DNA from: Leptolyngbyaceae cyanobacterium RM1_406_9
Lineage (GTDB): Bacteria > Cyanobacteriota > Cyanobacteriia > Elainellales > Elainellaceae
DNA: 42,103 bases
Assembly: GCA_012033355.1 (NCBI GenBank)
Contig: JAAUQZ010000011.1
Location: forward strand, 1 to 42,103
Direction: 5' to 3'
The notes beneath the pieces are model-generated. The model worked only from the letters and a program-made list of their open reading frames with translations, made no database searches and was not told where the DNA came from. The position numbers and the translations under genes were made by a program. Below, piece after piece: positions 1 through 42,103 of the stretch. Position 1 is the stretch's first letter, and the number at the start of each line of letters is the position of its first letter.

Positions 1-55
1 TCGAAACTTAGCTCAAAGCTGAGAGAAAAATTCTTAGCGCAATCAGCAGCGATCG

Positions 56-769
56 CTACATCGGGAATTTGTCTCTCATGAATGTCAGCGTTTCTTCTAA
101 CGCCGCGACCGGGAGACGGGTCGCGGCCGAACCAGACGCGCCAGGGAATTCAGTGCAATAGCGGCAGGGGTCGTCTGTAGGCAGCAACTCAGCTTGTTGA
201 CGGAGGCGTTCAGTCATTTCGGGAGACAACCTTCCCAGCAACTGCCTTTCGCTTCCACTTCCAGCCAAGAAAACGAGCGTTAGACTTCCTAGCCGAATGC
301 GATCGCCGTCTTTAATCAAACTCCGCTGCACTTTCTCTCCGTTAACGTAGGAGCCATTGCTGCTATTCAAGTCGGTCAAGAAAAACCCGTGATTTTCGAT
401 GTATTGAATTGCTGCATGACAGCGAGACAGGCGCTTATCCGCAATTGGTACCGTCACCTGACGAGAATCGCGACCTATAATCCAGGTATTCTCAGGTTGA
501 GAGAGCATTTGCGTATTGCCATCTCGCAAATTAGTAATGAGGTAAACCTGATGGTTAAGTACCATCCCCTGAATGTAGGGAAACATCATTCCTGGCAGTG
601 AGCTACCCCCAGAGTTTTCCAGGTTAAGAATTTCATCTAACAGCTCTCGATGATGTTCATAGAGCTTCAAAAACAACTGATACAGTCCTAAACGCTGCTT
701 TAGTTCTGTGTTTTCTACCGTATCTAATAGTTCTGATGAGTACTTGGCTAGAAAATTTGCGTTGATCAT
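56..769 (-). CDS. FHA-domain protein
   Basis: This is a 237-residue soluble protein with one forkhead-associated domain at about residues 75-170. Visible FHA signatures are GR (99-100), RLSRCH (113-118) and NSSNG (135-139), the residues that contact phosphothreonine in the family, so phosphopeptide binding is likely intact. The first 60 residues are predicted helical and the last 60 contain a CRYC pair with no domain I recognise. FHA proteins usually dock on targets of Ser/Thr kinases; a kinase gene lies at 16000-17484, but any link is inference. No signal peptide is seen. It stands alone on the minus strand and its downstream side runs to the window edge. Confidence 0.9.
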   Translation of the reverse strand: MINANFLAKYSSELLDTVENTELKQRLGLYQLFLKLYEHHRELLDEILNLENSGGSSLPGMMFPYIQGMVLNHQVYLITNLRDGNTQMLSQPENTWIIGRDSRQVTVPIADKRLSRCHAAIQYIENHGFFLTDLNSSNGSYVNGEKVQRSLIKDGDRIRLGSLTLVFLAGSGSERQLLGRLSPEMTERLRQQAELLPTDDPCRYCTEFPGASGSAATRLPVAALEETLTFMRDKFPM

Positions 770-1068
770 GGCTAACTTTGTGCTGGCTGGGCGTGAAGAG
801 CCACACTGTCCTATTTAATGGGGTAGCTGAAGCGGTTGAGGACAATGTGAATGAGCTTGATAAGCATTGAAATCTGTCGGGATGCCCCTGAGATGGCTAG
901 TCATTCCATTTGCAGACGCTCAGTTGAACTGGGGTTCTATAAGGGGTTCTAGGAGAGGGGTCTATGAGAACCAAATCCAGACTAAAGCCTCTTTCTGCTA
1001 GAGATAACCGCAGAATTACCATAAGCACAGGCTCCAAAAACATTTTCAGGTAGTGAAATCTACGGAGG
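770..1068. other. intergenic, no gene seen
   Basis: This 299-base gap separates the FHA gene (reading left) from the end of the hydrolase gene. It holds the FHA gene's upstream region and a short direct repeat of ggggttcta near 931-950. I see no RNA gene or convincing terminator. Confidence 0.5.
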
Positions 1069-1947
1069 TCAAACCTGCCGTAAAAAACTTAACAGCTCTC
1101 GATTGACGGTTTGAGGGGCTTCCTGCTGAATCCAATGACCACAATGAGGCACTAGCTTAACTTGACAAGGTGCATTCACTAGTTGGCTAATGCCTTCGGT
1201 CATGGTCTGGCTGAGCAAAAAGTCGTCTTCGCCCCACAGCACCAGGGTCGGTACGGTGACGGGTTCAGGCGATCGCCCCCAATGGCGAAACCAAAATTGA
1301 GGAGCTAGCCATTGGCGGTAGTAGTTGATGGCCGCAGATAGAACGCCTGGCTTTGCCAGAGCCGCTTGGTAGATTTCAGTATCCCTTGTAGTGAAAGCGC
1401 CTTTACGGATTGCCTGTTCTTGAAACAGATTCTTGACGAAACTCTGTAGGTTTTGCTGAATCAACCACTCGGGCAATCCTGGAATTTGAAACGCTAAAAC
1501 GTGCCAGCTTCGCCGCAGTTGATCTAGATTACTGACTATCTCTTGCATGAAGCGCTGGGGATGAGGGGCATTGAGAATAGCCAGTCGGTTGAGGTAGTGA
1601 GGAAATTTTTGGGCCAGATGCCAGGCGATCGCCCCACCCCAATCATGTCCTACTATATGTGCCTGCAGATAGCCTAAACCTTCGATCAGTCCGCGAATAT
1701 CGGCACTGAGCGTATCCAGGTCATATCCGCTTTGCGGCTTGTCAGAATCGTTGTAGCCCCGTAGATCAGGCACTACAACCTTAAAGTGGCGTGCCAGAGC
1801 CGGAATCTGGTGTCGCCAAGAATACCAAAATTCTGGAAAACCATGCAGCAGAATGACTAGCTCCCCTTCTCCTTGAGTCACGCAGTGCAATCGAATCCGA
1901 TTTGTCTCAATGAAGTGGTGCTGCCATCCAGAACTAAGTGCGGTCAT
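1069..1947 (-). CDS. alpha/beta hydrolase, epoxide hydrolase-like
   Basis: This 292-residue alpha/beta hydrolase belongs to the epoxide hydrolase/haloalkane dehalogenase group. It shows the oxyanion motif HGFPEFWYSWR, the nucleophile elbow GHDWGG (Asp nucleophile), an acid region GEDDF and a catalytic His in CGHWIQQEAP. These families hydrolyse epoxides or C-halogen bonds through an aspartyl ester; the substrate here is unknown. The ORF track opens at 2082, but the first 45 residues are basic and low-complexity. The conserved sequence begins at the ATG at 1947 (MTALSSGWQHHF), which I chose. It is monocistronic as far as I can see and the product is cytoplasmic. Confidence 0.9.
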   Translation of the reverse strand: MTALSSGWQHHFIETNRIRLHCVTQGEGELVILLHGFPEFWYSWRHQIPALARHFKVVVPDLRGYNDSDKPQSGYDLDTLSADIRGLIEGLGYLQAHIVGHDWGGAIAWHLAQKFPHYLNRLAILNAPHPQRFMQEIVSNLDQLRRSWHVLAFQIPGLPEWLIQQNLQSFVKNLFQEQAIRKGAFTTRDTEIYQAALAKPGVLSAAINYYRQWLAPQFWFRHWGRSPEPVTVPTLVLWGEDDFLLSQTMTEGISQLVNAPCQVKLVPHCGHWIQQEAPQTVNRELLSFLRQV

Positions 1948-2654
1948 AGAAGTTGAAAAGAGCGTGTATTTGAGCTTTTTTCGCTGCCGAAGCCTGCCTC
2001 TCCGGGCTGCTTTCCTTGTACTGGCACAGAGCGAATCTGAGGGGATTCCAGCAATTGAGCTAGCTCTCAACGGACTAGGCAAGTCTGGCGAAAGCAGGTG
2101 CCTGCAAACGATAGGGCTGTCAAGATTGTTGCATTTCCCAGCCTAGCATTTGGGGATCAAAACCAGAATAGAGAAATTAGAGTTTATTTGCTTACTTAAA
2201 TAATTAAAAACTAGAACGGTTTGTTCTTTAACTTCTGCAACTTCGTGCATTTAGACGCTACAATTTTCAAAGGTTTAGAGACAATTTAAATGCCTGTTCT
2301 AAGGTTTACAGAGTAATAATCTAAAGTTAACTAAGGGTTAATGTTTCGCTGATTTTGGTACAGCCGCTATGTTTTGAATCGGAATGACCCAGAAGCTTTA
2401 AGTGGGTCTTCACAGTACCTCACTGAAATCTTTAAACCGAGTTTGAGCGTATTGCTATACAGGCTGAATTTTTAAAAACAGGGGCAGTAAGACCGTTACC
2501 AAACGTACCGCTTCTCGCCTCAGTCGTGGAACAGGACTACTTAAAGTTAGAGATGACTGGTGCTTCTGCTGAACCGTAGGTTCCCCAAATTTCCCTAAGG
2601 AAGGAACCGTGTTCATCTGCTTCATGTGGACACTAAACCTATATCCCTGGTGCG
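1948..2654. other. 707-base divergent intergenic region
   Basis: The region lies between the divergently read hydrolase and histidine kinase. It is AT-rich in the middle, with no supported gene (the 1910-2146 ORF is a shadow). Near its right end, GGTTCC (2579-2584) and GGAACC (2603-2608) can pair around an inner ttcc/ggaa stem, about 46 bases before the kinase start. This is a possible leader hairpin, weakly supported. Confidence 0.45.
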
Positions 2655-4049
2655 ATGTTTGTTACTTCTCATTCAGCGCCTCCCTTTCTAGAAAAGTTGC
2701 CCTCTAACCTCACGCTAGAGTCAACTCTACAAGAGCTGCATCTGCACGATCGCCAAATTGAGGTAGATAACCCCGGTAAAAAAGCTGCAAAGCTGTTTGA
2801 CGCAAATCCTTTTTTGCCAGGAATCATTCTACTTGAACAGGGACAACTGGTCGGAATGATTTCCCGGCGGCGATTTCTAGAGCAAATGAGCCGTCCTTAC
2901 GGTTTGGATTTATTTCTCAATCGTCCACTGCGAATCCTATATCAGTTTATCTCGACAGAATTTCCGGTTTTGGCTAGCGATACGTTAGTTGTTGATGCAG
3001 TACGTGAAGCGTTGAAGCGATCGCCAGAGCATCTGTATGAACCGATTGCAGTCCAGTTAGATGCTCAAACCTACCGATTGCTAGATCTGCATCAACTGTT
3101 AATGGCTCAGTCTCAAATTCACGAACTCGCTAAGCAACTGCTGAACGAACAAGCTCAAACTCAAATGATTCAAGCTGAAAAGATGGCGAGTTTGGGACGG
3201 ATGGTTGCTGGGGTTGCCCATGAGATTTTCAACCCGGTCAACTTTATTTGGGGAAACGTGTCGCATCTGTCTAATCATATTCAAAGCCTGATTAAGCTGT
3301 TGTCTGCCTATGAATCGAAAATTCCTGCTTCATCTTATGAAATTCTAAAGTTAAAAGAAGAAATTGAACTAGATTTTGTGCTGGAAGATTTGCCCCAAAT
3401 TCTTAACAGTATGAAGCTTGGATCTGAACGCTTGAAAATGATTGCAGGAGGGTTGCGTAACTTCTCCCACATGGATGAGACGCAGCTTCAGCCAGCCGAC
3501 TTACACCAGTGCATTGACAATACGCTACTGATTCTCAACAACCGAATTAAAGGTGAGATCGATATTGTCAAAAGCTATGGCGATTTGCCTCTAGTTAATT
3601 GCTATTCGGGTCAGCTTAGCCAGGTGTTTATGAACCTGATTAGCAATGCGATTGATACTTTATTCGAGAAGAAAGCACAGCAGAATTCGGCTTTCAGACA
3701 GGTTCAGCGTGAGGAGGCGATCGCCTGGCAGCCTCAGATCGAGATTACAACAGAAGTTTACTCGGCGATCGCTCAACCCCCACCGCCAGGTCAGGGAAAA
3801 AGCTCTGACTCAGCATACTCGGATTGGGTAGCAGTTCGCATTGTTGATAACGGTTGTGGCATCCCAGATGATATTCAAAAGCGAATTTTTGAAACTTTTT
3901 TTACGACAAAACCCGTCGGCAAAGGAACTGGCTTAGGGTTGGCCATTAGCTATAGCATTGTCACTGAAAAGCATCATGGTAAACTCAATCTCAAATCTCA
4001 ACTAGGCATCGGTTCTGAATTTGAAATTCTTTTGCCACTTCTTTCATGA
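2655..4049 (+). CDS. sensor histidine kinase with CBS-like N-terminus
   Basis: This 464-residue soluble histidine kinase has three parts. Residues about 20-150 look like a pair of CBS-type repeats (FLPGIILLEQGQLVGMISRR is typical of the first). A short helical linker follows. The HisKA domain has its phosphoacceptor His at about 189 (GVAHEIFNPVNF). The HATPase domain shows N-box residues (FMNLISNAID), the G1 box DNGCGIP, the F box FETFFTTK and the G2 box GKGTGLGL, so it should be catalytically competent. There is no TM segment, so a cytoplasmic signal (CBS domains often bind adenine nucleotides) is inferred. Its stop overlaps the next gene in ATGA, indicating translational coupling. No response regulator is adjacent. 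Confidence 0.9.
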   Translation: MFVTSHSAPPFLEKLPSNLTLESTLQELHLHDRQIEVDNPGKKAAKLFDANPFLPGIILLEQGQLVGMISRRRFLEQMSRPYGLDLFLNRPLRILYQFISTEFPVLASDTLVVDAVREALKRSPEHLYEPIAVQLDAQTYRLLDLHQLLMAQSQIHELAKQLLNEQAQTQMIQAEKMASLGRMVAGVAHEIFNPVNFIWGNVSHLSNHIQSLIKLLSAYESKIPASSYEILKLKEEIELDFVLEDLPQILNSMKLGSERLKMIAGGLRNFSHMDETQLQPADLHQCIDNTLLILNNRIKGEIDIVKSYGDLPLVNCYSGQLSQVFMNLISNAIDTLFEKKAQQNSAFRQVQREEAIAWQPQIEITTEVYSAIAQPPPPGQGKSSDSAYSDWVAVRIVDNGCGIPDDIQKRIFETFFTTKPVGKGTGLGLAISYSIVTEKHHGKLNLKSQLGIGSEFEILLPLLS

Positions 4050-4462
4050 GTAACCCGCTTCGGCGATTGAAGTTTTTACCCTGGCTGCCCCTCTTTCAGG
4101 TCGCCGCCCTCGCTACAGGTCTAACTTTTGTTATAGAAATTTTGCTTGTCGAAGGCACACAGGTTCCATCGATCAGCCAGTTGTTAAACATCCTCTTGCA
4201 GCCGCCACTCGGTTTGTTCATGGTGCTGGCAGCCGCAGTCGGCTTGGGGGCGTTAGCAACTTTTATTTTGGAGCATTTCTTCCAGAAAGTTGTAATTAGT
4301 ACACCTGTGCTTTGGGCGCTGATTTTGTGTGTGATGGTAATGCTTTGGGCGCGATCGCTTCTACAGTTTCCCATTCTTTTTCTCGCTCCAGACTACACAA
4401 CCTTAATGGGCGTTTTGCTGGGCGTGTTCTGGCAGGGACAAGCCTATTGGCGGCGATATTAG
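4046..4462 (+). CDS. small multi-pass membrane protein
   Basis: This 138-residue hydrophobic protein has about four predicted TM segments (near 14-34, 50-75, 85-105 and 115-132). I do not recognise the family. Its ATG overlaps the histidine kinase stop (ATGA), so it is very probably co-translated with the kinase and might anchor or modulate it; that role is inference from position only. It converges with the minus-strand gene ending at 4459, overlapping by four bases with no room for a terminator. Confidence 0.75.
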   Translation: MSNPLRRLKFLPWLPLFQVAALATGLTFVIEILLVEGTQVPSISQLLNILLQPPLGLFMVLAAAVGLGALATFILEHFFQKVVISTPVLWALILCVMVMLWARSLLQFPILFLAPDYTTLMGVLLGVFWQGQAYWRRY

Positions 4463-5741
4463 CGGTTTGGCTCAAGCTCTGCCTCTGGCAAATCTAGGTT
4501 CAAAATGGTATCTACTGTAGATACAGGCGTACTGTCTGAAGAAGTTGCGTTCGCTGCTGTGTCAGGCTGTGCGGCTGGAGTGGGAGCAGGTGAAAATGCA
4601 GGCGGTACTTCTTGGGCAAACAGACGGGCGATCGCTGCCTCTTCACCCCTTGCTTGAGGCGGTGAGCTAGTAACTTCAGGCTGAGCGGGTTCCGGCGTTT
4701 GGCTCGGTTTTGGTCTGAGGCGATCGGCTTCAACGGCGCGGGCGATCGCCAACTGCCGTCGTTCCTGGTCGCTGGAGATGCGGTGCAAGTTGTTGCCCAA
4801 TCCCGGAGCATCCCACTGGCTGGTATCGGGGTCGAGAAAAGAACGAGTCCGCGCCCAAAGGACGGCTTCTGAGCCGCGCATCTCCATTTCATGAGCTTGG
4901 TCGAGCCAGTCAATATAGCCGTTTCTACCCAGAGCCGCTGTGGGTGCTTGGTTCGCCAGGTCGATACCGTTCAACCTTTCCTCCAAAGTGAGTTTGAGGT
5001 TTCTGCGATCGCCTTCTGTTCCAACACCTGAGCCTGCTGTCGCAACCTTGCCAGTTGCTTCACATCCGCTTCTTCGGGTGAACTTGCCCCATGCTGGTAA
5101 GAGAAACTGCCCAGGTTCCAAACGCCATTACCCGGATCGACGTGACCGTAGTAAGCGGGGTTACGCTCTCCGTTTACTGTACGGGTTCCCTCTGCACTAC
5201 CAACAGCTCTAGCAACCAGCGAATCAGAACCTCCTTCAAATAGTCTGGCTTCTACGTCATCCTGAGGAGCGGAGGAAGAGGGACCGACCGACTCGGTGGA
5301 ATTTGAAGACTGCGTTGTTAATTCGACTGGAGATGCTGGGGGCGTATGGGCTACGGCGGGAATGTCAAAGCTTAATTCAGCGGGCTTGGTAGGCGCGGCG
5401 GTTGAAATAGCTTCAACTGGAGGTGGAGGGGTGGCTATAACGGGTTGAGATGGAGACGGAGGTGGCGGTAGGGGATTTGCTGCGTGATCTGAAACTCCAA
5501 CTGGAACTGAAGTTGCCTGAGTCGGAATTTCTAACGGCTTTGCCTGAAGCGATGAGGGATTGGCAGAAAGAGTTGGTTTTACGGAAGTGGCTTGCTCTAG
5601 TGGCTTGGGAGAAGGGGAAGAAAGGTCAAAGCTTAGCGCGAGTTCATCCGCACGAACAGACACACTATGGGCTAGGGCAACTCCAGCGGAAAGAGGGGCG
5701 ATCGCCACCCACTGCAATAGGGACATACAGAGGTTTTTCAT
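4459..5741 (-). CDS. secreted protein with lysozyme-like AEGT motif, frame broken near 5000
   Basis: Two ORFs (4971-5741 and 4459-5121) form one gene. The first supplies a signal peptide (MKNLCMSLLQW..., cleavage after about ALA-HS), a Pro/Ser-rich stretch and a conserved-looking block (VARAVGSAEGTRTVNGERNP, then AYYGHVDPGNGVWNLGSFSY). The second continues with LTLEERLNGIDLANQAP and an aromatic, charged region, ending in a Pro/Ala-rich tail. The join needs a -1 shift between about 4985 and 5004, beside a GCGATCGC at 5005-5012. The full span plus one base is exactly 428 codons. The AEGT block recalls the catalytic-Glu region of lysozyme-like endolysins, so a peptidoglycan role is plausible but unproven. 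Export to the periplasm is likely. Confidence 0.7.
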
Positions 5742-6214
5742 GGTTTTTCTAAGGTTCGCTCCAGGATGTCTATGGCAGGCTCAACTAGTGCCCATCTTCC
5801 GTCTGGCTGCCTTCTCAACGCAGCAAACTGAAGGTAACGGCCCGACCCAATCGCCTCTCCCTGGCTAACCTGTCCCAGATTGGGACGCTTTAGACCACAC
5901 AGGCGAAACAGGTAAGCCGGAATTTGAGGGGTAGAGAAAATAACACATCCTTTGACGTTAGGCTGAACTCTACCGTCAAAGGGGGCATAAACTGAACCGC
6001 CTTTTAGCTCAATGGAAATATCGCCCAGTCCGCCCAGTACAGAATGTCCAGCGATCGCATCCCCAGGCTCTAGCTCCCAGTCCTGATAAATCTGAATGGC
6101 TCGGACTTCTTCTGTAGATTGACTGCTACAGCCTGCTACAGAAAGCAGCAGTGCCAGCATCAAGCTAACTTTTCTAAAAATAAATTTACTGATGGCTAAA
6201 CCGATATCCTGCAT
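5738..6214 (-). CDS. lipoprotein with degenerate M23-like domain
   Basis: This protein of about 158 residues starts at ATG 6214 (or 6220). The RBS-like GAGGG favours these starts over the track's 6292, which would overlap the upstream gene by over 100 bases. A hydrophobic signal ends in a lipobox (LLSVAGC), giving an inner- or outer-membrane lipoprotein. The mature part (GGSVYAPFDGRVQPNVKGC, then QGEAIGSG and LQFAALR) resembles the beta-barrel of M23/LytM proteins, but the H-x-H zinc ligands are not seen, so peptidase activity is unlikely. It overlaps both neighbours by a few to tens of bases in a tight minus-strand operon. The family assignment is tentative; lipoprotein status is firm. Confidence 0.7.
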   Translation of the reverse strand: MQDIGLAISKFIFRKVSLMLALLLSVAGCSSQSTEEVRAIQIYQDWELEPGDAIAGHSVLGGLGDISIELKGGSVYAPFDGRVQPNVKGCVIFSTPQIPAYLFRLCGLKRPNLGQVSQGEAIGSGRYLQFAALRRQPDGRWALVEPAIDILERTLEKP

Positions 6215-6581
6215 ACTCATCGCCCTCGTAGAGAATGACCAGCCAGGTCTGAGGGTCAAATTCAAGAGGATACGCTTCTCGTTCTGCTGCAACGCCCGCT
6301 CGAACCTCCAAGCTTGGCAGGTGGCAGTAAGGCTCTTTCAGAATGTCTCGAACTCTTGCTTTTGTATCCCGCTCTGGCACAGTCAGCAGTTGAGCCAGTT
6401 GCTCTCTTGACAACACAACCTCTGACTTCACACTGCTCTGGCAGACTTCACCCTCACTGCGGCTGGATTGTGCCTCAGGAACCATACCACGCACGTCGAT
6501 CAGCAGACCCACAAGCGCAAACATTAGCCCACCCGCAAGCAATGGTCTTAAGGTTGACCGTTCAGAATCGTGGTGCTTCAT
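6186..6581 (-). CDS. TM-anchored periplasmic protein, unknown family
   Basis: This is a 131-residue protein starting at ATG 6581 (MKHHDSERSTLRPLL), preceded by a good GAGGG RBS; the ORF track's start at 6623 lacks this support. One N-terminal TM segment (about 11-30) is followed by an extracytoplasmic domain containing a possible Cys pair (VCQSS, PYCHLP). SREQLAQLLTVPERDTKARV and the C-terminal LEFDPQTWLVILYEGDEYAGYRFS look like a conserved small domain that I cannot name. It overlaps the 31-residue ORF upstream and the lipoprotein downstream, so it is translated as part of the envelope cluster. Confidence 0.7.
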   Translation of the reverse strand: MKHHDSERSTLRPLLAGGLMFALVGLLIDVRGMVPEAQSSRSEGEVCQSSVKSEVVLSREQLAQLLTVPERDTKARVRDILKEPYCHLPSLEVRAGVAAEREAYPLEFDPQTWLVILYEGDEYAGYRFSHQ

Positions 6582-6657
6582 CTTGTCCCTCAACTTCCAG
6601 GAATACAAAGCAGGACAGCACAATCAGGAGCCAAACTACACCAAAGAAGATGGGCAT
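6562..6657 (-). CDS. 31-residue transmembrane miniprotein
   Basis: This ORF is too short for the ORF track. Its ATG at 6657 overlaps the stop of the upstream 334-residue gene as TAATG, a classic re-initiation arrangement. It encodes MPIFFGVVWLLIVLSCFVFL followed by a short acidic tail (EVEGQDEAPRF), that is, a single TM helix with an extramembrane tail of about 11 residues. It overlaps the next gene's start (6581) by 20 bases. The coupling, the perfect hydrophobic stretch and the cluster position support a real small membrane subunit. Function unknown; conservation could not be tested. Confidence 0.5.
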   Translation of the reverse strand: MPIFFGVVWLLIVLSCFVFLEVEGQDEAPRF

Positions 6658-7661
6658 TACACAAGCCTGCCTCCAATTAACAGACCTGCCATAACAAGAA
6701 ACAGACGGTAGCCCCAGATTGATCCGGTTTCAGGAGAAACGGCAATCTGGTAGATGGCGATCGCCGCTGGCGTTAAAATCAAAGCTGCGATCGGCAACCA
6801 CAGTCCCGGAAAGGATGCCAGTAACAGGTTGATTCCCACCCGCGCAATCGTCGAGCCAACCACCCAAATCACAGCATCTGGCAAGCTAAAGGACGGTGCT
6901 GCAACAGATGCAGATTGGCTTCGAGAAGATTTAGAAGGTTTACGGCGGCGGACAATAAACTGGCTGGTCAGCTTGGAGAGCCGCTGCCACAGCAGTTTTC
7001 CCCAGATCTCGGCGATTTCTAAAGGAGAGTCGGGTTCGGCAGCGCGGCGTTTTGATGCACTAGCACGCGGATTTGGCGTAGAATCAGGTCTACCCGATCG
7101 GTGACGCAGCGTTTGAGCCATTAAAGCAGCCTCTCGCTCTGCCTTAAACAGGTCAATTGATCGAGTCGTGACGACGAATGCTCCGTCTGGCTCTCGCTCG
7201 ACACAAGGCACCGCTTTTGTCAGATATTCACAGGGGGGAATTTCAGCCACAAATTCGTCTGCGTCTTCTGGAAGGGACTGGCGATCGCGCTCTAGCTTTT
7301 CAGCGATCGCCCTCAGTTCTAAAAGAGCCGCTTCCTGAGCGACAGAAAGCTGATTAACCCGCTCAGCCTGTGCTTCCAGACGTTTAATTTCTTCTGTGAT
7401 TTGCTCTGTTGGCGTGATGCGAGGCGGCTTTAGGTTTAGCTGCTGAATCTGAAGCTGGGAGGCTGATCGCTGCTGAAGCACCTCAACCGTTGCAGAAAAG
7501 TTGTCAGGTCGGCTACTTGCTAAAGTTGCCGAAGCAGAGCCACCCCCCTGAGGAATCTGAGTCTGAGAAGGGGGAGAATAAGGGTAAGTTGGTTTGCGTC
7601 CACTCTGAAGGGCTTGAAGCTTAGCTTGAATGGCTTTGATTTCTGCCTGCGACTCTTTCAT
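6657..7661 (-). CDS. coiled-coil membrane protein, unknown function
   Basis: This 334-residue protein is the first gene of the minus-strand cluster. Residues 1-20 and about 80-135 are helical coiled-coil sequence (TEEIKRLEAQAERVNQLSVA), separated by a Pro/Gly/Ser-rich linker. The central region contains a Cys pair (PPCEYLTKAVPCVE) and a basic stretch. The C-terminus carries two or three TM segments (from about 255, including LLASFPGLWLPIAALILTPA and YRLFLVMAGLLIGG). The topology suggests a large cytoplasmic N-terminus anchored by the C-terminus. I do not recognise the family. Its stop is coupled to the miniprotein gene by TAATG. Confidence 0.75.
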   Translation of the reverse strand: MKESQAEIKAIQAKLQALQSGRKPTYPYSPPSQTQIPQGGGSASATLASSRPDNFSATVEVLQQRSASQLQIQQLNLKPPRITPTEQITEEIKRLEAQAERVNQLSVAQEAALLELRAIAEKLERDRQSLPEDADEFVAEIPPCEYLTKAVPCVEREPDGAFVVTTRSIDLFKAEREAALMAQTLRHRSGRPDSTPNPRASASKRRAAEPDSPLEIAEIWGKLLWQRLSKLTSQFIVRRRKPSKSSRSQSASVAAPSFSLPDAVIWVVGSTIARVGINLLLASFPGLWLPIAALILTPAAIAIYQIAVSPETGSIWGYRLFLVMAGLLIGGRLV

Positions 7662-7818
7662 ATCAGCTCCTGGGGGGGGTACCTGACTACTCTGATATCT
7701 GCTAATACTCTGATTAGTACAAGTGTACTATAAATAAGTCCATTTGTATCCCCTTCGCAAAATTTGTGAAGTCCGTACTTTGAAGTGGGCTTTGCCATGC
7801 TTCAAGCTCCTTCTAGCC

Positions 7819-7861
7819 AAAAAGTTAAGGGGATGCTCATTGAGCACCCCCTTAACTTTTT
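7819..7861. terminator. strong bidirectional terminator hairpin
   Basis: AAAAAGTTAAGGGG pairs with CCCCTTAACTTTTT, with an inner TGCTCA/TGAGCA extension, giving a stem of about 20 bp flanked by A- and T-tracts on both sides. It lies between the anti-sigma gene (ending at 7940 on the minus strand) and the envelope cluster and would separate the two transcripts. A short tandem repeat (tctagattgat twice) follows directly at 7861-7882. Confidence 0.85.
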
Positions 7862-7939
7862 CTAGATTGATTCTAGATTGATAGCGGTATACGTCTCGGC
7901 TAAGACGGTTTTGCCAAAACGGTTTTGTGTAAGCACCCG

Positions 7940-8536
7940 CTACTGGAAATCATCGTTGTCTGGGTATAGCCCCGAACCATAGGGGCTATCCTCCTGATTC
8001 AGGTCAGGCGAAGAAATCGGAGCTTTAGGGATTTCGATGACCGGACGATCTACAGCAATCATCAGAGCAGTGGTAGAAACATCGGGGACATCGGGAAATT
8101 CAGCAACCTGCGGCGCAGGAGACTGGTAGCCTGGTGAAAACATATTAGATAGTACACCCACGAAGGTTGCGGCGATCGTTACTCCTGCCCAGGCTAGAGC
8201 TATCTTGGGTCGGCGGCTTAGCCGAGAGAAGACCTGCTCCGCAGCCTGTTCTGCGGATTGTTCAGGAGCCGGGACAGGAAGAGACTGCATTCCCTGACGC
8301 AGTTTCAGAAGTCGGCTGTGTAGACGCTGTACTACCGGATCGCTCTGGAGCCAGCCTTCGACTTGGCGACGTTCCGCCGCAGTTACTTCACCGTCCAGGT
8401 AAGCACTCAGCAGTTCAAAGCGATCGCGCTTTAAGTTATCTAACGCACCCAGGGGCTGCTGATTGTCTATTCCATCCGCCGCTTCACGATGTAACGGCTG
8501 ATTGGAATCATTACTAGCACCAAAATTAGAGGTCAT
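7940..8536 (-). CDS. sapG: anti-sigma factor, partner of ECF sigma (SapG-like)
   Basis: This 198-residue membrane protein has a cytoplasmic anti-sigma-type N-terminus (RFELLSAYLDGEVTAAERRQ, residues about 38-57), a basic juxtamembrane stretch (SRRPK), one TM helix (IALAWAGVTIAATFVGVLS) and an extracytoplasmic Pro-rich, acidic tail. It lacks the His/Cys3 zinc motif of classic ZAS anti-sigmas. Its position just downstream of a SigG-type ECF sigma gene, in the same direction, matches the cyanobacterial SigG-SapG pair as I recall it. By family analogy it sequesters the sigma factor at the membrane until a signal releases it. The symbol is by analogy. Confidence 0.8.
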   Translation of the reverse strand: MTSNFGASNDSNQPLHREAADGIDNQQPLGALDNLKRDRFELLSAYLDGEVTAAERRQVEGWLQSDPVVQRLHSRLLKLRQGMQSLPVPAPEQSAEQAAEQVFSRLSRRPKIALAWAGVTIAATFVGVLSNMFSPGYQSPAPQVAEFPDVPDVSTTALMIAVDRPVIEIPKAPISSPDLNQEDSPYGSGLYPDNDDFQ

Positions 8537-8732
8537 CTTCAGATTGGAAAGTCAAGTACCAGGTCATACGTAGCAACGAACTCGAGCAGTGACTGATGAG
8601 TAAGCAAGAGATGCTTATTTAGTCAAATCATAGGTTAAGCGGCTTGAAACAGGCACGAACTCGAAGCAAAATCATTAACTTGGCAGAACATCTAACCTGG
8701 TTCATTGCTCACCCACCTCTTTAGCGACCTTG

Positions 8733-9437
8733 CTATCGACCGTCAAGATAATTCTGTAACTGATACTGTAGCCGCTGACGCGCCCTGGCAATCCTAGATT
8801 TTACAGTTCCCAAAGAAACGCCTGTAATTTCGGCAATCTCTTCGTAGGCCATTCCCTCAATTTCGCGGAGTACGATTGTAGTGCGAAAGACTTCCGGCAG
8901 ATCGGCGATCGCCTCGCGCAACTGATCATAAAACTCGCGAGTGATTAAATCCTCTGCTGGTCCAGGATCATCCGAGGCAATTTCCCAATCCATCTCACCA
9001 TCTTCTACCGATCGAGGTGCATCAAGAGATAAAGGGCTGCTGATGCGCTTGCGCTTGCGGAGTTCATCATAAAACAGGTTAGTTGCAATGCGGCTCAGCC
9101 AACCGCGAAACTTAGAGGGTTCTTGTAATCGTCGAATATTTCGATAAACCCGAATCCAGACTTCCTGGGCTAGATCGGCGCGATCGGACCAATCAGGAGC
9201 TAGATGGTAGAGCACCTTTTCTACGTGGGACTGATAGCGGCGGAGTAGTTCAGCGAAAGCGGCTTTCTCAGGGCGTAACCCGACTTGACATTGCAGAATC
9301 AGGTCATAATTGGAAAGTTTTTCGACTTGCACTGGAACTTGAGGCATTGCCCCAGCCACTGACCAAGATACGGGAAAAGGATGACTCATCGGCAACGCTT
9401 GACTATGAGAGGTTCCATCTTGTGATGACGCTGGCAT
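8733..9437 (-). CDS. sigG: ECF sigma factor, SigG type
   Basis: This is a 234-residue group 4 (ECF) RNA polymerase sigma factor. Region sigma2 spans about 50-130, with the core- and -10-binding helices (DLAQEVWIRVYRNI, then FRGWLSRIATNLFYDELRKR). Region sigma4 spans about 170-228 with the -35 HTH (MAYEEIAEITGVSLGTVKSR). An N-terminal extension of about 35 residues precedes the domain, so a later ATG (for example MSHPFPVSW or MPQVPVQVE) could be the true start. The next gene downstream is its probable anti-sigma factor. SigG in other cyanobacteria governs envelope-stress genes; that role is transferred by homology. Confidence 0.9.
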   Translation of the reverse strand: MPASSQDGTSHSQALPMSHPFPVSWSVAGAMPQVPVQVEKLSNYDLILQCQVGLRPEKAAFAELLRRYQSHVEKVLYHLAPDWSDRADLAQEVWIRVYRNIRRLQEPSKFRGWLSRIATNLFYDELRKRKRISSPLSLDAPRSVEDGEMDWEIASDDPGPAEDLITREFYDQLREAIADLPEVFRTTIVLREIEGMAYEEIAEITGVSLGTVKSRIARARQRLQYQLQNYLDGR

Positions 9438-9927
9438 TTCTGAGAAGTTCCCACAGATACTGCATAAGGTTTACTAAGCTGTAATGACGCATCAGGGCTT
9501 TTTCGGAGCTCGGCTGAGCGATACAGCTAGAAGTTCATCACTCAGAGTGTCTGAGAATTGAACTGCTCAGAAGGATGGCTCACTCTAAAACTTCTAGGAC
9601 CTTCTAAGTTTTGATTGAGCCTCACACCTGAAGCAGTTTAACCTTACCGTCTTCGGCCAATCGGCTGAGCCAATCTGTGGGACGGTTTTTAATCTGCACA
9701 CTGTCTAAACACTGGCTCTGGCTCTGGCTTTGAGCGATCGCACGACTTCAAAACTTGCTCTAGCCCTGCCATTGAGACGCTTGTTCCTAAAAGTTTTCTC
9801 AAGATAGCTGGCACCCATCAAAACCTATGTCTCTCCCTTACAGGACTTAGAGCGACCTCTATAAGTTTCCCAAGCAGGAGTTATTGCAGGTGGACTGTGA
9901 AGAAGCGATCGCCACGCCCCCGGAGGG
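9438..9927. other. 490-base intergenic region
   Basis: The region lies upstream of sigG and downstream of the isochorismatase gene, both on the minus strand. No ORF of interest, tRNA or strong terminator is visible. It contains CT-rich and TGGCTC/CTGGCT repeats (about 9711-9735) without clear structure. The sigG promoter must lie at its left end, but I could not place it. Confidence 0.45.
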
Positions 9928-10970
9928 TTAAGCCAAGTTCAAACCGGCCCAAGTTTCAATCGGGTCAGTCGATTTGACCCGGTGCATTCCGGCTGCTGCA
10001 AACCGCTGAAAAGCAGCCTCTCCCTGCTCGGTGAAGTCAACCACACCGGGCACCACAACTGAGGAAGAACAATCTTCTAGCAGATACACTTTTGTTGCCA
10101 GGGTTGGATCAGTCACCCGAATTTCAGTCAGCAGGTCGTCAATCGTCCAGGCTACACAGTGGCTTTTGGCTTGTCCTGCGATCGCGATGGCATCAAACTT
10201 CAGCAGCTTTTGTAGAAATTTGGGTATTTTTTGGGCGATCGCTGCCTCGCCTGATCTTCTAGCACCTCAGGCTGAAGCACCGAATAGTTTTCGGTCAAGG
10301 GATTGCTGCCCTTGATTTCCAAATGGGTCTGGCTTTGACGAGCCAAATTATGAAAGAAACAGGCTTCTTCAAACGCAGAAACTAGAGCATGACCTACGCC
10401 ACCCAGCATGGAATGGTAGGGCCAAATCGTCAGTGGATATTTACCAACTGAGTCCAGTCTGCGAACGTAGTGCAGCGCATAGGTTTGAAGTGTGGCATGG
10501 TCCATCTGGACAACGCTATGGGCGATCGCTGGGTTAACCCGCCAAACGCCCTGCTCTACATCTGACAGGGAAATCATCGTCATTGCGGGTGGATGCTCTC
10601 CCGCCTGATTCACCCAAAACACCGCATGAAAGATTTGGGTTGCGGTGTGAGTATCCATCGTCGCTGCAATTTCGCTGATTGATCCTAAATTGCGGTAAAT
10701 GAATTCGCACAGGCGCACATTGTCTTCCACTGCCCCCATACCCGACCTGCCCCCTACAAATAGCTCGAATCCAGAAATGCAAAACGTATTCTGGACATCG
10801 ATCGCCAGCAGACAAATTTGGGGTTTGTCATTAGTCGCAGACCGCAGTTCGTGCTGTCTTGCCCAGCTTGCTGCCTCTCCTGCCCGTTCCTGATAGGGGA
10901 CGCGCCACACCGCTCCTACCTGGGCTGGGTCAAAGTGTGCGGGAATTGGAAGCTGGGTGTTGGCGTTCAT
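9928..10970 (-). CDS. isochorismatase-family amidohydrolase, frame broken near 10245
   Basis: The ORFs 10200-10970 and 9928-10116 are pieces of one cysteine-hydrolase gene. The first encodes the fold's start with the catalytic Asp ([10 protein letters not shown]) and substrate-loop regions. The shifted frame carries [19 protein letters not shown], the nucleophile Cys in [17 protein letters not shown], and the conserved C-terminus ending [14 protein letters not shown]. The -1 shift falls near 10243-10252, directly beside GCGATCGC at 10235-10242. The whole span plus one base is exactly 348 codons. The family includes nicotinamidases; the substrate is unknown. Read literally, the gene would lose its catalytic Cys and be dead. 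I think a missing base in the sequence is more likely. Confidence 0.85.
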
Positions 10971-11050
10971 CGTCTTCTCCTGGTTTTAGACCCTTCCTGA
11001 GTCCTTTTGAGAATAGGCGAAATGGTCTTGCAATTTAACTACAAATCAAC

Positions 11051-11087
11051 GAAATGAGCGCAGAGTTTTGCTCTCTACGCTCATTTC
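11051..11087. terminator. stem-loop, terminator-like
   Basis: GAAATGAGCG pairs perfectly with CGCTCATTTC, and AGAG/CTCT extends the stem around a TTTTG loop. It is the second of two hairpins downstream of the DALR gene on the minus strand. There is no strong T-tract, so it could instead be part of a leader of the isochorismatase gene. Confidence 0.5.
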
Positions 11088-11145
11088 ATCTGTAAGGCAA
11101 CTTGTAACAAATGCTAGATCTTTCGGAGGTTTCCATGAAATCAGA

Positions 11146-11186
11146 AAGGGCATCGACGACTGACCGTGTTTCGTCTCGATGCCCTT
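11146..11186. terminator. stem-loop downstream of the DALR gene
   Basis: AAGGGCATCGA pairs with TCGATGCCCTT, with further CGAC/GTC pairing into the loop. On the minus strand it follows the DALR gene stop at 11279 by about 90 bases. With the 11051-11087 hairpin it occupies most of the 308-base gap 10971-11278. I see no other gene there; the 62-residue ORF across the hairpins is judged spurious. Confidence 0.5.
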
Positions 11187-11278
11187 GCTGGTTCGCTCCT
11201 CACACTGACATAAATATAGCAGACTTATCCCCAATTTGTCATTAGTTTGAAGAAAGTTTCACAGCAGTATGACAAGAT

Positions 11279-12283
11279 TTACAGTTCTACAGGTGCACAA
11301 ACCGCCAAACCTTCCTCTAGCAATGCTTTTAGAACAGTTCGTGTTGCCAGAACAAGTCCCAGTCGAGCCTGAGCCAAATCTGAATCAGCGGTTTTTACCT
11401 CTGCAAAAATGCGGCAGGCGGCGTGGAAGTTGATAAAGTTTTGGCTAAGAGTTTCGCCTGCCTTCAGGATAGAGGGCTGAAAAGGTGCATCAGAAAGTGT
11501 ATCTACCGTAGCGACAAGTTGAGCAATCAGCCGCCGCTCGGCAGGGTGTTGAAACCGTAATAATTGGTTGAAGTCGAGCCAGGGAAAAGGTTTTGGCGTT
11601 AATACAGACCCTGCCCAAAGCTCACTGGGGGAGAAATGGGATAAGGTGGACGGATTCAATGGACTCGGTAGTTCTGCCTGTTGAGCTAGATAGATTTGAG
11701 AACAACATCGGGCATGAGTGTGCTGCAATTCAAATAACTTGGTAGAATTACGCAAAAGTTGGTTATCATTTTCATAAACAAAATTCTTGCTGGAGTGATC
11801 GTCTAGGCGAATGGATCGCTCGGTTAGAATTTGTAGCCAACTAGCTAGTCCCAAGTCACTTAGTTGTAGATGAATCCATCCTGGGGGAACAACCTTAACT
11901 GTAAAGTTGCGCCACAGCGCATCTGATAGAGGTTGGCGAGCTACAGCTTTGTCCCCGACGGTTTTTATCGATTCAGTTAAACGCGCACCGATTGCCTGAG
12001 CAACGATTGTCTGAGAAAGGTTTGCTGATAGTTCACCCGTTAGTCTTGAAAGTTTCAGGGCGATCGCAGACACGTACTCAATTTCAAAAGTGCCCCGGTT
12101 AATGATGGTGAGAGGAACAGTTTGAGGCTGTTCTACATCTTTAGATAGATAGCCTTCATTGGACAAATTCGATACCTTGTCTCTGCGCAAAGCTTCCTGC
12201 AACGAATAAATGGTTTCCTGCAATCGTCCGGTTATGATTGGCTTTAAGGCTATGGAAGCAATATCGATAGAGGGAAGTTTCAC
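11279..12283 (-). CDS. orphan DALR anticodon-binding domain protein (ArgRS-like)
   Basis: This 334-residue protein resembles the C-terminal half of arginyl-tRNA synthetase. The last 170 residues carry DALR-like helices (LQHTHARCCSQIYLAQ, then FNQLLRFQHPAERRLIAQLV and FINFHAACRIFAE). The N-terminal 110 residues (TFEIEYVSAIALKLSRLTGE) may correspond to an ArgRS-type N-terminal module. No HIGH or KMSKS catalytic motif and no Rossmann aminoacylation domain is present, so it cannot charge tRNA. Full ArgRS is about 580 residues. Stand-alone DALR proteins are annotated in many cyanobacteria with, to my knowledge, no known function; tRNA or RNA binding is a reasonable inference. Confidence 0.75.
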   Translation of the reverse strand: MKLPSIDIASIALKPIITGRLQETIYSLQEALRRDKVSNLSNEGYLSKDVEQPQTVPLTIINRGTFEIEYVSAIALKLSRLTGELSANLSQTIVAQAIGARLTESIKTVGDKAVARQPLSDALWRNFTVKVVPPGWIHLQLSDLGLASWLQILTERSIRLDDHSSKNFVYENDNQLLRNSTKLFELQHTHARCCSQIYLAQQAELPSPLNPSTLSHFSPSELWAGSVLTPKPFPWLDFNQLLRFQHPAERRLIAQLVATVDTLSDAPFQPSILKAGETLSQNFINFHAACRIFAEVKTADSDLAQARLGLVLATRTVLKALLEEGLAVCAPVEL

Positions 12284-12593
12284 GGCGGAGGCTTGTTACT
12301 TACAAAACACAGAGGTTCGTTACGGAACGCAGAAATATTCTTTGTTTGCTCGATTAGCAAATTCTGGAGGAAAATGGCTCACTTTCACTTTAGAAAGTTG
12401 TTCTGTAGCTAGCCGAGGGTAATGCAATGGGGGTGTCTACGTATATCACCCTACCTAGATGGGGTGATATGAAGTTAAGCTTGTTGTACCCTATTGGTCG
12501 ATTTTGGTTTGAGGAGTTGAGTCCTAGCCCCCTTAGCACACTCAATTCATGAATAGTTTCCAAAGTATTCACTGATTCTTCGAGCTTCCGACT
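12284..12593. other. 310-base divergent promoter region
   Basis: The region lies between the divergently read DALR gene (minus) and the CRP/FNR regulator (plus). It contains a perfect 9-bp inverted repeat and an NtcA-like promoter, both listed separately, and no gene. Confidence 0.6.
12441..12481 (+). promoter_or_regulatory. NtcA-like promoter, overlapping inverted repeat
   Basis: GTA-N8-TAC (12441-12454) is followed 21 bases later by TAAGCT (12476-12481), matching the GTA-N8-TAC...TA-N3-T layout of NtcA-activated promoters. Overlapping it is a perfect inverted repeat, ATATCACCC (12443-12451) and GGGTGATAT (12462-12470), which could be an operator or an RNA stem. It would drive the CRP/FNR regulator with a leader of about 105 bases. 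Such short motifs occur by chance, so this is a candidate only. Confidence 0.35.
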
Positions 12594-13304
12594 ATGTACT
12601 CAGTATCCTCACAATCCGATACAGCCCGTCCTTTCCTGACCTGGCAAAGAATTTTGGACTGGGCCCAAGAACATTACCGCTGTCGGACTTTTGCCAAAGA
12701 CGAGAAGATTCCGGCTCGACCTGGACTGCTTTATTTAGTTCAGCGAGGTGCTGTGCGATTAGTTGGCGAGGCTCAGGTGAGCGCCACTGCCAGCAATTCT
12801 TCTCGCCTGCCCCGAATTAATTCTGAAGAAGCCTTTTTGGGGTTTGTCGGTGCCGGGCAGCCCTTTGAAATTGTAGCTCAGTCTCCTTTTACGTTGCAGA
12901 GTTTAGCCCATGTTGACAATACTGCCGTGATCTGGATGTATTGGCACGATCTAGATAATTGGCCCCATTTCCGCCGTGAGGTGCTAGATGCTTTTCGCTA
13001 TCAGCATCAGCGTAAGCTTTTGTGGCTCAGCACGCTAGGCCAACGTCGCACAATCGATCGCCTGTTAGGGTTTTTAACGCTGCTGATCGAAGAGTTTGGT
13101 GAACCTTGCGAAGAGGGATATTGTTTGCCCTGGGCACTGACTCACGCCCAAATTGGTAGTGCGATTGGCTCGACGCGGGTTACGGTGACTCGTCTAATGG
13201 GTAAGCTCAGGCAGCGATCGCTGATTCGTACCTATGGCGACAATTTACTTTGTTTACCTGCTGAGTCTGTTATTCAGCGCGGCGAATCTGTTGCTCAGCG
13301 TTGA
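12594..13304 (+). CDS. CRP/FNR-family transcriptional regulator
   Basis: This is a 236-residue regulator. Residues about 20-130 form a divergent cyclic-nucleotide-binding-type beta-barrel (IPARPGLLYLVQRGAVRLVG). A long dimerisation helix follows, then a crp-type HTH at about 175-230 (LTHAQIGSAIGSTRVTVTRL), very similar to that of NtcA. The cAMP-binding phosphate cassette (RxS) is not evident, so the ligand is unknown or absent. It is not NtcA itself, because the N-terminal domain differs. It is transcribed away from the DALR gene, with a possible NtcA-like promoter upstream. Targets are unknown; autoregulation through the upstream inverted repeat is possible. Confidence 0.85.
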   Translation: MYSVSSQSDTARPFLTWQRILDWAQEHYRCRTFAKDEKIPARPGLLYLVQRGAVRLVGEAQVSATASNSSRLPRINSEEAFLGFVGAGQPFEIVAQSPFTLQSLAHVDNTAVIWMYWHDLDNWPHFRREVLDAFRYQHQRKLLWLSTLGQRRTIDRLLGFLTLLIEEFGEPCEEGYCLPWALTHAQIGSAIGSTRVTVTRLMGKLRQRSLIRTYGDNLLCLPAESVIQRGESVAQR

Positions 13305-13349
13305 GTTAAGACAGCTTCATCAAGACTCAATGAAAAAAGAATAGCCTGG

Positions 13350-13384
13350 AGCGCCTTTGCTGATAGTAAGGGCGCTTCCTTTTT
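13350..13384. terminator. terminator between convergent genes
   Basis: AGCGCC (13350-13355) pairs with GGCGCT (13371-13376) and is followed by TCCTTTTT on the plus strand. On the minus strand, TTCTTTTTTC follows some bases later. It sits between the CRP/FNR gene and the convergent phosphate-binding-like gene, so it probably serves both. Confidence 0.6.
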
Positions 13385-13389
13385 GCCGC

Positions 13390-14463
13390 CTAACGAATTC
13401 GGACAAACCCAGACGCTTCGATTAACGCCTGCCCCTGATCGGTAAGCAGTAGATTGGCATAGGCTTCTCCGGCTTGCTGATCAATCTGGCCATTTTGCTT
13501 AACCACAACAAATAGCCTGCGGGTGATTGGGTATTCGCCCGTTTGAAATGCATCTGAATTTAGCTGGGTGCGCTGGGACGAACCGCCACACTGAGAGCCA
13601 ATAATTAGCGGCTCGATATAGGGCGCTACAAACGAATCGCCAGAGCGGGCACTAATCGGAATGGGCTTAACGGTGCATTGACCTACGATTTCCGGTGCAG
13701 AAGCGTAGTAAATTCCACCTGGATCAGTTGAGACTTCCCGCAAAGCTTGGGTTGTAGTGTCAATGAAGCGGGTGCTGTTGCCAAAGTTTTGCCCTCCCAG
13801 GATGTTTGCGACGAAAAATTCAACGGTGCCGCCGTCTTCCACTCGACGGGAGTAGGGTGTGATGGGTAAGTTGGGACCACCGACCTGATTCCAGTTGGTG
13901 ATTTGCCCCGTGTAAATGTCTCTCAGTTGATCCAGGGTTATTCCAGAAAGGTTGAGGTTGGGGTTGATGGCGATCGCCATTCCCTCTAGCGCAACGGGAA
14001 TTTCTCTCAAAGTAAAGCCACGCTGCTCTGCCTCCTGATATTCCTGGGGGTTAAGCGCACGGGAGGACTGGGAAAAGGCAAGCTGATTGTCGAGCAGCAT
14101 CCGAATGCCGCTAGCAGAGCCGGGAGTATCTCCAGAGGGAGGGTTTGTGTAGCGCAGTTGATAGCCAGACCAAACGCTTTGAATCACGGGATCAACCTGT
14201 CCGCGAATGGGGGCCCAGGTGGTGCTGCCGCCATAGCTAAACAGCCCGGAGGGAACGTTGGGTACTCCTGCAAAATCGTCTGCAACGGGGGCAGGCGGAA
14301 CAGAGGATGAGCTAGAAGAACCGGGAGACGGGTCTGGACCTCGTCCCAGTAAGTTGCCCAATCCAGAACCCGATCGGGTGAACCACCAAACGCCGCCGCC
14401 AATCAGCGCGAGTGTGATCAGCAGAGAGATGAGCAGGGCCGGTGTTTCATTCTTCTGAGCCAT
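13390..14463 (-). CDS. membrane-anchored PstS-like phosphate-binding domain protein
   Basis: This 357-residue protein has a signal anchor (MAQKNETPALLISLLITLA, one TM to about residue 28), a Ser/Pro-rich linker and a PstS-type PBP fold. Family-like features are GLFSYGGSTTWAPI at the domain start, FSQSSRALNPQE, the LRDIYTGQITNWNQVGGP segment typical of PstS-like proteins, and a C-terminus matching YANLLLTDQGQALIEASGFV. No pstC, pstA or pstB genes are adjacent, so a transport role is doubtful. It is last in a minus-strand run after a Ser/Thr kinase and another binding protein with the same N-terminal anchor, which suggests ligand sensing; that is inference. Confidence 0.85.
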   Translation of the reverse strand: MAQKNETPALLISLLITLALIGGGVWWFTRSGSGLGNLLGRGPDPSPGSSSSSSVPPAPVADDFAGVPNVPSGLFSYGGSTTWAPIRGQVDPVIQSVWSGYQLRYTNPPSGDTPGSASGIRMLLDNQLAFSQSSRALNPQEYQEAEQRGFTLREIPVALEGMAIAINPNLNLSGITLDQLRDIYTGQITNWNQVGGPNLPITPYSRRVEDGGTVEFFVANILGGQNFGNSTRFIDTTTQALREVSTDPGGIYYASAPEIVGQCTVKPIPISARSGDSFVAPYIEPLIIGSQCGGSSQRTQLNSDAFQTGEYPITRRLFVVVKQNGQIDQQAGEAYANLLLTDQGQALIEASGFVRIR

Positions 14464-14547
14464 AGTTGCTGGGGTGCGATCGCATTCCCTTTTATAGTGC
14501 TACAGATTTAAGTCTTGATTAACCAAGTTAAGTTCTTTAAGCGATCG

Positions 14548-15981
14548 TCATGGCACGGGCACAAAATCGTAACCATAACCAGAGCGAGATCCCGGTTCGA
14601 TGATGACCAACTGCGCTGCCTGGTTGCGATCGCCCGATGGCAAAAACCGAATTGTACCCGTTGCTCCCTCAACTGCAAAGCCGCTGACGTTGAGCGTTTG
14701 CCGAATGCCTTCACGAGTTGGGTTGGTTTCCAGTCCCGCAATCAAAGCCTGGGTTGCGTCATAGGCCATTGCCGTCCGCCAGTTCACGTCACCTCCCCAA
14801 AAGGTTCGAGAAGACTGAACAAACTCTGCCTGTGGGTCAGAGAGAATGTGCCAGGGCACGGCAACCACCATGCCAACGGCGGCTTCTCCCCCAACCTGAA
14901 GCGTTTTGGGAGTGTAAGTGCCGTCTCCACCGAGCAGGGGCAACTGCCCACGATTGACTGCTACGGCCTGTAGCGCCTGATCCAGCATGGCGGCATTAGC
15001 AACCAAAACCAGAACTTCCGCGTCCTGTTCGGCGGCTTGTTGCAGCGTGTCGGCGGCGCTAAAAGCGGGATCAGCCAGGTCAAACTCTGCCAAAATTTGC
15101 CCACCATCGCCATAAAGTGCAGTTGTAAATTCGTTCTTCAGCGACTGGCTATAGGCGCTCTCCGAACTAAAGTAAATCGCAGCATTTTGAGCTTGCAGGG
15201 TGTTGACCATGTAGCGGGAAAGCGCCGCAGCGGTGAAGCGATCGCTTGGCACAGTGCGAAACACATAATCACCCACTTCTGAAAGCTGCGTTGCCGTGCT
15301 GGTGGGCGAAATCATCACCAGCCCAGTGCTTTGATAGATTTCTGCGCTCGCTAGCGTTGCCTCACTGCTAAAGTGCCCTACCACACCTAATACTTCTGAA
15401 TTGTCTGCCAGTGCTTCCGCCACTTGTTGAGAGACCTGCGGATCGTTGTCATCACTGGCGACCAGCACCTTTAGCGGTACACCGTTAATGCCACCTGCCT
15501 GGTTAACTTCAGTTTGAGCCTGAGCTACACCTCTGAGAATTTCCTGCGCCGGATTTATAAAGGTCGCTGCTGGGACTGAGACAGCAACCGTGTAAGCAGT
15601 TTGATTACCGATTTGAGCATTGTTGAGGTAAATTAGCGCTTCAGGATCGTTGCGATTAGCCTGAAGTGCTGCTTCCAGGTCGGAGACTGCTTGCTCAAAG
15701 TTGCCAGCGGCGATCGCCTCCACACCTGCTTGCTTTTGGGGCGATATCTCAGCCGCAAATAAAACTTTTTCTCCTGCACTCAAGCGTTCCTGAATCGGTG
15801 TAGCGCTGCCATTTCCTGAAGAAGCACTGGTTGAATTGCTATTGCCACTTGCTGTTGGGCTTCCAGGACTGAGCATTCCCGGACTCAGCCGATTAAAAAA
15901 CCACCAGGCTCCGCCACCGAGCAGCGCCAAAGTCAGCAGCAGCGACACGATGAGAACTGGAGTTTCGTTCTTTTGAGCCAT
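14548..15981 (-). CDS. membrane-anchored branched-chain-type receptor-family ligand-binding protein
   Basis: This 477-residue protein has the same anchor as the next gene (MAQKNETPVLIVSLLLTLA, TM to about 28), a Ser/Asn/Gly-rich linker, and a short TPR-like helical pair at about 80-115 (AIAAGNFEQAVSDLEAALQA). A full Peripla_BP_6 receptor domain follows at about 125-470 (LRGVAQAQTEVNQAGGINGV, MISPTSTATQLSE, YVFRTVPSD, AMAYDATQALI). This fold binds amino acids or amides in Liv/Urt transporters and receptors. No permease or ATPase genes are near. It lies 18 bases after the kinase gene on the same strand, so it is probably co-transcribed and a candidate sensor for it. Confidence 0.87.
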   Translation of the reverse strand: MAQKNETPVLIVSLLLTLALLGGGAWWFFNRLSPGMLSPGSPTASGNSNSTSASSGNGSATPIQERLSAGEKVLFAAEISPQKQAGVEAIAAGNFEQAVSDLEAALQANRNDPEALIYLNNAQIGNQTAYTVAVSVPAATFINPAQEILRGVAQAQTEVNQAGGINGVPLKVLVASDDNDPQVSQQVAEALADNSEVLGVVGHFSSEATLASAEIYQSTGLVMISPTSTATQLSEVGDYVFRTVPSDRFTAAALSRYMVNTLQAQNAAIYFSSESAYSQSLKNEFTTALYGDGGQILAEFDLADPAFSAADTLQQAAEQDAEVLVLVANAAMLDQALQAVAVNRGQLPLLGGDGTYTPKTLQVGGEAAVGMVVAVPWHILSDPQAEFVQSSRTFWGGDVNWRTAMAYDATQALIAGLETNPTREGIRQTLNVSGFAVEGATGTIRFLPSGDRNQAAQLVIIEPGSRSGYGYDFVPVP

Positions 15982-15999
15982 AGCAAGTTCACGCCTCTT

Positions 16000-17484
16000 C
16001 TACATAACGCGGGACAGCAACGTGTAAATCAGGCGGAAGATGATGGTGACAGCGATCGCCAACAGCCCTGCCAGTCCCGCCACAATGACCAGACTGGAAA
16101 GCGGTATCCCAAACCGCAGCACCACAAAGGCAACGACCGCCAGCGTAACTCCAGCAACAATCGGCAAGTCCCATCCTTCAATCACTCGACGAGCCTGAAG
16201 GAAAACCAGAACGGCGATCGCCACCAGCGGCAACCCACCACTCAAGAGCCAAGATCCAGAAAAACTGTAAATGGCGATCGCCAACAGCCCCCCCTCAAAC
16301 CCAGTAAATCCAGCACTCCGAATTAGTTCCAGGGTCGAAAAGGGGCGTGTAGCGGGACGCATCCCTTGTGGAGCAGCAGGCTGCACAGGGACAGGTGCGG
16401 AAGCAGCAGGCATAGGGACAGGGCTGGGAACGGGGGGTGGAGGCGGGGTTTGGTTGGGGGCAGGCGCGGCAACCACTGGTCCTGAAAGGGGGGGCGATGG
16501 AGGTGGGGGCGGAGATGCTGGTTTGACCGTCAAGCTGGCGAGTGCTTCTAGCACTTCATCTGCCGACTGAAAGCGCTGGCTAGGAGTGGGCAACAACATT
16601 CGATTGAGGATAGCTTCCAGGCGATCGCTCACCTGCGTATAGGCTCGCCAAGCCCATGTATTGCTGTAGGAGTCATACAATTCATCAGGCAGCTTCCCTG
16701 TCAAAAGCACAATGCAAGTGACTCCCAGCGCATACAGATCGGTTGACGGAAAAACCTTGTCGCCCCTCATCTGTTCTGGCGGCGCATACAGAGGCGTGTG
16801 AATCCCCGTCGATCCTCTAGCGGCCTGACCTGCAACCGCCGAAGTAAGCTGCTTGACTGCACCAAAATCTAGCAAAAACAGCCGTCCGTCCCGGTGCCGC
16901 ATGATATTAGAAGGCTTGATATCCCGGTGAATGGAGTTGTTATTATGCACAAACCTCAGCACTTTGAGGATTTCAGCTAGCACCTCCAAAACTTCTGTCT
17001 CAGAGAACTGTTTCTTTTGCTCCAGTTCTCGCTCCATGTCCTGTCCGTCAATAAACTCCTGCACCAGGTAGAAGAAGCGATCGGGCTTATTGGGAGTGCG
17101 GCTGGGTACGTCCAACTCAAAAAAAGCCAGCAAGTCAGGAATCTGAGGATGCTTGTTGCCGAGTTCCTCTAATACCTCACCTTCTCGCTCAAACAGCTTT
17201 TGGGCCAGATCCAGCTGGGCCGGACTGAGATCACCCGCAGGCTGAAACTGTTTGACAACGCATTTTCGCATTGCAGGCGTGTAGCGATCGCGGGCCAAAT
17301 ATGCTGCCCCAAATCCACCCCTACCCAGCAGCTTTAACGGCACATAGCGCCCCACCAAAATTAACGGCATCCCGCAGGCAGTGCAATACTTCTGCTGCAC
17401 TGTTTTCAGCGTGGCGCTGTTATCCAGGTCAGCAAAATGGTTAACGGGTCGAGAGCAAGCCGGACGGGTGCAGTGAACTTCCAT
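16000..17484 (-). CDS. membrane Ser/Thr protein kinase with N-terminal zinc ribbon
   Basis: This 494-residue Hanks-type kinase begins with a four-Cys ribbon (C5, C10, C34, C37). The kinase domain spans about 45-310: glycine loop GRGGFGAAY, Lys78 in VVKQF, catalytic loop HRDIKPSN (186-193), DFG at 206-208 and the APPE motif. All key residues are present, so it should be active. A Pro-rich linker (about 318-375) leads to a C-terminal domain with about four TM segments (395-494). The kinase is therefore cytoplasmic and tethered by its C-terminus, with no large periplasmic domain of its own. It lies 12 bases after rbcR and 18 bases before the first anchored binding protein, so those proteins could supply the missing sensor. 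Confidence 0.9.
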   Translation of the reverse strand: MEVHCTRPACSRPVNHFADLDNSATLKTVQQKYCTACGMPLILVGRYVPLKLLGRGGFGAAYLARDRYTPAMRKCVVKQFQPAGDLSPAQLDLAQKLFEREGEVLEELGNKHPQIPDLLAFFELDVPSRTPNKPDRFFYLVQEFIDGQDMERELEQKKQFSETEVLEVLAEILKVLRFVHNNNSIHRDIKPSNIMRHRDGRLFLLDFGAVKQLTSAVAGQAARGSTGIHTPLYAPPEQMRGDKVFPSTDLYALGVTCIVLLTGKLPDELYDSYSNTWAWRAYTQVSDRLEAILNRMLLPTPSQRFQSADEVLEALASLTVKPASPPPPPSPPLSGPVVAAPAPNQTPPPPPVPSPVPMPAASAPVPVQPAAPQGMRPATRPFSTLELIRSAGFTGFEGGLLAIAIYSFSGSWLLSGGLPLVAIAVLVFLQARRVIEGWDLPIVAGVTLAVVAFVVLRFGIPLSSLVIVAGLAGLLAIAVTIIFRLIYTLLSRVM

Positions 17485-17496
17485 AAACCTCGTGAC

Positions 17497-18516
17497 CTAC
17501 TTTCCTCCAGGGTTGGAGGTGGTTGCCTCTAGTGAGAGCGGTTTGACAGGCTCGGCTGCATCTTTATCAATCCTATCGTCCACCGTGACCGGCTTATGAC
17601 TGGCAAACTGCGGCAGAATCTCTTCAAAGAAAGCCTCTGCCGCCTTAGAGCGATAGCGATTGGGATTGATAATCACTGAAAGCGTGCGATTGACCACCAC
17701 GTCTTCAATCCTGGCGCGGTGCAATACGCCCATCTGTAGCTCTTTCTCAATTGCCGAAATTGAGACAAACGCAGCACCTAACCCAGCCTGTACCGCATTT
17801 TTAATTGCTTCAATCGAATTTAGCTCCATTTCGATTTTGAGACGACGGGTTTCAATCCCGCAGCGCGTCAAAACCTGGTCAATCACTTTGCGAATCGTGG
17901 ACTGAGAATCGAGGGTAATGAACTGAAGTTTGTAGAGGTCTTCTTTCTGTACGGTGCTTAAGTGGGCAAGAGAATGCAGAACGGGTAAAATCAGCGCAAG
18001 CTCATCTTCTGCATACGGAATAATTTCTAGCGAGTCCTGTAGTTCTGGAGGCACTTCACCGCCAATGATGGCCAGGTCAATCTGCCCGTTTGCTACACTC
18101 CAGGCGGTACGGCGGGTGGAATGAACGTGAAGCTGCACCGCTACATCTGGGTAATTCTGCCGAAACAAGCCAATCATCCGGGGCAGCAGGTACGTTCCTG
18201 TGGTTTGGCTTGCCCCCACAATCAGAGTGCCACCCTGAAGATTTTGCAAATCTTCGATCGCCCGACAGGTTTCCTGACAGAGCGTCAAGATGCGATCGCC
18301 ATAGCTGAGCAACAGGTGCCCCGCTTCGGTCAACTGTGCCCGCCTGCCGCCCCGATCAAACAAAGGCACATCTAACTGTCGCTCCAGATTTTGCACCTGA
18401 AGGCTGACGGCAGGCTGAGAAACATAGAGACTATCAGCGGCACGCTTAAAGCTTCCCTCGGCAGCGATCGCCTTAAGAATCCGCAACTGATCCAAAGTAA
18501 AAGGAAGGTCAGACAT
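17497..18516 (-). CDS. rbcR: RbcR-type LysR transcriptional regulator
   Basis: This 339-residue LysR regulator has an N-terminal winged HTH (residues 1-66: [20 protein letters not shown], then [20 protein letters not shown]) and a periplasmic-binding-like effector domain (about 90-300). The N-terminus is nearly what I recall for cyanobacterial RbcR and plastid Ycf30, which control Rubisco and other Calvin-cycle genes in response to metabolite state. The C-terminal 35 residues are a variable tail. No Rubisco genes are in the window. It heads a tight minus-strand run with the Ser/Thr kinase, an unexpected pairing that could place the kinase module under rbcR's promoter. Confidence 0.9.
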
Positions 18517-18742
18517 GAGTGCTAAACCTGAAAGGAGATAAGGCCCAAAGGCTGAGAACGAACGGACCGATTAGGTAAATTGGACGATGGAGAACCATAA
18601 TGGATGGATATCTAAATCGGTAAGTAAATCACCTGAGTTGATCAAAAATCACAATGAGCAGATTCGCCCCCCCTGGATTACTGTTTGGCATACGCCGCCC
18701 TAAAGTAAACAACTTAAACAACTCGTTGCTTAGAGCATCCTT

Positions 18743-19669
18743 ATGAAGCGGGAGGTTGTCCAGGACTTTCTGAATTTACCAGGAATTGCGGGAGTTGCCC
18801 TAATGGATGGGCGATCGCGCCCGTACTTTTTTGGTGTGGATCAATCTCTTAACTTTCAGCAAAAAGAAGCCCTGGCTCAAGGCATCCAACAGGTTGTAGA
18901 GACAACCCCAGCAGACTTTGAATTCTTTGAATTTCAGTTCACCGGGCATCAGGTCTACATCTATAAGTTGAATCACGGCATCATCCTTTTAGTTTTAACA
19001 GGGAGTAGTCTGGTTTACCCAGCTTACCTACAGGCAGTTGAACAGCTAAAAGTTGAACTCCAGAAAGATATCGCCAACACCATTGCGACCTTTCGCCTTT
19101 TGGCAGGCAACATTACCCTGTCTAACCAAAACTACTGGAAACAGCGCCCTGAGTCGAACGCATCCACTGACAGCCAGACCTCCTCATCTGCCGCCCAGTC
19201 GGAGCCTTCACCCAAAATCCAGTCTCAAAACAGAACTCCAGATCCCTCCCTGTCCTCAAAAGGTAACAAACCTCCAGTTGATTCTCCGACCCGTCTAGCC
19301 TCTACCTCGATCACTACTCACCCAGCCAATCAGGTCAACCTCAAAGAACTGCTGCTAGCGCTTAACCACCTCAGCCATTTCACCACCCAATATTTGGGGA
19401 CGACCGTCGTTAATAATTACTGGAAATCCAGTCGTCCTACGGTCGAGTGGCTCAACAATTTTCAGATTGACCGATCTGCTCAAATCAGCTTCTCAGCGCC
19501 CTCTGGAGTCCCTGAATTCATTACAGCCAACCAGCATCAGTATATTCAACAGTGGGTACTAGCCTTCATAGAACGCTGCGCCAGAGTAATCCGTGATTTC
19601 CCTCTCATCATTCGGCAGTCAGCACTTGATGATGAACAGAAGAGGCTCCTACTCGCGGATAAAGCTTAA
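18743..19669 (+). CDS. Roadblock/LC7-like protein, cyanobacterial
   Basis: This is a 308-residue soluble protein. Residues 1-118 look like a Roadblock/LC7 fold (FLNLPGIAGVALMDGRSRPY, alternating strands, then YLQAVEQLKVEL). A Ser/Pro/Gln-rich linker (about 130-195) leads to a helical C-terminal domain (VNLKELLLALNHLSHFTTQY; WVLAFIERCARVIRDFPLII). Roadblock domains act as dimerisation or GTPase-partner modules; none of this has been tested here. It lies 22 bases before the ferredoxin gene on the same strand, so the two are probably co-transcribed. The fold call is by eye and tentative; the gene itself is convincing. Confidence 0.65.
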   Translation: MKREVVQDFLNLPGIAGVALMDGRSRPYFFGVDQSLNFQQKEALAQGIQQVVETTPADFEFFEFQFTGHQVYIYKLNHGIILLVLTGSSLVYPAYLQAVEQLKVELQKDIANTIATFRLLAGNITLSNQNYWKQRPESNASTDSQTSSSAAQSEPSPKIQSQNRTPDPSLSSKGNKPPVDSPTRLASTSITTHPANQVNLKELLLALNHLSHFTTQYLGTTVVNNYWKSSRPTVEWLNNFQIDRSAQISFSAPSGVPEFITANQHQYIQQWVLAFIERCARVIRDFPLIIRQSALDDEQKRLLLADKA

Positions 19670-19691
19670 TTATTCTTCAAGGAAAAATTCA

Positions 19692-20177
19692 ATGGCAAAA
19701 GTGGTCAGGCTAGAACCGATCGCCCAGGAAACCTCTGTTGAGACAAACGGTAACCTGCTGTCTGTATTAATCAACAAAGATCTGGACGTGTTGCGTGAGT
19801 GTGGCGGTCGAGGAATGTGTGCAACCTGTCACGTTTATGTAAAGCAGGGAATGGATGCGCTCACCCCGATCAATCGCCGTGAGCAGCGCACTCTGGAAGT
19901 GATTACTACCTGTGAAACTAACTCTCGGTTAGCTTGTCAGGCCCGCGTCCTGGGAAACGGTGTGGTCGTAGAACTACCGCCCGGTATGTACATCAATTCT
20001 TTACGAGATATTGAAGCGCTGATTGGACGACGCGCCGACCAAGACTTGCTTCACCCAATCACGGGTCAGGTGCTAGTCGAGTCGGGAAAGCTAATCACTC
20101 GCTCTACGCTAAAGCAGATTGCTGATACGACTAGCTTTAAGCTAGGGGAATATTTTTCACGCACAACGGATGCCTGA
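19692..20177 (+). CDS. 2Fe-2S ferredoxin, extended cyanobacterial type
   Basis: This 161-residue protein has the start chosen at ATG 19692, behind AAGGAAAAATTCA; the track's start at 19593 overlaps the upstream gene. The 2Fe-2S ligands are C37-x5-C43-x2-C46 (RECGGRGMCATCHVYV) and C82 (SRLACQARV). It therefore belongs to the plant/adrenodoxin-like fold, though the first spacing is one residue longer than in photosynthetic PetF. A C-terminal extension of about 65 residues (INSLRDIEALIGRRADQDLL) is not part of the ferredoxin fold. It resembles Slr0148 of the Synechocystis slr0144-slr0152 photosynthetic cluster as I remember it. Electron-transfer partners are unknown. Confidence 0.85.
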   Translation: MAKVVRLEPIAQETSVETNGNLLSVLINKDLDVLRECGGRGMCATCHVYVKQGMDALTPINRREQRTLEVITTCETNSRLACQARVLGNGVVVELPPGMYINSLRDIEALIGRRADQDLLHPITGQVLVESGKLITRSTLKQIADTTSFKLGEYFSRTTDA

Positions 20178-20238
20178 GGTCGAGGCTGAATATCCCTTGA
20201 ATAGAGACTGTTACTCACATTTCAAGCTAGGGAATTCT

Positions 20239-20350
20239 TGATGTGGCGCTACGCGCTTCAATTAAGACGTTTTTGTATGGAAGCCTCCGCGACGCAGGGG
20301 TTTCCATACAAAAACGTGTCCTAAGGTACACGTGTAGCGCTATGTGAAGT
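20239..20350. repeat. long imperfect palindromic element
   Basis: Perfect 16-bp arms ACGTTTTTGTATGGAA (20267-20282) and TTCCATACAAAAACGT (20302-20317) enclose a 19-base spacer rich in CpG. Outside them, GGCGCTACGCGC (left) and GTGTAGCGCTAT (right) form imperfect outer arms. The whole resembles the dispersed palindromic repeats or MITE-like elements of cyanobacteria. It fills most of the gap between the ferredoxin and phycobilisome-like genes and would form a large hairpin in a joint transcript. Confidence 0.7.
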
Positions 20351-20374
20351 TAATTAACTGGAGAGTAAGCCGGA

Positions 20375-20851
20375 ATGTTGAGCCAACTGGAACGCCTGAG
20401 CTTGGATGTAGATGGTCGCTATGCTGCGGATGAAGAACTTCAGTTTGTCAACGACTATGTACAGTCCTTCTACTTAAGAGTTGAGACTTATCAAAAGCTT
20501 CAGGCAGCAGAATCGACCATTGTGCAGCAGGTGCAAGCTCAAATGCAGACAATTGCCCCTGAGTTGCTCAGGAACGGCAATGAAGACCTCAGCGCCAAGT
20601 GGAAACGCGATACAATTCGGGTTTTACGTTACTCCGCAGTTGCGATGCTGTTAAATGACCCGGATAGTTTGCGCGATCGCCTTCTCGTTTGGATGCAAAC
20701 CATCATGCGAGCCTTTGGCGCTCAGCGAAGCTGCGACGTGACCTATCAAGTGATGCAGGAAGTTGTCAAACAGCACCTCACTCCCATTCAAGCCAGCCTC
20801 TTTTGCCCCATCCTAGAATTGAACCGCCGCTCATTGGGCGTAACTGCTTAG
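20375..20851 (+). CDS. phycobilisome-like globin-fold protein without bilin cysteine
   Basis: This 158-residue all-helical protein is related to allophycocyanin-type phycobiliproteins. Helices begin YAADEELQFVNDYVQSFYLR. The region DSLRDRLLVWMQTIMRAFG aligns with the chromophore helix of ApcA-like proteins (xCLRDxxYYLRxxxYG), with Ser where the bilin-attaching Cys would be. QHLTPIQASL near the end matches their TPI segment. It therefore probably does not bind bilin covalently. A similar protein is, from memory, encoded near a ferredoxin in the Synechocystis slr0144-slr0152 cluster linked to photosystem II. The RBS GGAGAG precedes the ATG at a normal distance. Confidence 0.75.
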   Translation: MLSQLERLSLDVDGRYAADEELQFVNDYVQSFYLRVETYQKLQAAESTIVQQVQAQMQTIAPELLRNGNEDLSAKWKRDTIRVLRYSAVAMLLNDPDSLRDRLLVWMQTIMRAFGAQRSCDVTYQVMQEVVKQHLTPIQASLFCPILELNRRSLGVTA

Positions 20852-20906
20852 GGCTGGAAATTGCATTTTGGCGGACTATTGCGAAGATGCGATCTCCGCG
20901 ACTCCC

Positions 20907-21218
20907 TCAGTTGTCGGGATTGTCCTGTAGAACGTCGATTAGGGGTGGAAAGAGTTCGCTCCGCAGGCTGAGCGCGGTGATGCTGGGGCTGCGAAGACTA
21001 ACCCATACGCTACAGTTCACATTGTTTGCTGTCACCACAACCGTATCGTGACGCGCCAGCCTGCAAGCGTAGTGGTATAGCCGTGCCCGATGCTCAATCC
21101 CTACTGTGTGCAGCCGATAGAACAACTCGCTCCGGAAGTACATTCCGTGCTGAATTTTGTCGTTAAACCAAAACTTAAAGGGAGAGGTAGCTCCCTCATC
21201 TAGAACTGAAGGCAACAC
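20907..21218 (-). CDS. conserved-looking small protein, unknown
   Basis: This is a 103-residue ORF with a GTG start (21216-21218); an internal ATG at 21143 is an alternative. Its composition looks like a real globular protein (FKFWFNDKIQHGMYFRSELF, RLHTVGIEHRARLYHYACRL) rather than a shadow ORF, and no competing gene lies on the plus strand. No domain is recognised and no signal peptide or TM is seen. It converges with the phycobilisome-like gene, leaving 55 bases between stops. Confidence 0.55.
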   Translation of the reverse strand: MLPSVLDEGATSPFKFWFNDKIQHGMYFRSELFYRLHTVGIEHRARLYHYACRLARHDTVVVTANNVNCSVWVSLRSPSITALSLRSELFPPLIDVLQDNPDN

Positions 21219-21430
21219 AATGTAAATTTTCTAGCTTTTCTAGAGGTGTGATCTGTAAAAGCAAAACCAGACGAACGCACTGACAGGTGAAATACTGAAA
21301 TTGTTGATGCTGTTCCACACTTCAGAAAATTCAATAGTATTAAACGTCAGCAATAAGCTTCTCTTATTGAAGTAAACGATCATTAACAGACAGTCTACGT
21401 TCAGTATAAATGCCTAGTTAGTTTTTTGGA

Positions 21431-21459
21431 GGAAATCTTCAAATAGCTGGAAGGTTTCC
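21431..21459. terminator. weak hairpin after the deacetylase gene
   Basis: GGAAATCTTC and GAAGGTTTCC pair with one mismatch, 10 bases beyond the deacetylase stop on the minus strand. No T-tract follows on the minus strand, so termination is uncertain. Confidence 0.3.
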
Positions 21460-21468
21460 TTTCAAAAC

Positions 21469-22155
21469 TCAAAGTTGTCGCTGTTGCCAAAGCTGGTCAA
21501 TGGTAACAAAGCGATAGCCTGCTTGCAGTAAGCGAGGAATGATTTGAGTCGCGATCGCCGCTACATCGACCCCTCCATAGTGCCCATCGTGCAGCACAAT
21601 TACCGACCCATTGCAGGTTTGCCGTAGAACTCGCCGAATTACAACTTCAACCCCAGGCTGCACCCAATCTTCAGGCACGACGCTCCACATTACGGGGCGG
21701 TAGTCCCATTGCCGCAGGTAGGTCAGCGTTTGGGGCGTAAACAGCCCATTTGGAGGGCGAACGTCTCGAATTTGCCGCTGTACATGGGCTGTTTCGAGTT
21801 GACAAGCTTGGGCGATCGCCCTCTGAGTTTGCTCCAGGCTTTGTCTCAGTTCAAAGGCAGACAATTGAGGAAAGGAACGATGGGTATAGCCGTGTAGTCC
21901 GATCCAGTGGCCGCGCTGATAGACTGCCCGCGCCACCTCTGGAAAACGGTCAACACAAACCCCTAACCAAAAGAAATTTGCAGGAATTTGATAATGATCC
22001 AGCACCTCAAGCAGTTGTGGCGTATGTTGAGGGTGAGGGCCATCGTCAAAACTAAGGGCGATCGCGGCAGAAGTAGCGCTTCCAGCCCACAAACAGCCTG
22101 GAAAAGTTGGACTTAAAACCTGATAAATAAAAGGTAGAAATGGAGCTAAAGGCAT
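21469..22155 (-). CDS. NodB-type polysaccharide deacetylase
   Basis: This 228-residue carbohydrate esterase 4 protein has motif 1 SFDDGPHP (catalytic base and metal Asp), motif 2 HGYTHRSF (the H-x3-H metal ligands), motif 3 RPPNGLF, and a C-terminal VLHDG with the conserved His. All expected active-site motifs are present. Family members remove N-acetyl groups from peptidoglycan, chitin or exopolysaccharide; the substrate here is unknown. The N-terminus (MPLAPFLPFIYQVLSPTFPG) is mildly hydrophobic but not a clear signal peptide. It follows a degenerate receiver gene on the same strand by 21 bases, so the two may be co-transcribed. Confidence 0.92.
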   Translation of the reverse strand: MPLAPFLPFIYQVLSPTFPGCLWAGSATSAAIALSFDDGPHPQHTPQLLEVLDHYQIPANFFWLGVCVDRFPEVARAVYQRGHWIGLHGYTHRSFPQLSAFELRQSLEQTQRAIAQACQLETAHVQRQIRDVRPPNGLFTPQTLTYLRQWDYRPVMWSVVPEDWVQPGVEVVIRRVLRQTCNGSVIVLHDGHYGGVDVAAIATQIIPRLLQAGYRFVTIDQLWQQRQL

Positions 22156-22176
22156 AGCCCATAGCTTACACCACCC

Positions 22177-22581
22177 TCAGCTAGCGTATCTGGTAGAACA
22201 GTAGGTCTGCCGCGCCCAGGCAGACTGAACCAGCGAAGTTAAAATGTCTCGGCTGATTGGTTTGACTAGAAATCCGTCAACTCCCGGATTTTCTTCTTGA
22301 TGCATCCAGCTTGGCGCATTACAGTCTGTCAACGCCACAATCGTCGTGTCGCAATTATTAGCAGCATTCCGCAGGTCTTTCACCAAAGTCTGGGACCAGC
22401 TTTGTCCGTCTCCTGCCAAAATAACCAGGTAAGGAGACATTTGGCTAACTTTTGCAACAACTTGTTCTGTAGAACTTGCAAATACCATTGGGCAACTTAG
22501 ATGCTCTAATAGCGCCTCTAGCATCTGAAGATCATCAGAGGGTTGACCTAGAATTAGGACATAATTTTGTGATGATTTCAT
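22177..22581 (-). CDS. degenerate response-regulator receiver domain protein
   Basis: This 134-residue protein consists of a single CheY-like fold. The acidic pair near the N-terminus (GQPSDDLQ) and the conserved Lys (FLVKPIS) are present. The beta3 end reads YLVILAGDG, with no Asp at the normal phosphoacceptor position, so ordinary phosphorylation is doubtful; an Asp lies two residues later. Such pseudo-receivers usually act as protein-interaction modules. There is no output domain. It is 21 bases upstream of the polysaccharide deacetylase gene on the same strand. Confidence 0.75.
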   Translation of the reverse strand: MKSSQNYVLILGQPSDDLQMLEALLEHLSCPMVFASSTEQVVAKVSQMSPYLVILAGDGQSWSQTLVKDLRNAANNCDTTIVALTDCNAPSWMHQEENPGVDGFLVKPISRDILTSLVQSAWARQTYCSTRYAS

Positions 22582-22985
22582 ACTGAACCCGGTACGCTAC
22601 AAAAAATATAGCTTGCGAACCGATCAGCAATTTTCTCTCCGCAAATGCGTAGAAATCTTCCTGTCAATCTGTTGTAGCCAAATCCTTCACGATTCGCGGC
22701 TTTTGTTTTTTTTAGGGATTGAGAATCGGATTTTCAAGCTATCTTTCAAAATATTTCAGATGAGAAATGTTTCTTAGAATTTAGCTTCAGGTAAATACAT
22801 TAATCGCCACACCATAGAGAGTTTGCTGGGTAGTTTGAAAGGTTGTGTGAAAAGTATCGAATCGGACTTTCAATATTCCTGTGGGTTTTCGCTAAATTGC
22901 CTTCTAGAAACTACTTGCTGTTACGAAAAATTGCATAAATATAAGGAGAAATGTCTGGATTCCTTCCCAAATTTATACCAAAAAT
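22582..22985. other. 404-base AT-rich intergenic region
   Basis: The region lies between the end of the EamA transporter gene and the start of the pseudo-receiver gene, both on the minus strand. It holds runs such as ttttgttttttttaggg but no hairpin with a matching stem that I can place, and no convincing gene. The 60-residue plus-strand ORF at 22823 has no RBS and an atypical composition. Confidence 0.45.
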
Positions 22986-23879
22986 CTAGGGACGCTGAGG
23001 TTTGATCTGGAGTGAAACTACTGCCGTTAGAATCAAGATTCCTCCTAAGATCTGCATGACTGAGAGCGTTTGTCCCAGTCCAATCCAGGCAAAAATAGCG
23101 GCTGCTAGGGGTTCCAGGGTGGCGGCGATCGCCCCTCGCTCTGACTGAACCCGCTCAATTCCCCAACAGTAAAGTGAAAACGGAATCAGGGTGCCGCCAA
23201 TGCCAACCAATAAAACGCCTGGTAAATGCTCTGGGACAAAAAGCGCTGCTGGAAATCCCTGGGTAAACTGAACCGCAATCCAAAAGAGACTCGAAACCGT
23301 GAAGGCGCGAAACATTACACCCACAGCGCCGTAGGTGGCGACAGCAGATTCGCTGAGCAGCGTGTAAGAGGCGAAGCAAAAAGCACTCAAGCAAGCCATC
23401 AATAATCCCAAGCCATCTAGCCCAAAGTTTCCAGTCGGCAGTTCTGAGATTAAGGTGACTCCAGCGATCGCCGCAATCAAGGCAATTGTCACAGACAAGG
23501 CGGGTACTTTTCGGTGCTTGAGCATTGCCCAAATCACAATCAGCACCGGAGCCGTGTACTGAATGACAACCGCGATCGCCACTGCCAAGCGTTCAATCGC
23601 GATGTAGTAGGCAAGCGTAACCAGGGCTAACGATAGTCCTAGCGCGAGGATGTGCCAGTCTCCAAATTTTGGATTGGGTTGCCACAGTTGATGCACAACA
23701 CCCAAACCTATTGCAGCGATGATAGCTCGCGCCATTGCTAGCTCAAGCGGGCTGACTCCGGATTGAAAGAGACTACTGGCCGCGATCGCGGCGATCGCCC
23801 ACAGCATGGCTGCTAGAGCAATTGCCGCAAAGCCAACCGCAGCGCGAGACAACTTAAAAGGGCGAGAAGATTTTGGCAT
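22986..23879 (-). CDS. EamA/DMT-family transporter
   Basis: This 297-residue membrane protein is of the drug/metabolite transporter type, with about ten TM segments in two EamA repeats (first about 15-140, second about 155-290). Typical features are the WAIAAIAASSLFQSGVSPLE loop, RAIIAA, and PLAAAIFAWIGLGQTLSVMQ near the end of the second repeat. The start at ATG 23879 (MPKSSRPFKLSRAAV) is chosen over the track's 23951, because the added 24 residues are polar and precede a better N-terminus. The substrate is unknown. It is monocistronic on the minus strand. Confidence 0.88.
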   Translation of the reverse strand: MPKSSRPFKLSRAAVGFAAIALAAMLWAIAAIAASSLFQSGVSPLELAMARAIIAAIGLGVVHQLWQPNPKFGDWHILALGLSLALVTLAYYIAIERLAVAIAVVIQYTAPVLIVIWAMLKHRKVPALSVTIALIAAIAGVTLISELPTGNFGLDGLGLLMACLSAFCFASYTLLSESAVATYGAVGVMFRAFTVSSLFWIAVQFTQGFPAALFVPEHLPGVLLVGIGGTLIPFSLYCWGIERVQSERGAIAATLEPLAAAIFAWIGLGQTLSVMQILGGILILTAVVSLQIKPQRP

Positions 23880-24054
23880 AGGTCTTAAAAAATACACAGA
23901 ATCACTCTTCTGGGTGAGACAGCGGTGGGAGGTGCGATCGCTCTTCGGCAAATTAGGCTGAGAGCAAGTTAGAAAACTAGTCAGGAAGTCGCCTGGATAG
24001 AGGGCGATCGGTAAATCTCCTGACGGAATAGCCCCATGCCCAGGAATCTCTGCA

Positions 24055-24483
24055 ATGACCTACTCAATCAGCCAGTTCAAGATGACGCTCCACAATCTTG
24101 GCTACAGCCTCGGACCAGATGGACTAAATAGCAATCACGGCAATCTGCTTGATTTGTACACTCAGTCCGCCATTCAAGAGTTTCAGGCTTACTTTGGCTT
24201 ACCGATGACGGGCAAGGTTGATCAACCGACCAGCGAACGTGCCCGACAGCTGATCCGCAACCTACAGCACAGTCTCAATCTGACCACCGATGCTCAACTT
24301 CCGATCAACGAATTTTATGGGCCGCGAATGATTCGGGCAGTAATGTGCTTTCAGCAGTTACACGATATGCCGATGACAGGTATTGCTGGGTCAACCGTTC
24401 GCCAAAAGCTAAACGAAGAAGTAAAGCAACTGCTGCGGCAGCGAGTCTGTGCTGTGGAAGGGATGTTAGTGGGTAATGGGTGA
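24055..24483 (+). CDS. peptidoglycan-binding domain protein
   Basis: This 142-residue protein consists of two PG_binding_1-type repeats. The first (about 5-68) contains TQSAIQEFQAYFGLPMTGKV and the second (about 70-130) contains MIRAVMCFQQLHDMPMTGIA, the usual helix plus G-x-T/D pattern. There is no signal peptide, so its location is uncertain; many cyanobacterial proteins of this type lack one. An AGGA RBS precedes the ATG. It converges with the HAD gene, with stops 12 bases apart and no room for a strong terminator. Confidence 0.85.
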   Translation: MTYSISQFKMTLHNLGYSLGPDGLNSNHGNLLDLYTQSAIQEFQAYFGLPMTGKVDQPTSERARQLIRNLQHSLNLTTDAQLPINEFYGPRMIRAVMCFQQLHDMPMTGIAGSTVRQKLNEEVKQLLRQRVCAVEGMLVGNG

Positions 24484-24495
24484 GGGGAGGCGCTG

Positions 24496-25203
24496 TCATT
24501 CTTTTGATTGCTTGGTAGCTAAGGTTGCCAGCGTCTTTAAATCTGGTACTTCTAAATCCGGGTGGCTGCTAGCAGGTGGGGTTGCACCGGAGCCTGCTTG
24601 ATTGCGTCGGCGATTGACCCATACCGTTGATAAACCCAGCGATTTTGCAGGCACGATATCGTGATAGATACTCTGCGCTACGTGCAATATTTTGTTGCGT
24701 GGAATGTTCGTTTTTTCAAACGCAAATTCAAAGTTGTGAGTAGAAGGTTTATAGCTTTTGGCTTGAGAAGCCGTAATCACAAAGTCAAATGGGATATCCA
24801 AATGCTTTGCCGTGAAAGCAAATAGGTCGTCATCGACATTAGAAATAATCACCAGCTTAAATTTCTGTTTCAGGGTTTTTAAGGCTTCAACGCTATCTGG
24901 AAAAGGCTGCCAGTTTTGAATGGAATCAGCCAGATAATCAAGCTGCTCGGAAGCTGGAGTAAAGCCTAATTTTTCGCCGAACTGCTGCATTACCTGCCTC
25001 AGAACGTTTCGATAGGATTGATATTCTCCTGCTTCAATTTTTCCTTCTAGCTGAGCAAACAGTTCCAGAATTTGAGAATCACTCGCTTTAATCTGATGCG
25101 CTGCAAGGACGGGTTTAATCGCGCTTAAAATTCCCTGTTCCCAGTTGATAATCGTCCCATAGCAGTCAAAGGTTAATGCCTCATATTGGCTAAAATCTAG
25201 CAT
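24496..25203 (-). CDS. haloacid dehalogenase type II-like HAD hydrolase
   Basis: This 235-residue HAD-superfamily enzyme has the nucleophile Asp13 in TFDCYGTIINW, motif II in VIISNVDDD, motif III Lys in AKSYKPSTHNFEFA, and a motif IV region HVAQSIYHDIVPAK. The arrangement fits 2-haloacid dehalogenase-type enzymes, but many such proteins are phosphatases. The C-terminus has a Pro/Ser linker extension. It lies 23 bases after a GntR regulator gene on the same strand, so the pair is probably an operon in which GntR controls it. Confidence 0.88.
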   Translation of the reverse strand: MLDFSQYEALTFDCYGTIINWEQGILSAIKPVLAAHQIKASDSQILELFAQLEGKIEAGEYQSYRNVLRQVMQQFGEKLGFTPASEQLDYLADSIQNWQPFPDSVEALKTLKQKFKLVIISNVDDDLFAFTAKHLDIPFDFVITASQAKSYKPSTHNFEFAFEKTNIPRNKILHVAQSIYHDIVPAKSLGLSTVWVNRRRNQAGSGATPPASSHPDLEVPDLKTLATLATKQSKE

Positions 25204-25226
25204 TGTGACACCCCATTAATTTGAAA

Positions 25227-25919
25227 CTATTTTGAATTTTTAGCTTCCAACTCTTGCAGGTAGTTAACTAAGGTTTCACCGTCAGCGGTACTGTGGTCTT
25301 GGGCAATTTGTTGAGCTAGAGATGCATTTCCGCAGCAGATTGCTCTCACCATTGATTGATGCTGGTTGGCAATTTCTGTCAGGTCAAATTCCAGCAGAGT
25401 ATTGCAGGCAGTAATGTAGAGCCGGATCTGTTGCTCAATAATTTTGTACTGCTGTTGCAAGCGGCGATGTTCTGTTAGCTGAATGATGGTTTTATGAATT
25501 CCAAAATCAAATTCGTTGACCGCATTGCGATCGCCCCTTTGAGCCGCATCCACCAACTGCTGAAAAGACCGCTCTAGCAGAGTTGCTTTTTCTGACGAAA
25601 TTGCCATAGCCGCTAGACGCGCCGCCAACCCTTCTAGCCCACTCCGCAGCGTGTAAAGCTCCCAGGCATCTTGCGATCGCAGCGGCGGCACCAACCAACC
25701 CCTGTAAGGAAGCTGAACCACCAAATTTTCATAAGTAAGCTGCTGGAGTGCCGACCGCACCGTGCCTCGGCTCAGGTCAAGCGCCTCAGCCAGTTGAGTT
25801 TCAATGAGCCGATGCCCTGGCGGAAAGGAACCGCTGAGAATTTGCTGACGAATTACATCCGCAGCCTGATGGTCAAGGCTACGAGGAATCACGGTCAGGG
25901 AGGATGGTTTTGCTTCCAC
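25227..25919 (-). CDS. GntR-family transcriptional regulator, FCD type
   Basis: This is a 230-residue regulator. The N-terminal winged HTH is at about 15-80 (ADVIRQQILSGSFPPGHRLI, then ALDLSRGTVRSALQQLTYEN). The C-terminal all-helical FCD effector domain is at about 85-215 (LYTLRSGLEGLAARLAAMAI, FDFGIHKTIIQLTEHRRL, NQHQSMVRAI), which usually binds a metal and a small carboxylate. It is followed immediately by the HAD hydrolase gene, its likely target. The upstream gap to the YyaL-like gene contains a hairpin. Confidence 0.9.
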   Translation of the reverse strand: MEAKPSSLTVIPRSLDHQAADVIRQQILSGSFPPGHRLIETQLAEALDLSRGTVRSALQQLTYENLVVQLPYRGWLVPPLRSQDAWELYTLRSGLEGLAARLAAMAISSEKATLLERSFQQLVDAAQRGDRNAVNEFDFGIHKTIIQLTEHRRLQQQYKIIEQQIRLYITACNTLLEFDLTEIANQHQSMVRAICCGNASLAQQIAQDHSTADGETLVNYLQELEAKNSK

Positions 25920-26076
25920 AGGCGAAAGTTTGAATGCAGTTTGTCACAGCATAGGAAGTTTTCTGATAACTGTCAATTGCAGATTGTCAACAATCAACAA
26001 ATTAACGAAATAGTTGAAAGGTGCTGTAGTCGCCGTTCCATAACTTAGGACAAGGAGTTCAGAGAAAATTGTCTCG

Positions 26077-26097
26077 TTCTCAGGCTCAGCCTGAGAA
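26077..26097. terminator. hairpin after the YyaL-like gene
   Basis: TTCTCAGGC and GCCTGAGAA are perfect 9-bp arms around a 3-base loop. On the minus strand this lies 37 bases past the stop of the YyaL-like gene; AATTTTC follows after a few bases. Probable terminator. Confidence 0.5.
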
Positions 26098-26134
26098 TTT
26101 ACAGGGATACCCGCTGTAACTCAGGAAACGCTAT

Positions 26135-28195
26135 CTACCCTTTTCGAACTTGGCTCTGCACAACTTGCTGCTGCAATTGCGTTAAGTTGAGGGCTGGTTC
26201 TTTACAACTCAGGCCTTGACACACCAGACCCACTGCCTGTTGCGGCAAATTAGATTCAATCTTGTAAACCACAGTAGGACTGTAGCGCCTAATCAGCGCT
26301 GAGACTTGTTCAGCGGTTGTGCGAACCAGGGTATGGTTGCGATACCAGTCGAGTGCTGAGAATAAAGTCGGGCAGGCTTGGGGCGATCGCCTCATCACAG
26401 CGCCAAATGCCTGAAGCGCTTGCTCAGCCCGATCGAGATACTGCAAGTTCTCGGTTCGCAGGGCAAATCGAATTAGATTGGCGATCGCCACTCCATTTGC
26501 AGATGGGGTAGCATTATCGTCAAAACTACGCTCCCGCACAACCAAATCGCTGCTGGCATCGGTGTTGTAGTAGCCTCCCAATTCAACACTCCAGAGAAAG
26601 TTGTCGAATTCAGCTTGAAGGTTGACGGCATGGGAAAGGTAGGAAGATTGGGGAGGGGGGAGGGCTTGAGTGGCTTGATCGAGGTCGAGCAGGGCTTTAA
26701 TAAATAGGGCGTAGTCTTCGGACTGTGCCAGGACTGCTGGTTTACCGTTGTAGTTGAGCCGCTGGAAGCGATCGCCCACCCACTGATGCTTCAAAATGAA
26801 GTCAGCCGCTTTGCTTGCCAATTTCAAATAATCTGGCTGTTGCAGCACCGCTGCGGCTCTTGCCAGTCCTGAAATCATCAGACTGTTCCAGGCGACAATC
26901 ATTTTAGTGTCGGTCACGGGGGGAATGCGTCCTGCCCAGTTTTGAGATTTAGCTTCTTGATTGTTCTGGGCAGGCGGAAAGGTAATCACGGTCTCTGGCA
27001 GTGCGCCATAGCGAACGGCAAACAGCTTTTTCAGAATCAGTTCTGTGGTGTCGCTGAGCGGTTCGAGGCGGCGGCGTTGCAGCACGTTTTGCCCTTCAAA
27101 GTTACCGTCGGCGGTGACAGTAAATTGCTGTGCCAGTTCATTCAGTTCTGCTTCGGTGAGCAGTTCTGACAGGTCTTGGTAGCGCCAGACGTAAAATGCG
27201 CCTTCCTCTGGCTCCACATCCGATGGCGTAACAAAACTGTCGGCATCCTGAGCGGCGTAGAAATAGCCCTGAGGAGCAGTCATTTCCCGCTTGAGCCATT
27301 CGACGGTTTGGGCGATCGCCCGCTCAAAAGCAGGCTCCTCAAACCCAGAACTCCACAGATTCGCCAAATATTCAACAATCTGCCCATTGTCATAGAGCAT
27401 CTTTTCAAAGTGGGGCACTGTCCAGGTCGAATCGACGGTGTAGCGATGGAACCCACCTGCTACGTGATCAAAAATTCCGCCCAGCGTCAAATCCAGACCG
27501 CGCTGCTGACAGGCTGCCGCCGCATCGTACCTGGAATCTGCAAAACCAAACCGCACGCCCCGCAAAGCCGCTTCTGCATAAGGAATCATTGGAAAGCGGT
27601 TACCCATGCCCCTAGAGCTAAGAATGCCAGCGCTGTACTCTAGCCCCTGTCGCAGCAAATCATTTCCCAATTCACCCGCCGCCGACTGCACCGCTGCGCT
27701 CTGTAAATTTGCCAAAATTTCTGCTTTAACGGACTCTACCTTCTCCGTTTCGCTGTCATAAAAGCGACGAATTGCCTGAAGCACCTGAAGAAATCCAGGT
27801 CGCCCATACTTTGCCTCTAGAGGGAAGTAAGTGCCGCCATAGAACGGGATAAGATCGCTGGGAGTAAGAAATATGTTCAGCGGCCAGCCGCCTTGCCCTA
27901 CCATCATTTGCAGCGCTTGCATATAAATGCTGTCGAGATCGGGGCGCTCTTCCCGGTCTACCTTAATCGGGAGGAAGTTGGCGTTCATGTAGTCGGCGAT
28001 CGCCTCATCCGAAAACGCCTCGCCTTCCATCACCGTACACCAGTGGCAGCTAGAGTAGCCAATGGACAAGAAAATCGGTTTGTTTTCTCGCTTTGCCGTT
28101 TCCAGGGCTTCATTATCCCAAGACCACCAGTCAATTGGATTTTCGGCGTGTTTGCGAAGGTAGAGGCTCTGCGCCTGAGCAAGACGATTTGGCAT
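26135..28195 (-). CDS. YyaL/SPATA20-type thioredoxin-fold protein (DUF255)
   Basis: This 686-residue protein of the YyaL family has an N-terminal thioredoxin-like domain (residues 1-165) with the start [20 protein letters not shown] and the redox-type motif [15 protein letters not shown] long six-hairpin (alpha/alpha)6-type glycosidase-like region follows (about 190-600; [35 protein letters not shown]). The full length matches the family. Its biochemical role is not established; proposals range from thioredoxin-like activity to N-acylglucosamine epimerase-like activity. It is single on the minus strand. Confidence 0.93.
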
Positions 28196-28272
28196 GGGGG
28201 CAATAGAACTCGTCAGGGGTATCTTCTCCGAGTCTAAGGAATTTGGCTGAATTCAACACATTTTAATTTTGC

Positions 28273-28301
28273 TTGACACTATCCCTTCAAATAAGTAATG
28301 A
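28273..28301 (+). promoter_or_regulatory. sigma70-type promoter for rplU
   Basis: TTGACA (28273-28278), a 17-base spacer and TAATGA (28296-28301) form a good group 1 sigma promoter about 130 bases upstream of the rplU start. Confidence 0.55.
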
Positions 28302-28430
28302 TGGTTAACTGGTTGTTTATTTGCTCGGACCAGGTTCTTCAAACCCTTAAAACTGGTATTTAACTTGAGTAACATTTAGCTTGAGGAAAGTAAGTCAGTT
28401 ACCTGTACGGCATTCTCAGGATGAATTTTT

Positions 28431-28862
28431 ATGGCTTACGCAATCATTCAGACGGGCGGCAAACAGTTACGGGTCGAGCCAGGCCGCTTTTACGATGTCG
28501 AGCGGCTTGCGGTTGACGAAGACGAGCAGGTTACGATTGATCAGGTCTTATTCATCGACCAGGATGGAGATGCGTCGGTAGGTCAACCTCTAGTAGAGGG
28601 TGCTACGGTAGAAGCAACCGTGCTGCGTCATCTGCGGGATCGCAAAATTATTGTCTACAAGATGCGACCCAAGAAGAAAACCCGCAAAAAGCAGGGGCAT
28701 CGTCAGGAACTGACCCGCTTGATGATCAACTCCATCAACTTGAATGGCTCTATTATTGTAGGCAACAGCCCAGAGGCAGCAGAAGCTCCCAAGCTAGCTG
28801 CTTCTGAGAGCGCTGAGGTTGAAGATGCAGTAGAGGAAGAAGTACAGGATTCTGAATCCTAA
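28431..28862 (+). CDS. rplU: 50S ribosomal protein L21
   Basis: This is L21 of the large subunit (143 residues): [20 protein letters not shown] at the start and [20 protein letters not shown] for 23S rRNA binding. The usual bacterial length is about 103 residues. Here an acidic C-terminal tail of about 30 residues ([17 protein letters not shown]) is added. An AGGA RBS precedes the ATG. The rpmA gene follows on the same strand after 177 bases, the usual rplU-rpmA order. Confidence 0.98.
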
Positions 28863-29039
28863 GCTGCTCTACTTTACTGGAGGCTGGTTTGACGGCTAAG
28901 GGCTGTGCGCGAAAATAAGATCCCTGCGATGCGGTACGGCTAACGCCCAATGCATTCTACAGTCAGGGACATTATTTGACTGCAAGCCCCTAAGCTTGAA
29001 ATTAAGTGAAAATGTGTAGGTAGCGATCGCAGGAACATT

Positions 29040-29330
29040 ATGGCTCACAAGAAAGGAACAGGCAGTACCCGTAACGGTCGTGACTCTAATGCTCAACGCT
29101 TGGGAGTTAAGCGCTATGGGGGACAGGTCGTTAAAGCAGGAAATATCCTGGTGCGTCAGCGCGGCACCAAAGTTCACCCAGGTACGAATGTAGGCCGGGG
29201 CAACGACGACACGCTGTTTGCATTGATTGATGGGATCGTCACATTTGAGCGTCGAGGCAAAAGCCGCAAAAAGGTCAGCGTTTACCCGGTTGCAGCTTCT
29301 GAACCCGCAGTCGCAACAGCGTCGGCATAG
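29040..29330 (+). CDS. rpmA: 50S ribosomal protein L27
   Basis: This 96-residue L27 has the intact N-terminus [20 protein letters not shown], which reaches toward the peptidyl-transferase centre, and the core [20 protein letters not shown]. There is no Firmicute-type N-terminal propeptide. The AGGA RBS lies a few bases before the ATG. The short Ala-rich tail is variable. It is followed by a strong terminator, so rplU-rpmA forms one unit. A weak extra promoter (TTGACT at 28976) may lie in the gap. Confidence 0.98.
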
Positions 29331-29362
29331 GACAGCGTAGCAAGTCTATTCATTCCGAGTCG

Positions 29363-29415
29363 AAGAATTCCAGGTTTGTCATACAGACACATGACAAACC
29401 TGGAATTCTTTTTTT
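29363..29415 (+). terminator. intrinsic terminator of rplU-rpmA
   Basis: A perfect 20-bp stem (AAGAATTCCAGGTTTGTCAT with its complement) around a loop of about 8 bases is followed by a run of T. Textbook Rho-independent terminator, 33 bases after the rpmA stop. Confidence 0.93.
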
Positions 29416-29569
29416 GTGGAGCGAGCCACATTTTCGCAGATCTACAGCAAGTGTCGAGATGGCTCTAACCATCTTGACGCTTACTATACGGAGAAATGCG
29501 TAGATTTTGAAATGTTCAGGAATTTGGGGGCAAAAACCTGGATCTTCATTTATCTCTACCCGTGCAAAA

Positions 29570-29812
29570 ATGCTCTTAAACCTCGTTATCCCTTTCCAAA
29601 ATTGCCCTGATATCGACCTTGAATTTTGTGTACGCAATGCCCTAGCGACTGGAGAATTGTCTCCCGCTATCAGTGCTTATATTCAGCAAGTGAGGGGTAC
29701 GTCTAACCTGACGAGGCGCGATCGCACCCTCCTAGCGATTCTGCAAGATGCTGTTCAAGAAGGGTGTGTGCAGCCAATAGATCCTCAATCTTCAACTCAG
29801 TCAGTAGTTTAA
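29570..29812 (+). CDS. small conserved-looking protein, unknown
   Basis: This 80-residue protein starts at the ATG at 29570 (MLLNLVIPFQNCPDIDLEFC); the ORF track's start at 29507 adds 21 poor residues. The body (ALATGELSPAISAYIQQVRG and LTRRDRTLLAILQDAVQEGC) has the balanced composition of a real helical protein. No domain, TM or signal is recognised. No strong RBS is seen. It sits alone after the rpmA terminator and converges with the CPBP protease gene with a 15-base gap. Confidence 0.5.
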   Translation: MLLNLVIPFQNCPDIDLEFCVRNALATGELSPAISAYIQQVRGTSNLTRRDRTLLAILQDAVQEGCVQPIDPQSSTQSVV

Positions 29813-29827
29813 GATTCTAAATTCTCT

Positions 29828-30481
29828 CTAATGCTTTACTTTCCACATACAGCTTGAGACTAGGTTTGTGGTGATATGAGCCGCAATGGGAATCAGCAAA
29901 TTTCCCGTTTCCAGAGCGCTGAGACCCAACACACCTCCAACAACCGCTGCCCAAATGACATAGGCCCATTGCTGTGAACCGCTGTAGTGTAGAACCCCAA
30001 AACAAACGCTAGAAATAAAGACTCCAAACGGATTCAGCCCAATCGCAGGTAACATCACCCCGCGAAACAGCAACTCTTCACTCAAACCAGGCAACAGTCC
30101 CAGCCAAATGAGGTCAAACCAGACCAGCGGTTTGAGTACTAGTTCTAAATAGTAGTCTGCACTTTTTCGATAGCCAGACCAAAGGCGATAAACAATCGCG
30201 CTAGCAACTGTGATTCCTAATCCTATCCCTACACCTATCAGCAAGGCGCTGATAGACAAATCTACGGCTAGAGGAGAGACAGAATCAAACAGCAGCCACA
30301 GTCGGGCGACAAGCAGCAAGATTACAGCCGTTACCGCCATTGCTACTAGAATTTGCACACGGCTAAGCGGCTCTAAGATTGGCTCTTGAGGAAGCTGGTC
30401 AGTCACAATAAATGAAAATTTCAGGAAGTTGAGTGCTGATAGGAATGAAGTTGGTGAGGAATGCCCTTCTATATCGAGCAA
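29828..30481 (-). CDS. CPBP-family intramembrane metalloprotease
   Basis: This 217-residue membrane protein has about six TM helices and the CPBP (Abi/Rce1-like) motifs: EE-x3-R in LSEELLFRG (E135, E136, R140), F-x3-H in FGVLH (H165) and a final His in AAHITTN. All catalytic residues are present. Bacterial members process prenylated or peptide substrates in the membrane, but the target here is unknown. The first 25 residues look unlike the family; a GTG at 30406 (VTDQLPQEPILEPL) is an equally plausible start. Confidence 0.85.
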   Translation of the reverse strand: MLDIEGHSSPTSFLSALNFLKFSFIVTDQLPQEPILEPLSRVQILVAMAVTAVILLLVARLWLLFDSVSPLAVDLSISALLIGVGIGLGITVASAIVYRLWSGYRKSADYYLELVLKPLVWFDLIWLGLLPGLSEELLFRGVMLPAIGLNPFGVFISSVCFGVLHYSGSQQWAYVIWAAVVGGVLGLSALETGNLLIPIAAHITTNLVSSCMWKVKH

Positions 30482-30600
30482 AATCGCTCAACCCAACTAC
30501 TGAAGTTGCAGTACTCGCAAGATAGCGCAGAATCAGCTAGTTGTGGCTAAAGCTAAGGTGAATTCAATAGTGCCATTTAGTCAGAGGGAAGGCTACTCCC

Positions 30601-31662
30601 TCAAAATCGTGCCCGATAAATTGAATCTAGTTTAGGGTGCAGAGCAGCAGGACTGATTCCGGCTCGATGGGCTACCAGTACCCCTAGTGCCTCTAGATAA
30701 GAGTTAACCTGAAGGGCTGAGACTCGTAAAGCATCTGAATAGGATTGCATTCGAGTTTTGTTGTCATGAACCGCAATAATTTGAGCCGTCTGGCTAAGAC
30801 TGAGAACGGCGCTGCCGCCACAGGCACTTGACGGGATAATCAGTGCATCAACCTGATCTGCCCACAGGTCACTGGCTTGAGCCAAATATCCTATGCGCTG
30901 CACAAACTGTGGGGCACGACTCAGACCGACCAAAACGCAAGGCAGGAAGGTATAGCCTAATTCCTCAGCGGCTGAGCGTGGAGATAGCTCTGGGTCGAGC
31001 GGCAAAGGAGCAAGGGCGGGAGCATGGGCACAAGGAATTCGGAAGGTTCGCACAACTAAATGGCTGATAACTGCCTCAGCCCCTGCCAACGGATCAACGC
31101 CCTGACCGTGACGATAGGCTTGCAGCGCTTCACTCCCTGTGTCGTCAGGGAAACGGGCGACAATGGCGATCGCCTCTGCCCTCGCTTGCTTAATTAACTT
31201 TTCAGTTGCCCGCAGTAGACTATCAGGCTGCTGAATCGTTCCCCATGTTGCGCCAGAGGCAGCCTGACGCAGCTCTACCCCCAGCGGCGCATCCGTTACA
31301 GCATAATCGGTGAGGGATAGCCCTAACGTGGCTCTGGCAGCATCTGCAACCTGAAGGTGCCGCAGCCGCAGTTCAGGTTCAATTCCTTGATCTAAAACCA
31401 ACCCCACTCGGTTTTGATGGACGGGTCGGAGTCCCCAGTTGCCCGCTGCAAACTGATCTAGTCCGTATCCTTCTACATAGAGGACATTGGGCAACGACCA
31501 GTAGAGCTGTGCGCCATTGAGAACATTGGGGTGGGTGATGAGGCGATCGCTGATTTGGGCGATCGCCCGTGCGACTGGCAGCGCATCTCCCGCATATCCT
31601 CCAATCGAAGCCCCAATCCCCGTTGGAACGATTAAAACAGTCGTGTATAAACGCTGACTCAA
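30601..31662 (-). CDS. DUF3326 protein
   Basis: This 353-residue soluble protein belongs to DUF3326, common in cyanobacteria and plants and without assigned function as far as I know. The N-terminus VLIVPTGIGASIGGYAGDAL and the C-terminal SSACGGSAVLSLSQTAQIIA are characteristic glycine-rich blocks. No signal or TM is seen. Its ATG is four bases after the stop of the 75-residue gene on the same strand, so the two are co-transcribed. Confidence 0.85.
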   Translation of the reverse strand: MSQRLYTTVLIVPTGIGASIGGYAGDALPVARAIAQISDRLITHPNVLNGAQLYWSLPNVLYVEGYGLDQFAAGNWGLRPVHQNRVGLVLDQGIEPELRLRHLQVADAARATLGLSLTDYAVTDAPLGVELRQAASGATWGTIQQPDSLLRATEKLIKQARAEAIAIVARFPDDTGSEALQAYRHGQGVDPLAGAEAVISHLVVRTFRIPCAHAPALAPLPLDPELSPRSAAEELGYTFLPCVLVGLSRAPQFVQRIGYLAQASDLWADQVDALIIPSSACGGSAVLSLSQTAQIIAVHDNKTRMQSYSDALRVSALQVNSYLEALGVLVAHRAGISPAALHPKLDSIYRARF

Positions 31663-31666
31663 ACCA

Positions 31667-31894
31667 CTAGCCCTGTTGAGTCAGCGTTACGTCACCTGTA
31701 GTTACGTCACCTACAGTTACATCATCTGTAGTAACGACAGCTTCAACCCGTGCCTTCTGAGTTTCTACATCTACAGCCGTCACCGCCCAGCGCAGCGGCT
31801 CTCCCCGCTTTCGCAATTCAGCCTCAATAGCTTGATGCATTTCGAGGGGCGATTCTTCAAGCGCAACTTCAACGTTGATAAAGTGAGTCGTCAT
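31667..31894 (-). CDS. small cyanobacterial protein with 5-residue C-terminal repeat
   Basis: This 75-residue protein begins with a conserved-looking N-terminus (MTTHFINVEVALEESPLEMH, EAELRKRGEPLRWAVTAVDV). A repetitive tail follows, TTDDV-TVGDV-TTGDV-TL, encoded by three 15-base tandem units. The repeat tail is probably variable between strains. The gene directly precedes the DUF3326 gene (four-base gap). No known function. Confidence 0.7.
   Translation of the reverse strand: MTTHFINVEVALEESPLEMHQAIEAELRKRGEPLRWAVTAVDVETQKARVEAVVTTDDVTVGDVTTGDVTLTQQG
31687..31731. repeat. 15-base tandem repeat, three units, in coding sequence
   Basis: TTACGTCACCTGTAG, TTACGTCACCTACAG and TTACATCATCTGTAG lie head to tail. 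The unit is a multiple of three, so copy changes keep the reading frame of the 75-residue gene. Confidence 0.85.
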
Positions 31895-32040
31895 AGCTGA
31901 CCAATTGAATCAAGAGATGGGTGAGTTAGCCGTGCCAATTATTGTCTAACGGTTACTCGCTGTCAAATAGCCCTTTGCAGTTAGACCAACTTTCTCTCAA
32001 ACGCTATTGAAACCATCAGTCATTGCAGCAGCTAGGGCAG

Positions 32041-32370
32041 CTATTTACGCTGTTGAAATTGCCCAAACTGGAGGTGATAAACAACCTCTTCCTTTTCCGT
32101 CTCGATTTTTAGATCAGAGCGAGGATAGGCTACGCATAGTAACACATAGCCCTGTTCTCGAATCTCAGGACTGATTCCCATGCCATCACTTTGGTCTACC
32201 GTTCCTTCCAAAATTTGGGCTGCACAGGTTGTACAAACTCCAGCACTGCAAGAATAGGGCAAATCCAGCCCTGAAGCTTGAGCAGACTCTAAAATAGCTT
32301 GATTCTCAGGCACTTTTAGGCTTGTAGTTGTGCCCTGATGATGAATTTCAACCGTATGTGTCTTAGTCAT
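32041..32370 (-). CDS. plant-type 2Fe-2S ferredoxin
   Basis: This 109-residue ferredoxin has C41-x4-C46-x2-C49 (YSCSAGVCTTCAAQ) and C79 (GYVLLCVAYP), the exact PetF-type ligand spacing. The C-terminus is extended by about ten residues (HLQFGQFQQRK). It is not the major photosynthetic PetF, whose sequence differs in the acidic regions; it is probably a minor isoform with a specific partner. It is soluble and single on the minus strand. Confidence 0.92.
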   Translation of the reverse strand: MTKTHTVEIHHQGTTTSLKVPENQAILESAQASGLDLPYSCSAGVCTTCAAQILEGTVDQSDGMGISPEIREQGYVLLCVAYPRSDLKIETEKEEVVYHLQFGQFQQRK

Positions 32371-32586
32371 GCTGTTTTCGTGCCTTTTCCTTTAGAAGTA
32401 GGCATTTTCTCGCACCTTAGCTCTCGCTTCACCAAAGCCCAAATACTGTGTAGGGAGGAATCCTAGCTGAGTTGGTTCGCTCGAATGGTAGAGGGAGTTG
32501 GACCTTTATTCTGCTTAAACTAATGATTAGATTATAAGCTTCAAATAACGCGGTTTGAATCCTGTGAGTCCAATTATCCTACCGTA

Positions 32587-32985
32587 ATGCTGCCCTACAA
32601 ACATTCCAAACTTCGTGTCCTTATTGCTGATGACCATGAACTCGTGCGTTTTAGCTTGAAGCTGGCGCTACAGAGACAGCCTCACATCGAGTTAGTCGGT
32701 CTGGCTAGCAATGGTCAAGAGGCGATTGAGATGGTACAACAGCACAGACCCAATGTGGTAATTTTGGACCTGCAGATGCCAATTATGGATGGCTTGAGTG
32801 CCTCTAACCACATTAAAAGTCTACATCCTAACGTCCAAATTCTTGCTTACTCGTCGGTCAAAGATCCACAGGTGGAGGTAATGATCCAAACTGCTAAAAT
32901 CGATGCCTTCTGTGAGAAAGCGGTGCCGATTCAGGAACTAGTCGATGTGGTAAATCAGTTGGGTGAACGAGCCGCTAATTGCTAA
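32587..32985 (+). CDS. single-domain response regulator
   Basis: This 132-residue NarL-like receiver has all phosphorylation residues: the acidic pair in LIADDHELVR, phosphoacceptor Asp in VVILDLQMPIMDG, Thr/Ser switch in LAYSSVKD and Lys in CEKAVP. There is no HTH output domain, so it acts through protein interaction or as a phosphorelay intermediate. No histidine kinase is adjacent; the kinase at 2655 is unlinked. It converges with a 62-residue gene. Confidence 0.88.
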   Translation: MLPYKHSKLRVLIADDHELVRFSLKLALQRQPHIELVGLASNGQEAIEMVQQHRPNVVILDLQMPIMDGLSASNHIKSLHPNVQILAYSSVKDPQVEVMIQTAKIDAFCEKAVPIQELVDVVNQLGERAANC

Positions 32986-32998
32986 TGAAATTTCAGGG

Positions 32999-33187
32999 CT
33001 AATTTAGCTCACTTTCAGGAAAAGTCCGCTTAAACTCATCAATCAGGTCATCTATCTCTTCAAGCGCCTGGTTAACATCAATTCTCAGGGTGCCCAAGTC
33101 AGGCTGTTCCAGCAGTCTTAGCAAAGATTCACGCTTACTTTCAATCAGCTTAATTCTCTCATGAATGGTTTGAGGGTCTAACATCAA
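32999..33187 (-). CDS. small helical protein, unknown
   Basis: This 62-residue, highly charged, probably two-helix coiled-coil protein reads MMLDPQTIHERIKLIESKRE, then NQALEEIDDLIDEFKRTF. The composition and heptad pattern suggest a real gene. No homologue is recalled with a function. It is convergent with the response regulator, with a gap of 13 bases between stops. Confidence 0.6.
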   Translation of the reverse strand: MMLDPQTIHERIKLIESKRESLLRLLEQPDLGTLRIDVNQALEEIDDLIDEFKRTFPESELN

Positions 33188-33421
33188 TACTGTTCTCCGC
33201 TGATACGAGTCTTCAGAATTTGCATCCAGTGGTCATTGTAGCGGCCGATTCCTCAAAGTGAAATCTACTTGGAACAGAAATGGCTCGTCCGTTTACTCGT
33301 TATCCTCTTCTGCCACTTCAATTTAGCGGTATCAGGTTGCATTCATCCCGTCATTCAGAGACGATGAAGCAAATGCATGACAACTAACTGCTGAATTTAT
33401 ACAGGCTGCGAATTTACTAAT

Positions 33422-33985
33422 ATGCTGCGTCAAGTTTCTCTGGGAATGCTGGGTCTAATTGTCGGCGGTATTTTATCCGTCACCGGATTTGTGGCTTATT
33501 TTTCAGCAAATGCCACCTTGAATTTAGTTGGCTTTTTCTATGGTATTCCGATTTTGCTAGGCGGACTGGCACTCAAAGCCGCCGAGCTAAAGCCCGTGCC
33601 GCTTGTTACCTCTTCGCCGTCAGTTTTGACGCTGCGAGAACAGCAGGCTACTCCGACTCAAAACCAGATTCGTCAGGATGTTACTCGCTATCGCTATGGG
33701 CAAGAGGCGCATTTGGATAGCTCCTTAGAACATTTGGGACTCAGCCCGACGGATGAAGAGCGTCCCGTCCTCCAGCGTTTGCGAGAAGAAGACGTGGCAG
33801 GAGCTTATGCACTGATCTTGGAATTTGAATCGCCCTTGATTTCATTTGAAACCTGGCAGCAAAAGCAGGATAAAATTGAGCGTTTTTTTGGCCCTGGCTT
33901 GCGAATTGAGCTAGCCCAGCCAGAAGCGGAGCGGGTAGATGTGGCGCTGGTTGCCGCAACGGTCGAGCTTACAGATCAGGTTTGA
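33422..33985 (+). CDS. DUF2854 membrane protein
   Basis: This 187-residue protein has two N-terminal TM helices (about 7-27 and 33-52; LGMLGLIVGGILSVTGFVAY, FFYGIPILLGGLALKAAELK) and a cytoplasmic or stromal-side domain (TRYRYGQEAHLDSSLEHLGL through FFGPGLRIELA). This matches DUF2854, found in cyanobacteria and plant chloroplasts. Function is not established to my knowledge. It converges with crr7, with stops separated by one base. Confidence 0.88.
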   Translation: MLRQVSLGMLGLIVGGILSVTGFVAYFSANATLNLVGFFYGIPILLGGLALKAAELKPVPLVTSSPSVLTLREQQATPTQNQIRQDVTRYRYGQEAHLDSSLEHLGLSPTDEERPVLQRLREEDVAGAYALILEFESPLISFETWQQKQDKIERFFGPGLRIELAQPEAERVDVALVAATVELTDQV

Positions 33986-33986
33986 C

Positions 33987-34244
33987 CTACTTTTCTAGCC
34001 GCACGACATACCATTGAAGAAATTTATCTGGGCCAACATCTAGTTCGCAAGAGGTTTCCATCAGGTATTGAGCCTGTGCTTCTAGGGTGTCAAACCGCTG
34101 CAAGTCTCTGGGCAGATCGTCTTGCCGCTGTGATAAAACTCCTTTGAGCTTGTCGAGAAGCTCTGCTGGCGTAAAAAACTGTTCAGGCTGGTTGGTTTCC
34201 AGTACGACGTATGCATCTTCCTGATACATGATTGAGTCTGGCAT
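33987..34244 (-). CDS. crr7: CRR7-like NDH-1 assembly factor
   Basis: This 85-residue protein starts at the ATG at 34244 (MPDSIMYQEDAYVVLETNQP). The track's longer start at 34334 would translate a palindromic repeat, which is unlikely. The sequence (EQFFTPAELLDKLKGVLSQR, DVGPDKFLQWYVVRLEK) matches chlororespiratory reduction 7, a factor needed for the NDH-1 complex in chloroplasts and conserved in cyanobacteria. It is small, soluble and of cyanobacterial type length. Confidence 0.85.
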   Translation of the reverse strand: MPDSIMYQEDAYVVLETNQPEQFFTPAELLDKLKGVLSQRQDDLPRDLQRFDTLEAQAQYLMETSCELDVGPDKFLQWYVVRLEK

Positions 34245-34301
34245 TTTGGCTTCAGTCCTCTTATGGGATGGGTGTTTTGCCGTTCCAGATCGAGTTGCTG
34301 T

Positions 34302-34325
34302 AGGGGCAAAGGGTTGTTTGCCCCT
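34302..34325. repeat. short palindromic repeat
   Basis: AGGGGCAAA and TTTGCCCCT are perfect 9-bp arms around a 6-base loop, between pdhA and crr7. It resembles the dispersed AGGGGCAAA-type palindromes of cyanobacterial genomes and could act as a weak terminator after pdhA. Confidence 0.6.
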
Positions 34326-34369
34326 GACTGTCATTCGTTTCTTGATCTTGTTTAATTTACGATTAGTAC

Positions 34370-35401
34370 CTACTCATCTTCTGCAAAGACGTAGCGATAG
34401 AGGTCTTTGGGGTCGGGTTCTGGGCTATCTAGACCAAACTGCACTGCCTCTTCAACCGTTGCCTGAATGCGGCGATCAATTTGTTTTAGTTCGTCCTGGC
34501 TGACCAAATTTTGCTCGACCAGGTGTGCTGCAAGTTTTTTGATGGGGTCCCGTGAAAACCAGAATTCTTTCTCGGTCTTGGAGCGCAGTTCGTCTGGGTC
34601 TGCTAGGGAATGTCCGCGAAAACGGTAGGTGAGCGCTTCAATCAGCGTTGGGCCTTCGCCAGCACGGGCGCGAGCAACTGCCTCTTGAGCTACAGCCCGC
34701 ACTGCCAAAACATCCATGCCGTCTACTTCTACCCCATGCATTCCAAACACGCTGGCTTTTTTGTAGATTTCTGGCTGGGAGGTGGCTCGTTCGTGGGCCA
34801 TGCCGATCGCCCACTTGTTATTTTCCACCACGTATAAAATCGGTAGCTTCCACAGAGCCGCCATGTTCAGGCATTCAAAAAACTGTCCGTTATTGGCTGC
34901 CCCATCCCCAAAGAAGCAAGCTGTTACTTGATCAGCGGTGCGATCGCCCAGCGCTTCTTTTCTATACTTGGATTGAAAGGCTGCGCCCGTTGCCACTGGA
35001 ATCCCCTCGGCTACGAAAGCGTAGCCGCCTAGCAGGTTGTGTTCGGCGGAAAACAGGTGCATCGAACCGCCCCTGCCTTTGCTGCACCCTGTTGCCTTAC
35101 CAAATAGTTCAGCCATTACCTCACGGGGCGGAACTCCAGCGCTGAGAGCATGAACGTGATCTCGATAGGTGCTACAGACATAATCATCTGGGCGCATCGA
35201 CCTGATCACCCCCGAAGAGACGGCTTCCTGTCCGTTGTACAGGTGGACAAACCCAAACATCTTGCCGCGATAATACATCTCGGCGCACTTGTCTTCAAAG
35301 GTGCGCCCCAAAACCATATCTTCATATAGCCGTAGCCCTTCTTCACGGTTTACCGAGGTTGAAGCAGCCGAAATAACTGGTAATGTTCGTTCTTGAACCA
35401 T
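34370..35401 (-). CDS. pdhA: pyruvate dehydrogenase E1 component, alpha subunit
   Basis: This 343-residue E1-alpha of the pyruvate dehydrogenase complex decarboxylates pyruvate to acetyl-CoA precursors with thiamine pyrophosphate. Visible features are the GRGGSMHLF loop, the TPP-binding motif [20 protein letters not shown] ending VENN, the phosphorylation-loop region [14 protein letters not shown], and a full-length C-terminus. The alpha/beta E1 architecture is that of cyanobacteria and plastids; pdhB is not adjacent. It is transcribed divergently from ftn2. Confidence 0.97.
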
Positions 35402-35733
35402 TGGTTTACAGTATCCTCGCGGAATAGCGCATTAGTTCTTTATACCCCGACAGAGAGGGAATTTTAGAATGGGGGCATCGTTGGTTATTTGTCCTTTGCC
35501 ATTTGTGGAATGTGCAGCTTCTTAGCAATAAAGACCACTGACAACGGGCGAATGATCCAACTTGGTAAAACTTATGTTAAATTTAGCTGTTTTTTGACTA
35601 TGCTGAGGAGTAAATTTCTGCAAACGATGCCAGTTATGATAATGACGCTATCCTGATAGCTTGTAGTGGCGGCTGATGGCTTGAGTGCGATACCTTTATC
35701 TGATCGAGTTGCTTATTGCTGGGGAAGTGGACT
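35402..35733. other. 332-base divergent region
   Basis: The region lies between pdhA (minus) and ftn2 (plus). It must contain both promoters, but no clear -35/-10 pair could be placed. No gene or repeat is seen. Confidence 0.45.
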
Positions 35734-38146
35734 GTGCGAATTCCGCTCGACTATTACCGAATATTAGGCTTACCAATTCAAGCCACTGCCGAACAATTGC
35801 AGCAGGCTCACCGCGATCGCGCCCTTCAGCTTCCTCGACGGGAATATTCAGAGGCGCGATCGCAGCCCGCAAGCAGCTTTTAGATGAGGCTTCACTGTCT
35901 TGTCTAATCTGGAGCAGCGGCAAGACTATGATGCCAGCTTTTTGGCAAAGTCGTATGACCTGGAAGCGGGTAGAGCCGATTCGACGGACGAAAATATCAG
36001 AGGAACGGCGATCGCCCCCGATTCTACTGCTGACCCCTACACTCCCAGCATCGAGATTCAAGACGGGCAACTGGTCGGCGCTCTGCTGATTTTGCTAGAG
36101 CTAGGCGAATATGAACTGGTGCTAAAGCTAGGCCGTCCTTACCTCACGAGCGGCAGCGTTCCCCTTAAAAATGGTCGGTTTGGCGAACCTGATATTGTTT
36201 TGGCAGACATTGTGCTAACCGTCGCTTTCGCCTGTTTAGAATTAGGGCGAGAACAGTGGCAGCAAGGGCAGTACGAAAACGCCGCAGAGTCACTCGAAAC
36301 GGGACAAGAACTTTTGTTGCGGGAAGGCATCTTTGCCAGTGTTCGCGGTGAGATGCAGTCTGATTTATTCAAGCTGCGCCCCTACCGCATTCTAGAATTG
36401 CTGGCTTTGCCAGAACATCACGAAACCGAGCGACGGCAAGGGCTAAAACTGCTGCGCGATATGCTGCAAGACCGGGGTGGCATCGACGGCACAGGCGATG
36501 ACCAGTCGGGGCTAAACATTGACGACTTTCTGAGATTTATCCAGCAGTTGCGCGGCTATCTCACCGTAGCCGAGCAGCAAACGCTATTTGAAGCCGAGGC
36601 TCGCCGCCCTTCCGCTGTTGCCACGTATCTGGCAGTCTACGCGCTGCTCGCAAGAGGATTTGCCCAGCGTCAGCCCGCTTTAATTCGTCGGGCCAAGCTA
36701 ATGCTGATTCGTCTGGGCACCCGGCAGGACGTGCATCTGGAGCAAGCAGTTTGTGCGCTGCTGCTGGGGCAAACCGAAGAAGCTAGCCGCGCCCTGGAAC
36801 TGAGCCAGGAATATGAGTCACTCGCCTTTATTCGCGAACATTCTCAAGGATCGCCTGACTTGCTGCCAGGATTGTGCCTCTATGGCGAACGCTGGCTGCA
36901 AAACGAGGTCTTCCCTCATTTTCGTGACCTGGCACGACAGCAGGCTTCGCTCAAGGACTACTTTGCCGACGAGCAGGTGCAGGCTTACCTGGAGGAATTG
37001 CCCAACGAGCCGGAAGCCGCTAACCAGTGGACCTCAGTAAAAACTGCCGCTGTGCCTTCCTATAGGCAAACCCCGGTAGGGCAGGGAGGTAGCATTTCAG
37101 ATATTCGGACGCGCACCGCCAGGCAGACGATAGGGCAGAGTGGCTTCTCAGCTAGTACCCCTGCGGCGACTGCGACTATTGACTCTCAGGCAGCCTATGC
37201 TGATTCAAGTGCAAATGGGGCAACAATGCCAATGGCAGAGCGGGTTTCTCAACTCTCGCCCAATGCAAGAAATGGAGCCGCTAGTGCTGATGGAGGAAGG
37301 GGAGGGCGACCTCTTGCAGGTGTCTCTGCGCGATCGCCTTCTCCCCCCTCTCATACCGCCGAACGGAATCGAGGACTAACCTCAAACGGACTTTCATCTA
37401 CTGAGGCAGACTCAACTGCGGCACGGCGAGGAAGTCATAGCCGCCGTCCTAAACTCGATCGCCTGCTGTTCATTGCTGCAATTGGGCTATTGAGCTTTGT
37501 TGTTCTGGGTTTTCTGGTGAGCCGAGTCTATGGCTTGCTGTTTAACAGAGGTCCTTCATTGCAGGGAGAGCATCTTCAGATCGAGGTTAGCCAGCCTCCA
37601 GTACCCATTCCAGAGGTAACGGCTGAAACGCAAACCCCGAATGACCCAGATGCACCGATGAGCGAAGAAGTTGCTCAGCAGGTGATTGAAACCTGGCTAT
37701 CTACAAAATCACTGGCGCGTGGCTCGAACCACGACATCGATCAGCTCAATCAGATTCTTACAGGAGAAGCGCTCTCTCAGCAGCAGTATTTTGCTGAGGA
37801 ACTGCGGCAAACCAACTCGTACTGGGAATATGAGCATCAGGTTATCTCCGTACAGTTGGATGGAGCAGTCCAGAATGGCTTTGAGAATGGAGTCGAGCGT
37901 GAAGCCGAAGATAGCTCTGCCTCTGATGCATCCACTGGCAGCGCCAACTCAACCGATCCGGCTTCACCCAGCAACTCTACTCGTGCAGATCAGGCTCAGA
38001 TTGTGGCAGAAGTGTCTGAGGTCGGCGAACTTTACCAAAACGGTCGGCTGAACTTGAGCCAGTCCTACGACAGCACGGTGCGGGTGCGCTATGAGGTGGT
38101 GCGTCAGCCAGAGGGATGGCGGATCGAAAGTATTGAGCAGCTTTGA
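35734..38146 (+). CDS. ftn2: cell division protein Ftn2/ZipN (ARC6), frame broken twice
   Basis: This is the cyanobacterial counterpart of chloroplast ARC6, a membrane protein that anchors and stabilises FtsZ. The ORF track starts at 35900, but upstream in another frame from GTG 35734 lies the J-like domain (RIPLDYYRILGLPIQATAEQ, then AHRDRALQLP). Two -1 shifts join it: at about 35855, directly against GCGATCGC (restoring SEAAIAARKQLLDEA), and at about 35893-35901. The span plus two bases is exactly 805 codons. The remainder has a helical middle region, one TM (FIAAIGLLSFVVLGFLV) and a C-terminal IMS/DUF4101 domain ending GWRIESIEQL. The gene is essential or near-essential in studied strains, so sequence error is the better explanation for the breaks. 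Confidence 0.9.
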
Positions 38147-38203
38147 TTCTCAGGACATTTCTCAGTAAGCTACTCTGTAGCAGATTTCCTGTAGTTTTAC
38201 GGC

Positions 38204-39256
38204 ATGACAGACACCCTGTTTCAGGCTTACATTCCGCTGCTGTTTTGGACTGGGCTGGGGTTACTGTTGTTTCGCTTTTTGCCCGACTCGCTGCCCCGGC
38301 TGTTGGGACGGAGCCTCTATTGGGTGGGCATTCCCCTAGAAATTTTGGCTCTGGCACGACAAACCAATTTTGCCGATCGGGTTGGTTTAGCGCCCCTCGT
38401 GACGATCGCCACTTTGATCAGCGGATTGATTCTAGCCTGGGTTAGCCTTCAGATTGTCAGAAAAACTGCTCCAAACCCGCATCCGACCAGCGGCGAAACG
38501 GATACGACCGTGCAGCAGGCGATCGCCCCAAAAACCTCTCAAGAGATCGCTAACTCCCCCATTGTCGAACAGGCTGCTGTTAACTCTTGGGAAGCGCGAT
38601 CGCGTCGGGGCAGTTTCATTCTGTCATCAATGGTTGGCAACACAGGCTTTGTGGGGTTGGCGATCGCCCCTGCCTTTGTCTCAGAGGACTATTTAGGCTG
38701 GATTGTGTTTTACAGTGTCACCCATAACGTAGTCGGCACGTATGGAATAGGGGTGTTTCTAGCCAGTTACTTTGGGCGATCGGTGCATCAAATCAGTTGG
38801 CGCACCCTTGTACGAGATGTGTTGACCGTGCCATCGCTCTGGGCATTTGCGGTAGGATATTCAACTCGCACCGTTGAGTTACCGTCTGTTCTAGAATCTG
38901 GACTACATTCCTCTGTTTGGGTGGTGATTCCAACGGCGCTGCTGCTGATGGGAATGCGGCTGAGCCAGATTCAGGGGTGGAAAAGTTTGCAGCTAGCTCT
39001 GGTGCCAACCGTTCTCAAAGTCATCCTAATTCCAGGGCTAGTTGGATTAGTAGCTACCCTAACCGGACTGCCCGCCGAGGCAAGATTGCCCCTGGTGCTA
39101 ATGTCAGGAATGCCCACAGCCTTTGCAGGTCTAATCCTGGCGGAGGAATACGAACTCGATCGGGAACTGATTGCTAGCAGCATTATCTTAACCACGATTC
39201 TGTTGTTTGTAACAATTCCAGCCTGGCTAATTTTGTTTGGCGATCGCTCATTCTAG
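38204..39256 (+). CDS. AEC-family transporter
   Basis: This 350-residue membrane protein of the auxin efflux carrier/AEC family has about eight to ten TM segments. A polar insert of about 50 residues (98-145) separates the halves. Features are SMVGNTGFVGLAIAPAFVSE, typical of the first crossover region, and GMPTAFAGLILAEEYELDRE near the C-terminus, typical of the second. Substrates of bacterial members are carboxylates or unknown. It starts 57 bases after ftn2 on the same strand and may be co-transcribed. Confidence 0.88.
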   Translation: MTDTLFQAYIPLLFWTGLGLLLFRFLPDSLPRLLGRSLYWVGIPLEILALARQTNFADRVGLAPLVTIATLISGLILAWVSLQIVRKTAPNPHPTSGETDTTVQQAIAPKTSQEIANSPIVEQAAVNSWEARSRRGSFILSSMVGNTGFVGLAIAPAFVSEDYLGWIVFYSVTHNVVGTYGIGVFLASYFGRSVHQISWRTLVRDVLTVPSLWAFAVGYSTRTVELPSVLESGLHSSVWVVIPTALLLMGMRLSQIQGWKSLQLALVPTVLKVILIPGLVGLVATLTGLPAEARLPLVLMSGMPTAFAGLILAEEYELDRELIASSIILTTILLFVTIPAWLILFGDRSF

Positions 39257-39359
39257 AACTGTTTCTACACAAAGTTGCATAGAACAAGGGACTTAAGCCC
39301 TCTGTTTCATCCTGTTGATTTATTGAAGAAATCGTAGCTCAAACGTAACGATCCATGAC

Positions 39360-39394
39360 GAAAGTTTATCGTGATCCCGTTCGGATAAACTTTC
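39360..39394. terminator. hairpin after the AEC gene
   Basis: GAAAGTTTATC pairs perfectly with GATAAACTTTC around a 13-base loop, about 100 bases past the AEC stop. The T-tract is weak. It is the only structure in the 384-base gap 39257-39640, which holds no gene and must contain the promoter of the EF-G-like gene. Confidence 0.5.
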
Positions 39395-39640
39395 CTAACT
39401 AAGCGATTATGTCAGGTTATGGTTGGGTTAATCTGGGGGCATAGCAGGAGACAGAAACTCCACCCCCAGCCCACAGATCTATTTCACGCATCAGCGCTTC
39501 AGCTACCTTTTGCTGAGATTAAGCTTCTGTCTAGCTATTTAAATTGCAGTTAGGTTTGCTTTGCTTTAAAACAGGCAGTGGAGTAAATTCCTGCCTCGAT
39601 TTCTGTACCCATTTCTATTAACAACGGGAGTGAGCACCCT

Positions 39641-41712
39641 ATGAACGAAAGAGCATTGTCTGGCTCACGAAATGTGGCGATCGTTGGACCCTATCTCAGC
39701 GGCAAAACCACACTATTAGAGAGCTTGCTATCAGTAACCGGAGCAATTTCTCGCAAAGGCAGGGTGGTGGATGGCAACACCGTCGGAGATAGCACTGCTG
39801 AAGCCCGCGATCGCCAAATGACCGTAGAAATCAATGCCGCCAGTACTGAGTACGGCGGCATTCGTTTTACATTCCTCGATTGTCCAGGTTCGATTGAGTT
39901 TGCTCAAGAAACTTATAACGCCTTAATTGGCGTGGATGCGGCGGTTGTGGTGTGTGAACCCAATTGCGATCGTGTCCTCAACCTTTCCCCCTTATTTCAG
40001 TTTTTAGACGACTGGGAAATTCCTCACCTGATTTTCCTCAACAAGATGGATCGCGCCCACGCCAGCATCGCCGAAGTGCTTCAGGCATTGCAGGCGGTTT
40101 CCAGCCGTCCGTTGGTTCTGCACCAGTATCCAATTCGGCAGGGCGAAAAGATCACGGGCTTCATCGATTTGGTGAGCGAGCAGGCTTACCAGTATCATCC
40201 CGGTGCCCCAGCCGACCCTGTGCCGCTTCCCGATGCGCTCAAAGATCAGGAACAGGCAGCCCGCACTGAAATGTTGGAAACCCTGGCAGACTTTGACGAT
40301 CATCTATTAGAAGAATTACTAGAAGAAATTGACCCGCCTCAGGAAGAAATCTGGCAAGACCTGAAGATGGAACTGGGTGCAGACCTGATCGTGCCCGTGT
40401 TTATCGGCATGGCAGAGCAAGACTTTGGTGTGCGACCGCTACTCGATGCCCTGCTGCGAGAAGCCCCTGCCCCCGAAGCAACTACTGAGCAGCGCGGCAT
40501 CACGATAGAGGAAGTTAATCCACTGGCGCAAGTCCTCAAAACCTACTGCACTCCTCAGGGCGGCAAACTCTCTTTGGTTAGGGTGTGGCAGGGCACAATC
40601 AGCGACGGCGCAGTTCTCAATGGGGTGCGGGTCGGCGGCATCTACCAGCTAATGGGTCAGCAGCAGCAAAGCCTAACCGAAGCCGCAGCAGGGGCAATCG
40701 TGGCATTGGGTCGTTTGGAAGGGATTAAAACTGGGGATACGCTCAGTTTTGACTCTCAGCTAGTCAACGCTTTGCCTAAAGCAGAACGATCGATCCGGTC
40801 TATGCTCTGGCGCTCACCCCTGAAAAACGCAGCGACGAGGTGAAACTAAGTAGCGCAATCAACAAGCTGGTGGAGGAAGACCCTTCTCTTGTGTGGGAGC
40901 AGCACGGCGATACGCATGAGGTGATTCTCTGGGGACAGGGGGATATTCACCTGCTCGTAGCGCTCGATCGCTTGCGGCGTAAGTATGGCTTGCCGCTTTC
41001 AACCCATTTGCCCCAGGTACCTTACAAAGAAACGATTCGGCGAGCAGCAGCTTCGGTGCATGGTCGCTACAAGCATCAAACGGGCGGTCATGGACAGTTT
41101 GGCGATGTCTACCTGGAAATCAAGCCGTTGGGACGAGGGGAAGGATTTAACTTTAGTGAAACGATTGTCGGCGGAGTGGTGCCCAGACAGTACATTCCCG
41201 GTGTGGAAATGGGCGTGCGGGAATATTTGACGCACGGGCCGTTGGGCTTCCCCGTTGTAGATGTGGCGGTAACGCTAACCAATGGTTCCTATCATTCTGT
41301 AGACAGTTCTGAGCAGGCGTTTAAGCAAGCGGCTCGGATCGCCATGCAGGAAGGGCTGTGGCGCTGTGAACCCGCTTTGCTAGAACCTGTGGTGGCGATC
41401 GCCATCTCCGTTCCCACCAACTTCACCTCTAATGTGCTGCGCCTGATCAGCACCCGTCGTGGACAAATCCTCGGCTACGATGCGAAACCTAACTGGCGCA
41501 GTTGGGATGAAGTGTCTGCCTTCCTCCCCCAGGCTGAGATGCATGATCTGATTGTGGAATTGCGATCGCTCACCCAGGGCGTTGGCTCCTTTCGCTGGCA
41601 GTTTGACCACCTCCAGGAAGTACCCGACAAACTCATGGATCGGGTGCTAACCAAGAGCGGCAACAGCAACGGAAATGGCAACGGCAAAACAAACGGGAAT
41701 GGTAGCCATTAG
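39641..41712 (+). CDS. EF-G-like translational GTPase, frame broken near 40790
   Basis: The ORFs 39641-40843 and 40840-41712 form one EF-G paralogue of about 690 residues. The G domain shows GPYLSGKTTLLES (P-loop), a switch region RQMTVEINAAS in place of EF-G's RGITI, DCPGS (G3) and NKMD (G4). Domain II follows. The second part carries domains III-V (RYKHQTGGHGQFGDVYLEIK, IPGVEMGVREYLTHGPLGFP, DVAVTLTNGSYHSVDSSEQA) and a Gly/Asn-rich tail. The -1 shift lies near 40784-40793, at CGATCG (40787-40792), and joins to DPVYALALTPEKRSDEVKLS. The span plus one base is exactly 691 codons. It is not canonical FusA; similar FusA-like paralogues occur in cyanobacteria without known function. Confidence 0.87.
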
Positions 41713-41771
41713 GTTAAGTCCTTAGCCATTGACGCAAAGTGCAATCATCTGCCCTAGTGGTTTGTCAACTT

Positions 41772-41814
41772 TTAGTTTTAGGGTAAATCCCTACGGGATT
41801 TACCCTAAAACTAA
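41772..41814. repeat. 43-base near-perfect palindrome
   Basis: TTAGTTTTAGGGTAAATCCC pairs perfectly with its complement around a TAC loop, 60 bases after the EF-G-like stop. There is no T-tract, so it is more likely a palindromic repeat than a terminator, though it may do both. Confidence 0.75.
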
Positions 41815-41957
41815 GCTGTGACGCTGCACTAGTCCCCAACCCCTTATCCTCACTTGTAAAGAAGGAGTTGGGAACTGTCTCAAAATTTCTCAGATTGAGA
41901 ATTTAGGGTGGGGTTTTTGGAGTGCATATTACATCAATGTCCAAACTGCTATCAGCG

Positions 41958-42017
41958 ATGACTCAGCAGCAGTGCTAAATGACTCAGCAGCGGTGCGGAA
42001 TGACTTAGGATTGCGGA
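41958..42017. repeat. 21-base direct repeat, two full and one partial copy
   Basis: ATGACTCAGCAGCAGTGCTAA and ATGACTCAGCAGCGGTGCGGA are adjacent, followed by ATGACTTAGGATTGCGGA. No ORF uses them. They lie in the 391-base gap at the right end, which holds no gene. Confidence 0.75.
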
Positions 42018-42040
42018 TTTATTAATGTGTAATTCTCCTG

Positions 42041-42071
42041 TGTAGGGGCATGGCAATGCCATGTCCCTACA
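42041..42071. repeat. dispersed palindrome TGTAGGGGCATGGCA type
   Basis: Fifteen-base arms (TGTAGGGGCATGGCA and TGCCATGTCCCTACA, one mismatch) flank a single A. This palindrome type is widely dispersed in filamentous cyanobacterial genomes, from memory. Confidence 0.75.
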
Positions 42072-42103
42072 GAGATTCTGGTTTTACAGGTTATTTGATC
42101 CAC

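Follow-up and report, generated by a model that had tools for sequence, protein, structure and literature searches.

Two neighbouring genes in a cyanobacterial genome encode solute-binding proteins (SBPs) of different fold types that begin with the same N-terminal membrane anchor, and this anchor is conserved to a similar extent as the SBP domains themselves and co-occurs at the genome level with one Ser/Thr kinase family. We consider it fairly probable that the system as a whole is a split transmembrane receptor, in which the anchored SBPs serve as ectodomains of the kinase and share an ancient common anchor. The window, that is, the whole stretch of 42,103 nucleotides analysed here from Leptolyngbyaceae cyanobacterium RM1_406_9 (contig JAAUQZ010000011.1, labelled G000:C178 in our set), carries on its minus strand a gene set of a LysR regulator, the kinase, a LivJ-like SBP and a PstS-like SBP, with a Crp-type regulator on the plus strand (Table 1).

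Table 1. Features of the anchored SBP and kinase locus, in window positions.
Feature	Position	Strand	Basis
PstS-like type II solute-binding protein, anchored, 357 aa	13390..14463	-	Pfam PBP_like_2 (PF12849)
LivJ-like type I solute-binding protein, anchored, 477 aa	14548..15981	-	Pfam Peripla_BP_6/ANF_receptor (PF13458/PF01094)
Anchor of the PstS-like protein, residues 1-29: MAQKNETPALLISLLITLALIGGGVWWFT	14377..14463	-	Matches the anchor model in the window genome
Anchor of the LivJ-like protein, residues 1-29: MAQKNETPVLIVSLLLTLALLGGGAWWFF	15895..15981	-	Alignment and anchor model
Ser/Thr kinase, 494 aa: 4-Cys prefix, intact catalytic motifs, multi-pass C-terminal TM region	16000..17484	-	
Membrane region at the C terminus of the kinase (residues 378-494; some 4 TM helices, counted by eye)	16003..16353	-	
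Kinase stop codon TAG	16000..16002	-	In frame with the LivJ-like ATG 18 bp downstream
LysR-type regulator; conserved neighbour on the upstream side of the kinase	17497..18516	-	Pfam and synteny
Crp/Fnr-type regulator, conserved neighbour, opposite flank	12594..13304	+	Pfam, NCBIfam and synteny

The order LysR-kinase-LivJ-[PstS]-Crp is syntenic throughout the family. The kinase locus of other families holds anchored SBPs in varying number and order, for example PstS-LivJ-PstS or PstS-PstS. The LivJ-like protein consists of the anchor, a Ser-rich linker, a TPR-like segment and Peripla_BP_6, where the TPR call by Pfam is restricted to one homologue (L305). The kinase combines the 4-Cys prefix (NF045510, residues 4-41, 41.9 bits against a cut-off of 24) with a kinase domain (Pkinase, E = 5.8e-36) in which VVKQ, HRDIKPSN and DFG were read in the sequence. 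It thereby resembles other 4-Cys prefix kinases, in which the N-terminal motif is followed by a Hanks kinase domain, but it differs from them in adding a multi-pass C-terminal TM domain and conserved anchored SBP neighbours. SpkB of Synechocystis is presumably related to this group. Inspection of residues 378-494 revealed no extracellular sensor domain in the TM region of the kinase, and its first TM helix, which includes GFxGxEG, is the most conserved stretch of the membrane domain and might be a site of contact.

The PstS-like and LivJ-like proteins begin with MAQKNETPALLISLLITLALIGGGVWWF and MAQKNETPVLIVSLLLTLALLGGGAWWF, respectively. As the initial annotation had proposed, the two carry one N-terminal anchor: 22 of the 30 N-terminal residues are identical (73%), and the local alignment of residues 1-60 scored 142, whereas the maximum from 2,000 shuffles was 69. 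Both anchors are followed by a Ser-rich linker, and past residue 45 the similarity became undetectable, with a score of 58, while shuffles reached up to 61. The folds behind the anchor had been described as unrelated, which holds in that no sequence similarity was detected and the Pfam families differ, although both are bilobal periplasmic-binding-protein types (I and II). At the DNA level, 61 of the 90 anchor bases are identical (68%), compared with 7-12 of 30 past the anchor and 15 of 60 upstream. Among 19 identical residues other than Met and Trp, however, the same codon was used at 8, where 6.0 would be expected if codon choice were independent. Because the shared residues alone predict it, the DNA similarity, which had been correctly noticed, adds no information to theirs and is no sign of recent copying. 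Both genes could have obtained one anchor if the 5' end had recently been duplicated in tandem or if gene conversion had taken place, and the restriction of the identity to the anchor, in protein as in DNA, would fit such an event. We nevertheless regard it as extremely improbable and discarded it, since synonymous codons are nearly randomised and since anchors paired within one locus are no more alike (0.631) than anchors paired across close relatives (0.622, p = 0.39); the same gene arrangement is also found in many families. The earlier idea of a duplicated or swapped module is thus retained insofar as one module is common to different ectodomains, but not as a recent event, considering that codon divergence is near saturation.

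The anchor, which follows the formula MxQKNET, TM helix and GGGxWWF, is widespread in cyanobacteria and is present on type I and type II SBPs across dozens of genomes. It was found in 33 of 36 genomes of the same family and in 46 of 156 genomes of a phylum sample, and the window genome has a third copy on a different contig, on a diverged PstS-like paralogue. When the head alone was scanned as the DNA pattern M[AS]QKNET over 84,980 species genomes, all cyanobacterial matches inspected among those listed continued into a TM helix, except three short chance frames. The frames long enough to classify among the matches listed encode a domain of the LivJ, PstS or PstSb type or, in one case, a WD40 propeller. 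The non-cyanobacterial matches listed had no TM anchor and reached at most 13 bits; a chance origin of the seven-residue head was ruled out on the basis of these matches, which lack the TM anchor. In the open-access literature searched, we found no earlier description of the KNET anchor.

To judge conservation, the anchor was compared with the parts that follow it. Between orthologues, the anchor is 51-56% identical and the SBP domain 51-60%, whereas the linker is 16-20% identical; within the anchor, identity is 60-72% in the eight-residue head and about 50-53% over the TM part. The lipoprotein leaders that other type I SBPs of this phylum carry served as a control: compared at similar SBP domain identity, they are about 25% identical (20 pairs), where the chance level given by unrelated lipoprotein leaders is 23%. 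Anchor identity across folds equals that within one fold (0.50 and 0.50 for LivJ), and orphan anchors, defined by the lack of a kinase in the flanking sequence fetched, show about the same conservation as those next to a kinase. The anchor therefore does not vary freely in orthologues, and the proposal that its sequence matters is borne out, since it is conserved like the SBP domains. The anchor is phylum-wide and under selection. Within the TM helix, constraint is strongest at L10, L14, T17, L20, G24 and W26. The helical periodicity of the conserved positions is weak (p = 0.03 for residues 9-28 and 0.14 for residues 9-24), and the idea of one conserved helix face was dropped, being dependent on the residue range.

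The anchor is tied at the genome level to one Ser/Thr kinase family. With orthologous kinases called at E ≤ 1e-80, which were found in 45 of the 156 genomes, both kinase and anchor were present in 41 genomes, the anchor only in 5, the kinase without a detectable anchor in 4 and neither in 106 (Fisher p = 2e-27, in a test that ignores phylogeny). Four of the five anchor-only genomes encode a fragment of a kinase adjacent to the anchored gene, in one case at a contig edge, and the fifth is a reduced genome of 2.8 Mb. In genome G151, a kinase remnant (L123:4310-5013 (+)) has kept its 4-Cys start and TM region, its catalytic domain being deleted, and downstream of it lies an intact gene for an anchored PstS-like protein. 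The anchor is accordingly not found mainly in genomes that lack the kinase. As for immediate neighbourhood, the kinase lies within 5 kb for 33 of the 67 anchored genes of the phylum sample, so that the expected association stands at the level of genomes but about half of the anchored genes are orphans. In families f2, f8 and f10, the kinase and the anchored SBP are located at separate places, and in related genomes the two are mostly present or absent together.

The kinase and the LivJ-like SBP also occur joined. Complete single chains, in which a kinase domain precedes TM, TPR-like and Peripla_BP_6 regions, were found in three genomes (L303, L307 and L308), and these latter regions are homologous to the LivJ-like protein. 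At L053:4563-6602 (-), a kinase without a stop codon continues as one kinase-anchor-SBP frame of 679 aa, after which the SBP is frameshifted; because of this interruption, the locus is possibly decaying or misassembled, and it may be a natural fusion, a pseudogene or an assembly error. In the window, the kinase and the SBP are separate genes divided by the TAG codon and do not form one polypeptide. For 37 non-redundant loci, co-divergence was assessed by a partial Mantel test with the LysR neighbour as control. SBP divergence correlated with that of the kinase domain (r = 0.41, p = 0.0005), which favours an SBP-kinase partnership. Between the anchor and the kinase TM region, no covariation was detected over the same 37 loci (r = -0.04, p = 0.64). 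Anchor-kinase TM co-evolution was therefore rejected, and the co-divergence data do not support an interface at which anchor and kinase TM region co-vary. The missing covariation weighs less, however, since a near-invariant interface would leave little signal, and docking of the anchor itself on the kinase TM bundle seems plausible.

Both SBPs could alternatively be transporter parts, for uptake of branched-chain amino acids and phosphate, that lie beside the kinase incidentally. Their domain families and PDB relatives are indeed those of ABC-transporter SBPs: the solved relatives of the LivJ-like protein are leucine-binding proteins, and the solved structure nearest to the PstS-like protein is Sll0540 (PDB 9l8j, 74 bits). 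Both proteins nonetheless remained below the NCBIfam transporter cut-offs, the PstS-like one with 126.5 against 206.6 (TIGR02136) and 35.1 against 205 (TIGR00975), and the LivJ-like one with 85.3 against 477 for the LIV-type transporter. Among the phosphate-site motifs of PstS (GST-T and R-x3-SGT), GSTT is conserved in the PstS-like protein, and the second motif reads R-V-E-D-G-G-T, with Gly instead of Ser at this site in 75 of the 80 homologues. Neither the window neighbours scanned with Pfam nor the ten neighbours sampled at orphan loci include an ABC permease or ATPase gene. With the kinase operon conserved and kinase-SBP fusions in existence as well, a transport role with incidental adjacency is very unlikely, and many cyanobacterial genes annotated as orphan PstS/LivJ transport may encode receptors.

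In the proposed receptor, the catalytic domain of the kinase would lie in the cytoplasm and its C-terminal bundle in the membrane, with no sensor of its own outside. The two SBPs, LivJ-like and PstS-like, would be uncleaved single-span signal-anchor proteins with their binding domains outside the plasma membrane, tied to the membrane by the flexible Ser-rich linker. Almost all anchors have no lipobox or Cys, and the charges flanking the TM helix slightly favour an N-in orientation. We infer an N-in topology, sensing of a ligand, regulation of the kinase and physical contact through the anchor: a ligand outside would alter the SBP-kinase contact and, in turn, kinase activity. The common anchor would be an ancient cassette under protein-level selection, which most likely brings alternative sensors to one place in the membrane, probably next to the TM bundle of the kinase, and different ectodomains could thereby report to one kinase. 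Against this reading count the four kinase-bearing genomes in which no anchor was detected, the intact anchored gene beside the kinase remnant of G151, the equal conservation of orphan anchors, the lack of anchor-kinase TM covariation and the weak periodicity of the anchor helix. Stimuli are known for a minority of bacterial Ser/Thr kinases and for hardly any cyanobacterial ones, and dedicated, interchangeable binding-protein ectodomains would offer a direct way to the ligands of a widespread kinase. The shared anchor also lets anchor swapping probe how separate sensors are assigned to a membrane kinase.

A second anchor class, SGPPPIVFILLF..GGGYWWFF, occurs on LivJ-like and PstSb proteins (L386-L400 and L404; class model A3) and on a PQQ/BamB-type propeller of genome G084 (L391:3953-5140 (-)), near VWA, PP2C and Pkinase genes. 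The surroundings of this propeller resemble a VWA/phosphatase/kinase triad, and the PstSb members of the class are usually encoded directly after a conserved PspA/IM30-family gene. Since both SBP folds share the second class too, cross-fold sharing of an anchor arose at least two times, which supports modularity and at the same time weakens specificity to one kinase. The KNET anchor might accordingly be a generic cyanobacterial signal-anchor or sorting signal, for SRP/Sec insertion or for targeting to the plasma versus the thylakoid membrane, conserved independently of the kinase, and the co-occurrence would then reflect shared lineage or contact through the SBP domain only. We hold this to be possible, if somewhat doubtful. 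It agrees with the equal conservation of orphan copies, with the lack of anchor-kinase TM covariation, with the recurrence of the GGGYWWF exit motif on anchors without the KNET head, and with the second class, which is common to LivJ-like and PstS-like proteins and one PQQ propeller and tracks the window kinase loosely (9 of 16 clear genomes). On the other hand, the KNET class co-occurs with the kinase by genome even where the two are unlinked, and the same ectodomains bear other anchors in kinase-lacking genomes (PPPIV in G037, G096, G102 and G159, and an unrelated one in G100). A generic signal would also be expected on many unrelated carriers, whereas the M[AS]QKNET scan gave only the ectodomain types named above among the matches listed. 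Going beyond the split receptor, short N-terminal anchors could be membrane address tags that, class by class (MxQKNET, SGPPPIVF), send unrelated ectodomains (type I and type II SBPs, beta-propellers, a hydrolase) to a matching membrane kinase or signalling complex. We offer this generalisation as rather unlikely; if true, it would mean plug-in sensors, with many ligands read by one kinase.

In comparison with known systems, the proposed split receptor would be a further form of already known SBP-linked Ser/Thr kinase signalling and no new type of system. Control of a Ser/Thr kinase by an SBP has been demonstrated for PknG in the GlnH-GlnX-PknG system of Actinobacteria (PMC6069109, PMC9769921). 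The likeness is one of organisation: a kinase operon includes an SBP for signalling rather than transport, and sensing takes place outside while the kinase acts inside, as is proposed for the window. The soluble PknG, however, needs a separate 4-TM receptor, GlnX, whereas the window kinase has its own TM region, and GlnH is a lipoprotein, whereas the window SBPs sit on an uncleaved TM anchor common to two folds. The pairing of a GlnX-like 4-TM receptor with a lipoprotein SBP was thus not found here, considering the near-complete lack of lipoboxes and the TM region within the kinase. Kinases and SBPs in single chains have been seen before, as kinase plus ANF receptor in Nostoc 7120 and as kinase plus solute-binding domain in Streptomyces (PMC1262709). 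These also combine a kinase with a type I SBP, of which the three complete chains described above are fused LivJ-like versions. The window differs in that kinase and SBPs are encoded separately, in that its kinase is of the 4-Cys multi-TM group, and in that several alternative SBPs of two folds can be present at a single kinase locus. The PstS-like domain of Sll0540 from Synechocystis is close to that of orphan anchored copies (282 bits to L122), but it belongs to the orphan (PSTSb) subfamily and is distant from the window PstS-like protein. The match of the 9l8j chain starts downstream of the anchor, and no function of Sll0540 was found in the open-access literature searched.

The profile search with the anchor had been suggested as a means of finding it on other fold types, and it was found once each on a WD40 propeller and on a GHL10-like hydrolase. 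No further anchored WD40 protein was present in 386 phylum genomes (a sample without a positive control) or, the source genome aside, in 35 family genomes, so the WD40 protein is a single case. The GHL10-like hydrolase with a KNET anchor, found in one genome, is likewise a single case, because its relatives bear different TM helices; its anchored ORF may be truncated. In Oculatella sp. LEGE 06141 (L402:4238-11104), the anchored WD40 propeller is encoded directly upstream of a 1807-aa hybrid of Ser/Thr kinase, AAA, GAF and histidine kinase domains. A 650-aa protein (L415:937-2889 (-)) has a PstSb-like stretch past its TM helix and also matches the GHL10-like hydrolase. Proteins joining an NMT1-like SBP to OmpA, in the window genome (L004 from 1501, contig C194) and at L158:3867-5441 (-), have a weakly similar N-terminal anchor, MSKRIDPAL.., and were left out of the anchor counts, as they score about 20 bits to the anchor model.
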